Assembly: GCF_000204415.1 (NCBI RefSeq)
Contig: NC_015416.1
Coordinates: forward strand, 248,001 to 312,000
DNA from: Methanothrix soehngenii GP6
Lineage (GTDB): Archaea; Halobacteriota; Methanosarcinia; Methanotrichales; Methanotrichaceae
Length of the DNA stretch: 64,000 nucleotides
Reading direction: 5' to 3'
Part shown: positions 1 through 64,000 of the stretch, one piece after another
Layout of the letters: each line of letters opens with the position of its first letter
How positions within the stretch are numbered: position 1 is the stretch's first letter
Program-made: the position numbers and the translations under genes
The notes under the pieces: model-generated
What the model saw: the letters and a program-made list of their open reading frames with translations, nothing else
Databases searched by the model: none
What the model was told of the DNA's origin: nothing

Positions 1-40
1 TCAAATCACTGATCATCAAAGCTATAAAGAGCTTGGAGGA

Positions 41-454
41 TTGAGCTTGGACGAGCTGGAAGAGATTAAGAAAAAGAAAATGGAGAAGATGATGAGCGAG
101 ATTAACAAACCCCATGAGCCAACCGTAGAGCTGCCAGGAAAGCCGATCATTGTCACAGATGCAACCGTTGATGCCGCTTCAAACCAGTACCCTCTTCTGA
201 TCCTGGACTGCTGGGCGGAGTGGTGCGGCCCCTGCCGCATGATCGGCCCGATCATCGAGGAGCTGGCTGCAGAGATGAAGGGACGGGTGGTCTTTGGCAA
301 GTTGAATGTGGATGAGAATCCTCAGACTGCCAATAGGTTCAGGATCTCGGCGATACCCACCCTGATGGTCTTCAAGGATGGAAAGCTCATCGATAAGCTT
401 GTGGGCGCCTATCCCAAGCCCTCGCTGGTGGCAAAGATTCAAAAGTACCTCTGA
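41..454 (+). CDS. Thioredoxin
   Basis: Cytosolic thioredoxin of up to 137 residues that exchanges dithiols and disulfides with client proteins. The active site W-C-G-P-C-R lies at about residues 61-66 and the cis-proline loop A-I-P-T at about 104-107. A Lys/Glu-rich extension of about 30 residues precedes the Trx fold; there is no signal peptide. The start is uncertain: TTG at 41 directly abuts GGAGGA (35-40), which is too close for normal initiation; ATG at 80 is an alternative; and the frame is open to the left window edge, so the gene may begin further upstream. A T8 run at about 474-481 follows the stop. The family call is certain; the start is not. Confidence 0.93.
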   Translation: MSLDELEEIKKKKMEKMMSEINKPHEPTVELPGKPIIVTDATVDAASNQYPLLILDCWAEWCGPCRMIGPIIEELAAEMKGRVVFGKLNVDENPQTANRFRISAIPTLMVFKDGKLIDKLVGAYPKPSLVAKIQKYL

Positions 455-469
455 AGGTCTCTTTTGATT

Positions 470-484
470 CGTCTTTTTTTTGCA
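470..484 (+). terminator. T-rich terminator after the thioredoxin gene
   Basis: A run of eight T residues within 20 nt of the thioredoxin stop is the usual form of an archaeal intrinsic terminator. It also sits before the 3' end of the convergent gene at 515-1000. Confidence 0.45.
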
Positions 485-514
485 TGAATGCGATTGCCCA
501 GATCCTTTGCCCCC

Positions 515-1000
515 CTAAGGTATGCTGCCGGAAAGCATTACTCGTGGATATCCGGAGACGTTGTAGACCTCTCTGGTGGAGAGATTATCCGGAGTTATAT
601 ATGAGGGCTTGGTTCTCATGTACTGATTCTTGATGAAGAACGGGGTGTAGATATCTGAATTGAATTTGAATTTCGATACCGATCCCTGCCGCTGGCTGAG
701 GTTGAGTTCGGATTTCGTCTCAAGGCCAATCTTGATGCCAGCCGTTCGGCGGCTGCTCTTCCATCCCAAAGCCTTTGGGGCCTTGATGCTCTCGCTTCCA
801 GCGCGCAGGACTTTTACATCTTCGGCGGCATTCCTGGTCTCATTCGATGCGATGCTTCCTTGGGCGTTCAAGGTGATATTGGATGTCATATTTGGGGCCA
901 TATTCTCGTCGCCCTTCGGCACTTCCCCCGCATAAGCCAGGGATACGACCGCCGCCATGATGGTCAAGGCGCTCACCAGGCAGAAGACAGCATGTACCAT
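515..1000 (-). CDS. Exported hypothetical protein
   Basis: 161-residue protein with a clear signal peptide (hydrophobic stretch at about residues 6-22 ending A-Y-A-G). The mature part holds several N-x-S/T sequons (for example N-M-T, N-I-T, N-E-T, N-L-S, N-V-S), typical of archaeal S-layer-side glycoproteins. There are no cysteines after the signal and I recognise no domain. GAGGG lies about 6 nt before the ATG. The gene starts 10 nt after the stop of the membrane-anchored gene 1011-2120, so the two are probably cotranscribed and both act outside the cell. Function unknown. Confidence 0.7.
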   Translation of the reverse strand: MVHAVFCLVSALTIMAAVVSLAYAGEVPKGDENMAPNMTSNITLNAQGSIASNETRNAAEDVKVLRAGSESIKAPKALGWKSSRRTAGIKIGLETKSELNLSQRQGSVSKFKFNSDIYTPFFIKNQYMRTKPSYITPDNLSTREVYNVSGYPRVMLSGSIP

Positions 1001-1010
1001 GTCATACCCT

Positions 1011-2120
1011 CTAATTCATCAATTGGCCCTGTCTTCTCATTCTTCGGAAGAGGATTATGGCCAGCATTGCCACTCCAGCGAGACCGGCTGGAAGGCCTGA
1101 GCTCTTTGTCTCATCCGCATTGCTTCTCACTACTATCGGCTTGGCCTCGATGATGTTCTCCTGCAGGTCTACTATGCTGCCATCCTGCCCGATCAGGGCG
1201 GTTTGTAGCTGATAGACCCCCGGCTCGAGGGTAGAATTCCAGGTGATCTCCACCGTCTCATCATCCCCGGAGAGAAGAACGGGGGTCTTCTTCTCGGTGA
1301 TATTGAGCACCTCTCCCCCACCAGAGAGGGTGAACCTGAGGAGCCCCTCAAAAGGAACCCGGGAGTCGCCCATGACGGTGGCGCTTGCCCCTGTCTCATC
1401 CTGATAGGTCTCAGTTATCTGGGCATCCTCAATCGCCACAAATGGGTTCATAAAGGCCCTGGTCTGATTGTGGTTCAGCTCCACAATCTTGACCCGGCCC
1501 TCATATGTCTGGCCGTTCTCCAGTATGGGCTTCCATTTGTAGTCCTTTTCAACGGCCATGGACATGAGCCCAGAGATGGGCACTGCCCTCTCCCGGGTTA
1601 CATATAGCGCTCGATCTCCCTGAACCAGCATGTAATAGATGTCCACAATGGTCGGATCGCTGGCGCTTATCGCCAGGTGAAGGCCCCGGGAATCGGAACG
1701 AAAATCGCGCACATCAAACCTTACCGGCTCAACTCCGCCATAATAGAACCGGTAGCATCTCCGGGACTGCACCGCACCATCCTTTATCTCGCCCGCATCA
1801 TCGCTTCTGTTGTCCTTCGTCCCATCATCTCGCAGAGTTGCGCAGACCGAATAGCTTCCCTTATCGACTTTGAGATTTGGCCAGCGCACTACATAGGTGC
1901 CGGGGCCATCGATATCCAGTTTTCTGCTATTCAGAACCTTGTTGTCCTGGGTCAGATCCATCTGAAGAATCCCTTCTCCTCCTCCCACCAGTGTGATATC
2001 GGCGGAGTCGATATTGGAGTAGAGGCTAAAGATCTCTATGGACTGAGCGGTTGCGGCCAGGGCCATCAGTAGGGCTAATGCCGCAAGATGGCGGATAGAA
2101 CAGATAGAGCATATTTTCAT
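1011..2120 (-). CDS. Exported, C-terminally anchored hypothetical protein
   Basis: About 369 residues from the ATG at 2120, which starts directly before a good signal peptide (basic start, hydrophobic stretch, A-T-A-Q-S cleavage-like site). The frame is open further upstream, but that stretch is compositionally unlike the protein. The mature chain is beta-rich with repeats of extracellular, immunoglobulin-like character and ends in a single membrane segment followed by R-R-M-R-R-Q, which would anchor it with the chain outside. No catalytic motif is visible. It forms a tight pair with the exported gene 515-1000. Probably a surface protein of unknown role. Confidence 0.72.
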   Translation of the reverse strand: MKICSICSIRHLAALALLMALAATAQSIEIFSLYSNIDSADITLVGGGEGILQMDLTQDNKVLNSRKLDIDGPGTYVVRWPNLKVDKGSYSVCATLRDDGTKDNRSDDAGEIKDGAVQSRRCYRFYYGGVEPVRFDVRDFRSDSRGLHLAISASDPTIVDIYYMLVQGDRALYVTRERAVPISGLMSMAVEKDYKWKPILENGQTYEGRVKIVELNHNQTRAFMNPFVAIEDAQITETYQDETGASATVMGDSRVPFEGLLRFTLSGGGEVLNITEKKTPVLLSGDDETVEITWNSTLEPGVYQLQTALIGQDGSIVDLQENIIEAKPIVVRSNADETKSSGLPAGLAGVAMLAIILFRRMRRQGQLMN

Positions 2121-2270
2121 GGGACGAAACCTGCCTGGCAACCTGTCATTTCTGAATGGGTTTAAAACTAACGTATCGAAGTGAGGGAATGAGGCCGGCG
2201 CGGCAGAAGGCAGAAAGCTCAAGAGAGCTCTGCCAACAACGGCCAACGGGCTGCTCCAAACCTCCAGTTA

Positions 2271-3938
2271 TCAGATCGATATACTATGGGTAAACGGCGC
2301 GATGATGCTTATTAGCAGGCTGGTCAGAATCACCCAGGTGAAAATGGCGACTGCAGTTCTGGTGAGCTTCTCCGCCTTCTCGGGCGGAACCAGCCGCTCA
2401 AAGCCCGTTTGGACCAGATCTCTGAAGATATGACCTCCATCCAGGGGACCGGCAGGAAGGCAATTGAAGAGGCCGGCATAAAGGTTGATCCAGCCTATCC
2501 AGAGGAGGAGGTTCGCTATCCAAAAGAACCTCTCACCCAGGGGCTCCGCCCAACCAACCGGTTCGTAGACCGCAGTCAGCCAACCGCTGAATCCGGGAAA
2601 TCCCTTCTGGGTGAATCCGGGAATTCCTGAAAAGGGCAGGTTGAGCATGTAGGCGAAACCCTCTACGCCTCTCTTTGGAATGGTCTTCAGGATCCCGAGG
2701 AACTCGCTGGCAGGAGCTTCCTGGAATGCCACACCACCCGCATAGATGGCGTTCCCTGACATTTCAATGCCGATAAAGCCCGTTCCCGCAGCATCCGACT
2801 CCTCATTCTGCTCCTCCTCTCCCTGGCCAGCAGCGGAGGTGAGGTTGACCTGGTAGCTCTTGCCACTTCCGGTGGTGATGGTGATGATCTGACCGGGTCG
2901 GGTGAGGTTCATCTCCCTTCTGAAGCCCTCAACATCCACCACCTCCTTGCCGTCGATCCTGGAGATCACGCTGCCCGCAGGCAGGCCGACGGAATCGGCG
3001 GGAGAGTCCGGGAAGATGGAGGCAACCATGATTCCCCTTGCCGCCTGGCCGGGGAGGTTGAAGATCTCCTTTTGGCCGTTGTGCAAGACCTCCATCTCCA
3101 CCATGGTGCTGCCCAGATTGCTGTAAAGCTCCTCTATCTTTATCGCATTCTCTCCATTCACCTGAAGCAGGACCATGCCGCTCTCAAAGCCTGCCTCCTC
3201 CGCTATTGAATCCTCCTGGACACCCACCGCAATCAGCCGGTCAACAGGGGATATGGAGCCCAGAACCGGCCCAAAGAAGAGGGCCATGGCCAGCGCGGCC
3301 ACCATGAAGTTGGCTATGACCCCGGCGGAGAGAATCCTGATCCTGGCGGCCCTGTTCACCAGGGACGGCTTGTTCTTTGTGCCGAAGAGATCCTCCTCAT
3401 CCGGCTCAACAAAAGCAGCTATTGGGGCAACGAGCAGGGTTACTATGCCCATGGACTTGACCCTGACCCCTTCCACTCGGGATAGGATGCCATGGGCGAA
3501 CTCATGCACCAGCATGGTGACGAATAGGGCGATCCAGCCCCATAAAAAGGGGATATACTCGTTCAGACCGGGGATGAGCAGGATATTTCTGGGTGCATTG
3601 TAGCTGCTGGGCTCGGGTGGAGAGAGAATCATCAGGTAGGTCATGAGCAATACGAGGATCAAGAATGTGGCCATACTCAGGATCACCAGAGGAATTCCGA
3701 TAGTTACCGCCGTTCTCCATATCCACTTGGGGCGGCTCAGCTGGTCGAGCAGCTTCAATCCTTTGGTTGTCCGCAGGAATATGAGGAGGGGTATTCCTGA
3801 TATCCCTCCCACAGTCACACCTCTCTTCTTCCATGCCTCGCTATCTCTCAAGGGCAAAAGGAGGATGGAATACAGGCCTATCAGCGCCGCTGCGATAAGC
3901 ATCCAATCTGCGAATTCTAGCTGTAAATCGAAGCTCAA
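2271..3938 (-). CDS. M50 family membrane metalloprotease with PDZ domains (site-2 protease type)
   Basis: 555-residue polytopic membrane protein. The zinc motif H-E-F-A-H is at about residues 145-149 and the second ligand motif L-D-G-G-H at about 499-503, both within membrane segments as in site-2 proteases. The central extracytoplasmic region (about 230-370) contains two PDZ-like stretches, seen as G-M-V-L-L-Q-V-N-G and G-S-V-I-S-R-I-D-G. Such enzymes cut transmembrane substrates within the bilayer. The start is TTG at 3938 with GGAG about 5 nt upstream; no ATG occurs before the first membrane helix. The substrate is unknown. It reads in the same direction as the aIF1A-RIO1-KH cluster but is about 70 nt downstream of it. 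Confidence 0.92.
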   Translation of the reverse strand: MSFDLQLEFADWMLIAAALIGLYSILLLPLRDSEAWKKRGVTVGGISGIPLLIFLRTTKGLKLLDQLSRPKWIWRTAVTIGIPLVILSMATFLILVLLMTYLMILSPPEPSSYNAPRNILLIPGLNEYIPFLWGWIALFVTMLVHEFAHGILSRVEGVRVKSMGIVTLLVAPIAAFVEPDEEDLFGTKNKPSLVNRAARIRILSAGVIANFMVAALAMALFFGPVLGSISPVDRLIAVGVQEDSIAEEAGFESGMVLLQVNGENAIKIEELYSNLGSTMVEMEVLHNGQKEIFNLPGQAARGIMVASIFPDSPADSVGLPAGSVISRIDGKEVVDVEGFRREMNLTRPGQIITITTGSGKSYQVNLTSAAGQGEEEQNEESDAAGTGFIGIEMSGNAIYAGGVAFQEAPASEFLGILKTIPKRGVEGFAYMLNLPFSGIPGFTQKGFPGFSGWLTAVYEPVGWAEPLGERFFWIANLLLWIGWINLYAGLFNCLPAGPLDGGHIFRDLVQTGFERLVPPEKAEKLTRTAVAIFTWVILTSLLISIIAPFTHSISI

Positions 3939-4008
3939 AACTCCAGCCTCATCAGGTCAATTCGGTGTTATATGTCTGGCATCATGTATATAAGTTGAGA
4001 CGAGGGCT

Positions 4009-4551
4009 TTAGAGCAATCCCTGTTCCTCAAGTTCCATCTTGGCCAGATCCTCATGCTTCCTCTCCAGGAAGCTGTATACATTACCATGTGGCGCGCCAT
4101 CCAGGAGCATCTCTATCGCTGCGCGTGCCACTCTGATCTGCTCGGGGTAGCCGAGTATGGCCACCGTCTTGCCGTAGACGGAGACCTTGGTGCCCGAGAG
4201 CCGCTCCATTATCTCCCTCGACCTTCCATCCTTGCCGATGATGCGTCCCTTCAACCGTTCCATATCGCTCCTGGTGCCTGCTGTCTTGGATATGTCCAGC
4301 ACATCGAGCATCAGCATCTCGTCGTCCAGGATCGCCAGCGCTCTCTCCGGCGAAAATCCTCTGCCAATCGCCTTCACCAGGTCCATGACCCTCAATACCT
4401 GCAATGGATCTTCTGCGGATGTGACAGAAATTGTGCCTGTATCGCTGTCTATCTCCAGAGAGGTCTTTGTCTTCTCTTCTATGAAGTGTTTCATGGAGCC
4501 GTTAGGTCCCACCAACACTCCTATACGTTCTTCTGGGATCTTTATATCCAT
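4009..4551 (-). CDS. Archaeal KH-domain RNA-binding protein (Dim2/Pno1/Krr1-like)
   Basis: 180-residue protein with two KH domains; the first carries the loop G-V-L-V-G-P-N-G and the second G-R-I-I-G-K-D-G. Archaeal members are related to eukaryotic Dim2/Pno1, which binds the 3' end of small-subunit rRNA during ribosome maturation. I chose the ATG at 4551 because GGAGG lies about 6 nt upstream; the longer frame runs back into the RIO kinase gene. It is the third gene of the conserved archaeal order aIF1A-RIO1-KH, starting 22 nt after the RIO1 stop, which supports a role in ribosome assembly. Confidence 0.92.
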   Translation of the reverse strand: MDIKIPEERIGVLVGPNGSMKHFIEEKTKTSLEIDSDTGTISVTSAEDPLQVLRVMDLVKAIGRGFSPERALAILDDEMLMLDVLDISKTAGTRSDMERLKGRIIGKDGRSREIMERLSGTKVSVYGKTVAILGYPEQIRVARAAIEMLLDGAPHGNVYSFLERKHEDLAKMELEEQGLL

Positions 4552-4573
4552 TGTCAGCCTCCTTTTATCTTGA

Positions 4574-5374
4574 TCAGCTACTCTCCTTTTTTGCCTTTTC
4601 AGCTCCATCCTTCTGGATCCTGGCATAGATCTCCTCGGATGAGCCAATGGAGTACTTTTTCTGGAAGTAATGAACTATATTGGAGATGTCTCGCTCCAGG
4701 AACTTTCTGGCCATGGGATGGTCCAGGGTGACCGATTGTCCCATATCTATTATCACCGGCTCGCCATCATCGTATAGGATATTAAACTCGCTCAGGTCGG
4801 CATGAACCAGACCGGCCTGATTGCAGAGCAGGGATATATATTCGACGATCTTCTGGTAGATTTGCTCGGCCTCTGCAGAGTCCAGCTCGACATCCTTTAG
4901 GGGTGGTGCGACATAATCTCCCTTGCCGATCAGATCCATAACCAGAATATTCTCCTTCATGGTGATGGGATGGGGTACCCGCACACCCACTTCCTCCGCA
5001 CGCATGAGATTGCGATACTCCTTGCGGGTCCAGGCGGCGACAATAGCTCTTTTCGTGCCCTTGACGCTTCCAAATCTGGGATCGCCATGCAGGTAATCCT
5101 GCATCACATTGAAGTTGCTGGTAGAAATGCGATAGATCTTAAGGGCAAGCTCTCTGCTGCCCACCAGAGCCCGGAATATATTCGCCTCTTTTCCGGTGCA
5201 GATGGAACCTCCCAGGGCATCTATGACCCCTTTGCTTGCCAGGCTGTACAGGTCCATCAGGGTTCGCTTGTCAAAGACAGCGTCCTGGACATTCAGGTCA
5301 TCGGAGTCCTTGATTCTGGTACGAAGAACATCAATACGAGTATCAAAATCCTCATCCTTGCTGCGCCTGCTCAT
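4574..5374 (-). CDS. rio1: RIO1-type serine protein kinase
   Basis: 266-residue atypical protein kinase/ATPase involved in small-subunit maturation. It has the RIO nucleotide loop (G-G-S-I-C-T-G-K-E-A-N at about 55-65), the catalytic H-A-D-L-S-E-F-N and the metal-binding I-D-M-G-Q. The Ser/Thr-P loop and the short C-terminal Lys/Glu-rich tail are usual for archaeal RIO1. It starts 16 nt after the aIF1A stop and is followed closely by the KH protein, so the three are almost certainly one transcript. Confidence 0.96.
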   Translation of the reverse strand: MSRRSKDEDFDTRIDVLRTRIKDSDDLNVQDAVFDKRTLMDLYSLASKGVIDALGGSICTGKEANIFRALVGSRELALKIYRISTSNFNVMQDYLHGDPRFGSVKGTKRAIVAAWTRKEYRNLMRAEEVGVRVPHPITMKENILVMDLIGKGDYVAPPLKDVELDSAEAEQIYQKIVEYISLLCNQAGLVHADLSEFNILYDDGEPVIIDMGQSVTLDHPMARKFLERDISNIVHYFQKKYSIGSSEEIYARIQKDGAEKAKKESS

Positions 5375-5390
5375 GATTTGTCTATCCGGC

Positions 5391-5711
5391 TTATGAAGAG
5401 CCCTTCAGAAAACCTTTGCGCTGCAGCCAGTCCACTTGAGGGCCGGTGTATCTCCAGACCACGTCAGCCTTCTCATTCTGGAACTCCCAAGGGATGATTA
5501 TGACCACGTCGCCCTCTCGTATCCAGATCCTCTTCTTCATCTTTCCCGGTATGCGGGCCATCCTGGTTACGCCGTCAATGCCCCTGACCTTGATGCGATT
5601 GGAGCCAAGCAGGCTTTCTACATGACCGAATATCTCTCTATCCTGTTTGCGAGGGAGGCGAACTCTGGTTATTACTGCTCCTTCCTCCCCACCATGACCT
5701 CTATTGTACAG
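5391..5711 (-). CDS. eif1a: Translation initiation factor aIF1A with a CTG start codon
   Basis: 106-residue S1/IF1-fold factor. Conserved stretches include the glycine-rich basic start (Y-N-R-G-H-G-G-E-E), L-L-G-S-N-R-I-K-V, R-I-P-G-K-M-K-K-R-I-W-I-R-E-G-D and P-W-E-F-Q...K-A-D-V-V-W-R-Y-T. It promotes initiator tRNA and mRNA binding at the small subunit. No ATG, GTG or TTG lies between the upstream in-frame TGA and residue 51, yet conserved sequence begins at residue 2. The only sensible start is CTG at 5709-5711, preceded by GAGGTGAT, an 8-nt match to the 16S tail (GATCACCTCC), with 7 nt from the end of its GAGG core to the CTG. The first amino acid is presumably Met. First gene of the RIO1-KH operon. 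Confidence 0.9.
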   Translation of the reverse strand: MYNRGHGGEEGAVITRVRLPRKQDREIFGHVESLLGSNRIKVRGIDGVTRMARIPGKMKKRIWIREGDVVIIIPWEFQNEKADVVWRYTGPQVDWLQRKGFLKGSS

Positions 5712-5890
5712 CTTATCACCTCAAATAATAATTGCAGATTTTAGATTAGATGCCGGATCGATGAGATCCTGAGCGGCGTTGAATCGCTATCTGGCTCATT
5801 TGCAGCCAGAATCGCCAGAGCAACTTGCCGCACCACCTCAGTCGAAAATGACGCTTAAATAGTTAAAGCTTGTGTCGATCCGAATCCTAA

Positions 5891-5964
5891 TGGGCCCGAC
5901 GCGATTCGAACGCGTGATCCCCGCCGTGTGAAGGCGATGTCATAACCAGCTAGACCACAGGCCC
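5891..5964 (-). tRNA. tRNA-Val (CAC)
   Basis: Cloverleaf with a 7-bp acceptor stem (GGGCCTG/CGGGCCC with one G-U), anticodon loop TTCACAC giving anticodon CAC, T loop TTCGAAT and discriminator A. The CCA end is not encoded and there is no intron. Confidence 0.95.
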
Positions 5965-6050
5965 TCGAAGTAAGGAAGTAAGGCATCAGATATTAGTATC
6001 TTGCCCTAGAGGAAAAATCCCTTGGCCAGTTTTGGGCTCGTGACAAGGAA

Positions 6051-6062
6051 TTATTTAAATAT
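6051..6062 (+). promoter_or_regulatory. TATA box of uppS, leaderless promoter
   Basis: TTTAAATA is centred about 29 nt before the uppS ATG and no Shine-Dalgarno lies between. Archaeal transcription starts about 25-28 nt after the TATA centre, so the mRNA is predicted to begin at or next to the start codon. Confidence 0.5.
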
Positions 6063-6086
6063 CTATTCGCGAGCTTAATTAAATAA

Positions 6087-6866
6087 ATGAGTCAAATCTT
6101 CAGAAATCCTGTTTATCTTTTGTATGAGAGGCGGCTCAAGTCTCAGATCCTGGCAGGGTCACCGGTGGAGCATATAGCGATAATTCAGGATGGAAACCGC
6201 AGGTATGCCAGGCAGAAGGGCCTCGCCAAGACTCTTGGCCATAGCCTTGGCGCTGAGACCTCGGAGAGGGTGTCAGACTGGTGCCTGGAGGTGGGGGTTC
6301 GGCATCTCACCCTTTATGCTTTTTCCACAGAGAACTTCAGCCGGGAGGATTCGGAGAAGCGCTATATCTTTGATTTGATAAAGAAAAAGTTCAATGAGCT
6401 GAGAAATTCAAAGAAAATCCATTTCAATAGAGTTCGGGTGCGAGCCATCGGTCGGTTGGAGATGCTTCCCGATGATCTGCAGGAGGAGATCCGATTGACT
6501 GAGGAGGCCACGAAGGATTACAAGAAGATGTATCTGAATGTGGCCCTGGCTTACGGAGGTCAGAGGGAGCTGGTGGATGCCGCACGCTCCTTAGCCCACC
6601 TGGTGGAGGAGGGAAGGATCAGATCTAAGGATCTCGATGAGACCATCATCGCCCAGCATCTCTATCCCCAGGACGGCATTTCCGTTCCCAAGGTGGATCT
6701 GATCATCAGGACGGCGGGGGACTTTCGCACATCGAACTTCCTTCCCTGGCAGGCCAATGGCAATGAGTGCGCCGCCTACTTTTGCGCTCCTTTTTGGCCG
6801 GAGTTCAGGAAGATCGACTTTCTGCGGGCCATCAGGACTGCACAAACCAGGGCATCATGCCAATAA
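6087..6866 (+). CDS. uppS: Polyprenyl diphosphate synthase (cis-prenyltransferase, UppS family)
   Basis: 259-residue Z-type prenyltransferase that condenses isopentenyl diphosphate onto a prenyl primer to make the long-chain polyprenyl phosphate used as glycan carrier (dolichol-type in archaea). Signature D-G-N-R-R lies at about 35-39, then the T-L-Y-A-F-S-T-E-N motif and the C-terminal R-T-A-G-D-F-R-T-S-N-F-L-P-W-Q motif that binds substrate. Length is normal for archaea, which carry a short N-terminal extension. The ATG at 6087 appears leaderless. The intron-containing tRNA-Arg follows. Confidence 0.96.
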   Translation: MSQIFRNPVYLLYERRLKSQILAGSPVEHIAIIQDGNRRYARQKGLAKTLGHSLGAETSERVSDWCLEVGVRHLTLYAFSTENFSREDSEKRYIFDLIKKKFNELRNSKKIHFNRVRVRAIGRLEMLPDDLQEEIRLTEEATKDYKKMYLNVALAYGGQRELVDAARSLAHLVEEGRIRSKDLDETIIAQHLYPQDGISVPKVDLIIRTAGDFRTSNFLPWQANGNECAAYFCAPFWPEFRKIDFLRAIRTAQTRASCQ

Positions 6867-6903
6867 GCTTAATAACCTGAAGCATGCCATCAGAGGTGTT
6901 CTA

Positions 6904-6992
6904 GTCCCGATGGGGTAGTGGATATCCCGGAGGCCTGCGGAGCATTTTCGCGCAGAGAGCCTTCAACCCGGGTTCGAATCCCGGTCGGGACG
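6904..6992 (+). tRNA. tRNA-Arg (GCG) with a 17-nt intron
   Basis: Acceptor GTCCCGA/TCGGGAC with discriminator G; D stem GGG/CCC; anticodon stem GAGGC/GCCTT; loop C-T-G-C-G-G-A giving anticodon GCG; T arm CCGGG-TTCGAAT-CCCGG. The sequence only folds as a tRNA if 17 nt (6941-6957) between positions 37 and 38 are removed. CTGCG of the anticodon loop can pair with CGCAG near the intron 3' end, forming the bulge-helix-bulge cut by archaeal splicing endonuclease. Confidence 0.9.
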
Positions 6993-7074
6993 TGATATTT
7001 ATCCTGCGCAGAAATTTAGCTTTGGCATGAAGCATCTCGATCTCCGTGCATTGCCCAGCACTTCATTAATTGCC

Positions 7075-7370
7075 TATTAGTCTGCTGCTAGCTCCTCTCC
7101 GCTACCGCCGTTCCTCCTTCAAGCTGGATCTTCTTCAGTCCAAACTGCCTGGCAAAGTCTTCGACGCTCTCATCAAAGCCCTTCTCAAGAGAGGCCAGTG
7201 TCAATCCTGGCCACCCTGGTCAGGCCGCTTCCCTTCAGCATCGACTGCATATCTCTATTTCTGCGCTAGGCCGACCCCTCCTGCCCATGGCTTTCCAGTT
7301 GGCAGCCCACATTGGTGTCATGAAGACGGCCACGTCCAGTGGGCATATCGCGATTTATCCGGTTTGGGGG
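7075..7370 (-). pseudogene. Possible decayed gene, identity unknown
   Basis: No intact gene fills 6993-7407. On the minus strand, protein-like fragments follow one another in different frames: one with V-A-V-F-M-T-P-M-W-A-A-N-W-K-A-M-G, one with M-L-K-G-S-G-L-T-R-V-A-R, and one with E-K-G-F-D-E-S-V-E-D-F-A-R-Q-F-G-L-K-K, each separated by stops. Codon use in the fragments resembles real coding sequence. I cannot name the parent family. It may also be chance; confidence is low. Confidence 0.3.
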
Positions 7371-7407
7371 ATAGTTTAATACCGATAGGATGCTCAAGGC
7401 TCAATCG

Positions 7408-8193
7408 ATGCATCGCATACTGGTCAGCAACGATGATGGCGTTTATGCCTCCGGTCTCGAGGCGGCGGCAAAGAGCGTTCGAGGCCTGGGGGAGGTGACG
7501 GTAGCCGCGCCTTCGGGACAGAAGAGCGGCGTGGGAAGATCTATATCCGTCTTTGAGCCGCTTCGCTTCGCAGAGGTGAACCTGAACGGCTTTAAAGCCT
7601 ATGCGGTCACTGGAACGCCGGTGGATTCGGTCATCATTGGCATCTTCGCCATCCTTAAGGAGATGCCTGATCTGGTCATCTCGGGAATCAATGTGGGAGA
7701 GAACATCAGCACCGATACCGTTACCACGAGCGGGACCATCGGAGCGGCTCTGGAGGCTGCTAGCTACGGCATTCCCGCCATTGCTGCCTCAATTCAGGCC
7801 GTTGATCAGGGCGACAAGTTCGATATGCATCATGGAGCCAAGCACAGCTTTGATGTGGCAGCTCTATTTCTGCGCCGAGTAGCGACCCGGGTCTTAGAGC
7901 ACGGCCTTCCTGAAGGAGTGGATCTCTTAAACCTGAATGTCCCAGTCGGTGCCAGCGAGGAGACGGAGATAAAAGTGACCCGCCTGGCTAAGAAGATCTT
8001 CAAGACGGCTGTGCAGGAGCGTTTTGACCCCCGTGGCCGGCCTTACTACTGGATTGATGGGGAGCTGATATGCTGCGACGAGGAGGGGACTGACGTGCAG
8101 ACCATCTATCAGGACAAGCTGGTATCCTTAACCCCCCTCAGCCTGGATTCCACGGCCAGAATCGATCTGAAAGAGATAGAGAAACTATTTTGA
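7408..8193 (+). CDS. surE: 5'/3'-nucleotidase SurE
   Basis: About 261-residue metal-dependent phosphatase acting on nucleoside monophosphates. The N-terminal motif I-L-V-S-N-D-D-G (metal-binding Asp pair at residues 9-10) and S-G-I-N-x-G-x-N, S-G-T-I-G-A-A-L-E-A are typical. A start at 7408 (M-H-R-I-L-V) places the catalytic loop at the usual distance; an in-frame ATG at 7390 would add six residues. A TATA-like TTTAATAC at about 7375 suggests a leaderless or nearly leaderless transcript from the later ATG. It is convergent with hisB. Confidence 0.95.
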   Translation: MHRILVSNDDGVYASGLEAAAKSVRGLGEVTVAAPSGQKSGVGRSISVFEPLRFAEVNLNGFKAYAVTGTPVDSVIIGIFAILKEMPDLVISGINVGENISTDTVTTSGTIGAALEAASYGIPAIAASIQAVDQGDKFDMHHGAKHSFDVAALFLRRVATRVLEHGLPEGVDLLNLNVPVGASEETEIKVTRLAKKIFKTAVQERFDPRGRPYYWIDGELICCDEEGTDVQTIYQDKLVSLTPLSLDSTARIDLKEIEKLF

Positions 8194-8229
8194 TCTCTAT
8201 CTGACCTCAGATTTACCTCCGATCTACCC

Positions 8230-8796
8230 TCAGATTACTCCTTTGGTGCTGGGGATGCCCGCTCCACCCTTTGCCGCCGCCAGGCGAACGGCCAGGCCCA
8301 GGGCCTTGAAGATGCATTCCATCTTATGATGATCGTTCTCCCCGTAGAAGCGGATATGAACCGTCATCCCGGCTGCATTAAAGAGCTCTTCCAGGAAGGG
8401 TTCAAGGAGCATGGCCTCGAAGTCCCCGATCCTCTCTCCCCGAAACTCTCCGGAGACGATCAGATAGGGCCGCCCCCTGAAGTCCAGAGCCACGTCCGCT
8501 AAAGACTCGTCCATGGGAACCGAGGCCGAGCCGTAACGGCATATTCCGCTCCTGTCTCCCAGAGCATCATCCAGGGCAAGGCCGATGGCCCTTCCTAATG
8601 TCTGGGCTCTCCACAAGCCCTCCTCTGATTCCGCCACCAGGTCAATATTTGCCGTGCGGGCCAGGGCGAGCAGCATATGATCAAGAAATCCCGATCCGGA
8701 GGCGGCTTTTGCCTGGCCTGATCCGTCCAGGTTAACTGTGGCCTGGGCCCTACAATCTCTGAATAATCCCAATCCTCTTCCATTTCTTTTCGCCAT
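8230..8796 (-). CDS. hisB: Imidazoleglycerol-phosphate dehydratase, missing the first HHxxE motif
   Basis: 188-residue member of the HisB dehydratase family (histidine biosynthesis). Recognisable parts are L-D-G-S-G, G-F-L-D-H-M-L (about 36-42), L-G-D-R-S-G-I-C-R-Y-G, P-M-D-E-S-L-A, G-R-P-Y-L and N-D-H-H-K-M-E (about 154-160). Family members carry two H-H-x-x-E metal motifs, one per half. Here the second is present, but at the position of the first (about 58-66) the sequence reads E-E-G-L-W-R-A-Q-T, without His. No frame change restores it. The gene starts 10 nt after the hisA stop. Activity is doubtful or depends on an altered metal site. Confidence 0.85.
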   Translation of the reverse strand: MAKRNGRGLGLFRDCRAQATVNLDGSGQAKAASGSGFLDHMLLALARTANIDLVAESEEGLWRAQTLGRAIGLALDDALGDRSGICRYGSASVPMDESLADVALDFRGRPYLIVSGEFRGERIGDFEAMLLEPFLEELFNAAGMTVHIRFYGENDHHKMECIFKALGLAVRLAAAKGGAGIPSTKGVI

Positions 8797-8806
8797 TTAC
8801 CATCAC

Positions 8807-9541
8807 CTATCTTCGCAGGGCCTGCAGAGTAGCTGAGACGCTCAATTTTCCGGTGTAAATGGCCGTCCCGGCCACGGCTCCTGCAGCCCCAGCATCCCTC
8901 AGGGCGAGGACGTCATCGATGGAGGTGACCCCGCCGGCAGCGACAACCGGTATTCTGAGGGCTGCCACCAGCTCTCGTGTAGGCTGGATATCGATTCCTC
9001 GCTCCCTGCCTTCAACATCGATGTTCGTGAAGAGGATGGACCCCGCCCCCTTATCCTCGAACAATCTGCCCAGCTCCATCGCCCTCTTGCCTAAGGTCTT
9101 CTGCCAGCCCTCGGTGGTGACATCCCCTCGCTTGACATCCAGGGCCACCATAATTCTCTCCCGACCGTGCTCCTCAGCCAATTGGGCGATCATATCGGGA
9201 TCTTTCAGGGCGGCAGTTCCCAGGATCACCCTATCTACGCCCAGGCGGAGAACATCCCTCGCTTCCTCTTCTGACCGAATGCCCCCCCCTACCTGGATAT
9301 AGACGTCCAGCTCCTTTACGATCTGAGCGAGGATGGAAGCGTTCGCCCTCTTGCCCTGAATCGCCCCGTCCAGGTCGATGATGTGCAGGTGGTCAGCGCC
9401 TTCGTCGATCCAGCGCTCTGCCTGGGCGAGGGGATTGTCCAGGGCCACTACCTCAGTTCCTGGTACTCCTCCCACCAGCTGCACGCATTTGCCGCCTCGC
9501 AGGTCCACTGCAGGAAAGAATGAAAAACTCATGATGGCCAA
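8807..9541 (-). CDS. hisA: HisA, ProFAR isomerase
   Basis: 244-residue TIM-barrel enzyme that opens the ring of N'-(5'-phosphoribosyl)-formimino-AICAR ribonucleotide in histidine synthesis. Seen are the N-terminal F-P-A-V-D-L-R-G-G-K (catalytic Asp), H-I-I-D-L-D-G-A, V-G-G-G-I-R and, in the second half, T-N-I-D-V-E-G and A-A-G-G-V-T, the phosphate-binding loops of the duplicated half barrel. M4 (9532) is an alternative start. It is upstream of hisB in a two-gene unit. Confidence 0.95.
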   Translation of the reverse strand: MAIMSFSFFPAVDLRGGKCVQLVGGVPGTEVVALDNPLAQAERWIDEGADHLHIIDLDGAIQGKRANASILAQIVKELDVYIQVGGGIRSEEEARDVLRLGVDRVILGTAALKDPDMIAQLAEEHGRERIMVALDVKRGDVTTEGWQKTLGKRAMELGRLFEDKGAGSILFTNIDVEGRERGIDIQPTRELVAALRIPVVAAGGVTSIDDVLALRDAGAAGAVAGTAIYTGKLSVSATLQALRR

Positions 9542-9630
9542 TTGGCATCGAATAGACCTTAACCGTTTCGATGGTTGGAAAAAAGGCTCTTCGCTGAATT
9601 ATGGGGGTGAGTTCAGGCAGAATATGGCCT

Positions 9631-9704
9631 TTTGTTCCTCTGTGTTTCTGTGGTTGGGTCATTGCATCGCGGTTCACCACAGAGGAACAGAGACACAGAG
9701 AATT
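9631..9704. repeat. Inverted pair of CTCTGTG-type intergenic repeat
   Basis: Two related elements face each other: one with CCTCTGTGTTTCTGTGG and one with CCACAGAGGAACAGAGAC. CCTCTGTG (9637-9644) and CACAGAGG (9678-9685) are exact inverses. Similar CTCTGTG/CACAGAG intergenic repeats occur in many prokaryotic genomes. The 9542-9789 gap contains no gene that I can see. Confidence 0.5.
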
Positions 9705-9789
9705 TCTGATTCAAATTCACAAATCAAATAGCGAGGAGCCGAAAAAAAGATTAGATCAATTGATCTCGAGCGATCGATATCAAACGACC

Positions 9790-10020
9790 TCAATGGATTT
9801 TAGATCTGATTAAGCGAGCTCCTGCCAGCGTGCCTGCCACTGCAAATGCAAATCCGAATCCCGGAGTGCTCTTCTCATCAGAGTCGCTTTCGCTCTCGCT
9901 GGAAGCCTCGTTCTCTTCCTCATCATCCTCATCGTCATCATCATCCTCGGCATAGATCGGTGCTGCCAATGCCATGATGGCGAAGAGGGCCAAAAGAAGA
10001 GCTAATATGGACTTTCTCAT
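9790..10020 (-). CDS. Small exported acidic protein with PGF-CTERM archaeosortase signal
   Basis: 76 residues in three parts: signal peptide (about 1-24, ends I-Y-A); a very acidic Asp/Glu/Ser stretch (25-50); and a C-terminal tripartite sorting signal P-G-F-G (from residue 53), a hydrophobic helix and a basic end (A-R-L-I-R-S-K). PGF-CTERM signals are cut by the archaeosortase ArtA, which attaches a lipid. The mature product would be only about 28 residues, almost all acidic, tethered at the surface. The ATG lies before a TATA-containing region shared with the divergent pspA operon. Function unknown. Confidence 0.75.
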   Translation of the reverse strand: MRKSILALLLALFAIMALAAPIYAEDDDDDEDDEEENEASSESESDSDEKSTPGFGFAFAVAGTLAGARLIRSKIH

Positions 10021-10116
10021 CTATTCACCTCCGGATTCAAACCTATTTCATCGTAATTCATCCTTTCCCTTTTAGCCACATCCTTTGCACAATTGCAGCA
10101 TAAATGGCATCCGTTG

Positions 10117-10150
10117 CACGAGAGCCTATAAATATCAAAAATGACATTGG
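10117..10150. promoter_or_regulatory. AT-rich divergent promoter between the PGF-CTERM gene and pspA
   Basis: CCTATAAATATC near 10125-10136 reads as a TATA box in either direction, lying about 80-110 nt from each start codon. The gap 10021-10213 holds no other feature that I can see. Confidence 0.35.
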
Positions 10151-10213
10151 TATATGTAATTTGCATCCAATCAAGAAAACGGTGGATAACAGATAGGCTG
10201 AAGGAGGATCTAT

Positions 10214-10909
10214 ATGGGCTTCTTAGAGCGGATGAGCGCTGTCGTGCAGGCAAAGATGAATAAGATCATGAACAGGATAGAGGATCCCAGAGAGGTCCTT
10301 GAGGTCTCTTATGAAAAGCAACTGCAGCTATTGCAGAATGTCAAGAGAGGGGTGGCAGAGGTGACCACCTCCAAGAAGAGGCTTGAATTGCAGAAGGCCA
10401 AGCTTCAGATGAACATCGATAAGCTTGATGGCCAGGCAAAGGAGGCCATTTCTGCCAGCCGGGAGGACCTGGCGAGAAAGGCCCTGGAGAGCAAGGCCTT
10501 GATGCAGGCCCAGCTGAATACCCTGGAAGGGGAGATAAATGAACTGAATAATCAGCAGCAGAAGCTGCAGGCAGCCGAAACCCGCCTGGCCACCAAGGTG
10601 GAGGCCTTCCGCACCAAGAAGGAGACCATCAAAGCCCAGTATACTGCCGCCGATGCTCAGGTCAAGATCACCGAGTCCGTGACCGGTATAAGCGAGGAGA
10701 TGGCGGATGTAGGCCTGGCGGTTCAGAGAGCAGAAGAGAAGACTGAGGATATGAAAGCCCGCTCTGCTGCTTTGGATGAGCTCCTGGAATCCGGAACTCT
10801 CACCGACTACTCGGGAGGGGATGAGATCGAGAGTGAATTGGCACGGGTCAAGGCCAAGAACACCGTAGATGATGAGATGGCCAGATTGAAGGCGGAGATG
10901 AATAAATGA
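10214..10909 (+). CDS. pspA: PspA/IM30 (Vipp1) family membrane-stress protein
   Basis: 231-residue, almost wholly helical coiled-coil protein of the ESCRT-III-related PspA/IM30 family, which assembles on the inner face of the membrane and repairs it. It begins with the amphipathic helix G-F-L-E-R-M-S-A-V-V-Q-A-K-M-N-K and I-E-D-P, then a long coiled coil through about residue 150. GGAGGA lies about 5 nt before the ATG. It overlaps the next gene (PspAA) by 4 nt. Confidence 0.95.
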   Translation: MGFLERMSAVVQAKMNKIMNRIEDPREVLEVSYEKQLQLLQNVKRGVAEVTTSKKRLELQKAKLQMNIDKLDGQAKEAISASREDLARKALESKALMQAQLNTLEGEINELNNQQQKLQAAETRLATKVEAFRTKKETIKAQYTAADAQVKITESVTGISEEMADVGLAVQRAEEKTEDMKARSAALDELLESGTLTDYSGGDEIESELARVKAKNTVDDEMARLKAEMNK

Positions 10910-11184
10910 TTATCAGAATCCTGGGAGAGGGTCAGTTCCGCTTTGATGACAGCAATCTGGGCGATCTGAATAAAATTGACAATCAGATAGTGGATCATGT
11001 GAAGAATGGCGATCAAGATGGCTTTTGCCAGGAGCTGGTCAGAATGATCTCCATGGTCAAAGAGCTGGGGAAGCCCATAAGCGTCCAGGAGGTCATTCCT
11101 TCGGACATCATAGTCCCTCCCGCAGATCTCTCCTTCCAGGAGGCAAGGAATATCTTCTGCAATGACGGTCTTATCGAAGGATGA
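10906..11184 (+). CDS. PspA-associated protein (PspAA domain)
   Basis: 92-residue protein beginning M-I-I-R-I-L-G-E-G-Q-F, the standard start of the PspAA domain that often follows pspA in archaea and actinobacteria. The stop of pspA and this ATG share ATGA, so translation is coupled. It is thought to partner with PspA; the biochemistry is unknown. There is no signal peptide and no cysteine cluster. Confidence 0.85.
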   Translation: MIIRILGEGQFRFDDSNLGDLNKIDNQIVDHVKNGDQDGFCQELVRMISMVKELGKPISVQEVIPSDIIVPPADLSFQEARNIFCNDGLIEG

Positions 11185-11267
11185 AGACAGCGCCTGCGCG
11201 GCATCAAGCTGCAAATACTTTTTATTGGTAAAGGCTTATCTGGATCGGATTTGGCAATAACATCCTG

Positions 11268-12269
11268 GTGCCAGGGAAGATGAAGAACCATGAGATAAAA
11301 ACGGTCGAGCGACGCTTTCTCCTCGCCATCCTCCTCACCTGCACCATCCTCATAGTGGAGGCCATAGGCAGCTGGTGGACCGGCAGCCTGGCCCTGCTCT
11401 CAGATGCCGCTCATGTCTTCCTGGACATATTCGCCATCCTTCTCAGCTGGCTGGCCATCCGCCTCTCAACCATGCCGGCGGACGAGCGATACAGCTACGG
11501 TTTTCACCGCTTTGAGGTGATAGCATCTCTGGCCAATGGACTGACGCTAGGATTCGTCTCCCTGGGGATACTGGTAGAGGCATACAAAAGGCTCTTAGTG
11601 CCGGCACCAGTGAAGGGGCTTGACCTTCTCTTGCTGGCAACCTTCGGCCTGATAGTGAACCTGATTGTGGCCTACATCCTGGGAGGCGGCCACCTCCACC
11701 GCCATGATCACGGCCCCCATCACTCCGAGGATCTCAATATCAGGTCAGCGAGGCTTCATGTGCTGGGGGACGCTGCCGCCTCTCTGGGCGTCATAGTGGC
11801 AGGAATCATCATCTGGCAGACTGGCTGGACCCAGGCCGATCCCATAGCCAGCATCATAATCAGCCTGATAATATTCGCCAGCTCCTACCGGCTCATAAAG
11901 GACTCATTTCGTATCATGATGGAGGGTGTTCCTGCATGTATCAACCTTGAGGATGTATCCCGGGCCATCGGCAGCGTTCCCGGTGTGCTCCAGGTCCATG
12001 ACCTGCACGTCTGGGGGGTGTGCTCTGCCCATGTCATACTCAGCGCCCATGCGGTGATCGAGGACCAGATGATCTCACAGGGGGAGGCGATAATGGAGGA
12101 GATCAAAGGAATCCTGCATGATCTCTTCGGAATAGAGCATACCACCATCCAGCTTGAACATGAGAGCTGCGGACAGGGCAGCGAAGCGTTACGTCTGGGC
12201 GATGAGGGTGAAGATGGGGCAATGCAGAGGGAGGGGGCAGGGCCAGAGGATATGGTCAGAAAAAGCTGA
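11268..12269 (+). CDS. Cation diffusion facilitator (CDF) metal efflux transporter
   Basis: About 330 residues, six membrane segments. Metal-site motifs are S-D-A-A-H-V-F-L-D in TM2 and H-V-L-G-D in TM5. A His-rich cytoplasmic loop (G-G-H-L-H-R-H-D-H-G-P-H-H) lies between TM4 and TM5, and a dimerisation domain with H-D-L-H-V-W follows. This set of motifs indicates export of Zn2+ (or Cd2+/Co2+) in exchange for protons. The start is GTG 11268 or ATG 11280; the latter has GGGAAG just upstream. The C-terminal 30 residues are low-complexity acidic/Gly. Confidence 0.95.
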   Translation: MPGKMKNHEIKTVERRFLLAILLTCTILIVEAIGSWWTGSLALLSDAAHVFLDIFAILLSWLAIRLSTMPADERYSYGFHRFEVIASLANGLTLGFVSLGILVEAYKRLLVPAPVKGLDLLLLATFGLIVNLIVAYILGGGHLHRHDHGPHHSEDLNIRSARLHVLGDAAASLGVIVAGIIIWQTGWTQADPIASIIISLIIFASSYRLIKDSFRIMMEGVPACINLEDVSRAIGSVPGVLQVHDLHVWGVCSAHVILSAHAVIEDQMISQGEAIMEEIKGILHDLFGIEHTTIQLEHESCGQGSEALRLGDEGEDGAMQREGAGPEDMVRKS

Positions 12270-12281
12270 GAGCTGCCGTTC

Positions 12282-13643
12282 TCAGGCCGGCGCCTGCTCT
12301 TCAGCTCTAACCAGCTTATAGATCTTCCCGCTATCTCCTGAGGGGCCCAGAACTTCTGACGTCAGGAGGTAGATCTCGCCCTCCCCGTCTCGCCCAAAGG
12401 CGCGGATGAACTCTCCAATCCTTCCATCCGGACGGCCGGCGATCGATATCTCCTCCGCTTTCCAGAGCCCTTCATCTGATGCTTCCTGCCGGGCCAGGTA
12501 GAGCCTGCCATCCCCTTGATCGAAGTTGCTGGACCAGTCGGCGAAGAGGTAGCTGCCAACGAGATCGGTCAGATCCTGGCCCTCATATAGGTACCCGCCC
12601 ACGACCACGGTATGGTTGTCATGATCATACTCGATTATGGGATCTATGAGCGGCTCCCCTTTAGCCCCTACCTCCGGGCAGCTGGCGGGCGAGTCGTTCG
12701 GGCTCTCCGGATCGAAGCAATGAGTCCCCTCCCGGATGTTCCAGCCGTAGTTTCCTCCCTTTTCCACCAGGTCCACCTCCTCCCAGAGGTTCTGGCCGGC
12801 ATCAGCAACGAACAAGCGCCCCTGTGAGTCAAAGGCGATGCCATAGGGATTTCTCAGGCCCAAAATCCAGATCTCAGGGAGATAAGCGGAGTCATTGATG
12901 AATGGGTTGTCCAGAGGAATGGCGTAGCCATCAGCCGCCGAATCCACATCGATTCTCAGAATCTTGCCAAATAAGCTTGAGGTATCCTGAGCGTTTCCTC
13001 CCTCGGAGTGGCCAGGCCCCTGATCATTTGCCCCGCCGCCATCGCCCAAAGGCAGGTACAGATAGCCGTCCGGGCCGAAGGTGATGGCCCCGCCGTTATG
13101 GTTCATCTGGGGCTTGTCGATCTGGAAGATGACCCTCTCTCTGCTCATATCGACTGCATCGGGATCGTCCTCAGATACTGTGAAAAGAGATAGACGGTTG
13201 GTGCAGCTGTAGCCTTCCGGAGCTCCAGATCGCAGAGGGACGCTGTAGAATACGAATACTCGGCCGTTCTTTACAAAATCGGGATGAAACGCCATCCCAA
13301 GCAGCCCCCGTTCATCGTAGCCCGGGGATAGATCGACCATCCGGTCGCGAAGATCCATGAAGGGGCCCTCCTGCATCCGGCCATCTTCATCGAAGACCTC
13401 AACCATCCCCGTCTGATCGACGGCGAACATCCGGCCGTCGTCTGAGCTGATATACTGCACAGGCGCAGTCAGGCCGGTGGCTATCAGCTCCAGCCCCAAG
13501 GTGGGAGGACTCTTATTTTCCAGGGCGGTGAGTGACGCCTCGCCTGTGCCGGTGGAGGGATCGGTCTCATTGCCAATGCAACCTGTGATGCCGACCAAAA
13601 GCGTCAACAGAATCAGGGTGGAAGGTGTTTTATAATTTTTCAT
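12282..13643 (-). CDS. PQQ-dependent aldose sugar dehydrogenase-like lipoprotein
   Basis: 453-residue six-bladed beta-propeller of the soluble glucose dehydrogenase/YliI family. The lipobox G-I-T-G-C puts the lipidated Cys at about residue 22, so the protein sits on the outer face of the membrane. Conserved blocks include R-G-L-L-G-M-A-F-H-P-D-F, M-N-H-N-G-G-A-I-T-F-G-P-D-G-Y-L-Y, L-P-L-G-D-G-G, G-L-R-N-P-Y-G and G-G-N-Y-G-W-N. Family members oxidise sugars with PQQ; whether PQQ is available in a methanogen is unclear. A TATA box lies about 130 nt upstream. Confidence 0.88.
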   Translation of the reverse strand: MKNYKTPSTLILLTLLVGITGCIGNETDPSTGTGEASLTALENKSPPTLGLELIATGLTAPVQYISSDDGRMFAVDQTGMVEVFDEDGRMQEGPFMDLRDRMVDLSPGYDERGLLGMAFHPDFVKNGRVFVFYSVPLRSGAPEGYSCTNRLSLFTVSEDDPDAVDMSRERVIFQIDKPQMNHNGGAITFGPDGYLYLPLGDGGGANDQGPGHSEGGNAQDTSSLFGKILRIDVDSAADGYAIPLDNPFINDSAYLPEIWILGLRNPYGIAFDSQGRLFVADAGQNLWEEVDLVEKGGNYGWNIREGTHCFDPESPNDSPASCPEVGAKGEPLIDPIIEYDHDNHTVVVGGYLYEGQDLTDLVGSYLFADWSSNFDQGDGRLYLARQEASDEGLWKAEEISIAGRPDGRIGEFIRAFGRDGEGEIYLLTSEVLGPSGDSGKIYKLVRAEEQAPA

Positions 13644-13954
13644 TTCCGATCATTCCTTTCGAATATCTTTCAAATACTCTCCTGCCATCCGATCGGCTCA
13701 GAATGCGCTTTGGTTTTCCCCTGAGCTAAAAGCAGGCGGTTTGAATTCCGAACATCTATTTTAAGGCTCTAAATACTTATATATTTATGCTCAGCAGATG
13801 GATCTGCTGGAGAGAGGATCGTTCGATGCACACGTCCAGAAAAGAGGAGATCGAAAGGGATTAGGAGTGCCGTCTGGAAAAGCGGGATTGATCCGGGGGC
13901 TATGCTCAGAGGAAAGGCTAGAGTAAAGGAGCAATGACGAAGCATCAGATGACT
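13644..13954. other. Intergenic stretch with strong TATA and hairpin
   Basis: No gene is supported here. It holds a strong AT-rich box (CTTATATATTTATG, 13779-13792), readable in either direction, followed on the plus strand by the palindrome CAGCAGATGGATCTGCTG (13794-13811). On the minus strand the box could drive the sugar dehydrogenase with a leader of about 130 nt; on the plus strand it would produce a short RNA running against the oxidoreductase gene. Confidence 0.35.
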
Positions 13955-15295
13955 CTAATGCAGCACTCCGTCCGATCTCATGAGATCCAGGCACTTCAGA
14001 ACGGAGTATGCCGAGCGGTTGACCCCTGCGCTTCTTTTCTCGGTGTCAGTTCCCACGCAATAAAGGTTTTTCACCGGGGTTCTCACGTCCCCGAATCCCA
14101 GGTTCAATCCCCAGGATGCTTTCTCTGGTATCAGCTCCTGGTAGTGAATCATATCGATATGATCCTCGATATGCGGAACCTTCTGGACGATTGATTGAAA
14201 GGCTTTCTTCTTTATCTTCGCCATATCATACTCGCCATCCAGGGTAAATGCGAAGCCTACGAGATGATTGCCTTTTGGCGCCAATGTGGGATCGTAGTTG
14301 GTGGTGGGAACCACCCAGGCATATGGATCCGAGTCCACCCACATTTCCGAGCCGTAATTCAGGAACAGCCTCTTGGTCAGGCCCAGCCATATGGTCAGGG
14401 ACTTTACCTTCTTGATCGAGGAGAGGTTCTCGGTGTATTCAGAAGGCAGGTCATCGACTAGATCCGGCAGTCTGGAAGAGAATCCCGAGTAAACGACGGT
14501 ATCGCATTCGTAGCTATCCCGATTGGTGATCACCTGATCCGCCCGGAACACCTGATCTTCACGCCTTATGCCCTCGATCTTCACGACCCTCTCATTTGTG
14601 ATTATCTTCACCCTGCCCTCAGGAAATGAGGAGGTGACGGAGTTGATTATGGATTGGAGTCCGCCCTTTGGGTATCCCTGGTCTTTGGCCCCATCGGTTA
14701 TGAACAGGTCGTACAGCTTTCCCACATAGGGCACGGAATGGGTATTGTGGATCTTGTTGTCAATGAACCGGGATATGGGAGCGTTATCCGCTGATGTGCC
14801 CACCATAAAGTAGCACAGCCAGTCCAAAAATCTCCTGGTGGTGCTTGATAGTGCATTGGGAAGGACGGCGGATAGGGGTATATTGGAGAAGTCCTTGCCT
14901 GAGTTCAAGAGGTATAGGGTATTGAAGAGCGCCCTCATCAATAGCAGCCTGTCAGTCATGGGAATCAGGCTGAATGTGAGCCAGGAGTTGATGCTCCAGG
15001 GGAAAGGCTTGACCTCGTCCCCGATTCGCACGTAGTACTTTCCAAAGGGAGCAAACTGAGGAACAACCCTGAAGTACCTGTCCATCAGCACCTTGAGCGG
15101 ACCGCTCTTTAACCTGGTTATGGCATGAGGGCCGGTGTCCAGGCGATAGCCGTCCACCTCATAAGACCTGCAGACCCCGCCGATACAGTCCTCTTTCTCC
15201 AAAATCAGCACTTTCTTTCCTTCCCGGGAAAGGGCAAGTGCAGTCAATAAGCCGCTGATCCCTGAACCAATAACCACAACATCATTCTTTTTCAT
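13955..15295 (-). CDS. FAD-dependent oxidoreductase (phytoene desaturase/amine oxidase-like)
   Basis: 446 residues. The N-terminal Rossmann motif V-V-V-I-G-S-G-I-S-G-L and the acidic L-I-L-E-K-E-D bind the ADP part of FAD. G-G-V-C-R-S-Y and G-Y-R-L-D-T-G-P-H follow as in carotenoid/protoporphyrinogen-type flavoproteins, and the C-terminal G-T-D-T-E closes the flavin site. Likely substrates are isoprenoids or another hydrophobic compound; none can be named from sequence. It is monocistronic and divergent from gatC. Confidence 0.88.
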   Translation of the reverse strand: MKKNDVVVIGSGISGLLTALALSREGKKVLILEKEDCIGGVCRSYEVDGYRLDTGPHAITRLKSGPLKVLMDRYFRVVPQFAPFGKYYVRIGDEVKPFPWSINSWLTFSLIPMTDRLLLMRALFNTLYLLNSGKDFSNIPLSAVLPNALSSTTRRFLDWLCYFMVGTSADNAPISRFIDNKIHNTHSVPYVGKLYDLFITDGAKDQGYPKGGLQSIINSVTSSFPEGRVKIITNERVVKIEGIRREDQVFRADQVITNRDSYECDTVVYSGFSSRLPDLVDDLPSEYTENLSSIKKVKSLTIWLGLTKRLFLNYGSEMWVDSDPYAWVVPTTNYDPTLAPKGNHLVGFAFTLDGEYDMAKIKKKAFQSIVQKVPHIEDHIDMIHYQELIPEKASWGLNLGFGDVRTPVKNLYCVGTDTEKRSAGVNRSAYSVLKCLDLMRSDGVLH

Positions 15296-15578
15296 AGATC
15301 ATTATCCAATTTTTGATATCGCTTCCCATCTTATTGTATCAGGATGCTTAAGCCTTTTGGCCCGCAGGCCTCCAGAAGGAGGGATATCGCAGTGCTGCTG
15401 ATAAAAGAGCATTTATATCCAATAAGGTGATCTTGGGCCTGAAGACAAAAGAGATAGCGGAAAATGGCACAACAACCTTTCGCTTGCGGGCAATCAGCAT
15501 GGCTCAGTGGGCAAAAGTCGCTATATTAGAATGCCGAATCTAGCTGCCGAATCTAGTAGGTTATATGTGTGGGATGAC

Positions 15579-15860
15579 ATGATCACCAGAGAAGATGTGG
15601 AGCACATCAGCTGGCTTGCCAGCATCAAGATCGAAGAAGAGGAGAAGGATGAGTTGGTGGAGCAGTTCAACTCCATTCTGGAGTACTTCCATCAACTGGA
15701 TCTGGTGGACACAGAGGGAGTGGAGCCCACCTACCGGGTGGTTGACCTTGCCAATATCTTCAGAGAGGATATAGCCAGAGGCTCTCTCACTCAGGATGAG
15801 GCGCTTTTTAATGCGCCGCGACGCGAAAATGGCTACTTCAAGAGCCCAAGGATAGTGTGA
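15579..15860 (+). CDS. gatC: Asp/Glu-tRNA amidotransferase subunit C
   Basis: About 93 residues from M-I-T-R-E-D-V-E-H-I, which matches the normal GatC start; a GTG at 15567 would add four residues, and longer versions add sequence unlike the family. The C-terminal N-A-P-R-R-E-N-G-Y-F-K-S-P-R-I-V is typical. GatC wraps GatA and GatB in the complex that amidates misacylated tRNA in the cytosol. The stop overlaps the gatA start by 4 nt. Confidence 0.93.
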   Translation: MITREDVEHISWLASIKIEEEEKDELVEQFNSILEYFHQLDLVDTEGVEPTYRVVDLANIFREDIARGSLTQDEALFNAPRRENGYFKSPRIV

Positions 15861-17281
15861 TTATGCTGTCCGAGCTTAAGGCAACCCTCCTGGCCGGATC
15901 GGCAGAGGAGTATCTCTCCCAGCTTTATGAGAGGATCGAGAGGGGTAAGCTCAATGCCTTTACCACCCTGGCCAGGGAAACGGCTTTGAGAGAGGCAAAA
16001 AGCTTTGATCAAAATCCGGGGAAGGGGCTCCTGGCCGGAGTTCCCATCGCCATCAAGGAGTGCATATCGACCAAGGGAATTGAGAGCAACTGCAGCTCCA
16101 GGATTCTGCAGGGATACATCCCGCCATATGATGCCCATGTGATCGAGCGTTTGCGGGCAGAGGGGGCCATAATCATGGGCAAGACCAATATGGACGAGTT
16201 CGCCATGGGGACCTCCACTGAGACCAGCGCCTTCGGTCCGACCAGAAACCCCTGGGATATCGATTGCGTTCCGGGCGGCTCCAGCGGGGGAAGCGCTGCT
16301 TGCGTTGCTGGTGGCGAGGCTCCTTGTTCCCTGGGCTCGGATACGGGCGGATCGGTGCGCTGTCCGGCATCGTTCTGCGGCATCGTCGGCCTGAAGCCCA
16401 CCTACGGCCTGGTATCGCGTTATGGACTGATCGCTTATGCCAACTCCTTAGAGCAGATCGGGCCTCTGACCCGTACGGTAAAGGATACCGCACTCCTCTT
16501 GGAGGTCATCGCCGGGCATGACTGGCGGGACTCGACCTCAGCGGAGAAGAGCAGCTATCTGCCCGACCTGGACCGGGGGATCTATGGCATGAAGATAGGC
16601 ATACCCAAGGAGTACTTCGGGGAAGGGGTGAATGAAAAAGTAGAGAAGTCGGTCTGGGATGCGATATCCGTCCTGGAGGGCCTGGGAGCGAGCTGGCAGG
16701 AGGTGAGCCTCCCCCATACCCAGTATGCTCTGGCCGCCTATTATGTGATCGCCATGAGTGAGGCCTCCTCCAATCTGGCCCGCTTTGATGGCCTGCGCTA
16801 TGGGCTGCGCCAGGCTGGGGAGGACCGGGACTGGCATACCACCTTCTCCGAGATTCGCAGCAAGGGCTTCGGTCCTGAGGTGAAAAGGCGCATACTCCTG
16901 GGGACCTATGCTCTGTCCGCAGGATACTATGGCCGCTACTATCTCAAGGCGCTGAAGGTGAGGACCCTTATCAAAGAGGATTTCCTGCAGGCCTTCAAAC
17001 AGGTCGATCTCCTCGCCAGCCCGACCATGCCCATTCCCGCTTTCAGGATCGGCGAGCGGATAAACGATCCTCTCTCTCTTTACAAAGCGGACATATTCAC
17101 CGTGCCCATCAACCTGGCAGGAGTTCCGGCGATATCCCTGCCCTGCGGATTTGCTGGCCAGCTTCCTATCGGCCTGCAGCTTATAGGCCCGCACTTCGGC
17201 GAGGCGGCAGTTCTGCAGGCGGCACAGGCTTTTGAGGCGGCGACGCCGTACCATGAGAGGACGCCGGAGGAGGTGGTCTAG
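15857..17281 (+). CDS. gatA: Asp/Glu-tRNA amidotransferase subunit A
   Basis: 474-residue amidase-signature enzyme releasing ammonia from Gln or Asn for tRNA amidation. The Ser-cisSer-Lys triad is present: Lys in I-K-E-C-I-S, cis-Ser in G-G-S-S-G-G-S, and the nucleophile Ser in D-T-G-G-S-V-R-C-P-A-S. The start is GTG 15857 overlapping the gatC stop, or ATG 15863 two codons later. It ends with TAG directly abutting the gatB ATG, so gatCAB is a single tightly packed operon. Confidence 0.97.
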   Translation: MIMLSELKATLLAGSAEEYLSQLYERIERGKLNAFTTLARETALREAKSFDQNPGKGLLAGVPIAIKECISTKGIESNCSSRILQGYIPPYDAHVIERLRAEGAIIMGKTNMDEFAMGTSTETSAFGPTRNPWDIDCVPGGSSGGSAACVAGGEAPCSLGSDTGGSVRCPASFCGIVGLKPTYGLVSRYGLIAYANSLEQIGPLTRTVKDTALLLEVIAGHDWRDSTSAEKSSYLPDLDRGIYGMKIGIPKEYFGEGVNEKVEKSVWDAISVLEGLGASWQEVSLPHTQYALAAYYVIAMSEASSNLARFDGLRYGLRQAGEDRDWHTTFSEIRSKGFGPEVKRRILLGTYALSAGYYGRYYLKALKVRTLIKEDFLQAFKQVDLLASPTMPIPAFRIGERINDPLSLYKADIFTVPINLAGVPAISLPCGFAGQLPIGLQLIGPHFGEAAVLQAAQAFEAATPYHERTPEEVV

Positions 17282-18697
17282 ATGGAGGATGTCATCATCG
17301 GCCTGGAGATTCATGTTCAGCTCAACCGGCTGGAGTCGAAGATGTTCTGCGGCTGCTCGACTAAATATCATAATTCCGAGCCCAACAGCCATACCTGCCC
17401 GGTCTGCCTGGGCCTGCCCGGCTCTTTGCCGGTGATCAACCGCAAAGCAGTGGAGAGCGGCATAAAAGTGGGATTGGCCCTGAACTGCAAGATCGAGGAG
17501 GAGACCCTCTTTTACCGCAAGAATTACTACTACCCGGATCTGCCCAAGGGCTTCCAGATCAGCCAGTACGACTATCCTCTGGCGACAGGCGGCCATATCA
17601 TGATCCTGGGCGACGACGACCAGGAGAGGAATATACGCATCAATCGGGCTCATATGGAGGAGGACCCGGGAAGGCTGGTGCATGCCGGGACCATTGATAA
17701 GGCGAAGTACACCATGGTGGACTACAACCGCTGCGGCATGCCTCTCTTAGAGGTGGTGACTGAGCCCGATCTGCATTCACCCAAGGAGGCGCGGGCGTTT
17801 CTCGATAAGTTGAAGAGCATTCTCGAGTACCTGGACGTCTTTGACGGTTCCCTGGAGGGGGCGATGAGGGTGGATGCCAACATCTCTTTGAAGGGCGGCG
17901 ACCGCTCCGAGGTCAAGAACATCTCTGGATTTAAGGGAGTGGAGAAGGCCCTCTCCTATGAGATCACCCGCCAGAGGAACCTGGCCCGGCGGAACATCAA
18001 GGTGGTGCAGGAAACCCGACACTTCGATGAATTGCGCAACATCACCGTCTCCATCCGCAGCAAGGTGGGGGCGCACGATTACCGCTACTTCCCCGAGTGC
18101 GATCTGGTGACCCTGCGCATCGCCTCCTGGGTTCCTGCCATAAGGGAGGCTCTGCCTGAGCTGCCGGACTCGAAGAGGGAGAGGTTCGTCCGGCAGTACA
18201 GCCTGGCCGATGACCACGCCAAGTCATTGACCACGGAGATCCGGTTGGCCGACTTCTATGAGTTCGTGGCTGCCCGGGCCTCGCCCAGGATGGCCGCGGT
18301 CTGGATCGCCGATGTCCTCAAGGGGGAATTGAACTACCGCGATCTGGGGATAGAGAGCTTCAGCCCGGAGCATATGGTGGAGATTGTGCAGCTGCTCGGC
18401 GAGAATAAGATTACCGAGCACGGGGCGGTGGAGGTCATCCGCGACCTGCTGGATAAGAAAGGCAGCTCGCCCCAGGAGATCATCAAATCCCGCGGCCTGG
18501 GCCGGGCGGAGGATGATGTGGTGGCACGAGCGGTTGCGGAGGCGGTGGCGGAGTGCAGCGCGGCCGTCGCGGACTATAAAGCGGGAAGCGAGAGGGCCCT
18601 GAACTATATCGTGGGTCAGGTGATGAAAAAGACCAGGGGCAAGGCCAGCCCTGGCGAGGTACATAATCTGGTCCGGGCCCAGGTGGACAAGCTTTAG
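17282..18697 (+). CDS. gatB: Asp/Glu-tRNA amidotransferase subunit B
   Basis: 471-residue kinase-like subunit that binds tRNA, phosphorylates the misacylated residue and adds the ammonia. It begins V-I-I-G-L-E-I-H-V-Q-L and has the zinc cysteines (M-F-C-G-C...C-P-V-C), the F-Y-R-K-N-Y-Y-Y-P-D-L-P-K-G-F motif and a C-terminal YqeY-type tail ending in the Lys-rich G-Q-V-M-K-K-T-R-G-K-A. Stop TAG; a T-rich stretch follows at 18751-18765. Confidence 0.97.
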   Translation: MEDVIIGLEIHVQLNRLESKMFCGCSTKYHNSEPNSHTCPVCLGLPGSLPVINRKAVESGIKVGLALNCKIEEETLFYRKNYYYPDLPKGFQISQYDYPLATGGHIMILGDDDQERNIRINRAHMEEDPGRLVHAGTIDKAKYTMVDYNRCGMPLLEVVTEPDLHSPKEARAFLDKLKSILEYLDVFDGSLEGAMRVDANISLKGGDRSEVKNISGFKGVEKALSYEITRQRNLARRNIKVVQETRHFDELRNITVSIRSKVGAHDYRYFPECDLVTLRIASWVPAIREALPELPDSKRERFVRQYSLADDHAKSLTTEIRLADFYEFVAARASPRMAAVWIADVLKGELNYRDLGIESFSPEHMVEIVQLLGENKITEHGAVEVIRDLLDKKGSSPQEIIKSRGLGRAEDDVVARAVAEAVAECSAAVADYKAGSERALNYIVGQVMKKTRGKASPGEVHNLVRAQVDKL

Positions 18698-18749
18698 GGC
18701 GATGGTCAGAGGAGGGAGGAGAGCAAGGCATGGAGGAAAATCTCAGGGT

Positions 18750-18766
18750 CATCTCTTTTTTCTTTC
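18750..18766 (+). terminator. T-rich terminator after gatCAB
   Basis: A pyrimidine run with T6 about 55 nt after the gatB stop. The remaining gap up to 19046 is AT-rich and shows no gene; it ends with ACTTATAT about 30 nt before the next ATG. Confidence 0.4.
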
Positions 18767-19046
18767 CTTCTTCTCTATTCGGTCGTGATCCTAAAATAGG
18801 TTGAAGTTCTGGAACTCGATTAACGATTGCGGTTTCTCGGACACGCCCGAGAGAGGACATTCTGGGCAAATCAGCATTCAATAAGGCCTAATTCTGCGGC
18901 AGGCCTAAATACCAACCCATAATTGATTCACGACCTCTCTATTCTGTTGGCCCAGTTTTCCATCTAATGATACCATTTTTCCACGGTTTTTCAGTTGGGA
19001 GAAGAGTTAATTACTTATATCCTGGATCCTCAATATAGGAATTAAA

Positions 19047-19244
19047 ATGGCAATGCTACTGGGGTTGACATTGAGTGCGGCTGGCCTCTTGCTGCTGAAT
19101 AGAGTATTTAAGGAGAGCTTCGGGTCACAGAAGGCGGCCGAGGGCGACAAATCCAGGAATCGTGTCATCGAGATCCATGACTATGAGATCCTGGACGACA
19201 TTCAAAGTTGTGCTTCTGAGGGCTATAAAGTGAAGATAACTTAA
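19047..19244 (+). CDS. Small single-pass membrane protein, unknown
   Basis: 65 residues: an N-terminal hydrophobic helix (about 2-18), then a charged cytosolic tail ending V-I-E-I-H-D-Y-E-I-L-D-D-I-Q-S-C-A-S-E-G-Y-K. TATA-like ACTTATAT about 30 nt upstream suits a leaderless transcript. I recognise no family. The coding character is fair but the gene is short, so it remains tentative. Confidence 0.45.
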   Translation: MAMLLGLTLSAAGLLLLNRVFKESFGSQKAAEGDKSRNRVIEIHDYEILDDIQSCASEGYKVKIT

Positions 19245-19346
19245 CTTGAAGCAGTAACTATAATTTCTTATAAAGAATAATAAAATGTTCACATAGATCT
19301 CCCAAAATGGGACAGCCTTTTCTACCATTCCCCCCTTTATCGAACC

Positions 19347-20501
19347 ATGCAGCCCAAGCCCGAGTTCACCAGCATCTCCCCCGGCAATCTGGTTGCGGTC
19401 ACCGAGATCGACCTGGGAGCCCTCGCGGAGATATACGATGAGATGGACATATATTTATCGATTTATATGAAAAGCGCCAGCACGGCGGACCTGGACGCCA
19501 GCCGTTCTTTTGTCGCCTCCCGGTTCAGGGCCATGGAAAAGTCCCTTCCCTCCGAACTTCGAGAATCCTTTCAGAAGACCGTCTCTTTGGCCCAGGAGGC
19601 AATAGAATCGCCATCCTGGAAAGGAGAGAGATCAAGGGTGATCTTAGCCTCCAGCCCGGAGTCATTCCTGCACGTCTACCGGATGGGACTGGAGGCGGAG
19701 CCTCTAGTGGTCCTGGACACCTCGCCATTTCTCCTTCCCCTGGCCAGGCTCAGGGACGACTACCTGGACTGGGGCCTTTTGCTGCTCGACTCTCAGGAGG
19801 CCAAATTGTTTGTCATCCGCTCCCGCATCATGGAAGAGATGAGCCGCTCTTCTATCGACCTTATGAACAAGCATAAGAAAGGTGGATGGAGCCAGATGCG
19901 CTTTGACCGCTTGCGAAAGGGGGCCATCAAGTCCTTCTTCACCCAGGTAGCAGAGGACCTCGCCAATCTGGATAACCTGCAGGGGATGAGGGGACTGGTG
20001 CTTGCCGGACCGGGTGAGGCGAAAAGCCAGCTCAAGGAATTGCTCCCCCCACAGGCCAGGGATCGGGTATTAGGCCTGCTGGATGTCCCCATGGGCACAG
20101 TTCCCAGCGAGCTGGTGAAGATGGGCGACCAGGTGGCCCTGGATTACGAGCGCTCGGTGAGCAAGAAGAGGGCAGAGGAGCTGAAGTCCAATGTGCTCAA
20201 GGGCCAGCTTTCCTCCTACGGAATCGATCCGGTCAGAGATGCTCTGACTCATGGCAGGGTCAACACTTTAGTCATGCTCTCCGATTATGTGGTCCCCGGC
20301 TGGATCTGCGAAAAATGCCAGCACTTCCAGGAGGGGGCTCGGCCCGAGATCTGCCCCCAGTGCGGCGGCAGGACCTCTCAGGTGAACGTCTTAGAGGAGC
20401 TCTACGAGCTGGCCCAGAGGACGGGAGCAGAGGTGGAGTTCGTGGAGGAGGATGAGTTCCTGCAGTCTATTGGCGGCGTGGGGGCAATACTGCGCTATTG
20501 A
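19347..20501 (+). CDS. eRF1/Vms1-like archaeal release-factor-related protein with zinc ribbon
   Basis: 384-residue protein with the layout of eRF1-related (Vms1/baeRF-type) proteins: a variable N-terminal domain, a central RNase-H-like domain (L-L-L-L-D-S-Q-E-A-K-L-F) and a C-terminal L7Ae-like domain. A four-Cys zinc ribbon, C-E-K-C...C-P-Q-C, lies near 317-341. The G-G-Q motif of true class-I release factors is absent, so it is not the translation terminator. Vms1 relatives release peptides from stalled ribosomes. The NFACT gene at 27 kb would be a functional partner. Confidence 0.75.
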   Translation: MQPKPEFTSISPGNLVAVTEIDLGALAEIYDEMDIYLSIYMKSASTADLDASRSFVASRFRAMEKSLPSELRESFQKTVSLAQEAIESPSWKGERSRVILASSPESFLHVYRMGLEAEPLVVLDTSPFLLPLARLRDDYLDWGLLLLDSQEAKLFVIRSRIMEEMSRSSIDLMNKHKKGGWSQMRFDRLRKGAIKSFFTQVAEDLANLDNLQGMRGLVLAGPGEAKSQLKELLPPQARDRVLGLLDVPMGTVPSELVKMGDQVALDYERSVSKKRAEELKSNVLKGQLSSYGIDPVRDALTHGRVNTLVMLSDYVVPGWICEKCQHFQEGARPEICPQCGGRTSQVNVLEELYELAQRTGAEVEFVEEDEFLQSIGGVGAILRY

Positions 20502-20684
20502 AGGCGAATTATTCAGCGAATAGCCTGTTTTTATTCATCCTTTTGGGCATGATCCCCCCTGCTGGAGGGCGAACTAAAAAGAAGGAGTGCGAACCAAAAA
20601 GAATATAGCGAGTAGCTAATATCTTGGAGATAAGTATATAGATAACAAGCTATTTTTTCAGAGGTTTATTGGAGTGATGAACTC

Positions 20685-21488
20685 ATGAGTGATATAAAAA
20701 TTGCTTTTGACCGTGCATATGCTGCCATTGCCATCCTCTTTCTGATGATGGCGCAGGGATCGCTGGCTGAGGAGGACGACAGCCTGTATCAGATCTCGAC
20801 CATTGGCGCGCTTATGCAGGGGGTATATGATGGCACAATGACTTTTGGAGAACTTGGCGAGCGCGGCGATTTCGGGCTGGGGACTGTGCAGGCCCTTGAT
20901 GGTGAGATGGTTGCCGTTGACGGCCGGTTCTACCAGGTGAAATCCGATGGTGTCGCATATAGCTTGAGCGATAGCATGATCACGCCTTTTTCCGTGGTCA
21001 CATTCTTTGATGCCGAGGAGACGATAAACCTGGGGGGAAGATATAACCTCAGCGAGCTGCAGGGCTATCTGGACAATTCGCTAGAAAGTGATAATCTGTT
21101 TTACGCCATCAGGATCGACGGCACATTCGACTATGTCAAGACAAGAAGCGTGCCCGCCCAGGAGAAGCCCTATCCGCCTCTCGAAGAAGCTATAAAAGGG
21201 CAAGAGATATTCGAGTTTCACGATGTTGAGGGAACAGTGGTCGGATTCAGATGCCCAGACTATGTCGAAGGGGTGAATGTTCCCGGCTACCACCTGCACT
21301 TCATCACTTTAGATCGCAAAGCGGGAGGCCATCTCCTGGACCTGGAGATCGAGGATGCGAGCGCGAAAGTGGACAGCATATCCGGCTTCGAGATGGATCT
21401 ACCAGAGAACAAGCAGTTTTATCAGGCAGATCTATCAGATAGCCAGGAGGAAGAGCTGGAGAGGATAGAGAGCAATCCCAGGGAGTAG
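20685..21488 (+). CDS. budA: Alpha-acetolactate decarboxylase, exported
   Basis: 267 residues. The decarboxylase fold is seen from Q-I-S-T-I-G-A-L-M-Q-G-V-Y-D-G onward, with G-L-G-T-V-Q-A-L-D-G-E-M and the zinc histidines in G-Y-H-L-H-F-I-T-L-D-R-K-A-G-G-H. The enzyme turns acetolactate into acetoin. An N-terminal hydrophobic segment (about 12-29, ending S-L-A-E) looks like a signal peptide, which is unexpected for a substrate made in the cytosol. GGAGTGAT precedes the ATG; a TATA box lies at about 20634. Confidence 0.92.
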   Translation: MSDIKIAFDRAYAAIAILFLMMAQGSLAEEDDSLYQISTIGALMQGVYDGTMTFGELGERGDFGLGTVQALDGEMVAVDGRFYQVKSDGVAYSLSDSMITPFSVVTFFDAEETINLGGRYNLSELQGYLDNSLESDNLFYAIRIDGTFDYVKTRSVPAQEKPYPPLEEAIKGQEIFEFHDVEGTVVGFRCPDYVEGVNVPGYHLHFITLDRKAGGHLLDLEIEDASAKVDSISGFEMDLPENKQFYQADLSDSQEEELERIESNPRE

Positions 21489-21613
21489 AGGATCTTGCAA
21501 AATATTTTTATTATCAATGATTACGTGATGTGTGAGCTGGTAGCATTGGAAGATCCTCACATTCCTGGCAATCTTCAAAAAAGGAAGAAACGTTTTGTGC
21601 CAGATTCCTGGCT

Positions 21614-22723
21614 TCAGACTCTGACGAACTTGCTCTTGGGGGCCCCGCAGGGGCATTTCCAGGTGCCTGGCAGATCTTCGAATGCCACTCCATCATTTTC
21701 CGCTGGATCATATACGTATCCGCATACCTTGCACCTCCAGGCGGCAGCCTGAGAGGCTGCATTGCTCGATGCAGCTGCGTTTGCTTCGGTTTTATCCAAT
21801 TGATCTGAATTGCCATCAGTGGGAGAGGAAGCCTGCAGGGCAGCGACTACCGCTTCGGCAAACTCCTGAGAGGCGGAGGGGCCGTTAGCAGTGATGATCT
21901 TTCCGTCCTGAACCACAGCATCGTCTGATACTATCGCTCCCTTTGACTTGATATGGTCGGTCTCAGATGCAGTGGCCTTCTTACCCTTGAGAAGGCCGGC
22001 GTCCGCCAGGATCCAGGGGCCCAGACAGATGGCTCCCACGATTTTCTTTTGTGCGTTGGCCGATTTGGCGATCTTCTGGTAGTCCGGGTCACGGTTCAGC
22101 TCCTGGGAGTAGATCCCTTCCCCGCCCACGAAGACCACGGCGATGTAATCGGAGAGCTTTACCTCATCAAGGTCCAGATCCACCTCCGTCCTCTCGCCGC
22201 TCATTCCGGTGGCTGTCTTCACCCCTTTGCTGGCCAGATGAACCTGGTAGCCCATGCTCTGGAAGTAGTCGCGAGGCACATTCAGCTCCTCTTCTTGATA
22301 CTGATCTGGCGGGAGAACCATCAGGATCTTCTCTTTGCTTGAGCCTGTATCCAGAGCAGGCGCAAGGCCATTGCCCGATCTATCCTCTGAGTCTTTGTTA
22401 TCTCCGAAATCCTGCGAGTTCATTTCATCTTCTTGCCAATACGGCTGCTCATTATCCTGATACGGGTCGTCGGATTGATCGTCCTTGGGAACATAGCCTG
22501 AGCAGTAGACTTGAATGAAGTTGCCGGCATATGCGGAATAGCAGTTCGGGCAGAGGGTGTAGGGATCAATGCTCTCAGCCTCGGCCGGCGTCAGGATGAC
22601 GGTATATCCGCAGACGGGACACTGCCAGCAGGTGTAGTCTGTATCTGAAGCAGTCTGTGCAGATGCTGGAGACATCGCAGCCAGCAATATGAGAATGAGT
22701 GGTGTGAGGAATGGGCTTTTCAT
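21614..22723 (-). CDS. Exported rubredoxin-like/DJ-1(PfpI)/rubredoxin fusion protein
   Basis: 369 residues: signal peptide (ends A-S-A-Q, about 22); zinc-ribbon/rubredoxin-like module (C-W-Q-C-P-V-C-G-Y ... C-P-N-C, about 32-60); acidic Asn/Asp-rich linker; DJ-1/PfpI domain (about 130-300) with the nucleophile elbow G-A-I-C-L-G-P-W; a short Ala-rich linker; C-terminal rubredoxin starting [12 protein letters not shown]. The second rubredoxin knuckle reads C-P-C-G-A, one residue shorter than the normal C-x-x-C. The His that usually follows the DJ-1 cysteine is Leu. Probably an exported redox or stress protein; substrate unknown. Confidence 0.85.
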
Positions 22724-23288
22724 GTTGAATGAAGTGATGGATTAGGATAAATAGATTAGCGAAACTGAATTACTGTGGTTGATGATACGGAATATCACGA
22801 TGCAATCCCCCCTTTCAGGCAAATCAACTCTCAGAATCGATCTTACAATCGAATGCACAAATCACCTCCTGCTGCGCGGGGCGGAGATGAGCAACAAAGC
22901 ATCTTGCTATGGAGGCAGAGGTGGCAGCATTGGGCGAAATTTTAATGTTAGCAGGATCGGGAGCCTAAGACGATATATGAGAGATTATTAATGTCTCTTT
23001 GATCTCTATTTCGAAATTAGAGGACTGGAATGATTTTATTATATTTTTAGATCGAACTACGAGCAATTAATCAATATAAAAATGCTAAAGTGATATAATA
23101 TTAGAAATAAAACCATTAGGAACCTATAATCTGATTTTAAAACGCTAATTGGTCTGCTATTAGGGTCAGCGTTCGATGTGTCTTGCGGTTCGTCCGGCTC
23201 TTCTTTTTTAAATCGTTCAGATTTCCCTTTGCCTGCAAGACAACTCAAGCCTGAGGGCTGACGTTGATCTTGAGTGGAGGTATAGTGA
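22724..23288. other. Intergenic, AT-rich
   Basis: About 565 nt with no convincing gene. A 70-codon frame at 22779-22991 lacks a ribosome site and coding character. The right half is strongly AT-rich. GGAGGT about 8 nt before 23289 belongs to the next gene. Confidence 0.5.
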
Positions 23289-23840
23289 ATGAGATATGTT
23301 AGACTATTTGCGGCATTGTTGGTCGCATGTATTTCCATCGTCCCAGCCCTTTCAATGCAGGATAATGGAATTGCTCTAAAGGAATGTGCAAAGCAGATGG
23401 AATCCCCCTGTCAGAAGTCCCTGATGAGCGAAAAGGCACCGGATCTCCAGCAGCAGGGTCGAACGAACGCCATGGCAGATAATTATGAGGGTAACTTTGC
23501 CCCCAAGCCGATGATGGATGGCAGGCAAGATTCGTGCGGGGAAGATCCATGCCAGGATTGCCGGATGAATCGGAATAAAGGAGGCGCACCCAAGTCCATG
23601 ATGGACGGCAAGCAGCCCAATCAGTTCTGCAAGAATCCACAGGCAGGCCAGGATGATAAGATCGGTCCTGAGGTCATGACGGATTGTAGGGAAGGTCCTC
23701 GCGGCCAGAACTCGGAGAATCCACAGAGCGATAAGATCGTTCCCAAGTCGATGATGGATGGCAAGCGGAATCCGTTCGATCAGAATCCCCGCATGGGCCA
23801 GAATATGGGTCCTATGAATGATATTGCAGCTCCGAGGTAG
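23289..23840 (+). CDS. Secreted protein with degenerate P-K-x-M-M-D-G repeats
   Basis: 183 residues: signal peptide (about 1-22, ends A-L-S-M), a short Cys-containing segment, then about four repeats of roughly 30 residues, each built around P-K-[PS]-M-M-D-G-[KR] (P-K-P-M-M-D-G-R, P-K-S-M-M-D-G-K, P-E-V-M-T-D-C-R, P-K-S-M-M-D-G-K) and spaced by Asn/Gln/Pro-rich linkers; six or more cysteines (C-G-E-D-P-C-Q-D-C). GGAGGT is well placed before the ATG. No family recognised; the composition suggests a flexible surface or matrix protein, possibly metal-binding. Confidence 0.7.
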   Translation: MRYVRLFAALLVACISIVPALSMQDNGIALKECAKQMESPCQKSLMSEKAPDLQQQGRTNAMADNYEGNFAPKPMMDGRQDSCGEDPCQDCRMNRNKGGAPKSMMDGKQPNQFCKNPQAGQDDKIGPEVMTDCREGPRGQNSENPQSDKIVPKSMMDGKRNPFDQNPRMGQNMGPMNDIAAPR

Positions 23841-24023
23841 AGCAGGAAAACCATCATTCAAAGGGATCATGGCGAGGTGAATTTCAAAAAGCGAGTATCA
23901 GATCGGCCAGGAGTCAGAATTCCTGGCCCGCTTTTTGGAGTTAAATGACAAAAGGTGAACGGAGCAAAGATAAACTGAATTCCAATGATTTCGGAGTTTG
24001 ATTAAAGCGGTGGGGGTTTCACA

Positions 24024-24326
24024 ATGGTTATTGGTTTCGCGATGGTAAAGGTAGTTCGCGGGCATGAGGACGAGGCTTATCTGGACCTCAGGAAGGTCAG
24101 CGGGGTAAAAGAAGCCTATCGCATCTTGGGCGAGTACCAGTTCTTCGTAGTAATGCAGGCAAAAAGCGTTGCTGCTCTGCAGGGATTGATTGGCGGGGTA
24201 AGGAGTATACCTGACGCGACCAATATCTGCCATGTTCTCATCACAGATAGGGATGCATCAAAGCAGTTAGCCCCGATCGACGAATCATCTTTTGATTTCG
24301 AGGTCCCAGTACGGGGATGCTCCTAA
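24024..24326 (+). CDS. Stand-alone Lrp/AsnC ligand-binding (RAM) domain protein
   Basis: 100 residues with the beta-alpha-beta-beta-alpha-beta pattern of the AsnC C-terminal domain (A-M-V-K-V, V-K-E-A-Y-R-I-L-G-E-Y-Q-F-F-V-V, I-P-D-A-T-N-I-C-H-V-L-I). There is no helix-turn-helix. Such proteins oligomerise and bind amino acids or modulate full-length Lrp proteins. GGTGGGGGT lies upstream of the ATG. Neighbours give no hint of the ligand. Confidence 0.82.
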   Translation: MVIGFAMVKVVRGHEDEAYLDLRKVSGVKEAYRILGEYQFFVVMQAKSVAALQGLIGGVRSIPDATNICHVLITDRDASKQLAPIDESSFDFEVPVRGCS

Positions 24327-24416
24327 AGCTCTTCGGAACTCTGAAGAGCTTTGCTCACCTGATGGTGGATACCAATTCATAAATTTGCAGATCGAAAATT
24401 GAAAGGAGAAATCGAT

Positions 24417-25004
24417 ATGAATATAGCATATTATCTGACAGCATTATTGATATTGAGCAGCATGGCCCTGCCGGCTTCATGCCAGGAACAGATAAGTCTC
24501 ACCATAAACGTTCATGAGGAGGCCCTTGATGGTCCTCTTCTTTCAGAAGTTCTCATTACCGGATCGGATGGGACTGGAAATGAGTTTGCTGGAGTAACGG
24601 ACAGCGACGGTGTAGCGGTTATCAGCGGGACTCCAGGTACCTGGCAGTTTTCCTTCCAGAAGGATGGCTATGACGACCTTAACCTGCAATATGATGCCAC
24701 GCAGACCGAGGAGACTGCCGCATACCTTGAAAAGAGCTCTTGCGCTGAACAGGTTGCCCTTGCAGTATATGTCCTTGAAGGAAGTCTGGATGGCCCAATT
24801 CTCTCTGATGTTCAGATCACGGGGCAGGACGGAGATGGAAATGAATTTTCAGGGACAACGAACTCCACCGGGGTCGCCATCATCAGCGGCATACCCGGTA
24901 CCTGGCAGTTTGCCTTCCAGAAAGCTGGCTATGATTCCCTTTACCTGCAATATAATGCCACACAAAGCGAGGAAGCAGCGGCATATCTGGAGAAGGCTGA
25001 CTGA
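24417..25004 (+). CDS. Exported protein of two carboxypeptidase-regulatory-like repeats
   Basis: 195 residues from ATG 24417, with GGAG about 11 nt upstream; an earlier TTG overlaps the ribosome site. A signal peptide (ends P-A-S-C-Q) precedes two tandem domains of about 85 residues that are near copies: each runs L-D-G-P-[LI]-L-S-[ED]-V ... G-N-E-F-[AS]-G-T ... I-S-G-[TI]-P-G-T-W-Q-F ... A-A-Y-L-E-K. This is the transthyretin-like carboxypeptidase-regulatory fold, generally used as a structural surface module. The high similarity points to a recent internal duplication. Confidence 0.82.
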   Translation: MNIAYYLTALLILSSMALPASCQEQISLTINVHEEALDGPLLSEVLITGSDGTGNEFAGVTDSDGVAVISGTPGTWQFSFQKDGYDDLNLQYDATQTEETAAYLEKSSCAEQVALAVYVLEGSLDGPILSDVQITGQDGDGNEFSGTTNSTGVAIISGIPGTWQFAFQKAGYDSLYLQYNATQSEEAAAYLEKAD

Positions 25005-25067
25005 ATATTTTGGCAAAACAAGTGCAATGGGCGGCACAAAGCCTCCCTTTCTCAATTCTCTCATATT

Positions 25068-25532
25068 TCATTTTTCCTGCTGGATCAGCAGATCCGGGTT
25101 CAGCTCCGACAAAACCTCATCCCACTGCTTCCGGTTCATGCTTATGTACTCCTCCATCAGCATCCTGCACTCAGCCCAGTCTAGGTCCACCACCTCTATC
25201 CCATGAGCCTGCATGAAGTCCCTGGCTGCGGGAGCGCTCCTGGCCTCGCCAACCACTACCTTCTTGATCCCGAAGTAGACCACTGCCCCGGCGCACATGT
25301 AGCAGGGCATGAGGGTTGTATATAGCACTGCATTGTGATAGCCGCCGGTCAGCCGGGCATTGCGCAGGCAGTCGATCTCAGCATGCATCATCTGATCTCT
25401 TTGCTGCACTCGTCTGTTCCTTCCTCTTCCTATGATCCGTCCCTCCTCAACTAGGACCGCTCCTATGGGAATCCCACCTTCTCTGGAGCCCTTGCGGGCC
25501 TCATCCAGCGCCGCCTGCATGAAGATATCCAT
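25068..25532 (-). CDS. Cytosine/nucleoside deaminase (yeast FCY1-like)
   Basis: About 154 residues, zinc-dependent CDA-fold deaminase. Zinc and proton-shuttle motifs are H-A-E-I-D and T-T-L-M-P-C-Y-M-C-A-G-A. G-G-I-P-I-G-A-V-L and V-V-V-G-E resemble fungal cytosine deaminase more than tRNA adenosine deaminase, so release of ammonia from cytosine (or a close base) is likely. The start is M-D-I-F-M at 25532; an ATG at 25556 would add eight residues. Convergent with the duplicated-repeat protein. Confidence 0.88.
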   Translation of the reverse strand: MDIFMQAALDEARKGSREGGIPIGAVLVEEGRIIGRGRNRRVQQRDQMMHAEIDCLRNARLTGGYHNAVLYTTLMPCYMCAGAVVYFGIKKVVVGEARSAPAARDFMQAHGIEVVDLDWAECRMLMEEYISMNRKQWDEVLSELNPDLLIQQEK

Positions 25533-25707
25533 GTTGAATATCAAATTGGATGGCAAGATTGATCAAGCTTTGCTCATCTCATAGAATTTTTATTAAATAT
25601 ATGTAATGAATTTATCTTAGCAAGCATCGATATCCAAAAACAGTCAATTTCGATAATTTTAAATATAGTGAACTAAAATTATTAACATAGATGGGATTGG
25701 GGGTATC

Positions 25708-26388
25708 ATGATCACAGGATGTAACTGGGCAGGGGAGGAGATCGTCAGGGACACGATCGTTTATGATAAGAGAGTGGTAATCGGCAGCTCGGGCATACTG
25801 ATTCCCACTGACGTCCGGGACTGGCTATCTCACACCCATAGCAAGGTAATAGCCAGAGCCCTGGAGGAGATGGCCCTTCCTGCCTCCCGCGAGGCAGGGA
25901 CATTCGACATGAGAGCCTGGCGGAGCTGGGACTACGTGACCAGGTCAATAGACTACGTCACCGACAAGAGCAGCTTTGGACTGGAAGACCTCTGGCTCTT
26001 TCCCGAGGAGACGCTGATGCTCGGAAAAGGGGACTGCGAGGATACCTCTTTTCTCTTAGCTTCTCTTCTCCTGGCTAGCGGGATCTCAGAGCAGTGCGTG
26101 CGGGTGGTTTTGGGCCGGGTGGCCTCTCCAGCTGGTTCCTACGGGCATGCCTGGGTGGTCTACCAGTGCGAGTCTGGACAATGGTGCCTCTTGGAGACGA
26201 CGTTGGAATCAGCGCCTCCCAGCTTCACGCCTGCTGATCCATTCACCCTGCCTGGAAATCAGTATCAATACCAGCCACAGTTCTGCCTGAACTCCTCTCA
26301 TCTCTGGTCGATGACCCGGATGAAAAACGAATTCACGGATTATCTGAAGATTCGAGTCAAACCTCAGCAACCAGTGCCATCAGAGTGA
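25708..26388 (+). CDS. Transglutaminase-like cysteine peptidase-fold protein
   Basis: 226 residues, no signal peptide. The transglutaminase triad is visible as Cys in G-K-G-D-C-E-D-T (about 112), His in S-Y-G-H-A-W-V and a later acidic residue in L-L-E-T-T. Archaeal proteins of this type are probably proteases or protein-modifying enzymes, but no substrate is known. GGGGGT lies 5 nt before the ATG; upstream is a strongly AT-rich stretch with TTTAAATA. Confidence 0.8.
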   Translation: MITGCNWAGEEIVRDTIVYDKRVVIGSSGILIPTDVRDWLSHTHSKVIARALEEMALPASREAGTFDMRAWRSWDYVTRSIDYVTDKSSFGLEDLWLFPEETLMLGKGDCEDTSFLLASLLLASGISEQCVRVVLGRVASPAGSYGHAWVVYQCESGQWCLLETTLESAPPSFTPADPFTLPGNQYQYQPQFCLNSSHLWSMTRMKNEFTDYLKIRVKPQQPVPSE

Positions 26389-26475
26389 TAATGATAATAA
26401 CATATGCCGCACATCCAGTTTGCCCTATAATGTCTATTTTCCGCATCTGGTAAATATATGCATATAATTTTTGTA

Positions 26476-27039
26476 TTATGATTTATGTTCTCCCTTGCAT
26501 TCTTCTTTATCGACTTCTCTTTCATGCTTCCGAAGTCGAAGAGCTTCTAGCATCTTTTCCATATTCTTCCAGTGGCTACCCCTCCAGTATAGCCTCTGGC
26601 AATTGGGACAGATCCAGATCTCCCCATCACGCCCTTCAGCTTCCTTAAGGGAGCTGTTGCACAGGGTGCACCTTTGGGGATCTATCCTCAGAGCGATCCC
26701 CTTTTCGGCCATCTCCAGGATCTGTTCACAGATCCGGGACGAGCGGATGAGAATGCCCTCCACCCCGGCAGCTGAGCAGGATGAAAAGAGCCTCTTATCT
26801 CTGGTGACGAGGATCCTATTCTCCCTTTTTGCCTGGCCAAGGAGTGCCTTATCGCTGTCGCTCTCGGGATTGGCCACATCCTGGCCCAAAAGGCGCAGCC
26901 ACCTTGCCAGGCGGAGGAGCATGAGGTCGACCAGAAAGCTTCTCTCTTGAGGCCTCTCTGCCGGCGGCTCGTCTTCACCCAGCATCACTTCCGGTCCTCT
27001 CTCTTCAGACGGCGTCTCATCCGGCGGTCTCTCTTCCAC
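26476..27039 (-). CDS. Mut7-C RNase-domain protein (PIN-like) with zinc ribbon
   Basis: 187 residues. A charged Pro/Glu-rich start of about 38 residues precedes the Mut7-C fold: F-L-V-D-L-M-L-L-R-L-A-R-W-L-R-L-L-G, then I-L-V-T-R-D-K-R-L and a C-terminal zinc ribbon C-T-L-C...C-P-N-C-Q-R-L-Y-W-R-G-S-H-W. PIN-like domains act as nucleases; an RNA substrate is likely but unproven. Divergent from the NFACT gene with a 55-nt gap. Confidence 0.9.
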   Translation of the reverse strand: MEERPPDETPSEERGPEVMLGEDEPPAERPQERSFLVDLMLLRLARWLRLLGQDVANPESDSDKALLGQAKRENRILVTRDKRLFSSCSAAGVEGILIRSSRICEQILEMAEKGIALRIDPQRCTLCNSSLKEAEGRDGEIWICPNCQRLYWRGSHWKNMEKMLEALRLRKHEREVDKEECKGEHKS

Positions 27040-27094
27040 GATCCACCCATCTCGATCCGCAACTATTTATCGATTGATCTAGATCCTCCCATTC

Positions 27095-29020
27095 ATGAAG
27101 AAGGCGATGAGCAATGTGGACGTGGCGGCGATGGTCAAGGAGCTTCAGGATCGGATCCTGGGGGGGTTCATGGGCAAGGCCTATCAGCAATCCTCAGACC
27201 GGATCTGGCTCTCGGTTCAGTCCCCGGCGGAGGGCCGGCTCGACCTCCTCCTGGAAACGGGAAGGAGGGTCCATATCACCAAGGCTGAGCGCCCGGCCAG
27301 CAAAACCCCTCCTCAGTTTCCCACCATGCTCCGAAGCCACCTCTCCGGAGGCCGGATAGTCGATATCAGGCAGCACCAGTTCGATAGGGTGCTGGAGATC
27401 AAGGTGGAGCGAAGCGGAACTGCTCGTTACCTCATCGTTGAGCTCTTTCCCAAGGGGAGCATGATCCTGCTCGATGAATCCAGAAACATCCTCAGCATGC
27501 TCAGAAAGATGCTCTACCGGGGAAGGAAGATGGCCGCCGGGGAGCCCTACCTCTACCACCCCGGCCAGCTTGATCCAAGGACCATAGCCCGGGATGAGCT
27601 GGCCCTCTGGCTTGCCTCCAGCGGCCAAGACCTGGTGAGATCTCTGGTGCGCGGTCTGAACATGGGCGGGACATACGGCGAGGAGGTCTGCCTGGTGGCC
27701 GGAGTGGACAAGAACAAGGAGGCCATCGACCTAGACCCTGGAGAGATCGACCGTGTGCATCAGGCATTAAGCGAAGTGTTCCTGAATGAAACCCTCGATC
27801 CCCATATCGTCATCGAGGATGGAGCCCCAATAGATGTCCTGCCCCGCCCTCTGAAGCTCTATTCCGGTCTGGAGAAAAAAAGGTTTGTCACCTTCAGCGA
27901 AGCTCTGGATGCCTTCTTTGTGGAAAGGGAGAAAGAGACGACCCGGCAGGATCCTTTGGAGCACAGGATAGAGCTGCAGCGCAAAGCCATTGAGGAATTT
28001 CGGTCCCAGGAGGCGGAACTGGTGCGGAAGGGCGAGCTGATCTACCAGCTTTACGGCAGCGTCGAGCAGATCCTCACCTTGATGAACGATGCCCGGGCAC
28101 GGGGCTTCTCCTACAACCAGATCTGGGAGAGGATCAGCGGCTCGGGCCTTCCCCAGGCGAAGACGATCCTCTCTTTGGACGGCAGGGGAGAGATGAGGGT
28201 CTTTCTGGATGGGGAGGAGCTGGAGCTTAATGCCGAACTGGCCGTCCCCCAGAATGCCCAGAGGTACTACGATAAGGCCAAGGATATGGTCCGCAAGGCC
28301 AGAGGGGCACAGAGCGCTCTGGCCATAACCGAGGAGCTGAAAGCGGGAAAGGTCGCTCCCAAGAAGACCCGCGCCGTTTCTTCATACTACAGACGGAGAA
28401 AGCCCAAGTGGTATGAGAGGTTCCGCTGGTTTTACTCCTCCGACGGCTTCCTGGTCTTAGGGGGAAGGGATGCGGATAGCAATGAGGAGATTTATGCCAA
28501 ATACCTGGAGAGGAGGGACCTGGCCATGCATACCGATGCTCCCGGCGCTCCCCTGACGGCGATTAAGACCGAGGGCAAAGAGGTACCGGAGAGCACTCTC
28601 CAGGAGGCGGCCGGGTTTGCGGTAAGCTATTCCTCCCTCTGGAAGAGCGGGCTTGCTGCTGCAGACTGCTATCTGGTGAAGGGTGACCAGGTGAGCAAGA
28701 CCCCGGAATCGGGGGAGTTCCTGAAGAAGGGTGCCTTTGTAATCCGGGGAGAGCGCAGATACTTCCGGGATGTTCCACTGGGAATAGCCCTGGGCATAAG
28801 AGATGGAGTTCTTATAGGCGGTCCCGTATCGGCGGCCAAGCCTGGATCTGACCCGGTGGTGGAGATCGAGCAGGGAGAGCTCAATCCTGACGACCTGGCA
28901 AAGAGGATCTACCGGCAGTTCTCTTTAAAGGTGGAGGACAGAGCCTTCTTGAAGTCCGTGGCGTCGGTGGATCAGATCGTGCAGTTCCTGCCGCCGGGAA
29001 ATTCGAGGATAAAGGAGTGA
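27095..29020 (+). CDS. NFACT/NEMF family ribosome quality-control protein (Rqc2/RqcH-like)
   Basis: 641 residues. NFACT-N domain at the start (V-D-V-A-A-M-V-K-E-L-Q-D-R-I-L-G-G), a helix-hairpin-helix and long coiled coil in the middle (about 290-345), and the NFACT-R domain (K-W-Y-E-R-F-R-W-F-Y-S-S-D-G-F-L-V-L-G-G-R-D-A, about 440-560). These proteins bind 50S subunits with stuck peptidyl-tRNA and recruit tRNA to add a C-terminal tail. ATTTAT about 33 nt upstream suggests a nearly leaderless message. Confidence 0.95.
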   Translation: MKKAMSNVDVAAMVKELQDRILGGFMGKAYQQSSDRIWLSVQSPAEGRLDLLLETGRRVHITKAERPASKTPPQFPTMLRSHLSGGRIVDIRQHQFDRVLEIKVERSGTARYLIVELFPKGSMILLDESRNILSMLRKMLYRGRKMAAGEPYLYHPGQLDPRTIARDELALWLASSGQDLVRSLVRGLNMGGTYGEEVCLVAGVDKNKEAIDLDPGEIDRVHQALSEVFLNETLDPHIVIEDGAPIDVLPRPLKLYSGLEKKRFVTFSEALDAFFVEREKETTRQDPLEHRIELQRKAIEEFRSQEAELVRKGELIYQLYGSVEQILTLMNDARARGFSYNQIWERISGSGLPQAKTILSLDGRGEMRVFLDGEELELNAELAVPQNAQRYYDKAKDMVRKARGAQSALAITEELKAGKVAPKKTRAVSSYYRRRKPKWYERFRWFYSSDGFLVLGGRDADSNEEIYAKYLERRDLAMHTDAPGAPLTAIKTEGKEVPESTLQEAAGFAVSYSSLWKSGLAAADCYLVKGDQVSKTPESGEFLKKGAFVIRGERRYFRDVPLGIALGIRDGVLIGGPVSAAKPGSDPVVEIEQGELNPDDLAKRIYRQFSLKVEDRAFLKSVASVDQIVQFLPPGNSRIKE

Positions 29021-29569
29021 TGCATAATGAATTGAGGTCGCATCGGTCATATTTTTAACAGAGACTTTATACCTGCGGAACTATTGATCTTGCATTAGTG
29101 GCAAGAGATTCTCTGGCTGAGGGCTTGAATTCTGTCTAAATAGGTGGATATAAGAAGCTGCAGAGAAATCTCTACGCGCAGCCATCGGATTAGAGAGCAT
29201 AAGACTCTGGACAAATAACAGCCGTATTGGAAGCAATTGGGAAACTTCCAGAGAGAGTCCGATTATATTAATCAATCTATTGCTGAGAAATGAGCTATTG
29301 ATTATCTAACAATGGAAAAAGAATGGCATAAAAAGCTATTTGAAGCGTATAATTAACATAGTATAATATATGGGTAGCAGAGCATTGAGTGCGAGTAGGG
29401 GAACAGCAATTGGTATGCACCATTTTTTTAAGAGCACTACAAAATAAAATAATAAAATAAGTTTTTGCCATTAATTCTTTCAAAAAAATCAAATCATTTC
29501 TTTATAATTTTGCTTCTAACGGAATCTTCTTAACCTTTTAAGCTAATTGGACTATAGGTGCAAGTATAC
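29021..29569. other. AT-rich intergenic stretch preceding the HNH gene
   Basis: About 550 nt; the right half is far richer in A/T than neighbouring core sequence. Small frames occur on the minus strand but none has a ribosome site or coding bias. The composition shift begins here and continues through the HNH gene, marking an acquired islet. Confidence 0.5.
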
Positions 29570-31051
29570 ATGCTAAAAAGGCAATTAACAGATAAAGAAA
29601 AAGAGGAACTGATTAAGGAATACATGAGAGATGGTAGCTTGCGCTGCTTTGTAGATAATCACCCAATTGAAGACATATCCCAGGTAGATTTCCATCATAT
29701 ATCACCTCGTTGTGAGCGAGGACCAACCACTATAGATAATATGGCCCCTGTCTGCAAAGATCATCATAAGCTAATCCGCACTCTTTCGCTTCAAGAATTT
29801 AGAGATAAGCTAATGCTGGAAAAGTTCTTCACGGAATTTAAAAAGGCAGATGGAATTAGGCTTGATGAAGTGCTATATTTTAAATTAGACGGTTTAAATT
29901 ATGGCAATCCCTTAAATTTTGAAAAGACAGATAAATCAATAAAAATTTATTGGAATACTGGTCCAGAGTTACACTCTTTATATACATGCTCTTCAGGATT
30001 CCAATATTTTTATGCACTAATTCCAATAGAATACATTAAAAATGATTTTGAACTCCAACCGCGCCCATTAGAATCTAAACGAATGTGGGAGCTATATCGT
30101 CACTTCCTTAGATATACTCAACTTGCTCCCGCAATTTGCCGCCTTGTAGACCGGCAAGTCTTACTTTTTGATGGGCAGCACAAAACTGCAGCACAGATAT
30201 GGGCCGGGAGAAAATACGTAGATTGCAAGATTTACATCGATCCGGATATTCAGTCTATTAAGGAAACCGTACTAGCGGCCCATGATAAACTTCGCCAAAT
30301 GCCCTTTTATACATCCAAGCTCATTTCAATATACAGCGACTTATTTAAAGATGATTGGGAAGATTACCTGGAATTGGCTGGTCAAAAATCTGAAGCAGGT
30401 TTTGTTGAATATCTTATTAAGGTAAAGGGAAAAACTAAAACCGAAGGCTTAAAAATGCTCAGATCTGCGATTCAAGATGATATTCTTGATGATCCGGAAA
30501 ATCTACTTAAAGATTACATCTCCGAAAAGAATAAGACTCGTAAGAACCCTCTAACTATGCATGCCGTTCAAAGAACTTTTATTGCCGAATTCATTGCCCA
30601 GCAGCCAATGTCTGCCGAATTTGAGAGTCAACAGGATTTCAGGAAAGATGAAAAGAAAAATATGATTAAATTGATGAATTCAATTGTCAATTTATCTCTT
30701 TTAGGCAGGTGGAATCCCGAAGCAAAAAATTCTAATCATTTAACTGCAGAAAGAATATATGCCTCAGGCTCTCTTAGAGCATGGGTTCCTATCCTTAGAT
30801 CAGTGATTGCTGCAAAACTAGGTTTAATAGAGGATGAAGATAGGCATATGGTTTTCTATCGAGAGATAGATGATAAAACATTTAAAAATATTGTAGAACC
30901 TACTGTGAAAAGACTCTTCTCTCATAAATTATGGATTGATCCAGATCCTGAAATCGATACTAATCTTCGAGTAAATAATACCGAGCATGTTAAACAATTT
31001 TTGAATTCAAAAGGCTTTAGCTCTTCATGGCTCATGGGAATAGAATCCTAG
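29570..31051 (+). CDS. HNH nuclease-like + DGQHK (ParB/DndB/DUF262-like) protein, AT-rich, acquired
   Basis: 493 residues from ATG 29570, with AGGTG about 9 nt upstream (the frame is open from GTG 29558). An N-terminal HNH-type module (about 24-75) shows R-C-F-V, D-F-H-H-I-S-P-R and a final D-N-M-A-P-V-C-K-D-H-H. Around 195-215 is L-L-F-D-G-Q-H-K-T-A-A-Q-I, like the D-G-Q-[HQ]-R motif of DndB and DUF262/GmrS. The rest is helical with no familiar motif. It is monocistronic and AT-rich, unlike its neighbours. The domain types occur in restriction and phage-defence systems, so a single-gene defence role is possible but inferred. Confidence 0.72.
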   Translation: MLKRQLTDKEKEELIKEYMRDGSLRCFVDNHPIEDISQVDFHHISPRCERGPTTIDNMAPVCKDHHKLIRTLSLQEFRDKLMLEKFFTEFKKADGIRLDEVLYFKLDGLNYGNPLNFEKTDKSIKIYWNTGPELHSLYTCSSGFQYFYALIPIEYIKNDFELQPRPLESKRMWELYRHFLRYTQLAPAICRLVDRQVLLFDGQHKTAAQIWAGRKYVDCKIYIDPDIQSIKETVLAAHDKLRQMPFYTSKLISIYSDLFKDDWEDYLELAGQKSEAGFVEYLIKVKGKTKTEGLKMLRSAIQDDILDDPENLLKDYISEKNKTRKNPLTMHAVQRTFIAEFIAQQPMSAEFESQQDFRKDEKKNMIKLMNSIVNLSLLGRWNPEAKNSNHLTAERIYASGSLRAWVPILRSVIAAKLGLIEDEDRHMVFYREIDDKTFKNIVEPTVKRLFSHKLWIDPDPEIDTNLRVNNTEHVKQFLNSKGFSSSWLMGIES

Positions 31052-31410
31052 TTTAATATAAACAAACATTTAAATAATGTTTATTAAAAATTAATTTTTA
31101 ATCGAATAAAAGAGGCCCACTTTCTCGGATCATAGCCATACTCAGATGGATGACGCCCCACCCCTCATCACACCCCATCAAGACTTTATTTAGATTCACA
31201 GCTACTGTCCACCTAGCCATGGCTCTTCCTGACATCAGCTTCCATCCTCTCCCTCTTAACCATTCCAGCCATGGTATATTTCACTGTGACATCATATCCA
31301 CTAAGCTCATTATTGTCCATCCTTTTACTTTTCCACAGCTCCAAAGCTCAGGAGCCTGCACAGCAATCTAAAATAGCAAAAAGTTAATGAGATAATTGCT
31401 CCGATGCCAT
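31052..31410. other. Intergenic stretch
   Basis: AT-rich start grading back to normal composition. No coding or RNA signal that I can support. Confidence 0.4.
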
Positions 31411-32322
31411 CTACCCCTCTCCCGTCTCCGGCAGAGCTTCGCCGCATTTTTTGCAGTACTTAGAATCGACATCATGCCTGTCCAGCCCGCAGTTGGTGCA
31501 TATCACCGTCCTGTCCTGGCTGGAGGCCCGAAGCCAGGCGCGAAATATCCTCGCTGCCTGGAAGGGGATGAAGATGATCCCGGAGATTATCATGGCCACC
31601 GTGACCAGCCGGCCGGCAGAGGATGAGGGAACGATATCACCGAAGCCGACGGTGGAGACGGCAACCACCACGAAGTAAAAGGCATCTCCGAAGTTCTGCA
31701 CATCAGGATTGAGCGGCTCCTCCACAAAATAGAAGAGTCCTGAATATACAAAAAGGATTATGAATATGCTCGCCACCAGACGGGCGACGTTAATCATCCC
31801 CGGGCTGATCATTCCGAAGAGCAGATGATCTTTGGCCATAAAGCGGAGAAACCTGAATATCCTGAATGCCGCCATCACCCTTATGGTCTGAATGAACCGA
31901 ATATCGTGGGTGAAGAAGGTGGCGGGCAGGACCATCAAAACCAGGGTGGGCATTATGGCCACGATATCGATGATGCTGTAGCCATCTTTGACATAGGCCC
32001 AACGGTCAGGAGCGCCATAGAGCCGCAGCAGATATTCGATGATAAACAGGCTTACTGCTGCTACCTCAGTCCTCCAGAGGATTTCTTGCGTGCCCGCTGA
32101 GAGGGGATAGGTCTCGATGACGAAGAGCATGACCACCAGCAGATTGAGCAGGATGATGAAGATGTCAATGGCCTTTCCCAGAGGGGTTCTAAAGTCTATC
32201 ATGTAGAACTGGACGGTCTCCCGCAAGCTTCTGGCCTGAGAAGATTTCTTGCCCCCCTTTCCCGAAGCCTCCTTTTTCGGATTGGCTCTTGTCTGATTGG
32301 CTTTTAACTGATGGCCGGACAT
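31411..32322 (-). CDS. Voltage-gated-type potassium channel with C-terminal zinc ribbon
   Basis: 303 residues; basic cytosolic start, six membrane segments with an Arg-spaced S4 (R-F-I-Q-T-I-R-V-M-A-A-F-R-I-F-R), then the pore loop V-S-T-V-G-F-G-D-I-V, where T-V-G-F-G is the K+ filter. After S6 the cytosolic tail ends in a four-Cys zinc ribbon (C-T-N-C...C-K-K-C-G-E-A). The ribbon may be a ligand or redox sensor gating the channel; that is inference. Monocistronic, divergent from ilvA. Confidence 0.92.
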   Translation of the reverse strand: MSGHQLKANQTRANPKKEASGKGGKKSSQARSLRETVQFYMIDFRTPLGKAIDIFIILLNLLVVMLFVIETYPLSAGTQEILWRTEVAAVSLFIIEYLLRLYGAPDRWAYVKDGYSIIDIVAIMPTLVLMVLPATFFTHDIRFIQTIRVMAAFRIFRFLRFMAKDHLLFGMISPGMINVARLVASIFIILFVYSGLFYFVEEPLNPDVQNFGDAFYFVVVAVSTVGFGDIVPSSSAGRLVTVAMIISGIIFIPFQAARIFRAWLRASSQDRTVICTNCGLDRHDVDSKYCKKCGEALPETGEG

Positions 32323-32417
32323 CTGTATTGTCTATAGTCTCTTTTAGGGGATAAAACCATCCGAATCAGCTCAGGAAATGATTAAGTCTTCAGGCAGCGG
32401 TGTAGTATCATGATATT

Positions 32418-33629
32418 ATGATCGAATTCTCCGATGTTTTGCAGGCGGCAAATCTCCTCAAGGACAGGGTCATCCGCACTCCTTTAGTCTACTCCCCCAC
32501 CTTCAGCAGATTGGCCAATGCCGAGGTATACCTGAAGCTGGAGAGCCTGCAGATGGGCGGTTCGTTCAAGGTCAGAGGGGCCACCTACAAGCTCCAGTCC
32601 AATCTGGAAAAGATCCATTCAGGGGTTATCGCCGCCTCTGTGGGAAACCATGCACAGGGGGTGGCCCTGGCCGCCTGTGCAGCCGGTGTCCCTGCTACGA
32701 TCATCATGCCTGTCTGGGCCTCCATCTCCAAGCAAGAGGCCACCCGAGCTTATGGGGCAGAGGTGAGGCTGATGGGCAAAAGCCTCGTCGAGAGCATAGA
32801 AATCGGCAGGCGGATGGCCCAGGAGACGAACAGGATCTTCATTCATCCGTATGACGACGAGGAGGTCATAGCCGGCCAGGGGACAGTTGGCCTGGAGATC
32901 CTGGAGGACCTGCCAGATGCAGACCTCATAATCGTTCCGGTGGGAGGAGGAGGATTGATCGCAGGAATTGCCCTGGCAGCCAAGGCCATCCGGCCGGAGG
33001 CAAGGGTGGTGGGGGTGCAGGCGGCATCCTGCCCCTCGGCCAGAAAGGCCCTGGAGCTTGGAAGGCCGGCGGAGGTCCAGGCTGAGGAGCGGGGCTCGAT
33101 CGCCGATGCCATCATGGTCACCCAGGTGGGCGAGGCCCCATTCCCGTTGCTGCAGAAGCTGGTGGATGATATCGTTCTGGTTGATGAGGATCAGATCGCC
33201 TCTGCCGTATTGAAGCTTCTGGAGAGAAAGCGCATTCTGGCGGAGGGGGCGGCCGCTGCTCCACTGGCTGCGTTACTTGGCGGATCGCTGCAGGTTGCCG
33301 AGGGGAGCCGTGTAGTGCTGGTGGTAAGCGGGGGCAATGTAGACAGCCTGCTTTTGGAGCGGATCATCGCGGCAGGCCTTTTCCGGGAGGGCAGACTGAT
33401 GCATTTTTCCGTCTCCCTGGTGGATTCTCCCGGATCGCTCGCCTGCCTCTTAGGCCTGCTGGCCGATCAGGAGGCCAACGTGGTGCACATTCATCACGCC
33501 CGAAACGAGAGCGGAGTGGCGATCAACTACACCCGGGTGGACCTGGAGCTGGAAACTAGGGGCTTCGAGCACATAAAAGGGATCGAGCGGGCGATGGAGG
33601 GGGCAGGATACAGATTCATGCGGAGGTAA
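32418..33629 (+). CDS. ilvA: Threonine ammonia-lyase
   Basis: 403-residue PLP enzyme converting threonine to 2-oxobutanoate for isoleucine synthesis. The Schiff-base Lys is in G-G-S-F-K-V-R-G-A (about 47-55), the phosphate loop is V-G-G-G-G-L-I-A-G, and a C-terminal ACT domain (about 325-403, M-H-F-S-V-S-L-V-D-S-P-G-S-L) would bind the regulatory amino acid. The last 14 nt, including stop TAA, overlap the end of the convergent tnpB gene, so an insertion has landed at the very end of this gene. Confidence 0.95.
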   Translation: MIEFSDVLQAANLLKDRVIRTPLVYSPTFSRLANAEVYLKLESLQMGGSFKVRGATYKLQSNLEKIHSGVIAASVGNHAQGVALAACAAGVPATIIMPVWASISKQEATRAYGAEVRLMGKSLVESIEIGRRMAQETNRIFIHPYDDEEVIAGQGTVGLEILEDLPDADLIIVPVGGGGLIAGIALAAKAIRPEARVVGVQAASCPSARKALELGRPAEVQAEERGSIADAIMVTQVGEAPFPLLQKLVDDIVLVDEDQIASAVLKLLERKRILAEGAAAAPLAALLGGSLQVAEGSRVVLVVSGGNVDSLLLERIIAAGLFREGRLMHFSVSLVDSPGSLACLLGLLADQEANVVHIHHARNESGVAINYTRVDLELETRGFEHIKGIERAMEGAGYRFMRR

Positions 33630-34803
33630 ACTGCTCCGGCCTAAAGACCGGAGCTTTCAGTAGCCCTGAAAGGACTGCCTTGATACTTGGAAGTCCTTCC
33701 GAGCCTCCAGGCCGGTCTACATAGCGGCCCAAGAAAGCTATATTCTTAGCACCATTGAAATCAGCATCGCCAGACCAACCACACACAGGACACTTGAAGC
33801 TCTTGCCATTCCTGATTCCATGCTCACCGCACTGATGGCACGTCTGGCTGGTGTATGCGGGGTCCACCAGAACCAGAGGAACGCCAGCCGCGAGAGCCTT
33901 ATAGCTAAGGAACTCCTTAAGCTGGCAGAAGGCCCAACCATTGACTTTTCGTCTATGGTTTTTTCCTGCTTTCTGGTTGACGCCTTCTCTAATTCCGGTT
34001 AGATCTTCCAGAGCTATCTTTGCAGGAATCTCCTGGGCTCTGGTCACAATGGCTTTGCTGATTTCGTGGTTGATCTGCCGTTGGTAGCGTGCTTCTTTGC
34101 CTGATAGTCGTTGCTGAAGCTCTCGGCATCTTCGCCTTGAACTCCTTGTACCTTTCACGGCTTTCTGTTGAAGAACAGCACGCATAGACGCATAATGATG
34201 CTTGATCAGCTTGATAGTCTTTCCGCCAAACTTCTGGCCTTCGGAGGTCACAGCTATATCAGTTATACCAAGATCGACACCTAGAACTGTATCAACATGT
34301 ATCTGCTCCGGTGCTTCGCTTTTAACCGGGATGTTGATATAGTATTCAGATCCTTTCTTACAAAGCGTTGCGCTTGTCGGTTTAGAATCCTTGAGTCTGG
34401 ATCGCTGATAGTCGCCTAGAACCAACTTGATTCGTTGTCTCGATCTAAGAAGAGTCACGCTGACTTCTTCGTCTTTCTCTCTGAAAGCAAAGATCCTAGT
34501 ATCATAATCTATACTGGTTGGTTCAAAGTTCTTAACTGATGAATGATCCTTCATGGCAGTCTTACGGTTAGATGCAACGCGATTGATAGCCCTGATTGCC
34601 AGATTGGCAGAAAGACCAAACTTAGCTCGAACATCTTGGTATACAATGCCCTGAATACGGACCTTATTTCTGAGCTTAGCAGGCGTATTCTGGTTTATCC
34701 AATTGCAGGCATCCGCAAAGGCTTTCAGAGTATCCTCCATCTCTTCGGCCTGGGAGTCTGTTGGACTTAACTTGCATCGGACGGTTAACACCTGCTCAGT
34801 CAT
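33616..34803 (-). CDS. tnpB: RNA-guided nuclease TnpB (IS200/IS605 OrfB)
   Basis: 395-residue, apparently full-length TnpB. RuvC residues are all present: Asp in G-V-D-L-G-I, Glu in I-A-L-E-D-L-T-G, Asp in G-D-A-D-F-N-G-A-K-N, with the zinc ribbon C-H-Q-C...C-P-V-C between the last two. TnpB cuts DNA guided by an RNA made from the 3' end of its own element. No tnpA is nearby, so this is an IS1341-like element needing a transposase in trans. The coding end contains a strong hairpin (33633-33654). Confidence 0.95.
   Translation of the reverse strand: MTEQVLTVRCKLSPTDSQAEEMEDTLKAFADACNWINQNTPAKLRNKVRIQGIVYQDVRAKFGLSANLAIRAINRVASNRKTAMKDHSSVKNFEPTSIDYDTRIFAFREKDEEVSVTLLRSRQRIKLVLGDYQRSRLKDSKPTSATLCKKGSEYYINIPVKSEAPEQIHVDTVLGVDLGITDIAVTSEGQKFGGKTIKLIKHHYASMRAVLQQKAVKGTRSSRRRCRELQQRLSGKEARYQRQINHEISKAIVTRAQEIPAKIALEDLTGIREGVNQKAGKNHRRKVNGWAFCQLKEFLSYKALAAGVPLVLVDPAYTSQTCHQCGEHGIRNGKSFKCPVCGWSGDADFNGAKNIAFLGRYVDRPGGSEGLPSIKAVLSGLLKAPVFRPEQFTSA
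33630..33760 (-). ncRNA. Putative TnpB guide RNA (omega/reRNA) scaffold
   Basis: By analogy with known TnpB systems the scaffold overlaps the 3' coding end and finishes with the hairpin at 33633-33654; the guide would be the next 16-20 nt outside the element, here the antisense of the ilvA 3' end. The 5' limit is a guess. Confidence 0.35.
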
Positions 34804-34856
34804 CAGCAGGCAGTATAGTCACTAGGTGATATAAAGGTTTTGGTGGGCTACTTACG

Positions 34857-34893
34857 GCTTTCCTCCCCGCCCTGAAGAGCGGGGCTTCCAGCC
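34857..34893. repeat. Second TnpB-type hairpin upstream of tnpB
   Basis: On the minus strand this reads GGAAGCCCCGCTC, a short loop, then GCGGGGAGGAAAG, the usual look of a TnpB right end, yet it is on the 5' side of tnpB. It may be this element's left end or the relic of a second element in the same orientation. Confidence 0.45.
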
Positions 34894-35002
34894 CGTGTTT
34901 ATGTGAGGAGCGCAAACTGCCCTCCGCCGCTACGATTGGATTGCTGAAACGACAATCGGAGCCATCTGTTGCCATCTCTCTGGTGCAAATTGAAGAATAC
35001 TA

Positions 35003-35347
35003 CTATTTCTCCTGCTGAAAAATCTGTTTCATCCTTTTTGACCCCAAACCCTTTGACCTGAAGATGCGTCTGATCCTTTTCTTTTGATAAGACAATATCT
35101 TGTCGTGCAGTGGATGATCCGGCCCCACCCTGAGAAGTGTTAAAGATACGACAAAGTTTTCGGGTTGATCCAGGAAGCAGGCTATGCCTCCTTCCTCTCC
35201 TGACTCGACTACATTAAGGATCTTCAATTCCTTTTCCGGTGTGACATCATATCCATTTGCAATCAAGGTTTTGCTCAAATCGCGGCTGGCATGAGCGGTG
35301 ATGGGCAGATTGGCCTTCATCTCGTCTATTAGCAGCATATTCCTCAT
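35003..35347 (-). CDS. Hypothetical protein
   Basis: 114 residues from the ATG at 35347, 16 nt after the stop of the preceding gene; longer versions would read back through that gene. Mixed alpha/beta sequence (M-L-L-I-D-E-M-K-A-N-L-P-I-T-A-H-A-S-R-D-L) with a very basic C-terminus (K-K-R-I-R-R-I-F-R-S-K-G-L-G-S-K-R). No cysteine cluster or signal peptide. I do not recognise it. Probably coexpressed with 35364-35834. Confidence 0.6.
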   Translation of the reverse strand: MRNMLLIDEMKANLPITAHASRDLSKTLIANGYDVTPEKELKILNVVESGEEGGIACFLDQPENFVVSLTLLRVGPDHPLHDKILSYQKKRIRRIFRSKGLGSKRMKQIFQQEK

Positions 35348-35363
35348 CTCTTTCCGTATCCCA

Positions 35364-35834
35364 TTATTCGAAGAGATGCTTTTCATCGAACAGGGTGCAG
35401 AATACATCCTTCTCGCTGATGCATCGATTGGGGCATACCTCGCAGATGCTGAGCATATGATCCCATGCATATGAGATTGCATCAGTCATTTTATTAACCA
35501 TGTCATCGCCGATATCAGGGAAGAACGATTCTACGGGCTCGTATGAGATGCACACTTTTTCAATTTCGCCGGACAATTGCCTGAGAACTTCATCCTTCAT
35601 TGCTTTTGTATAGTAAATGCAAAACTCCGCAAGGACCTCATCACTGATCTTTTTCCTTCTCAGCCTGTAGGCAAGTTCATCTTTCATGCTATCATAAATC
35701 GACAAAGCTAATTCATAGCAAAACCAGTTCAGCTTAATCTTATCGTCCTGGCTGGAATAAAAAGAGGTTGGGCTGATCATATCCAAGCTGTTCTTTTCAT
35801 TCTTTACCTTTCGTCTCTTCCTCACTCCTCTCAT
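35364..35834 (-). CDS. Hypothetical protein with C-terminal Cys cluster
   Basis: 156 residues, helical, basic start (R-K-R-R-K-V-K). Near the end is C-E-V-C-P-N-R-C-I-S-E-K-D-V-F-C, which could bind zinc or an Fe-S cluster. Its ATG shares ATGA with the stop of the chimeric frame at 35831-36052, so it may depend on that frame for translation. Function unknown. Confidence 0.6.
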   Translation of the reverse strand: MRGVRKRRKVKNEKNSLDMISPTSFYSSQDDKIKLNWFCYELALSIYDSMKDELAYRLRRKKISDEVLAEFCIYYTKAMKDEVLRQLSGEIEKVCISYEPVESFFPDIGDDMVNKMTDAISYAWDHMLSICEVCPNRCISEKDVFCTLFDEKHLFE

Positions 35835-36052
35835 GCTCTTATCTCCCCTTGATGTGCCTGATCTCCACTGCCACTCCTCTCCTTGATCGGACCATCTCCC
35901 GGCCTGATCTCCTCATTTGTCTTGCCGTTCCAAACCAGCTCCACCTCGCGCTTATCCTCAAAGAGCAGAAAGCGGTACTTGTCTGGCAGGGGCTTATCGG
36001 CTTCTATGTAGCGGATTATCTCCTGCTGTTCTCTTTCGGTCAGGCGTGGCAT
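35831..36052 (-). pseudogene. Chimeric fragment: DNA methyltransferase N-terminus joined to arcS 3'-end sequence
   Basis: About 73 codons from ATG 36052 (AAGGGAG upstream). The first half (L-T-E-R-E-Q-Q-E-I-I-R-Y-I-E ... V-E-L-V-W-N-G-K-T-N-E) looks like the start of type III/adenine-specific DNA methyltransferases. The DNA of the second half (35843-35904) matches the true arcS 3' end (37106-37167) at 55 of 62 positions, read here in another frame. This is gene debris from recombination; whether the short product is made is unknown. Confidence 0.55.
35843..35904 (-). repeat. Duplicated arcS 3'-end segment (copy A)
   Basis: 55 of 62 bases match 37106-37167 in the same orientation. In the arcS frame it encodes R-R-G-V-A-V-E-I-R-H-I-K-G-R followed by a stop, against R-R-G-V-A-V-E-I-R-H-I-K-E-R in arcS. 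The two copies bracket about 1.2 kb containing the antitoxin-like gene and hicAB. Confidence 0.8.
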
Positions 36053-36206
36053 GAGCATCTCCCTTACGTATATCTCGACAAAAATGTCGATTGCTTGGAT
36101 GGTTTGCAGATTTCCTGTGACAGTCATAACGAAAAAGGTTTTGGTGTCTCAGAAGAAAACGCATATAGGCGAAATTATTAAGAATAGCAGAGAAGATAGT
36201 GATTCA

Positions 36207-36437
36207 ATGGCAGCACGAGGCAGAATCAAGACTAAAAGAGAGGAATCCACCAGCGACCAGGGCTTAGACGCTCTGGAAGAGTGTGATGAATCGACCGCAG
36301 AGGAAATTCATGCACTCATCGAACTGGAAAAGGATGATTTTATCAGCCTTGAAGAATATGCGAAGAGACGCGGCCTGCGGTGCGCCAGGCCAGATAGCAA
36401 TGCACCAGGGGGAAATAAGCATAAATTAGATGTATAA
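36207..36437 (+). CDS. Orphan antitoxin-like protein
   Basis: About 76 residues from ATG 36207. The basic start (A-A-R-G-R-I-K-T-K-R) and the acidic E-I-H-A-L-I-E-L-E-K-D-D-F-I-S-L-E-E-Y-A-K-R-R-G resemble RelB/ParD-type antitoxins that precede RelE-like toxins. No toxin gene follows; the C-terminal 18 residues look unrelated and may result from a frameshift. Tentative. Confidence 0.45.
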   Translation: MAARGRIKTKREESTSDQGLDALEECDESTAEEIHALIELEKDDFISLEEYAKRRGLRCARPDSNAPGGNKHKLDV

Positions 36438-36485
36438 AAACAACTACAGATATGCAGAAGTCTCGGGTAGTTCGGATGGATTCCA

Positions 36486-36710
36486 TTGGGCCTATTGAGA
36501 AGTGTAAGCGGCAAGGAAGCGATTAAGGCTTTCATCAAAGCAGGCGGAATAGTCCGCCGCGGAAAAGGTGATCATGTCAACATTAAAATGCCAAATGGAT
36601 AGCTCATAACTATCCCAGTCTCAGGGAGTCTTAAGATTGGCCTGCTAAAGTCGGCAATTAGAAAGGCCGGCCTGGATGATGAAGAATTCATGATACTCTT
36701 GAAGGAGTGA
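36486..36710 (+). pseudogene. hicA: hicA toxin gene interrupted by an in-frame amber codon
   Basis: The reading frame encodes a HicA RNA-interferase fold: V-S-G-K-E-A-I-K-A-F-I-K-A-G-G, G-K-G-D-H-V-N-I-K (catalytic His), then I-T-I-P-V-S-G and a C-terminal L-L-K-S-A-I-R-K-A-G-L. A single TAG at 36600-36602 splits it after P-N-G; an AAG-to-TAG change would explain it. Apart from that, the only odd feature is a non-ATG start (TTG 36486 or 36495). The hicB antitoxin follows 6 nt after the stop. Confidence 0.8.
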
Positions 36711-36716
36711 TTAATT

Positions 36717-36944
36717 ATGGAATATACTATTTTGATCCATCAGGCGGAAGAGGGTGGCTTCTGGTCTGAAGTTCCCGCTCTTCCTGGATGCTACTCTCAA
36801 GGAGAAACAATAGATCAAACCCTGCAAAATACCAAGGAAGCCATCGAATCCCACCTGATAGCCCTGAAGGAAGATCTAGTGGCGGCCCCAATCGAGGAGA
36901 GTCTATTCATAGGAAAGGTTAGAGTGGAAGTCCCCGGCCTGTGA
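36717..36944 (+). CDS. hicB: HicB antitoxin
   Basis: 75 residues of HicB N-terminal type: G-G-F-W-S-E-V-P-A-L-P-G-C-Y-S-Q-G-E-T-I-D-Q-T-L-Q-N-T-K-E-A-I. It lacks a separate DNA-binding domain. AAGGAG, also the end of hicA, lies about 9 nt upstream. Its toxin partner appears dead, so the antitoxin may persist alone. Confidence 0.92.
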   Translation: MEYTILIHQAEEGGFWSEVPALPGCYSQGETIDQTLQNTKEAIESHLIALKEDLVAAPIEESLFIGKVRVEVPGL

Positions 36945-37101
36945 TATTGCCTGATATCAGCAAATGAATCCAGTTCATTATATTGCCTAAAGGATTCATT
37001 TCTTGAGGGTCCTGCAGGCCCGATTCGCTGGGCACCTGAAAGGAAAACCATGAAAACCAGAGCGCGAGAGGCCCGTAAACCCGTTTGCGCTGGAGGCGCC
37101 T

Positions 37102-38859
37102 CTACCTCTCCTTTATGTGCCTGATCTCCACCGCCACTCCTCTCCTTGATGCCACCATCTCCCAGCCGGACATCTTCGCCCGGCCAATACCAAAGGCCTG
37201 CTCGCCCTCGACGATCACCTCATCACCCGGCCGGATCTCTTCGTCTGCATCCACCACGCCCGGTGCGAGCAGCGAGCCTCGGGGCAGAAAGTCGCCTATC
37301 CTGACCGTATAGCGGCCCAGGGGTTCCAGGCGCTTTGCCCCCGCCATCGACAACGCCATGTTGCCGTTTATTGTCCAGGTGGCCAGCGGCCTCTTGTTCT
37401 CATCCTGAATTTCTCTGCCCCTGACTACGATCTTTCCCGCCAGCAGAGCATCGCCCGCACCCTGGCCGAAATAAAAGTCGGCATGGGCCCGGTAACGCAA
37501 TAGCCGCAGATCTGGCAGGCGTGCTGCGTTACGGCATGCTTCTTTTATCGCTTCACCGAGGCGTGCCAGGGCTGGACCATTGGTTCCTCCGCCGGTATAG
37601 ACGGCATCAATGCCGGATTCTCGCACCAGCTCCTCCAGCTCTCCATCCAGGTGGGCCACTATTCTGACATACCGGTTCTTTTTCAGGTAAGCTTTCAGGC
37701 ACCCGGCCAGCCACGCTCTCTCCTCTCGATCCCAGCGGCCGGTGACGGGGACATCGTAGCTGGCAGCAGGATAAGCCTCCTCTAATTCCCGTGGCACGAG
37801 CGCCAGGGGCGAGGTCAGTATCAGCTCATGCAGATAGCGCCTGGCGGAGCCAATGGCCTCGGCGAAGAGGCGGTGTGATCGGGAGGTGGAGTAGGGCTTG
37901 CGAGCGGAGCAGGGCAGGAGCAGCAGCACATCGCTTTGCGGAGCCTGATATCTCTCTAAAACCCTTTCTGCAAATCGAGTGACCTCCACCCTCTGCAATG
38001 ACTCGGCGCAGTTGGCATAAAAAGCGCTGCGGCGGCTGACGGGCGTCCTCCTCTCCAGATACCGGTGCTCCGCGTCCAGCAGGCGCAGGGCAGCGGTCTG
38101 GTCGGGCGTCACCCTCATCTGCCGCTCCACGTACTCCCTGATTGTTTGGGTGCGGACAGCTTCTCTGACCGCCAGCAGCTCCTCATCGAGCTTCTGGAGG
38201 TTATGGGCAACGAGGAGATCCGTCTCCTGTCTGGTCTCCTTCTCCCGCATCTTCTGGCAGTGAGGACAGAGGCAGAAAAGCTCATCCCTCTCGGCCAGCT
38301 CTTTGGCGCTCCAGACTCCGTCCCGGGTATGGTAACGGCCCAGGAGGCCATCTGCTATCATCCTGGTGCCATCAATGAGATCTATTCCCAAATAGACCAG
38401 AAGGGCCAGATTGGCGGGCGTGGCAAGAGCAGGTGCATAAAGAGCGCTATCTGGAGCAGTCTTATCCCTAACCCCGATGATCGCCTTCACCAGGTCTCTG
38501 GGATTCTTGAGGCTTCCGGCATTGCCCATCAGATAAACATCGGCCCCCTCCGGCGTCTTCTCTCTGAAGGGGTGGACGAGCAATCCTTTGGGGCCGTCCA
38601 AATCCATTGCGGGCAGCTCCAGGGCCGGCTCGGAGTGCAATGCTGAAGGGACGTAAGGCAAGATGGCCAGCTTCTTTTGACCCTTCAGCCCCTCCTGAAT
38701 GGCTATGGCCTCATCCAGGGAATTATAGCTATAGATGCTTCCTGCGGATAGGTAGTCGTCTGGAGTGATAACGCCGGGAGTGCTGATCTGCCTGTTCAGG
38801 AGGAGCTTTCCCATCCGAGCAGGGCCGTCGCGGCGGAGGATCTCGAAGTATTTTGTCAT
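37102..38859 (-). CDS. arcS: Archaeosine synthase ArcS
   Basis: 585 residues. TGT-like N-terminal half with a zinc site (C-L-C-P-H-C), the ArcS core with L-L-L-L-P-C-S-A-R-K-P-Y-S-T-S-R-S-H (about 340-357), and a C-terminal PUA domain (about 508-585) for tRNA binding. ArcS adds lysine to preQ0-tRNA at position 15 on the route to archaeosine. Its start overlaps the tgtA stop by 4 nt. A 62-nt copy of its 3' end is found 1.2 kb away. Confidence 0.95.
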   Translation of the reverse strand: MTKYFEILRRDGPARMGKLLLNRQISTPGVITPDDYLSAGSIYSYNSLDEAIAIQEGLKGQKKLAILPYVPSALHSEPALELPAMDLDGPKGLLVHPFREKTPEGADVYLMGNAGSLKNPRDLVKAIIGVRDKTAPDSALYAPALATPANLALLVYLGIDLIDGTRMIADGLLGRYHTRDGVWSAKELAERDELFCLCPHCQKMREKETRQETDLLVAHNLQKLDEELLAVREAVRTQTIREYVERQMRVTPDQTAALRLLDAEHRYLERRTPVSRRSAFYANCAESLQRVEVTRFAERVLERYQAPQSDVLLLLPCSARKPYSTSRSHRLFAEAIGSARRYLHELILTSPLALVPRELEEAYPAASYDVPVTGRWDREERAWLAGCLKAYLKKNRYVRIVAHLDGELEELVRESGIDAVYTGGGTNGPALARLGEAIKEACRNAARLPDLRLLRYRAHADFYFGQGAGDALLAGKIVVRGREIQDENKRPLATWTINGNMALSMAGAKRLEPLGRYTVRIGDFLPRGSLLAPGVVDADEEIRPGDEVIVEGEQAFGIGRAKMSGWEMVASRRGVAVEIRHIKER

Positions 38860-40295
38860 GGCATATGCACCTTGGGCAATTGCTCTAATCTTTCTTCAAG
38901 GTTGATCTTCAGCCGGAAGGTGAACCGGGCATCTGGATTGGCCTCGATCAGCCTTCTTGTGATCCTTACCGCTCGATCTATCGCCGCATCGTCAGCCTCC
39001 GCCGGGACTTCGGCGTTGAATGGATAGGTCTCCGAGAGTTGCGTCGGATAGGGTCCGAATGGTGGCTTGAAATTCAGGACGTTATCATAACCGCTCGGGT
39101 TCGCGTTTGGATCATCGGTGATCAGAACCTCGCCTTTCAGGCTGATCCGCTCGATCCTCCGGCCATGGCGGATGACCTCAGGCCGGCTTGCAGATTCTGG
39201 GCTCAGATAAAAAAATGTGGACTTGCTGGCTGAGTCCAGGCCCTCCAGCCAATCTCCATATGAGGCCAACCGTTTCAGGCCGTCGAGCATGCGGGGATGA
39301 GACCGGCAGCGCGTCTCCAGAAGGTCCCATAGCGAGCCATCGCGAATGCTCTGCCGGACGAGCTTGATCTCCTGCAGGGAGACGTAAAGGTTGTGGCGGG
39401 CCAGCTCCCTCGATCTTTGGGGGCTATCCATCAGCTCCTGCTGAGTATATTTCAGGCAGACTGGGCAGGAGCAGGGAAGATGCTTCATCTCCTCCAGCTT
39501 CCGAGTTCCCTGGACGGTCAGATAGCGGCCCTCCCGGGCGTAGAGGGCATAAGCAGCGGAGTCGAAGAGGTCGCAGCCCATAGCAGCGGCCAGGGCAAAG
39601 ATCATGGGGTGTCCAGCTCCGAAGAGATGGACTGGCACCCCCGAGCCCAAACCCTTCTTGGCAGAGACAACCACATCTACCAGATCCCTGAAACGGTAGG
39701 CCTCCATCAGAGGCACCACTCCTCCTATGGGATAAAGATCAAATCCGAGCTCTCGGGCGAATCTCCCCGCCCTTTCCCGGAGGTCGGGATAGGTAGATCC
39801 CTGAACCGGTCCGGCCAATAGGGCATCTCTCTTCAGGCCGGCTGCCTCCCGCAGTCGTTCCTCTGTGATATTCAACTCCGACTCCGCCCTCTCCCTGGAG
39901 ACATCAGGTGGGGTGGGTATATCCAGGGGCACGGATATGTCTGATTTTATGGCAAACTGAAAATCAAGGATCTCCAGAGGCAGAACATCGATATCGCCAT
40001 AGACGGAGAGCTGAAAGGCTCCTGAGTCGGTCATTATGGGCCCGGGAAAGCCCAGGAGATGGTGCAAGCCCTGCTCTATTGCTCCTTCCCTCAAGTCAGG
40101 ATCCTGATTTATTATGTAGCTGTTGGTGATAACCATCTCCGCACCCATCGAGGCCAGCTCATCTGGAGGGATGAGGGGAAGGTGGGGATTTATCACAGGC
40201 ATGAGCAGTGGTGTCTCGACGGTGCCATGAAGAGTAGAAAGCCGGCCGATCCTTCCGGCCAGATCTTTATGCAGTATCTCGAAGCGGTCCGGCAT
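38856..40295 (-). CDS. tgtA: Archaeosine tRNA-guanine transglycosylase
   Basis: About 479 residues. It exchanges guanine-15 of tRNA for preQ0. The nucleophile region M-T-D-S-G-A-F-Q-L-S-V-Y-G-D-I-D and the zinc ligands C-S-C-P-V-C are present; it lacks a PUA domain, as in archaea where the two proteins divide the work. I prefer ATG 40295 (M-P-D-R-F-E) with GGTGAAGG upstream; the in-frame TTG/GTG (40313, 40310) overlap that site. First gene of the tgtA-arcS pair. Confidence 0.95.
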   Translation of the reverse strand: MPDRFEILHKDLAGRIGRLSTLHGTVETPLLMPVINPHLPLIPPDELASMGAEMVITNSYIINQDPDLREGAIEQGLHHLLGFPGPIMTDSGAFQLSVYGDIDVLPLEILDFQFAIKSDISVPLDIPTPPDVSRERAESELNITEERLREAAGLKRDALLAGPVQGSTYPDLRERAGRFARELGFDLYPIGGVVPLMEAYRFRDLVDVVVSAKKGLGSGVPVHLFGAGHPMIFALAAAMGCDLFDSAAYALYAREGRYLTVQGTRKLEEMKHLPCSCPVCLKYTQQELMDSPQRSRELARHNLYVSLQEIKLVRQSIRDGSLWDLLETRCRSHPRMLDGLKRLASYGDWLEGLDSASKSTFFYLSPESASRPEVIRHGRRIERISLKGEVLITDDPNANPSGYDNVLNFKPPFGPYPTQLSETYPFNAEVPAEADDAAIDRAVRITRRLIEANPDARFTFRLKINLEERLEQLPKVHMP

Positions 40296-40382
40296 ATGCA
40301 AATCCTTCACCAATAAGGAATAAATAGGTTGGGTCTGATCATCAGGGGATAAGGAAAACTGAATATAAGAGGATTGATTAAT

Positions 40383-40865
40383 ATGAAAAATATAACCGCA
40401 TTGGTTACACTATTCTGCCTGATGGGCCTAGCAGGTGCCCAGGGTAGCGGCCTGGGAGATGGTTATAGCTCCACTCAAAGGGCATTCTTCAATGAACCAA
40501 TCACCTCAACCTTTGAACCTTATGTGAATAACTACTGGAGCAATTATGTTGTCGGCAACAAGAACCAGAGCAGCCACGTCATGACCTCTGAAATGGATAT
40601 GTGGGTAAACAACTTCCCCCTGATGTTCAGCACCCCTATGCAGCTTGATTCCACGAGCTTCAAGAGCAATGTCTCAACCATGGGCCTCAGCGAGAAAGAG
40701 AAGAACAGCCAGGCCCTGAAGACCGCGGTATACCGTGAACTGGGCCTGAACGATCTTGGCAAATTCGCTGCTGTAGCAGGCCTGAATGCCACCAGTGCCA
40801 CTCCTGCAGTTGATGCTACAGGGAATCTGCTCTCTCAGAGTGTCATGTCGTTCTTCAACGTCTGA
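40383..40865 (+). CDS. Secreted hypothetical protein
   Basis: 160 residues from ATG 40383. Signal peptide (K-N-I-T-A-L-V-T-L-F-C-L-M-G-L-A-G-A-Q). The mature chain is rich in aromatic, Asn and Ser residues with several N-x-S/T sequons and no Cys. Nothing recognised. It is convergent with the aconitase gene, 14 nt apart. Confidence 0.65.
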   Translation: MKNITALVTLFCLMGLAGAQGSGLGDGYSSTQRAFFNEPITSTFEPYVNNYWSNYVVGNKNQSSHVMTSEMDMWVNNFPLMFSTPMQLDSTSFKSNVSTMGLSEKEKNSQALKTAVYRELGLNDLGKFAAVAGLNATSATPAVDATGNLLSQSVMSFFNV

Positions 40866-40879
40866 GCGGCTAATTTCAT

Positions 40880-42871
40880 TTATTTTCTTGACATGACTGT
40901 AAAGGGCAAGAGTCCGCCGGCCAGGAGAATCATCCTCTGGCGACGAGAGAGGTTCATCTTCAGAACTAGCTCTTCTTCCTTTTTATTTTCTCCTTTCCTT
41001 CCCACTCCTTCTTCTCCTTTTCTGCTGCTTTCTGCATGGGCGAGCACACTATCTAGGCCCTTCTCTAAAGATTTGCGAATGCCAGGGATTCTTATATTCG
41101 TTTTTTCCGGCAGCAGATCCCAGTCAGACTCTTTTTCAAAGGTAAACGGCACTATGCCGAAGTTCACCAGGTTAGCGGCATGTATCCTTTCTATGGATTT
41201 TGCGATCACCCCTTTCACTCCCAGGTACATGGGACACATGGCCGCATGCTCGCGGGATGAGCCCTGGCCATAGCTCAGGCCGGCCACGATCAGATTATGG
41301 AAGCCTTGATCGCGGAGGGAGGATGCCCGGGAGAAGAAGTCCTTATCCAGTGGTTCAAAGACGAACTCTGCATACTTGGGAACGTTTGAGCGGTATTTGA
41401 GCCGGGACCCAGCAGGCATGATGTGATCAGTTGTTATCAGATCTCCCACCCTTATGGTCACGGATCCTGCTATATCCTCTTGAAGGGGTTGGTTGACGGG
41501 AGGTTGGCCGATGTTCGGTCCGCGGCAGATCGTAGCTCTTGCCCTCTGTTCCGGTGACAGAGGCGGAATGATCATCCGGTCATCGATATCGAAATGATCG
41601 GGCATCTGGATTCCTGGAAACTCCATATCCAGCTCTCTTGGGTCAGTCAGCCTGCCGGTGAGAGCGGCAGCAGCCGCAACTACCGGGCTGGTCAAGTATA
41701 CATTGGCGCTGGGAGTGCCGGATCGACCCATAAAATTGCGGTTGCTGGTGCGGACGGAGACGGAGTTGGTGCAAGGGGACATGCTGTTTCCAATGCAAAA
41801 TCCGCAGGACGATTCCAGTATTCTGGCCCCGAATGCTATCAAGTCGCTGAGGGCGCCATTTTTGGCAATGGCATTCAAGACCTGTCGCGATCCGGGGGCG
41901 ATTCCTAAAGAAATGCCTTCAGGAAGCCTCTTTCCCCTTACCATCCTGGCCACCGTCATCAGGTCTACATAAGAGGAGTTGGTGCAGGAGCCTATCATCA
42001 CCTGGTCTACAGCAAGATCCAGGTCCCCGACCTTAATTATGTTCCCCGGGCTGTGGGGAGCGGCTGCCAGGGGCTCGATCTCCGCCAGGTCGATCTCCAG
42101 GCTGCGGTCGTAGGTGGCATCTTTGTCTGCGGCAAGAGGTTTCCATTGACTCTCTCTCTCCTGGGCAGCCAGGAACCTCTTGGTCTGCAGGTCGCTGGGA
42201 AATATGGATGTGGTCACCCCGGTCTCAGCTCCCATGTTGGTGATGGTCGCTCTCTCCGGTACCGTCAGGCCGGCTATGCCATGGCCGGTATACTCGGAGA
42301 CGAAGCCCACGTTTCCCTTTGTGCTCAGGATCTGCAGTACCTTTAGCGCTACGTCTTTGGCTGTGGACCAGGGCTGGAGATTGCCCATTAGGTGGACATC
42401 GATTACTTTGGGGGCAGCGAGGTAGTATGCTCCTCCGCCCATGGCCACCGCCACATCCAGCCCGCCCGCACCCATGGCCAAAGAGCCAACCCCACCCGCG
42501 GTGGGGGTGTGGCTGTCTGAGCCCAGAAGGGTCTTTCCCGGGCGGGCGAATCTCTCCAGATGGACCTGATGGCAGATGCCGTTTCCTGGACGGGAGAAGT
42601 ATATGCCGTACTTCTTAGCGATTGACTCCAGGTAGGCATGGTCATCGGCGTTCTCGAATCCCACCTGGATGGTATTGTGATCGACATAGCTCACGGAAAG
42701 CTCAGTGGCGATATCAGATAGCCCCATGGACTCGAACTGGAGATAAGCCATGGTGCCCGTAGCATCCTGGGTCAGCGTCTGGTCTATCTTTATGCCTATC
42801 TCTTTGCCCAGCTCGTAGGAGCCATCCGCGAGATGCTCTCGCAGGATCTTCTCAGTTAATGTGTAACCCAT
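40880..42871 (-). CDS. acn: Aconitate hydratase
   Basis: 663 residues of the single-chain aconitase family. Fe-S ligands are in G-S-C-T-N-S-S and S-S-C-G-F-C-I-G; other marks are the D-S-H-T-P-T motif, V-G-D-L-I-T-T-D-H-I-M-P-A-G and the swivelling-domain Y-G-Q-G-S-S-R-E-H-A-A. It interconverts citrate and isocitrate for 2-oxoglutarate synthesis. Near the C-terminus a Lys/Glu/Gly-rich insertion (about 20 residues) precedes the normal L-S-x-R-Q-x-x-I-L-L-A-G-G-L-L end, probably a slippage expansion on the surface. Confidence 0.94.
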   Translation of the reverse strand: MGYTLTEKILREHLADGSYELGKEIGIKIDQTLTQDATGTMAYLQFESMGLSDIATELSVSYVDHNTIQVGFENADDHAYLESIAKKYGIYFSRPGNGICHQVHLERFARPGKTLLGSDSHTPTAGGVGSLAMGAGGLDVAVAMGGGAYYLAAPKVIDVHLMGNLQPWSTAKDVALKVLQILSTKGNVGFVSEYTGHGIAGLTVPERATITNMGAETGVTTSIFPSDLQTKRFLAAQERESQWKPLAADKDATYDRSLEIDLAEIEPLAAAPHSPGNIIKVGDLDLAVDQVMIGSCTNSSYVDLMTVARMVRGKRLPEGISLGIAPGSRQVLNAIAKNGALSDLIAFGARILESSCGFCIGNSMSPCTNSVSVRTSNRNFMGRSGTPSANVYLTSPVVAAAAALTGRLTDPRELDMEFPGIQMPDHFDIDDRMIIPPLSPEQRARATICRGPNIGQPPVNQPLQEDIAGSVTIRVGDLITTDHIMPAGSRLKYRSNVPKYAEFVFEPLDKDFFSRASSLRDQGFHNLIVAGLSYGQGSSREHAAMCPMYLGVKGVIAKSIERIHAANLVNFGIVPFTFEKESDWDLLPEKTNIRIPGIRKSLEKGLDSVLAHAESSRKGEEGVGRKGENKKEEELVLKMNLSRRQRMILLAGGLLPFTVMSRK

Positions 42872-43010
42872 AAAAGACCTCCAGCAGACATATCAATCAG
42901 CTGGTGTCGACGATGATGATATTAATACTCGACGATTGTGGCGTTATATATGCGGCGGAATTCTTCGATCCATCTTCGGCGCAAGAATCGGTGTCTTATG
43001 CGGCGTGAGC

Positions 43011-43026
43011 AAAAAGGTTATATACC
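43011..43026 (+). promoter_or_regulatory. rRNA promoter P1
   Basis: A-rich BRE (AAAAAGG) followed by TTATATAC, a strong archaeal BRE/TATA combination, about 350 nt before the 16S. Confidence 0.7.
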
Positions 43027-43166
43027 TCTGAGTTATTGGATGGGTTCGGCCCGCCTGAAAGGGTTGGGTGACAGGTCCTGTAGATATTGATTATGGGACC
43101 AAAGAATACGAGATCGGCCTGAAGCTGTCGCTGCGATTTTCTCAGCCTCAAAATCTGAGGTGCAGG

Positions 43167-43182
43167 GGAAAAGATTAAATAC
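43167..43182 (+). promoter_or_regulatory. rRNA promoter P2
   Basis: GAAAAG followed by ATTAAATAC, a second BRE/TATA about 200 nt before the 16S; multiple promoters are normal for archaeal rRNA operons. Confidence 0.6.
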
Positions 43183-43337
43183 TGCAGGTGACTACCTATA
43201 TGGGCCGCTTAGGCATCGCATCCCTAAGGCTGCGACCCTGATTTAATGATGGGCCGACTTCCAGGTTGCGATATACGGAACAAGTGGAGACGCGAGTTTT
43301 TTCGTGTCTGACAATGGTCTTGGCGACTCAGCCAATT

Positions 43338-43350
43338 CCGATTGGTTCGG
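43338..43350 (+). other. Pre-16S processing helix, 5' arm
   Basis: CCGATTGGTTCGG pairs with CTGAGCCAATCGG (44877-44889), allowing one G-U pair and one mismatch; it brackets the 16S as expected for the bulge-helix-bulge cut by the splicing endonuclease. A local hairpin with the AGCCAAT just upstream is an alternative fold. Confidence 0.6.
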
Positions 43351-43373
43351 AATTAACAAAAACTTCCTAGAGA

Positions 43374-44844
<1,471 letters not shown>

Positions 44845-44876
44845 AACGTTACGAGCATGAGAAATCTCATGCCTCT

Positions 44877-44889
44877 CTGAGCCAATCGG
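44877..44889 (+). other. Pre-16S processing helix, 3' arm
   Basis: Complement of 43338-43350; see that entry. The remaining 16S-tRNA spacer shows no other feature. Confidence 0.55.
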
Positions 44890-44980
44890 AAGCTGAAATG
44901 TCGATCAAGACCATGAAAAGCGAATCAAAAAAAGCGAAACTATCCAGCCAAATTGATAATCATCTGCTGGGCAGGATTTG

Positions 44981-45053
44981 GGGCTTGTAGCTCAGCTGGT
45001 AGAGCGCCGCCTTTGCAAGGCGGAGGCCCTGGGTCCGAATCCCAGCAAGTCCA
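44981..45053 (+). tRNA. tRNA-Ala (TGC) in the 16S-23S spacer
   Basis: Full cloverleaf with G3-U70 in the acceptor (GGGCTTG/CAAGTCC), loop TTTGCAA giving anticodon TGC, and discriminator A. CCA not encoded. Standard position in euryarchaeal rRNA operons. Confidence 0.97.
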
Positions 45054-45133
45054 TTTGAACTAATGCACACATCGAGGCAGACTCGATGTGGAAGGGCCGA
45101 GGTCCGTAATCCGCAAGATTACGGTCCGAAGAA

Positions 45134-45154
45134 GCCGTGCACAAGCTTTGCGAC
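45134..45154 (+). other. Pre-23S processing helix, 5' arm
   Basis: GCCGTGCA and GCTTTGCGAC pair with TGCACGGC and GTCGCAAAGC at 48105-48129, enclosing the 23S. Confidence 0.7.
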
Positions 45155-45187
45155 CAGACGCTCACTGAGTTTAGTGGGGCATAAGCT

Positions 45188-48075
<2,888 letters not shown>

Positions 48076-48104
48076 GCGCTCCGCTAAACTCGGGCGAAAT
48101 CTGT

Positions 48105-48129
48105 GTCGCAAAGCAACGATATGCACGGC
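48105..48129 (+). other. Pre-23S processing helix, 3' arm
   Basis: Complement of 45134-45154. It ends 7 nt before the tRNA-like element. Confidence 0.7.
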
Positions 48130-48136
48130 TTATAAG

Positions 48137-48197
48137 CCAAGATCCCTGGACTTAGGTCTAGGGTGGCAGAAATACCGGTTCGATTCCGGATCTTGGA
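48137..48197 (+). ncRNA. tRNA-like element lacking a D arm, between 23S and 5S
   Basis: A 7-bp acceptor-type helix (CCAAGAT/ATCTTGG), a T arm (CCGG-TTCGATT-CCGG) and discriminator A are tRNA-like, but the whole is only 61 nt. One hairpin, CCCTGGAC-TTAG-GTCTAGGG, sits where D and anticodon arms should be; its GGACTTAGG core resembles the anticodon arm of tRNA-Leu (TAG). A working tRNA is unlikely. It lies 3 nt before the 5S, so it may be a relic or a cutting signal for RNase P and tRNase Z. Confidence 0.6.
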
Positions 48198-48200
48198 ATC

Positions 48201-48327
48201 GAGCATGGCGGCCAGAGCGACAGGGAAACTCCTGAACCCATTCCGAACTCAGAAGATAAGCCTGTCCACGTTCTGCATTGTACTTAGGTGCGCGAGCCCT
48301 CGGGAACTGTAGATCGCTGCCATGCTC
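48201..48327 (+). rRNA. 5S ribosomal RNA
   Basis: Terminal stem GAGCATGGCGG/TCGCTGCCATGCTC, with the C-C-G-A-A-C-T-C loop of archaeal 5S. About 127 nt. TCACCTAATATC and a T5 run follow as terminator. Confidence 0.95.
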
Positions 48328-48333
48328 ACCTAA

Positions 48334-48346
48334 TATCTTTTTATTA
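48334..48346 (+). terminator. T-rich terminator after 5S
   Basis: TATCTTTTTATT directly after the 5S end. Confidence 0.5.
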
Positions 48347-48499
48347 GAGCTTCAAGCCGAGCTTGGGCTCCAGAATTACTGCACATTAAACCCAACTTAT
48401 CCTCGCTGCACGGATGACGGTTTCCATCTTATCGATACTGCACGGTCGATCGGGCTGCTGTGCGCCCGGAAAGGCGGCCGGACGGAGAGCTGCCGTGCT

Positions 48500-48565
48500 C
48501 ACCTAACTTTCTTTTTTAACCACAACTGGAGCTTAGGGCTCTCCGAATTGCTATTATATTGAATC
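48500..48565 (+). repeat. Partial copy of the 5S 3' end and flank
   Basis: GCTGCCGTGCTCACCTAA plus a T-rich run and GAGCTTAGGGCTC repeats the true 5S end (GCTGCCATGCTCACCTAA, T run, GAGCTTGGGCTC) about 190 nt downstream. The 48328-48753 gap otherwise holds no gene. Confidence 0.7.
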
Positions 48566-48584
48566 GAAGGACCAGCAATTTCGG

Positions 48585-48665
48585 TTTCACAAATCCCAGG
48601 CAACCATGCAGCATTTCGCCCCAAGGGGCGCGAGCCCTCGAGAGGTGACAGACATTTGCCCAATC
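48585..48665 (+). repeat. 5S-fragment repeat, left copy flanking hicBA
   Basis: Contains GGGGCGCGAGCCCTCG, related to GGTGCGCGAGCCCTCG in the 5S, followed by GACAGACATT. A diverged copy lies at 49375-49460; the hicBA module lies between them. Confidence 0.65.
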
Positions 48666-48753
48666 TGCAACTAGGGATTGCGGATTACTTACTATCACGA
48701 ATACAAAACGTGGTCCATTATAGTCGTACAAGATCAAAGGAGGAATTTCATAG

Positions 48754-48981
48754 TCAAAGCAGATCTTCAAGCTCTTCTCTTTTTATTCCTGCATCTTCCA
48801 AAATCTGTATGAGTGTGCCTCTTGCTATATCCTGGTCGCTATGGGAAGGAACTGTGACCCTTCTCTTCGTTTCCGGATGAGCAAAGATATAATGGCTCCC
48901 CGTAACTCTCTTCAGTACGAAACCTTTCTTTTCAATAATCGCTATGACTTTCTGAGGAGTTAGAGATGGCAGCTTAGGCAT
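48754..48981 (-). CDS. hicA: HicA toxin (intact)
   Basis: 75-residue mRNA interferase: L-T-P-Q-K-V-I-A-I-I-E-K-K-G-F, then the catalytic His in R-V-T-G-S-H-Y-I-F and the C-terminal T-L-I-Q-I-L-E-D-A-G-I. It overlaps the hicB stop by 8 nt and follows it, the antitoxin-first order. Of three hicA genes in the window it is the only one without an internal stop. Confidence 0.94.
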   Translation of the reverse strand: MPKLPSLTPQKVIAIIEKKGFVLKRVTGSHYIFAHPETKRRVTVPSHSDQDIARGTLIQILEDAGIKREELEDLL

Positions 48982-49207
48982 GGGCCTCCACTGTCAGCCT
49001 GCACTCGATGAGATCCTCTTCTACAGGAATTGCCTCGCCGTCTTCTATCAGGCTTTCAATATAGCCATTGATTGCATCCCTGGCCATCTCGATCGCCTCT
49101 TCCACTGTCTTTCCATAGGTGATGCACCCGGGAAGTGCCGGGACTAAAACAGTATAGCCGCCTTCAGGTTCCTTGCGCAGAGTGATCCGATAGCTGAGAG
49201 TTCTCAT
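48974..49207 (-). CDS. hicB: HicB antitoxin
   Basis: 77 residues, G-G-Y-T-V-L-V-P-A-L-P-G-C-I-T-Y-G-K-T-V-E-E-A-I-E-M. Short form with no added DNA-binding domain. First gene of the intact module; TA partner is 48754-48981. Confidence 0.94.
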   Translation of the reverse strand: MRTLSYRITLRKEPEGGYTVLVPALPGCITYGKTVEEAIEMARDAINGYIESLIEDGEAIPVEEDLIECRLTVEAHA

Positions 49208-49374
49208 ATCTAATATAGATCACTGACAAATGAAATATAACTTGCGGCTATTGGGGATCACTCAGGCCAGTGTTTTCAGCAAGACCATCATCAGTATCTC
49301 GATATAGCAGGGGTGCAAGCTCCGAGGATACAATAGTCCCTATTCCATGCTGAATTAGAGCTCCCCAATCACTG

Positions 49375-49460
49375 CCATCATAAATCCATGCAACCATATC
49401 GCATCCCACCCCACAGGGGCGCGAGCCCTCGGGATAGGACAGACATTATCCCAAACCGGA
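49375..49460 (+). repeat. 5S-fragment repeat, right copy flanking hicBA
   Basis: Shares AAATCC, GCAACCAT, AGGGGCGCGAGCCCTCG and GACAGACATT in the same order as 48585-48665. The rest of 49208-49629 shows no gene. Confidence 0.65.
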
Positions 49461-49629
49461 ACCATGGCTCCCGTATCATCGCTGTCCTATATCCAGGTAG
49501 CCTGCCGTATCCCTTGAAGGATATCGCTTGGGAACGAATTGGTTTTGGTGTTGCTAAGAGGATTTAGAGCATTGGTCAATCTATACGCAGCGAAATCCTG
49601 GAAAACTATTCAGATCAGATGCCAGATAA

Positions 49630-49851
49630 TTATAATAACTTCGAAAATTCATCAACGCTCATACCAGCCTGCCTGATGATCGCCCGCAGCGTTCCTCGAT
49701 CAAGCTCTCTGTGATTAGGAACAATGACCTGTGAGAAAGGATCATCTCGTCTCAGGACAATGTGGCTTCCTTCCTGACGTTTGAAGTAGAATCCGATCTT
49801 CTAAAGGGCTTTGACACAGTCCTGACCGGAAACCACGGGCAATTTGCTCAT
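49630..49851 (-). pseudogene. hicA: hicA toxin gene with an in-frame amber codon at position 17
   Basis: From ATG 49851 the frame reads M-S-K-L-P-V-V-S-G-Q-D-C-V-K-A-L, then TAG (49801-49803), then K-I-G-F-Y-F-K-R-Q-E-G-S-H-I-V-L-R and a normal HicA end to TAA at 49630. One base change (for example GAG to TAG) explains the loss. ATGA overlap with the preceding hicB. Confidence 0.85.
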
Positions 49852-50054
49852 GCAACTGCCAAAAGTGCATCGAAGCGTTCCTCTGGGACGGCAATCCCAT
49901 CCTCTTTTAATGCATCTATGTATGCTTGAATTGCCTCTTTGGTATTATTAAGGGCCTCCTCTTTGGTTCTTCCCTGGCTGATGCATCCGGGAAGGCTAGG
50001 AACTTCCGCTACCCAGCAGCCATCTTCGCCTGGATAGATGATCACTTGTCGCAT
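49848..50054 (-). CDS. hicB: HicB antitoxin
   Basis: 68 residues, G-C-W-V-A-E-V-P-S-L-P-G-C-I-S-Q-G-R-T-K-E-E-A-L-N-N-T-K-E-A-I. Upstream partner of the amber-interrupted hicA. Closer in sequence to the hicB at 36717 than to the one at 48974, so the two broken modules may share an origin. Confidence 0.93.
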   Translation of the reverse strand: MRQVIIYPGEDGCWVAEVPSLPGCISQGRTKEEALNNTKEAIQAYIDALKEDGIAVPEERFDALLAVA

Positions 50055-50109
50055 GGTTCTTTATCTCCCCTTCACCATATATTTACCTATGTTCTGATAG
50101 CTGCCATAT

Positions 50110-50703
50110 TCACCTGATCTTCTTCAGCCGCTCGTTAACCATATCAGCATCAAAATACTCGGGATCAAATTTCCCTCCCACCCACATCAACATATCCTTA
50201 TGCTCTGGATGGCTTCTATCTCTGAGGGTCTTCAGGAGATGGTAGTATCCACTTTCTCCACCACAATCCTCGGGAGGTGCAGAACGCTTTCCCTTCAAGC
50301 AGACAGGATGCTCCAGTTCCTCTTCAGGCTTGAAGATCTTCTCCACCAAGATCGTGTGACTCCAGCTATCTCCAAAGTCATATTCATAAACGAACTTGAA
50401 CTTCTCCCCGGGTATGATTCTATCCAGCCTGAACTTTTTCTCGTCCTTGAAATCATCGCCAAGCATATCAGCTTCCCTGGAGATGATGCTGTAGCTCTCA
50501 CCATCTATCAAGAACTGGTGCAGATGGCAGTCATACCAGCCCATGACCTCCTGCAGGATCTTGTGTAGCTTGAACAACGATATATCCCCCCGAACCTGAA
50601 TCCTTCTCCAGATCGGCGGCCTTATTCTATCAAGGGTCACCTTGAGTTGATAAATTGCCATAGGCTCTGAAAGACCTGAAGAGCCCTTAGTTTTTTTTAC
50701 CAT
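50110..50703 (-). CDS. Plasmid pRiA4b ORF-3 family protein
   Basis: 197 residues, with the family pattern Y-Q-L-K-V-T-L-D-R-I-R-P-P-I-W-R-R-I-Q-V, H-L-H-Q-F, Y-E-Y-D-F-G-D-S-W-S-H and C-L-K-G-K-R-S-A-P-P-E-D-C-G-G. The family is common on mobile DNA and plasmids; its function is unknown. Its position next to the hic modules fits an accessory region. Confidence 0.92.
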   Translation of the reverse strand: MVKKTKGSSGLSEPMAIYQLKVTLDRIRPPIWRRIQVRGDISLFKLHKILQEVMGWYDCHLHQFLIDGESYSIISREADMLGDDFKDEKKFRLDRIIPGEKFKFVYEYDFGDSWSHTILVEKIFKPEEELEHPVCLKGKRSAPPEDCGGESGYYHLLKTLRDRSHPEHKDMLMWVGGKFDPEYFDADMVNERLKKIR

Positions 50704-50910
50704 AATCCCTGATTGGGGTTCTCTATAGATATCATTATTGATCTGCGGATAGGAATTTCATACCCATTCGGTTGCCTGATGAGCGCTGGATACACTTGAC
50801 TGAAGGTCACTCTGCGAAGGACGAAGCAGGAAGTTCTTATCCACTAGAACATAGTAGTTCACGGACACTTACAAATAGCATAGATATTATTAATGATTGG
50901 GTGAGTTTTT

Positions 50911-51801
50911 ATGATCTATAAAGAGCTTGGCGCCGTCATACTGGTCTTGGGATTGCTCCTCTCAACAGGCATTATCGCTGGCCAGGATGCTGATCCTCTC
51001 AAACAGGAAGTTGCAGCTCTTGAACAAGGAGCTTTGGACGATATTGCTTTTTCGCCCCAGAATACAAGCGGAGAGGCTTTATGGAGGCTAGTCTGTGCAT
51101 CGGATGCTGTCAACGCGAATTTCACCAAAATTGAGACAGCACTTATGGATGCCAGCATAGCCCTTTCAGATACAGGAATCGATGGGCCTGATGCTAGAGA
51201 AATCCTATCAAGACTCATGCTGGCCGACTCTTCTGCAATTGATTGTGTTACAATCGATCCTACCGGCACAGTACGGGAGGTGGAGCCATCATCATTTGAA
51301 AGCGTGAAGGGAGAGAATTTGAAGAACCAGGAGCATATAAATAATACTATTGATACTGGGCTCTATTCAGGATTCCATCTCATAAAGGCAGTTGAGGGCG
51401 TATATGCAATCGACTCGGAGATGCCTGTTTTTGACCGGAATGGAACTCTCATTGGGACCGTCAGCTTTCTGTTTAACAACAGCCAGTTTTTTGATAACGT
51501 TCTTTCTCCCTTCCAGCCTGGCGGAAACTCCAAGATATGGATAGCCAGAGCAGATGATGCAACGAAATTGTACGACACAGATCCGTCTCAGATATTGCTC
51601 AATAAAAGCTCTCAAATATATCAGAATTTTCCACAGCTTTTAGAGCTCTCGAATAGGATAAGCGTGGAGAGAACGGGTTATGGAACATACGAATTCTTAG
51701 ACCAATCTCATGGAGAAACGATAAGGAAAGGCTGCTACTGGACGACCATTCCTAACAATGGTATGCAGATGAGAATTATTCTAACGCTTGATCTCCAATA
51801 G
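50911..51801 (+). CDS. Exported Cache-domain protein
   Basis: 296 residues: signal peptide (ends I-I-A-G-Q-D) and an extracellular Cache-like domain (S-S-A-I-D-C-V-T-I-D-P-T-G-T-V, F-D-R-N-G-T-L-I-G-T-V-S-F-L-F). There is no membrane helix, kinase or methyl-accepting domain after it, so it is not a receptor by itself. It may be a surface ligand-binding protein. GGGTGAG lies upstream of the ATG. Confidence 0.75.
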   Translation: MIYKELGAVILVLGLLLSTGIIAGQDADPLKQEVAALEQGALDDIAFSPQNTSGEALWRLVCASDAVNANFTKIETALMDASIALSDTGIDGPDAREILSRLMLADSSAIDCVTIDPTGTVREVEPSSFESVKGENLKNQEHINNTIDTGLYSGFHLIKAVEGVYAIDSEMPVFDRNGTLIGTVSFLFNNSQFFDNVLSPFQPGGNSKIWIARADDATKLYDTDPSQILLNKSSQIYQNFPQLLELSNRISVERTGYGTYEFLDQSHGETIRKGCYWTTIPNNGMQMRIILTLDLQ

Positions 51802-51899
51802 ACCTTGCTGGACTGAATCAGTGTGGCTCAGATATCGGGCTGGTGCATAATAATATCCAAACCAGCCCTTCACTTCTTGCTACTGCGGAAAAAGGATTT

Positions 51900-52319
51900 T
51901 TAGTGGGCAGACGATGCTTTTATTCTATGGAATTTATCAATGGAAGCTATCGCTGGTTTTCCCTGCTCGAGATACGACATCTCGATTTCATCGTCGGAGA
52001 TGATAGTTCCAAAGCCATATCCCTTGCTCTCGGCGATATAAAACGTTTTATTATCTGCACCAATTGCTCCTGCGAAGGCCTCCACAATCTCTTCTCCTTC
52101 GTGCATATAGGTTATGTTTCCTGTGATGAGGCGGTCTGTCTGCTCAACGACGATAAGAGTGACCCTATCATCTTCCACCAGATCATATGCACCATCACCA
52201 ACAAAATATGCCGTCGCCGATCCAGTCCAGTTGCCCACGAGGTCTGGAACTTGAGCTGTGCATATTCCCGTAATTAGGATGATCAGAAAGATTAGCCAAA
52301 TCCTTTGCATTGATCTCAT
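51900..52319 (-). CDS. Exported hypothetical, lipocalin-like beta protein
   Basis: About 139 residues from ATG 52319; the frame extends upstream but only this start puts a signal peptide (M-Q-R-I-W-L-I-F-L-I-I-L-I-T-G-I) at the front. The mature part begins L-V-G-N-W-T-G-S-A and continues as amphipathic strands, suggesting a small beta barrel. No known family. Divergent from the feo operon. Confidence 0.6.
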   Translation of the reverse strand: MRSMQRIWLIFLIILITGICTAQVPDLVGNWTGSATAYFVGDGAYDLVEDDRVTLIVVEQTDRLITGNITYMHEGEEIVEAFAGAIGADNKTFYIAESKGYGFGTIISDDEIEMSYLEQGKPAIASIDKFHRIKASSAH

Positions 52320-52568
52320 TGCACCACTTTTTTTATCATAAACCACCGTTCTATATATTAATAGCGGCTCAAAGTTATCCAATTGCCGCGGAACAAAATT
52401 TTCCGCCATTCTTAAAGCTTTCTCCTTTATCAATTGCATCAGCTCTACATCAGCCATTTGACATTGAGGATGGGGCAGCCCATATACTGAAACCTATTTT
52501 CCTTCATCCATTAGGTTTTTCGGCCATTTCCTAAGTCTTTTCGGATCACTGATTTATGGCCCTAATGA

Positions 52569-52591
52569 TATCAACAGATCTCATATTGATA
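52569..52591. promoter_or_regulatory. Candidate metal-regulator operator before feo
   Basis: TATCAA-N11-TTGATA is a perfect 6+6 inverted repeat 29-51 nt before the first feoA start, where a DtxR-type repressor could block transcription. Confidence 0.35.
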
Positions 52592-52619
52592 CTAAGGTCT
52601 GAGAGGTGAAAGCTGCATA

Positions 52620-52856
52620 ATGTCAAAATTAAAAAGGCTAAATGAGATGATGCCAGGCGAGAGAGGAAGGGTTGCAGTCGTGTCTTCAAGCGGTGCTCTC
52701 CGCTGCAGGATGATGGAGATGGGGCTTGTAAAGGGCGCAGAGCTGGAGGTGGTAAGGCTCGCTCCTTCAGGCGATCCCGTGGAGATTCTCCTCAAGGGCT
52801 ACAGCCTCGCTCTTCGAAAGAGGGAAGCCGTGAACATAACTTTGGTGGTGGACTGA
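52620..52856 (+). CDS. feoA: FeoA-like SH3-fold protein 1
   Basis: 78 residues: M-M-P-G-E-R-G-R-V-A-V-V-S-S-S-G-A-L-R-C-R-M-M-E-M-G-L-V-K-G-A-E-L-E-V, the classic FeoA pattern. FeoA assists the FeoB ferrous iron transporter on the cytosolic side. GAGAGGTG is upstream. First of two tandem feoA genes. Confidence 0.93.
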   Translation: MSKLKRLNEMMPGERGRVAVVSSSGALRCRMMEMGLVKGAELEVVRLAPSGDPVEILLKGYSLALRKREAVNITLVVD

Positions 52857-52857
52857 C

Positions 52858-53121
52858 TTGATCAGCACGGGATCGATATCTGGAGGCAGTCTGCCTCTGG
52901 CCTTCCTCCCGGAGGGCAGAGCAGGAACTGTGCTTGAAATTCGGGGCGGGCACGGAGCTGTGAGACATCTCGAGGATATGGGCTTCGCCCCTCCTGCCAG
53001 AGTTTTAGTCCTAAAGTCCTGCCCGCCGGGTGCCATGCTTGTGATGGTGAAGGATTCAAGAATTGCCCTTGGGCGGGGCATAGCCATGAAGATACTTGTT
53101 AAAGGGGTTGATGATCCATGA
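52858..53121 (+). CDS. feoA: FeoA-like protein 2
   Basis: 87 residues from TTG 52858, 1 nt after the stop of the first feoA. G-H-G-A-V-R-H-L-E-D-M-G-F-A-P-P-A-R-V-L-V and R-I-A-L-G-R-G-I-A-M-K-I-L-V mark the FeoA fold. It overlaps feoB-N by 4 nt. Confidence 0.9.
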   Translation: MISTGSISGGSLPLAFLPEGRAGTVLEIRGGHGAVRHLEDMGFAPPARVLVLKSCPPGAMLVMVKDSRIALGRGIAMKILVKGVDDP

Positions 53122-53852
53122 TTCGAGCAGCACTTATCGGCAATCCCAATGTCGGAAAGACTGAGATTTTCAATCGCCTGACTGGGCTATCCCAGAATGT
53201 GGGCAACTTTCCCGGCGTAACGGTTGAGAAGAAGGCAGGACGGCTGGTTCATAAGGGACAGCAGATCGAGTTGGTGGACCTGCCAGGCACCTACAGCCTC
53301 ACCGCTCATGCCGTTGACGAGCTTGTGGCCAGGGACTACATCGTTATAGAGAGACCGGATGTCATCGTTGATATAGTGGACGGAAGCAACCTGGAGAGGA
53401 ACCTTTACCTCACAATGCTCTTGCTTGAAATGGATGCCAACCTGGTCATTGCTTTGAACAGATGGGATATGGTAGCAGCCAGAGATACGAGGATAGATGT
53501 GGAGAAGCTCTCCCGGCTGTTGGGCTGCCCGGTAGTTCCGACGGCTGCAATCACCGGCGAGGGCCTGAAAGAGCTGAAGGATTCGATAGTCGATGTCGCA
53601 GGGCAGAAAAGGGCGGAAGGTCCCAAATCTGCAATAAATTACGGAGACGATATCGAGCAGCTAATAAACAAAGTTGAGGAGGTAATCAAAGAGTGCACAG
53701 CGCTCAATGGGAAATATCCAAAGAGATGGCTGGCCATAAAGATGCTAGAGGGAGATGAGAGGGTCATGGAACAGACGAGAGCCGATCTATCATCGTCCCA
53801 GCTGGCGAAGATTCTATGCATAATCAAAGCCGGAGAGGCGGCAATAAAATGA
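53118..53852 (+). CDS. feoB: FeoB G-protein domain polypeptide (split FeoB, N part)
   Basis: 244 residues. G1 G-N-P-N-V-G-K-T, G3 D-L-P-G-T-Y-S-L, and a G4-like N-R-W-D in place of N-K-x-D. It ends after the GTPase and a short helical part, with TGA sharing ATGA with the following start. In most organisms FeoB is one chain; here the channel follows as a separate protein in another frame. Confidence 0.93.
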   Translation: MIRAALIGNPNVGKTEIFNRLTGLSQNVGNFPGVTVEKKAGRLVHKGQQIELVDLPGTYSLTAHAVDELVARDYIVIERPDVIVDIVDGSNLERNLYLTMLLLEMDANLVIALNRWDMVAARDTRIDVEKLSRLLGCPVVPTAAITGEGLKELKDSIVDVAGQKRAEGPKSAINYGDDIEQLINKVEEVIKECTALNGKYPKRWLAIKMLEGDERVMEQTRADLSSSQLAKILCIIKAGEAAIK

Positions 53853-55153
53853 GCGAATACGCTGAAAACCTGAGCTCTGCCCTTGCGCAAAGGAGATACG
53901 AGAGGATAGCATCGATAATGGACTCTACTGTTAAGAAGGGCAGCGAAGAAATATTTACTTTATCGGATATGCTGGACCAGGTATTCTTGAATAAGTATCT
54001 GGGCGTACCGATATTCCTGACAATGCTCTGGACGATGTTCCAGTTCGCATTTGCCGTTTCAGAGCCGTTTGTGGTCATTATCGAGAAGATCTTTGAAATG
54101 CTCGGGGCCTGGTCGGATCAGATCATATCCAATCCCCATCTGGCATCCTTTGTCTCCTTGGGCATAATCGGCGGCCTGGGATCGGTGCTGGTCTTCATTC
54201 CGCCGATCTTCGGCCTCTTTCTGGCGCTCTCGATTCTGGAGGACAGCGGATATATGGCGCGAGCCGCTTTCGTGATGGACCGGTTCATGTATCACCTGGG
54301 CCTGCACGGTCGTTCGTTCATACCGCTGATGATCGGCTTTGGCTGCAACGTCCCGGCAATCATGGCCGCCCGCAGCATGGATAACGAAAAGGATAGGATG
54401 ATCACAATGCTGATCTCCCCACTCATCAGCTGCAGCGCCAGGCTTCCTGTGTACGTGCTGATAGCCGGAGCGCTTTACGGTGCGGCTTATGCTGGAACAG
54501 CCGTTTTTGCCGTATATGCTCTGGGAATCATGCTAGCGGTTGCAATGGCCCTGATATTTAGAAGGACCCTCTTCAAGGGAGAGCCTTCGCCCTTCGTCTT
54601 GGAGCTGCCCACATATGCCGTGCCGAAAGCGCGTACTGCCATCCTCCATATGTGGTCACGGGGCAAAATGTTCCTGAAAAAGGCGGGAACGATCATATTT
54701 GGAGCTGCCATCCTTGTTTGGTTCCTATCTGTTCATCCCTGGGAGGCGACATCCGGCGGCCAGGTGATAGCTGAATCCTACATCGCCTGGATAGGACATG
54801 CAATTGAGCCGCTGTTTCAGCCCTTCGGGTGGGACTGGATGGCCGCCGTAGCGCTCCTGTTCGGCCTTGTCGCTAAAGAGGTGGTAGTCGGTACCTACGG
54901 CATTTTGCTTGGAGCCGAGGAGGCCAGCCTGGGAGATGCGCTGGTGAGCCAGGGGGTCTTCACGCCGCTAACAGGCTTCGCATTCATGGCCTTTGTACTG
55001 ATATACGTGCCATGCGTTGCAGTTATCGGGACGATTGCGAAGGAGACGAACTCGATTCGATGGCCTGCCTTTGCACTTGTATACCAAACAGCGCTTGCCT
55101 TCATCATCGCAGGTATGATCATCGGTGCGGGAAGGCTATTGGGATTGAGCTAG
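53849..55153 (+). CDS. feoB: FeoB channel polypeptide (split FeoB, C part)
   Basis: 434 residues from ATG 53849. It begins with the helical linker (A-Q-R-R-Y-E-R-I) and then the membrane domain: P-I-F-L-T-M-L-W, G-Y-M-A-R-A-A-F-V-M-D, and the Gate motifs I-G-F-G-C-N-V-P-A-I-M-A-A-R and L-I-S-C-S-A-R-L-P-V-Y, with the conserved Cys residues of the iron path. About eight or nine membrane helices. The split sits between linker and G domain, so the pair can plausibly assemble. Confidence 0.93.
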   Translation: MSEYAENLSSALAQRRYERIASIMDSTVKKGSEEIFTLSDMLDQVFLNKYLGVPIFLTMLWTMFQFAFAVSEPFVVIIEKIFEMLGAWSDQIISNPHLASFVSLGIIGGLGSVLVFIPPIFGLFLALSILEDSGYMARAAFVMDRFMYHLGLHGRSFIPLMIGFGCNVPAIMAARSMDNEKDRMITMLISPLISCSARLPVYVLIAGALYGAAYAGTAVFAVYALGIMLAVAMALIFRRTLFKGEPSPFVLELPTYAVPKARTAILHMWSRGKMFLKKAGTIIFGAAILVWFLSVHPWEATSGGQVIAESYIAWIGHAIEPLFQPFGWDWMAAVALLFGLVAKEVVVGTYGILLGAEEASLGDALVSQGVFTPLTGFAFMAFVLIYVPCVAVIGTIAKETNSIRWPAFALVYQTALAFIIAGMIIGAGRLLGLS

Positions 55154-55194
55154 AGCCGCTTAAGGCCGATAAATGGCGATTATGGAAACAAAAT

Positions 55195-55611
55195 ATGAAA
55201 GAATTTAGCGTTAGAACAGGAAGATTGCTGGGCATATACGCCCTTGTGTTGGGAGTCGGATACGGAGCACAAGCCCTTGCAGAAACGATTGGAGGCCGGG
55301 AATCGTTCCCAGGAGGAATTTTGAGCATTGCGGTTCTTCTGGTGATATCGGCGACATATCTGATGGGAGCAAAGAGCCTCGTTGCAGGCCGAAGAGAAGG
55401 GCTGTCCTTTCTCATGGGAGGACTTTTCCTCTCAGGAGCCGTGGGTGGGCTCTATCTGCTTATGACGGGAGCAGACTGGCTAATGTACCTCCTGGGAGAG
55501 GTGGAGGATTTCGCGCTGCTGTCCGAGATCTCTCCAGCCACTGTCCTCCTGATCGTAGCGCTGCCTTTGGTGCCGATGATGAGGAAGATGACCAGAGGAA
55601 TGGCCTGGTAA
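55195..55611 (+). CDS. Small membrane protein in the feo operon
   Basis: About 138 residues from ATG 55195, 41 nt after feoB-C. Four hydrophobic segments with charged ends (M-M-R-K-M-T-R-G-M-A-W). No known FeoC signature. Position between feoB and the DtxR regulator suggests an accessory to iron uptake; that is inference. Confidence 0.65.
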   Translation: MKEFSVRTGRLLGIYALVLGVGYGAQALAETIGGRESFPGGILSIAVLLVISATYLMGAKSLVAGRREGLSFLMGGLFLSGAVGGLYLLMTGADWLMYLLGEVEDFALLSEISPATVLLIVALPLVPMMRKMTRGMAW

Positions 55612-55682
55612 ATAAATGCGGCCTGATAAGCGATACGGCTAGTGAACGGTGCGAGGCCGCAAAGATTGAAATTGCAGGAATA

Positions 55683-55702
55683 TTGATATTAACGTCGATC
55701 AA
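55683..55702. promoter_or_regulatory. Candidate operator before the DtxR-family gene
   Basis: TTGAT-N10-ATCAA 18-37 nt before the regulator start; shares TTGATAT with the feo palindrome (reverse strand), consistent with autoregulation. Confidence 0.3.
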
Positions 55703-55719
55703 ATTTACCTAGAGTAGAT

Positions 55720-56250
55720 ATGAAAAGCGATTTATCCAGAAAGGCGGAGGACTACCTTGAGGCTGTCTACGTCATATCCCAGGAGAAGGGGCATGTCAGG
55801 ATCAGGGATATCTGCAAGGAGCTGGGAACCAAGCCACCTTCGGTCGTAGAGATGGTCAAAAAGCTGAACGATCGGGGATATCTCATCTACAAGAAGAACG
55901 AAGGACTATATCTTACCGCAGAAGGCGAGGAGATCGGACGCATCATCAAGGACCGTCATGACACGATATTTGCATTCCTGAAGTTCATCGGCGTCCCTGA
56001 ACAGGTTGCGGACGAGGATGCCTGCGTGATCGAGCATGAGCTCCACACCAAGACCGTGGAGCAGATAAAGAGCCTTGTGAGCTTCATCGAGACCGCTCCC
56101 GATCATCCCCAATGGCTGGATCACTTCGCCATTTTCTGCGAATTGGGAAAGCATCCCTGCATCAAGGATGCGAGGCTTAGTCAGACCATGGCAGCTCAAA
56201 TGGGAGCAGAAATGCGAAGGAAAGCAGATCACTGCGGGAGCAATGATTGA
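55720..56250 (+). CDS. DtxR/MntR-family metal-dependent repressor
   Basis: 176 residues. Winged helix at the start (K-A-E-D-Y-L-E-A-V-Y, I-C-K-E-L-G-T-K-P-P-S-V-V-E-M-V-K-K-L) and the metal-binding dimer domain with D-E-D-A-C-V-I-E-H-E-L-H. Directly downstream of feo, so probably the Fe(II) or Mn(II) sensor that represses it. There is no SH3 domain. Confidence 0.93.
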   Translation: MKSDLSRKAEDYLEAVYVISQEKGHVRIRDICKELGTKPPSVVEMVKKLNDRGYLIYKKNEGLYLTAEGEEIGRIIKDRHDTIFAFLKFIGVPEQVADEDACVIEHELHTKTVEQIKSLVSFIETAPDHPQWLDHFAIFCELGKHPCIKDARLSQTMAAQMGAEMRRKADHCGSND

Positions 56251-56372
56251 TTATAGCTGAATGAAAAAGCGCTTTTTGGGTTAGAAATAAATGGTCACAA
56301 AAGCTTATGGAGCGTGCGACCCCAATTATGCAGAAAGGAGGCAGCACGCTATTTTCTTGTTGATTCATCGAT

Positions 56373-57383
56373 CTAATTGCGGCCGATCTCACCCAGATAT
56401 GTTTTGCTTGTGGCATTTGTGGCATTTGATTCCGATGCGTAGATTCCTGCACCAAGCCACCAGTTATTGTCAACGCTCCTGACATAGCCCAGCTTGAGTT
56501 CTTCCTCCATATTCTTGCTGGGATTGGCATAGAGGTAATACAGATAGCCTCTCCCTCTCTTTGCCTGATCAATGCTATTTTGTACGAATCGCACGCCATT
56601 TTCGTCTTTTGCATCCAAGCGGTCTGATCCTAAAAGCTCAGGCTGATAGGGCAGCGACAGCACTGTGCCATTGAAGTCGTAGGCAAAGATGTAGAGGTTC
56701 CCTCGAACGAATGAGCTGTTCCTGTCATTGAATGCCTGCAGAGCCGCATCTCTTCCGTTCTCCTCTGCGTATTTTGCCGCTTCATCCACGAAGGGTACCA
56801 GATTCTCTCTTGACTCTAGTGGAAAGAAGACCGGAAGATCTGATAAATAGACGCCAGAGCCCACCCACCAGTTTTCATCAACCTTGGCCGCATAGCCGAT
56901 CTTCAGCTCATCTTCGGAGCCATGATCCGGATTAGGAAATATGAAATAAGTAGAGTCCTCGCCTCTGCGGGAGCAGTCAGCCAGGTCTTTTATCAAGGCC
57001 ACTCCATTCGGATCAGTCAAATTGATCTTGTCTTCGCCTATAAAATCAGGGCGGAAGGGATGAGCGACATTTATCCCCTGAAAATCGTACGCATAAATGT
57101 ACAGATCCCCTCGCACGAACTCGCCAGTCTTATTGCTGAATTGCTGACATGCACTCTCTCTATCCTCTTCACGTGCATAATCACGAGCTTCCTTTACGAA
57201 ATCGACAAGTTCTGAAATTGATGAACTATTATTCATAGACTTGCTGGTTTTGTCTTCTGCAGCTGATGCGCTGAGTACAATGGCTGTGAAAACGAAAAGC
57301 ATTGCCCAAAGAGCTATTAGTCTCATAGTTGCTGCAGAATGCATAGATTCATTTAATCGTTTCGGTGGATTTAGATTTTTCAA
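56373..57383 (-). CDS. Exported tandem Cache_2-type protein
   Basis: Up to 336 residues; signal peptide from M20 (57326) or the upstream start. Two copies of one domain, each containing F-V-[KD]-E-A, F-V-R-G-[DN]-L-Y-I-[YF]-A-Y-D-F, and K-[IL]-G-Y-[AV]-[AR]-x-V-D-[EN]-N-W-W-[VL]-G-[SA]-G-[VI]-Y. Single- and double-Cache proteins bind small ligands, but no signalling domain follows here. Function unknown. Confidence 0.82.
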   Translation of the reverse strand: MKNLNPPKRLNESMHSAATMRLIALWAMLFVFTAIVLSASAAEDKTSKSMNNSSSISELVDFVKEARDYAREEDRESACQQFSNKTGEFVRGDLYIYAYDFQGINVAHPFRPDFIGEDKINLTDPNGVALIKDLADCSRRGEDSTYFIFPNPDHGSEDELKIGYAAKVDENWWVGSGVYLSDLPVFFPLESRENLVPFVDEAAKYAEENGRDAALQAFNDRNSSFVRGNLYIFAYDFNGTVLSLPYQPELLGSDRLDAKDENGVRFVQNSIDQAKRGRGYLYYLYANPSKNMEEELKLGYVRSVDNNWWLGAGIYASESNATNATSKTYLGEIGRN

Positions 57384-57584
57384 ACTTCAATTCATAAGCT
57401 AGAATTCCTGATATGTTAGGATCATGCTGTATTTTCTAATTTAATTTGGGTTAATTGGAAATATGCCTAATATTAGAGGGTAGCGTATCATTTTTGCTGT
57501 AAAATTTGCAGAAATATCAGTAACAAGAACTGACTTGCTCTTCACGAGATAACAGCAAGTTATTTCTTCATGAGATATTATAAT

Positions 57585-58780
57585 TGGCCCTGTATCCCCA
57601 AGTCGTCGAAACTTTGGGAGGGACACAGAGCCATGAATATATCCGACATAGCAGATGATTATCTTATCGATCGAAAAGAGGGCATGAAGAAGCTGACCGC
57701 GGGTTTTCTGAATGAGGTAATGCAGCTTGAGGCTGAAAATCAAATCCAGGCCCGTCCCTATGAACGGACTGGCAAGAGACGAGCACACCGCAACGGAACG
57801 AGATCGCGAAAACTAAAGACCATCTACGGCGAGATAGAGCTTGATAAACCTCAAATCCGAGAATTCCCATTCGAAACCGCAGTATTCGAGAGATTTTCTC
57901 GTGTGGAAGACTCATTAAGAGTTGCTGTAGCAGAATCTTATTTTGAGGGAGTATCAACCAGAAAAGTCGAGAAAGTATTCTCGAAGTTTGGATTAAAGAA
58001 CATATCTGCATCTGAAGTCTCAAGAATTGCTAAAAAGCTGGATAAATTGGTCAAAGATTTCTTGAACAGGCCCATCGAAGGATCAATCCCCTACATATTC
58101 GTGGATGCAAGCTACTTCAAGGTCCGAACAGATGGCAGATACGTAAATAAGGCATTGCTCGTTGTCGTTGCCATTCATGATGATGGATATCGCGAGATCC
58201 TCAGTGCCACGGTGGATGATAGCGAAGATGAATCCTGTTGGGAAAACTGTTTTGAAAGCTTGAAGGCTCGAGGACTTAAAGGAGTCAAATTGGTGATATC
58301 TGATGCGCATAAAGGGATACAAGCAGCCGTCCAGAAGTCATTTCTTGGAGCATCTTGGCAAATGTGTAATGTTCACTTTATGCGTGCTGTGCTCAAGAAC
58401 ATACCTAAGAAAGAGAAAAAGGAGGTCGCCTACATGCTGAAGGATGCTATTGAAGATGAGTTCAAGATGCAGGAGCTGGCTGTCATTCTTGATGATAAAG
58501 GATTCAAAAAGTCGGCGGATACGATTGATAGCTTCCGATTTGACCTTTGGAACTATAAATCGTTTCCCAGATCGCACTGGAAAAGGATCCGAACAACTAA
58601 CGTCCTGGAGAGAATCAACAAGGAGCTGAAACGAAGAAGTCGTGTGGCTGGAGCCTATTCAAATGATCAGTCGCTTCTGAGGGTGGCGGTTTGCATCATG
58701 ATGGACATTAACGAGGATTGGATAACAGGTAAAAGGTATTTATCATTGGAAGAGTAGAGTGGAATCAGGATACAGGGCCA
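57585..58780 (+). mobile_element. IS256-family insertion sequence, complete
   Basis: Ends are the 13-bp perfect inverted repeats TGGCCCTGTATCC (57585-57597) and GGATACAGGGCCA (58768-58780), enclosing one intact transposase gene. No clear 8-9 bp target duplication is seen at the flanks, so the exact ends may differ by a base or one flank has changed. Confidence 0.9.
57633..58757 (+). CDS. IS256-family transposase
   Basis: 374 residues from ATG 57633. DDE catalytic residues lie in V-D-A-S-Y-F-K-V-R, V-I-S-D-A-H-K-G-I and T-N-V-L-E-R-I-N-K-E-L-K-R-R. The intact frame and perfect terminal repeats suggest recent activity. It sits between the Cache gene and the metal-handling genes. Confidence 0.96.
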   Translation: MNISDIADDYLIDRKEGMKKLTAGFLNEVMQLEAENQIQARPYERTGKRRAHRNGTRSRKLKTIYGEIELDKPQIREFPFETAVFERFSRVEDSLRVAVAESYFEGVSTRKVEKVFSKFGLKNISASEVSRIAKKLDKLVKDFLNRPIEGSIPYIFVDASYFKVRTDGRYVNKALLVVVAIHDDGYREILSATVDDSEDESCWENCFESLKARGLKGVKLVISDAHKGIQAAVQKSFLGASWQMCNVHFMRAVLKNIPKKEKKEVAYMLKDAIEDEFKMQELAVILDDKGFKKSADTIDSFRFDLWNYKSFPRSHWKRIRTTNVLERINKELKRRSRVAGAYSNDQSLLRVAVCIMMDINEDWITGKRYLSLEE

Positions 58781-58870
58781 CTGTGAAATTACAGCAGATA
58801 TGGCACGCTACCTATTAGAGTTACATCTTGCGGATGCAGTTGCATCTGGTTTAAAATAGAGGTATTGAAA

Positions 58871-59548
58871 ATGAATGCATTGAATGGCTCAATTGTCATC
58901 GCCATGGCAGCTTTGGTGATGATCATAGCTCCTGCCGCGGCAGCTGATGAAAGCAGCAATTTCACCGTCGACGATATCAGCAATTTCTTCCACGCCATGC
59001 AAAAGACAGACTTCGGGGATATTGAGATATCAGGAAACAACATCACATTCTATAGCCCGGAAGGCTCTGTCAAATGCAAGGGCGAATACGATTACGTGGG
59101 ATCCAAGACCATAGACTTTCAGGGATATCCGGTAGAGTGGCATATGTTCAATTTGCGATCGGACAAAGAAGGCTGCTTGGAATACAAACACGTGATAGCG
59201 ACCGCGGTTCACGATGAGGCCGGGCTTACTCACTGGCATATGAGATACGGCAAGCTGTGCTTTGATATCTTGATGGAAAATCCTGCTTACGGGATGTGGT
59301 ATCCAACCATGGCTGCCAACGGGACCAATTCCGAAATGGTCTCAAACGCCTACAGTGCCGAGGCTCAGATGATCGGGGCATTTGCCGTCGCAGCCAAACA
59401 AGCCTCCAACAACACTCTCTCTCTTGAAAAATGGAGCGGAAGGTGGGTTAACACGGAGCAGCTGCTGGATGATCCTCTCATGGATCCGGTCTACGAGGCG
59501 GCAGCCAATACTGCGAATTCTCTGGGCGAGAAGAGCGTTTCGAACTAA
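58871..59548 (+). CDS. Exported ZinT-like metal-binding protein, halves in reversed order
   Basis: 225 residues from ATG 58871 (GAGGT 7 nt upstream). After a signal peptide (about 1-25) comes sequence matching the C-terminal part of ZinT: T-D-F-G-D-I-E-I-S-G-N-N-I-T-F-Y, C-K-G-E-Y-D-Y-V-G-S-K, Y-K-H-V-I-A-T (His107) and T-H-W-H-M-R-Y-G (His121, His123), equivalents of the ZinT zinc ligands. Only afterwards (about 180-210) comes T-L-S-L-E-K-W-S-G-R-W-V-N ... D-P-V-Y-E-A-A, which is the N-terminal part in ZinT. Probably binds Zn2+ or another metal outside the cell. Next gene is the exported chelatase-like protein. Confidence 0.75.
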   Translation: MNALNGSIVIAMAALVMIIAPAAAADESSNFTVDDISNFFHAMQKTDFGDIEISGNNITFYSPEGSVKCKGEYDYVGSKTIDFQGYPVEWHMFNLRSDKEGCLEYKHVIATAVHDEAGLTHWHMRYGKLCFDILMENPAYGMWYPTMAANGTNSEMVSNAYSAEAQMIGAFAVAAKQASNNTLSLEKWSGRWVNTEQLLDDPLMDPVYEAAANTANSLGEKSVSN

Positions 59549-59577
59549 TTTTATTATTTTTAATGGAGTATTGGTAT

Positions 59578-61311
59578 ATGAAGACAATGAGCATCAGACT
59601 GATTGCCATAGTTCTCGTCATCGTCCTGTCAATAACCTGGCCAGCCTTGGCAGAAGGCGAAGGTGCAAATGAGGCTATGGACAAGGCGGTTTCTGCATTT
59701 GAAAAGTCAGGAGGTGAGCTGGGGGTGCTGGTGGTGGCGCACGGGAGCGATGAGGATTTATGGTGTCAGCAGGTTCGTCAGGTCGTAGCAAACGTATCTT
59801 TACCCTATCCGGTGGAGCTGGGATTTCTGGAATTTGTTCCTAATGAGAGCATCGACGATGCAGTTGAAAGGCTTGAATCACAAGGGATCAGGGATATTAT
59901 TGCAATTCCTCTATTCGTGTCTTCATACAGCAGCCATATTCAGGAGATCGAGTATGTGCTGAGGCTTAGAGAGACTCTCCCCTCAGGCGAAGATCTGGCT
60001 CGGGTGAACACCACTGCCAATATCACCATGACCCGCGCGCTAGATGATCATTCTCTGGTGGCCTACATTCTGGCGGACTGGGTTTCCCAGATGAGCAGTG
60101 ATCCGTCCAATGAGACGGTGGTGATTCTTTCACATGGAACTGACGAGGAAGGAGACATCCGATCTCAGGTCTGCTGCCAGAACTGGCTTGCAGAGGAGGT
60201 CAAGTCTTACCTGCGCTACTGGGCGAGCCCCTCTATCAAGCTCAGAGATGTGAAGTATGCGTTCATTCACGGCAACCAAACCTTATACCCTGATTTGACG
60301 GTGGAATCGGTGATGCGAAACGCTTCCAAGGCTGGAGGCTCCTCAGAGGACGGGAATGGGGGCGTGATAGTTCTTCCCTTGATGGTCGCTGGAGGATCTA
60401 TAACCGATAGCCAGATTCCAAAGCTTCTCGAAGGTTATAGCTGTCGTTACGATAGAGCGACTCTGGCATCTCATCCCAATCTCGCCAGGTGGATTGAGAA
60501 CCGGGTCAGGTGTGAGATAGGCGAGGGCATGGGAGGCGTCTTGATCATCGATCACGGATCCAGCGATCCGAAGAGGGCTGAGGCAGTGAGAGAGCTGGCT
60601 GGTCAGGTGAATCAGATGTTATCAAGCATGCCAGTTGCAGTGGCCTTTGCAGAGAACGCCGCTGAAGAAGAGACCATTCCCGGAGGAATTGCCAGGCTGC
60701 TCGATCAGGGGGCCAGGAGAATAATTGCCGTTACGCTGTTCACCGGAAACACCGTCGACCACGAGGAAGCTCGAGATGAGGTCTATTCCGCTATGCAAAG
60801 CATCAACCAGACGAAGATTCTCATCACTGCACCGCTGTATGAAGGAATTTGTGCTGAGGTGAAGGGGCCGATCGACGATCATCTTTTAATTGCCGATCTG
60901 ATCCTGGACCGGGCGAGAGAAGTCAGCATTGATGCAACCAACGAAACGCTGATTTTGGCTCCTTGGGGCAGCTCAACCTACTTCGAGGAGAGCGAGCTTT
61001 TGGCCAAGTCCCTGGTTGAGAGGATAAAGGCAAGCTCAGAGTTCAAGGATGTTGGGTTCGGCTTTATGGAGTATCAGGGCAGCCCGAACATAAGAGAGGC
61101 TGTGGAGAAGGCCCAGGGCGAAGCTGTGATCGTCGTCACCGTCAACAGCATGGGAACGAAATACGTCGATGATCTGATCGCCGAACGCCTGGAAGGACTC
61201 AACTATACCCACAATGGAAAAGGGTTCTATGGCTATTCTGAGAACCTCGATCCTCATCCAAACATCGCCCGATGGATCGAGTACAAGGTCGCAGAGGAGG
61301 TGAGGGCTTAA
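59578..61311 (+). CDS. Exported protein of about four CbiX/SirB chelatase-like repeats
   Basis: 577 residues from ATG 59578 (GGAG 10 nt upstream). Signal peptide (ends P-A-L-A-E), then repeats opening V-L-V-V-A-H-G-S-D-E, V-V-I-L-S-H-G-T-D-E, V-L-I-I-D-H-G-S-S-D and L-I-L-A-P-W-G-S-S; the first three keep the catalytic-type His. Second histidines occur in repeats one (S-S-H-I-Q-E-I) and three (V-D-H-E-E-A). CbiX/SirB normally insert Co or Fe into sirohydrochlorin in the cytosol as 130-260 residue proteins; an exported multi-repeat form suggests metal or tetrapyrrole binding outside. Confidence 0.82.
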   Translation: MKTMSIRLIAIVLVIVLSITWPALAEGEGANEAMDKAVSAFEKSGGELGVLVVAHGSDEDLWCQQVRQVVANVSLPYPVELGFLEFVPNESIDDAVERLESQGIRDIIAIPLFVSSYSSHIQEIEYVLRLRETLPSGEDLARVNTTANITMTRALDDHSLVAYILADWVSQMSSDPSNETVVILSHGTDEEGDIRSQVCCQNWLAEEVKSYLRYWASPSIKLRDVKYAFIHGNQTLYPDLTVESVMRNASKAGGSSEDGNGGVIVLPLMVAGGSITDSQIPKLLEGYSCRYDRATLASHPNLARWIENRVRCEIGEGMGGVLIIDHGSSDPKRAEAVRELAGQVNQMLSSMPVAVAFAENAAEEETIPGGIARLLDQGARRIIAVTLFTGNTVDHEEARDEVYSAMQSINQTKILITAPLYEGICAEVKGPIDDHLLIADLILDRAREVSIDATNETLILAPWGSSTYFEESELLAKSLVERIKASSEFKDVGFGFMEYQGSPNIREAVEKAQGEAVIVVTVNSMGTKYVDDLIAERLEGLNYTHNGKGFYGYSENLDPHPNIARWIEYKVAEEVRA

Positions 61312-61753
61312 AAACCTCAAAGGAGGCTTGAGGCCTCTTGTACCTCAACTGAACGGATTGGCCAAAACTCCTGCAGGTAATCGCCTCGACCATCGCCGAG
61401 AGGCCGGGGCGAACACCTGACATGCGACTTGCGATTGGATCAGATGGCGACATAATAGCCGCGAATTGTCCATTTGGCATTTAAAATCATAGGACCACAA
61501 GCATTTAAGAGTCAATAATTGCGTTTTTTTTGTATTTTCAGAAAATCCTATCATTATTAGGGATCAAGTTATTGCCGCCTAACAGAGTATATCGGTACAT
61601 CAGAGCCCATAAGGACGGATGGAACGTTGGCCATCGGTTTCCTCCTCATAAATGCTCCTTCTGTCCTTTGGACTTTGCCATGGAAGTTTCACAATCGGCG
61701 AAGCCTCAAGGCACTGAATACGACAGTCTAACTTTATAGAGGTGTATTATATC
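61312..61753. other. Intergenic stretch
   Basis: CCTCAAAGGAGGCTTGAGG just after the chelatase-like gene may form a terminator hairpin. A 69-codon frame at 61530-61739 has no ribosome site and is not supported. GAGGTG at 61739-61744 serves the next gene. Confidence 0.4.
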
Positions 61754-62281
61754 ATGAAGGTTTTTTCCGGCTGCAGATGGGCAGCTGAACTGAGATTTAA
61801 AAATTACCTGGAGCAGATGGGCATAGATCTTGAAGGCAGCATCCTGGACATAGCAAGTGGGCCGTTTTCCCTGGGCTGCATTTGCAATGATGTCCATGGA
61901 CATGACAATTGTCCCGGATTCGTCCGCTGTCTGGAGGAGATGGGAATACCTGCCAGTCTCGCCGATATCAGTCGGCTTGATTATCCCTCCAAGAGCTTTC
62001 GCTATGTGGTCACCTTTAATCCACCTTTAAGGCCATTTCGCCAGCGTGGGGATGCTCGATCAGGGATCAAGAGGTTTTTGGAGGACATGCTTCGCATAGC
62101 CCAGGAGAGGGTGATTATAAGAAGCAGCACCGTTATTCCCCTTCTGCCGGCCGAGTACGATTCGCTCATTGATAGAAGTGGAGAGAATTTTGCGATCTAC
62201 AGGGCGGATTGCTATCGTCCTGGCAGTGAGATGTACTCCCAGTGCGAGACTCATTCGATCCCAATCCAATCGACCTCTTAG
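61754..62281 (+). CDS. Class I methyltransferase-like protein
   Basis: 175 residues from ATG 61754. The SAM-binding start is seen as I-L-D-I-A-S-G-P-F-S-L-G, followed by S-L-A-D-I-S-R-L-D-Y-P-S-K-S-F-R-Y-V-V-T-F-N-P-P-L. It is shorter than most class I enzymes and the glycine loop is not canonical, so activity is uncertain. GAGGTG is well placed upstream. It precedes the P-loop kinase by 27 nt. Confidence 0.6.
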   Translation: MKVFSGCRWAAELRFKNYLEQMGIDLEGSILDIASGPFSLGCICNDVHGHDNCPGFVRCLEEMGIPASLADISRLDYPSKSFRYVVTFNPPLRPFRQRGDARSGIKRFLEDMLRIAQERVIIRSSTVIPLLPAEYDSLIDRSGENFAIYRADCYRPGSEMYSQCETHSIPIQSTS

Positions 62282-62308
62282 AATTAATCTGGTCATGGTG
62301 ATGGAAAC

Positions 62309-62800
62309 ATGAGAAATATTGTCCTTATCGGAATGCCAGGTGCAGGCAAGAGCACGGTCGGGGTTATTCTTGCAAAAGCCCTTGGGATGAACTTTGTCGA
62401 CGCAGACCTCGTGATCCAGGAGCGGACCGGGCTGCGCCTGCAGGCGATAATCGACAGGGATGGGCCAGCCGGATTCCTGAAAGCCGAAGAAGAGGCAGTT
62501 CTCTCCCTCAGTTGCAGGAATTCGGTTATTGCCACGGGCGGCAGTGTGGTTATGAGCCCCCGGGCAATGGAGCATTTAATATCGGCTGGTACTGTAGTTT
62601 ACCTCAAGGTGCCTTTCGAAGAGATAGAAAAGAGGCTTGGCAATATCTCGGGCCGTGGGATTGTTCTTTTTGCCGGCCAGAGCCTCCGCATGATGTATGA
62701 CCAGCGTGTCTCCCTGTACGAACAGTATGCCGACATCACAATTGATTGTGCCGGCCTGGATTTCGAGACGGTTGTAGGGCAGGTCCTCCTTTGTATATGA
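62309..62800 (+). CDS. Shikimate kinase-like P-loop kinase
   Basis: 163 residues: Walker A G-M-P-G-A-G-K-S-T, F-V-D-A-D-L-V-I-Q-E-R-T-G, the G-G-S-V substrate loop (A-T-G-G-S-V-V) and a lid region (L-F-A-G-Q-S-L-R-M-M-Y-D-Q-R). It resembles bacterial AroK; most archaea use an unrelated GHMP-type shikimate kinase, so either this is a transferred enzyme or it phosphorylates something else. Cotranscribed with the methyltransferase-like gene. Confidence 0.8.
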   Translation: MRNIVLIGMPGAGKSTVGVILAKALGMNFVDADLVIQERTGLRLQAIIDRDGPAGFLKAEEEAVLSLSCRNSVIATGGSVVMSPRAMEHLISAGTVVYLKVPFEEIEKRLGNISGRGIVLFAGQSLRMMYDQRVSLYEQYADITIDCAGLDFETVVGQVLLCI

Positions 62801-62819
62801 TCCCGTAGACATCCGCCCC

Positions 62820-63126
62820 CGGGGAATTGGATCATCTGGCGGATACTCAGGAAATTGCCGTGTGTCGCACAGCAGCGAAAACCGGCATCTTCTGCAGACC
62901 TTATCATCACCGGCCTGGGAATGAAATCGGGATCGCCCAGCTTGAACTCGGTGATGGACAAGAGCCCCTCCGGGCACAGCACCCGGCGAAGCTACCCCAG
63001 GCAAGCGCTTCTATCCGGCACCTCACCCAGCACCGCCACCAGGAACGCAACATCGAATGATCTCAGTATTGATCGGTCTTTGAAAGATGGTGAATCCAGC
63101 GGCAAAGACTGCAAGAGCGCCCAGGA
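62820..63126 (-). pseudogene. Decayed class I methyltransferase gene
   Basis: The minus strand encodes L-P-L-D-S-P-S-F, an apparent insertion, then F-D-V-A-F-L-V-A-V-L-G-E-V-P-D-R, an in-frame TAG, and L-R-R-V-L-C-P-E-G-L-L-S-I-T-E-F, typical of the C-terminal half of UbiE/SmtA-type methyltransferases. The N-terminal half is missing; the remnant continues in the same frame as the upstream ABC ATPase gene, directly after its stop. Confidence 0.6.
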
Positions 63127-63906
63127 TCATTTCAGCATTGCAACACATACTTTCCTTTTTATATCCTCTATTTCCCTTACCGCCACATTTACCCCATATA
63201 CGGAGGACATTATCTCACTGTTCACAACTGCTGCAACTTCGTCTACCGCAAGAAGTCTTCTATTGCATAATGCAGCGGCCCTGCTGCCAACTAAGAAAGC
63301 ATGATCAGGCATGTGGGTGTTCATGACAATTGATATTCCCGAAGATGCCAGTTTCTGCACTGCTTCCAGCACAAGCACCTGATTTCCAAAATCAAGGTGT
63401 GCCGTTGGCTCATCCAGCAAAAGCAAAGTTGGTTCCTGGGCAAGGGCACGGGCTATCAGAACCATCTGGCGCTGCCCGCCGCTGAGACTGCCAAGCGTTC
63501 TTTCTGCAAGGTCTCCAATGCCAACCATTTCAAGCGATTCTCTGGCAATTTTCATGTCCTTTGCGCCCGGAGATGCGAATATGGAAATGTGGGGTGTACG
63601 GCCCATTACCACAAAATCCAGAACCGTAAAGGGAAAAACCACTTCATTTTGCTGAGGCACGTATCCTATGCGCCGCGCGATTTTTCCTGCCCCCAGGGAT
63701 GCTGTATTCTCTCCCATGATATGGACCGAACCTGTAGCAGGCTTGAAGATGCCTGCAATGCATTTGATGAGTGTGGATTTTCCTGATCCGTTAGGGCCGA
63801 GGATGCACATGACCTCGCCACTTCTCAGGGAAAAGGACACGTTTTCGAACACATTTTCCTTTCCGTAGGAGTAGCTGAGAGAATCAACCTCCAGGATCAG
63901 TTCCAT
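63127..63906 (-). CDS. ABC transporter ATPase, FecE/BtuD type
   Basis: 259 residues. Walker A G-P-N-G-S-G-K-S-T, Q-loop V-P-Q-Q-N-E, signature L-S-G-G-Q-R-Q, Walker B L-L-L-L-D-E-P-T and switch His in N-T-H. FecE/BtuD-type ATPases power import of iron chelates, corrinoids or heme. Start overlaps the end of the upstream permease gene by 10 nt. Confidence 0.95.
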   Translation of the reverse strand: MELILEVDSLSYSYGKENVFENVSFSLRSGEVMCILGPNGSGKSTLIKCIAGIFKPATGSVHIMGENTASLGAGKIARRIGYVPQQNEVVFPFTVLDFVVMGRTPHISIFASPGAKDMKIARESLEMVGIGDLAERTLGSLSGGQRQMVLIARALAQEPTLLLLDEPTAHLDFGNQVLVLEAVQKLASSGISIVMNTHMPDHAFLVGSRAAALCNRRLLAVDEVAAVVNSEIMSSVYGVNVAVREIEDIKRKVCVAMLK

Positions 63907-64000
63907 CCCATGCGCCCCCTCTTTATAAGATATGCAAATATGGGAGCACCTACTAGAGAGGTTATTATGCCCAGGGGTATTTCCGTTACACTAACAGTTC
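63897..64000 (-). CDS. FecCD/BtuC-type permease, C-terminal fragment at window edge
   Basis: Only the last 33 residues lie in the window: V-T-E-I-P-L-G-I-I-T-S-L-V-G-A-P-I-F-A-Y-L-I-K-R, the usual end of FecCD permeases with the helix that contacts the ATPase. The gene continues beyond 64000. The substrate-binding protein is not in the window. Confidence 0.93.
   Translation of the reverse strand, partial: TVSVTEIPLGIITSLVGAPIFAYLIKRGRMGWN

Follow-up and report, generated by a model that had tools for sequence, protein, structure and literature searches.

The gene at positions 59563–61311 (forward strand) of the window, a 64,000-nucleotide stretch of Methanothrix soehngenii GP6 DNA, encodes an exported protein of four CbiX repeats, arranged as two SirB-like chelatase units. 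The protein is probably an extracytoplasmic iron-supply protein of a DtxR/Feo regulon. Whether it is also the Methanothrix version of a widespread archaeal exported iron-starvation protein, working together with the Fe(II) importer Feo, we judge an evenly balanced question. The assignment is supported by a signal peptide, a predicted fold, conserved His pairs, linkage to Feo, DtxR and FmdE genes and a common operator. Apart from FeoAB, little is known of how methanogens and anaerobic methane oxidisers acquire iron (PMC8351635). Named here are a conserved family of exported proteins, the metal binders associated with it and an operator, which defines a candidate iron regulon that spans the Methanosarcinales, ANME-1, ANME-2 and relatives. 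In the open-access literature, no description of either the protein family or the operator was found.

An exported protein of tandem chelatase units

The ORF encodes 582 amino acids when read from 59563, an alternative start at 59578 being equally good. As read from the translation, the N-terminus is a hydrophobic signal peptide that ends in ...TWPALA. A lipobox is absent from this N-terminus, hence the product is not a lipoprotein. The CbiX profile PF01903 matched the protein in four stretches (115.9 bits, E = 1.3e-33, curated cut-off 22). The earlier note had described about four such units, three of them with the key His, and this description holds: the first-His motifs of repeats 1 to 3 read AHGS (H60), SHGT (H191) and DHGS (H331), and in the PWGS of repeat 4 the His is lost. 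Because repeats 1 and 3 also retain the second catalytic His (H125 and H400), which the earlier note had missed, the protein is best described as two SirB/CbiXL-type pairs, residues about 53–320 and 321–582, with a complete His pair in the first half of each unit (H60/H125 in unit 1, H331/H400 in unit 2). That the gene is real follows from a relative in another genus, which aligns at 59% identity over residues 46–580, and from the key residues kept over 35 homologues: H60 and D161 in all 35, H191 and H304 in 34, H163 in 33 and H125 in 32. Unit 2 is 57% identical between genera, versus 28–33% identity to unit 1, and forms its own deep clade. A recent copying of unit 1 into unit 2 was therefore rejected, and a duplication of the units, if there was one, is old.

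The AF2 model of the protein (pLDDT 82.7, pTM 0.70) predicts the two-half-domain class II chelatase fold. The chelatase character that the earlier note had read from the repeats reappears in the structure prediction, where residues 321–582 match SirB (PDB 5zt7) with a Z score of 24.4 (236 residues aligned, rmsd 2.3), followed by ferrochelatases, CbiK and FetB. These fold matches cover unit 2, and the fold of unit 1 is based on sequence profiles and the high model confidence. Against the CfbA nickelochelatase equivalog NF033198 the protein scored 98.7 bits, under the cut-off of 120, and the CbiK family PF06180 gave no match to it at E ≤ 1, although one relative does match. By eye, the second His lies one residue later than in CfbA and in the CbiK register, so that the chelatase site may have changed function.

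The fold and His pair are those of SirB, CbiX and CbiK, as would be expected of an extracytoplasmic chelatase that inserts Fe, Co, Ni, Zn or Mn into a tetrapyrrole, or swaps the metal there. P. gingivalis FetB reportedly inserts Mn into protoporphyrin (PMC13402209). We nevertheless consider an inserting enzyme improbable, as biosynthetic substrates such as sirohydrochlorin are cytosolic, the GP6 genome already has a separate cytosolic CfbA-like gene elsewhere (L001), and iron-repressed control, discussed below, suits iron uptake better than iron use. GP6 also encodes a second exported class II chelatase, of CbiK type (PF06180), at L046:6909–7847 (C1, about 667 kb). It adjoins genes for a FecCD-type permease and binding proteins, an arrangement similar to that of Iht.

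Gene neighbourhood and relatives of the family

FeoAB and DtxR, which had been named as neighbours from the sequence, were identified by profile matches upstream of zinT-cbiX, all on the forward strand. Two copies of feoA (52620–52856, PF04023, E = 5.9e-19; 52858–53121, PF04023, E = 3.1e-16) are followed by feoB, whose GTPase part (53118–53852, FeoB_N, E = 3.8e-62) and membrane part (53816–55153, Gate, E = 2.6e-43; FeoB_C, E = 1e-19) are encoded by ORFs of their own. A small membrane protein that belongs to no Pfam family (55183–55611) stands between feoB and the gene of a DtxR-family iron-dependent repressor (55720–56250; PF01325, E = 6.3e-19; PF02742, E = 8.9e-15). This division of FeoB at 53118–55153, with a membrane ORF that overlaps or adjoins the GTPase ORF, recurs in L048, L049, L054, L066 and L073. 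Small membrane proteins likewise follow feoB in related loci (clusters 5 and 10), and by eye they resemble the product of the ORF at 55183–55611.

Neighbours of the family were surveyed outside the window, in 31 archaeal loci of other genomes that include many short contigs. When flanking ORFs were clustered without preselection, FeoB, DtxR and FeoA came near the top, directly after the CbiX cluster. Profile searches of the 31 loci counted FeoB in 9, DtxR in 9, FeoA in 10 and ZinT in 3; at least one Feo or DtxR gene was present in 13 of the 31, and of the 17 loci that exceed 12 kb, 10 have one. In 28 of the 31, the gene encodes the chelatase pair in fusion with an FmdE-like domain, which bears an HGHxCPC-type motif. 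The earlier note had looked to a conserved pairing with the ZinT-like gene. Linkage is indeed conserved, but mainly with FeoA, FeoB, DtxR and the FmdE-like domain, whereas ZinT linkage is limited to the Methanothrix lineage and two ANME-1 loci.

A near-identical copy of the protein is encoded by the MAG PtaU1.Bin060 (L047). The scan of species genomes yielded 38 loci, mostly from Methanosarcinales, ANME-1 and ANME-2, and the family is present in 20 of 295 sampled genomes of the phylum (11 of 108 genera). Some Bacteroidota have a CbiX pair with a signal peptide too, and a search of plasmids gave weak matches only, in Candidatus Manganitrophus. In archaea, the family usually takes the form of one CbiX pair with a fused FmdE-like domain. 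The four-repeat form is confined to Methanothrix and near kin (L047, L048, L049), and in two of these three loci a separate FmdE-like gene lies nearby. Other members carry GLUG, NosD-like, beta-propeller, dockerin or PGF-CTERM parts, as on surface proteins. One of them, a surface protein of 1650 aa (L072:5422–10371), combines two CbiX pairs with GLUG repeats and an FmdE-like domain; a ZinT-like domain suspected in it by eye from an MPSHIHFYY stretch (L040/L072) found no match in Pfam.

In the relative L062 the repeats are multiplied to as many as six half-domains, as for a binding protein. This brings in the strongest rival to an iron-stripping enzyme, a non-catalytic extracytoplasmic binder of Fe(II) or divalent metal, in which the chelatase fold would be a scaffold that concentrates Fe(II) for FeoB and no tetrapyrrole would take part. 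The ZinT-like and FmdE-like partners are also metal binders, and both the regulon and the Feo linkage would fit. However, different genera retain both halves of the cleft together with the complete His/His pair, beyond the need of a simple binder, and we regard a pure binder as rather unlikely.

The ZinT-like neighbour reported earlier is real. Its gene (58871–59548, forward strand, a TTG start at 58865 also being possible) lies directly upstream of cbiX, and the exported product matches PF09223 (E = 7.4e-12) and has the HxH metal-ligand motif. To judge by sequence, the protein is circularly permuted in the Methanothrix lineage. The element WxGxW...LLDDPLMDPVY, which is N-terminal in the ZinT proteins of ANME-1 and E. 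coli, is C-terminal in the protein of the window. In a permutation test the protein scored 441 against a doubled ANME-1 ZinT versus 344 against the linear sequence, and its C-terminal piece reached 104 with the N-terminus of the ANME-1 protein, where shuffles did not exceed 48. The same permuted order was found in a relative of 73% identity (G035, L041:8880–9554). Structure prediction of the ZinT-like protein, made from three sequences only, reached a mean pLDDT of 46, too low to be of use. In G035, of a related genus, the adjacent multi-CbiX gene (L041, C5, about 124.4 kb) is a decayed pseudogene with deletions and the ZinT gene is intact, hence the ZinT-like protein does not need the chelatase.

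ZinT is classically a zinc protein, and the PF09223 neighbour, together with a relative in G054 that adjoins a ZnuABC operon, would be in line with a role in zinc acquisition alongside ZinT and, in some species, ZnuABC. Such a role is very improbable here, given that the ZnuABC linkage was seen once and that the operator described below is common to feoA, FmdE-type and flavodoxin genes. Since this operator covers feoA and flavodoxin, a zinc or ZinT function was not our first choice as the main one. At L044:2560–4641, a ZnuABC operon beside a CbiX-FmdE gene encodes a ZnuA-type binding protein of 693 aa that contains a large insert.

A common TTAGG-N16-CCTAA operator

The half-sites TTAGG and CCTAA were seen in the promoters of cbiX-family loci. 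Over 384.5 kb of DNA, TTAGG-N16-CCTAA occurs in 52 copies, a count that is not fully independent because some loci are near-identical (L056/L057 and L059/L060); 49 of the copies differ in their 40-bp context. Dinucleotide shuffles contained 0.1 on average and never more than 2. Other spacings gave 15 (N14) and 6 (N4) occurrences, and most of the remainder 0–3. The middle of the operator is TATA-like (TTATTT), and the sites overlap promoters. Upstream DNA was available for 29 chelatase genes: an exact copy lies within 300 bp of 19 of them, and 25 have a copy if up to one mismatch is allowed. In L047 and L049 the operator stands before the first gene of the operon. TTAGG-N16-CCTAA was also found upstream of feoA, zinT, FmdE-type and flavodoxin genes, flavodoxin being a common iron-starvation gene. 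Each IdeR monomer reads one CCTAA quintet (PMC8464063), and the likeness of the half-sites suggests that DtxR may bind the TTAGG/CCTAA operators. The N16 spacing, as well as N14, differs from the canonical 9-bp and 4-bp spacings of bacterial quintets, so that the regulator could be another protein than DtxR.

In the window, a predicted DtxR-type operator array covers the feoA promoter (52511–52565). It consists of TTAGG-N14-CCTAA and then TTcGG-N16-CCTAA, a site with one mismatch (52540–52565), and overlaps TATA-like DNA (TTTATGG). The predicted native operator of zinT-cbiX (57416–57470) is composed of a TTAGG and, 29 bp on, TTtGG-N16-CCTAA (57445–57470). An exact TTAGG-N16-CCTAA at 61557–61582, one of only two copies in the 3.03 Mb GP6 genome (3,026,645 bases in all, of which the chromosome has 3,008,626), lies upstream of a 179-aa ORF (61742–62281, forward strand) that belongs to no Pfam family and is a probable member of the same regulon. 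An exact copy is absent from most sampled Methanothrix genomes. Near zinT, G035 has a homologue of the 179-aa ORF; the operator has the same form in G034. With one mismatch allowed, the GP6 genome has 26 sites, three of which lie within about 9 kb here (feoA, zinT-cbiX and ORF 61742); at two mismatches the operator shows no excess in the window.

In GP6, an IS256/Mutator-type insertion sequence (57479–58812, forward strand; transposase 57570–58757, PF00872, E = 4.7e-101) begins 8 bp past the zinT-cbiX operator and separates it from the operon. The element has the termini GGTAGCG/CGCTACC and an 8-bp target duplication, TATTAGAG. A 99%-identical sister MAG (L047) has the empty site and an uninterrupted operon. 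Because of this separation, expression of zinT-cbiX in GP6 is uncertain and may be altered.

The earlier note had also pointed to a BtuCD-type importer. About 2 kb downstream of cbiX, the opposite strand encodes an ABC importer of FecCD type together with an ATPase and a binding protein, but its involvement is unsupported, because its promoters carry no operator copy. The proximity of this operon, and the exported CbiK beside a FecCD permease elsewhere in the genome, are what would speak for a hemophore or corrinoid capture protein that feeds the FecCD/BtuCD-type importer with whole tetrapyrrole. Besides the operator-free importer promoters, this is opposed by the flanking-ORF clusters, in which no FecCD-type importer recurs beside the relatives, and we hold a capture protein of this kind to be scarcely credible. 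A B12/BtuCD function was rejected, as the importer is without the operator.

Proposed iron supply and comparison with known systems

The extracytoplasmic metal-capture role suggested earlier is supported by these results, and iron is a likelier metal than Zn, Co or Ni. How an iron-supply protein with chelatase units might act can be outlined as follows. Under iron shortage, the DtxR-type repressor encoded nearby would leave the operators that overlap the feoA and zinT-cbiX promoters. The exported chelatase units would then act outside the membrane, most likely as a demetallase. An iron tetrapyrrole (heme or siroheme), derived from dead cells or from cytochrome-rich partner microbes, would be bound in the cleft between two half-domains, and Fe(II) would be drawn from it onto the His/His site and released. 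Holding the Fe(II) and passing it on to FeoB would be the task of the FmdE-like domain in most relatives and of the ZinT-like protein in GP6. We infer iron as the metal, a tetrapyrrole as the substrate and removal as the direction of the reaction. Iron stripping from a tetrapyrrole is suggested because the cleft and the His pairs are kept and because B. fragilis and IhtB/FetB offer precedents; for this specific demetallation step we put the chances at somewhat below even. If it takes place, these archaea could obtain iron from the heme of cytochrome-rich partners. A still wider proposal is that methanogens and ANME archaea mine iron at their surface with a dedicated system, under the control of a DtxR-type repressor at the new TTAGG-N16-CCTAA operator, in which SirB-type demetallases would strip the heme of neighbours and dead cells, and FmdE-like or (permuted) ZinT-like proteins would relay Fe(II) to FeoB. 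In this full extent the proposal is speculative and, on balance, doubtful.

The earlier premise that class II chelatases act in the cytosol was too strong, as precedents for export exist in P. gingivalis IhtB/FetB and the periplasmic CbiK of D. vulgaris. B. subtilis SirB/CbiXL (PDB 5zt7) shares the two-half-domain class II fold and the His pair in its N-terminal half. In contrast to SirB, the GP6 protein is exported, has tandem units and keeps a first His (H191) in the second half of unit 1, and its gene lies beside Feo and has an iron-type operator. The periplasmic CbiK of D. vulgaris (PDB 2xvx, a solved structure; Z 19.2) is likewise an exported class II chelatase, but a single unit of CbiK type, and we know of no FmdE or ZinT partner reported for it. 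P. gingivalis IhtB and FetB, which we take to be the same protein, are alike in being exported, homologous to class II chelatases and linked to iron supply (PDB 9b86, Z 18.9). They differ as a CbiK-type lipoprotein of a TonB/ABC operon, without FmdE, ZinT or CbiX tandem, which feeds IhtA-E and not Feo. Published proposals assign to this CbiK-like lipoprotein the removal of iron from heme (PMC10913741, PMC6460266, PMC13402209). B. fragilis needs FeoAB to use heme iron that is stripped outside the inner membrane (PMC6460266). In pathway logic, its BtuS1/BtuS2 with FeoAB, as well as HmuS, resemble the proposed system, whereas BtuS1/BtuS2 and HmuS are of CobN/ChlH type and of unrelated fold.

The partners can be compared with known families as well. 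To our knowledge, export of an FmdE-like domain has been undescribed. The FmdE family (PF02663) shares with the domain fused to, or encoded beside, the relatives an HGHxC-type motif; in solved FmdE proteins H/H/C ligands bind Zn or Ni, and the function of the family is not known (PMC2954224). ZinT/YodA (PF09223) is related to the neighbour of the GP6 chelatase by sequence match and ligand motif, but the protein of the Methanothrix lineage appears circularly permuted and is encoded in an iron rather than a Zur locus.
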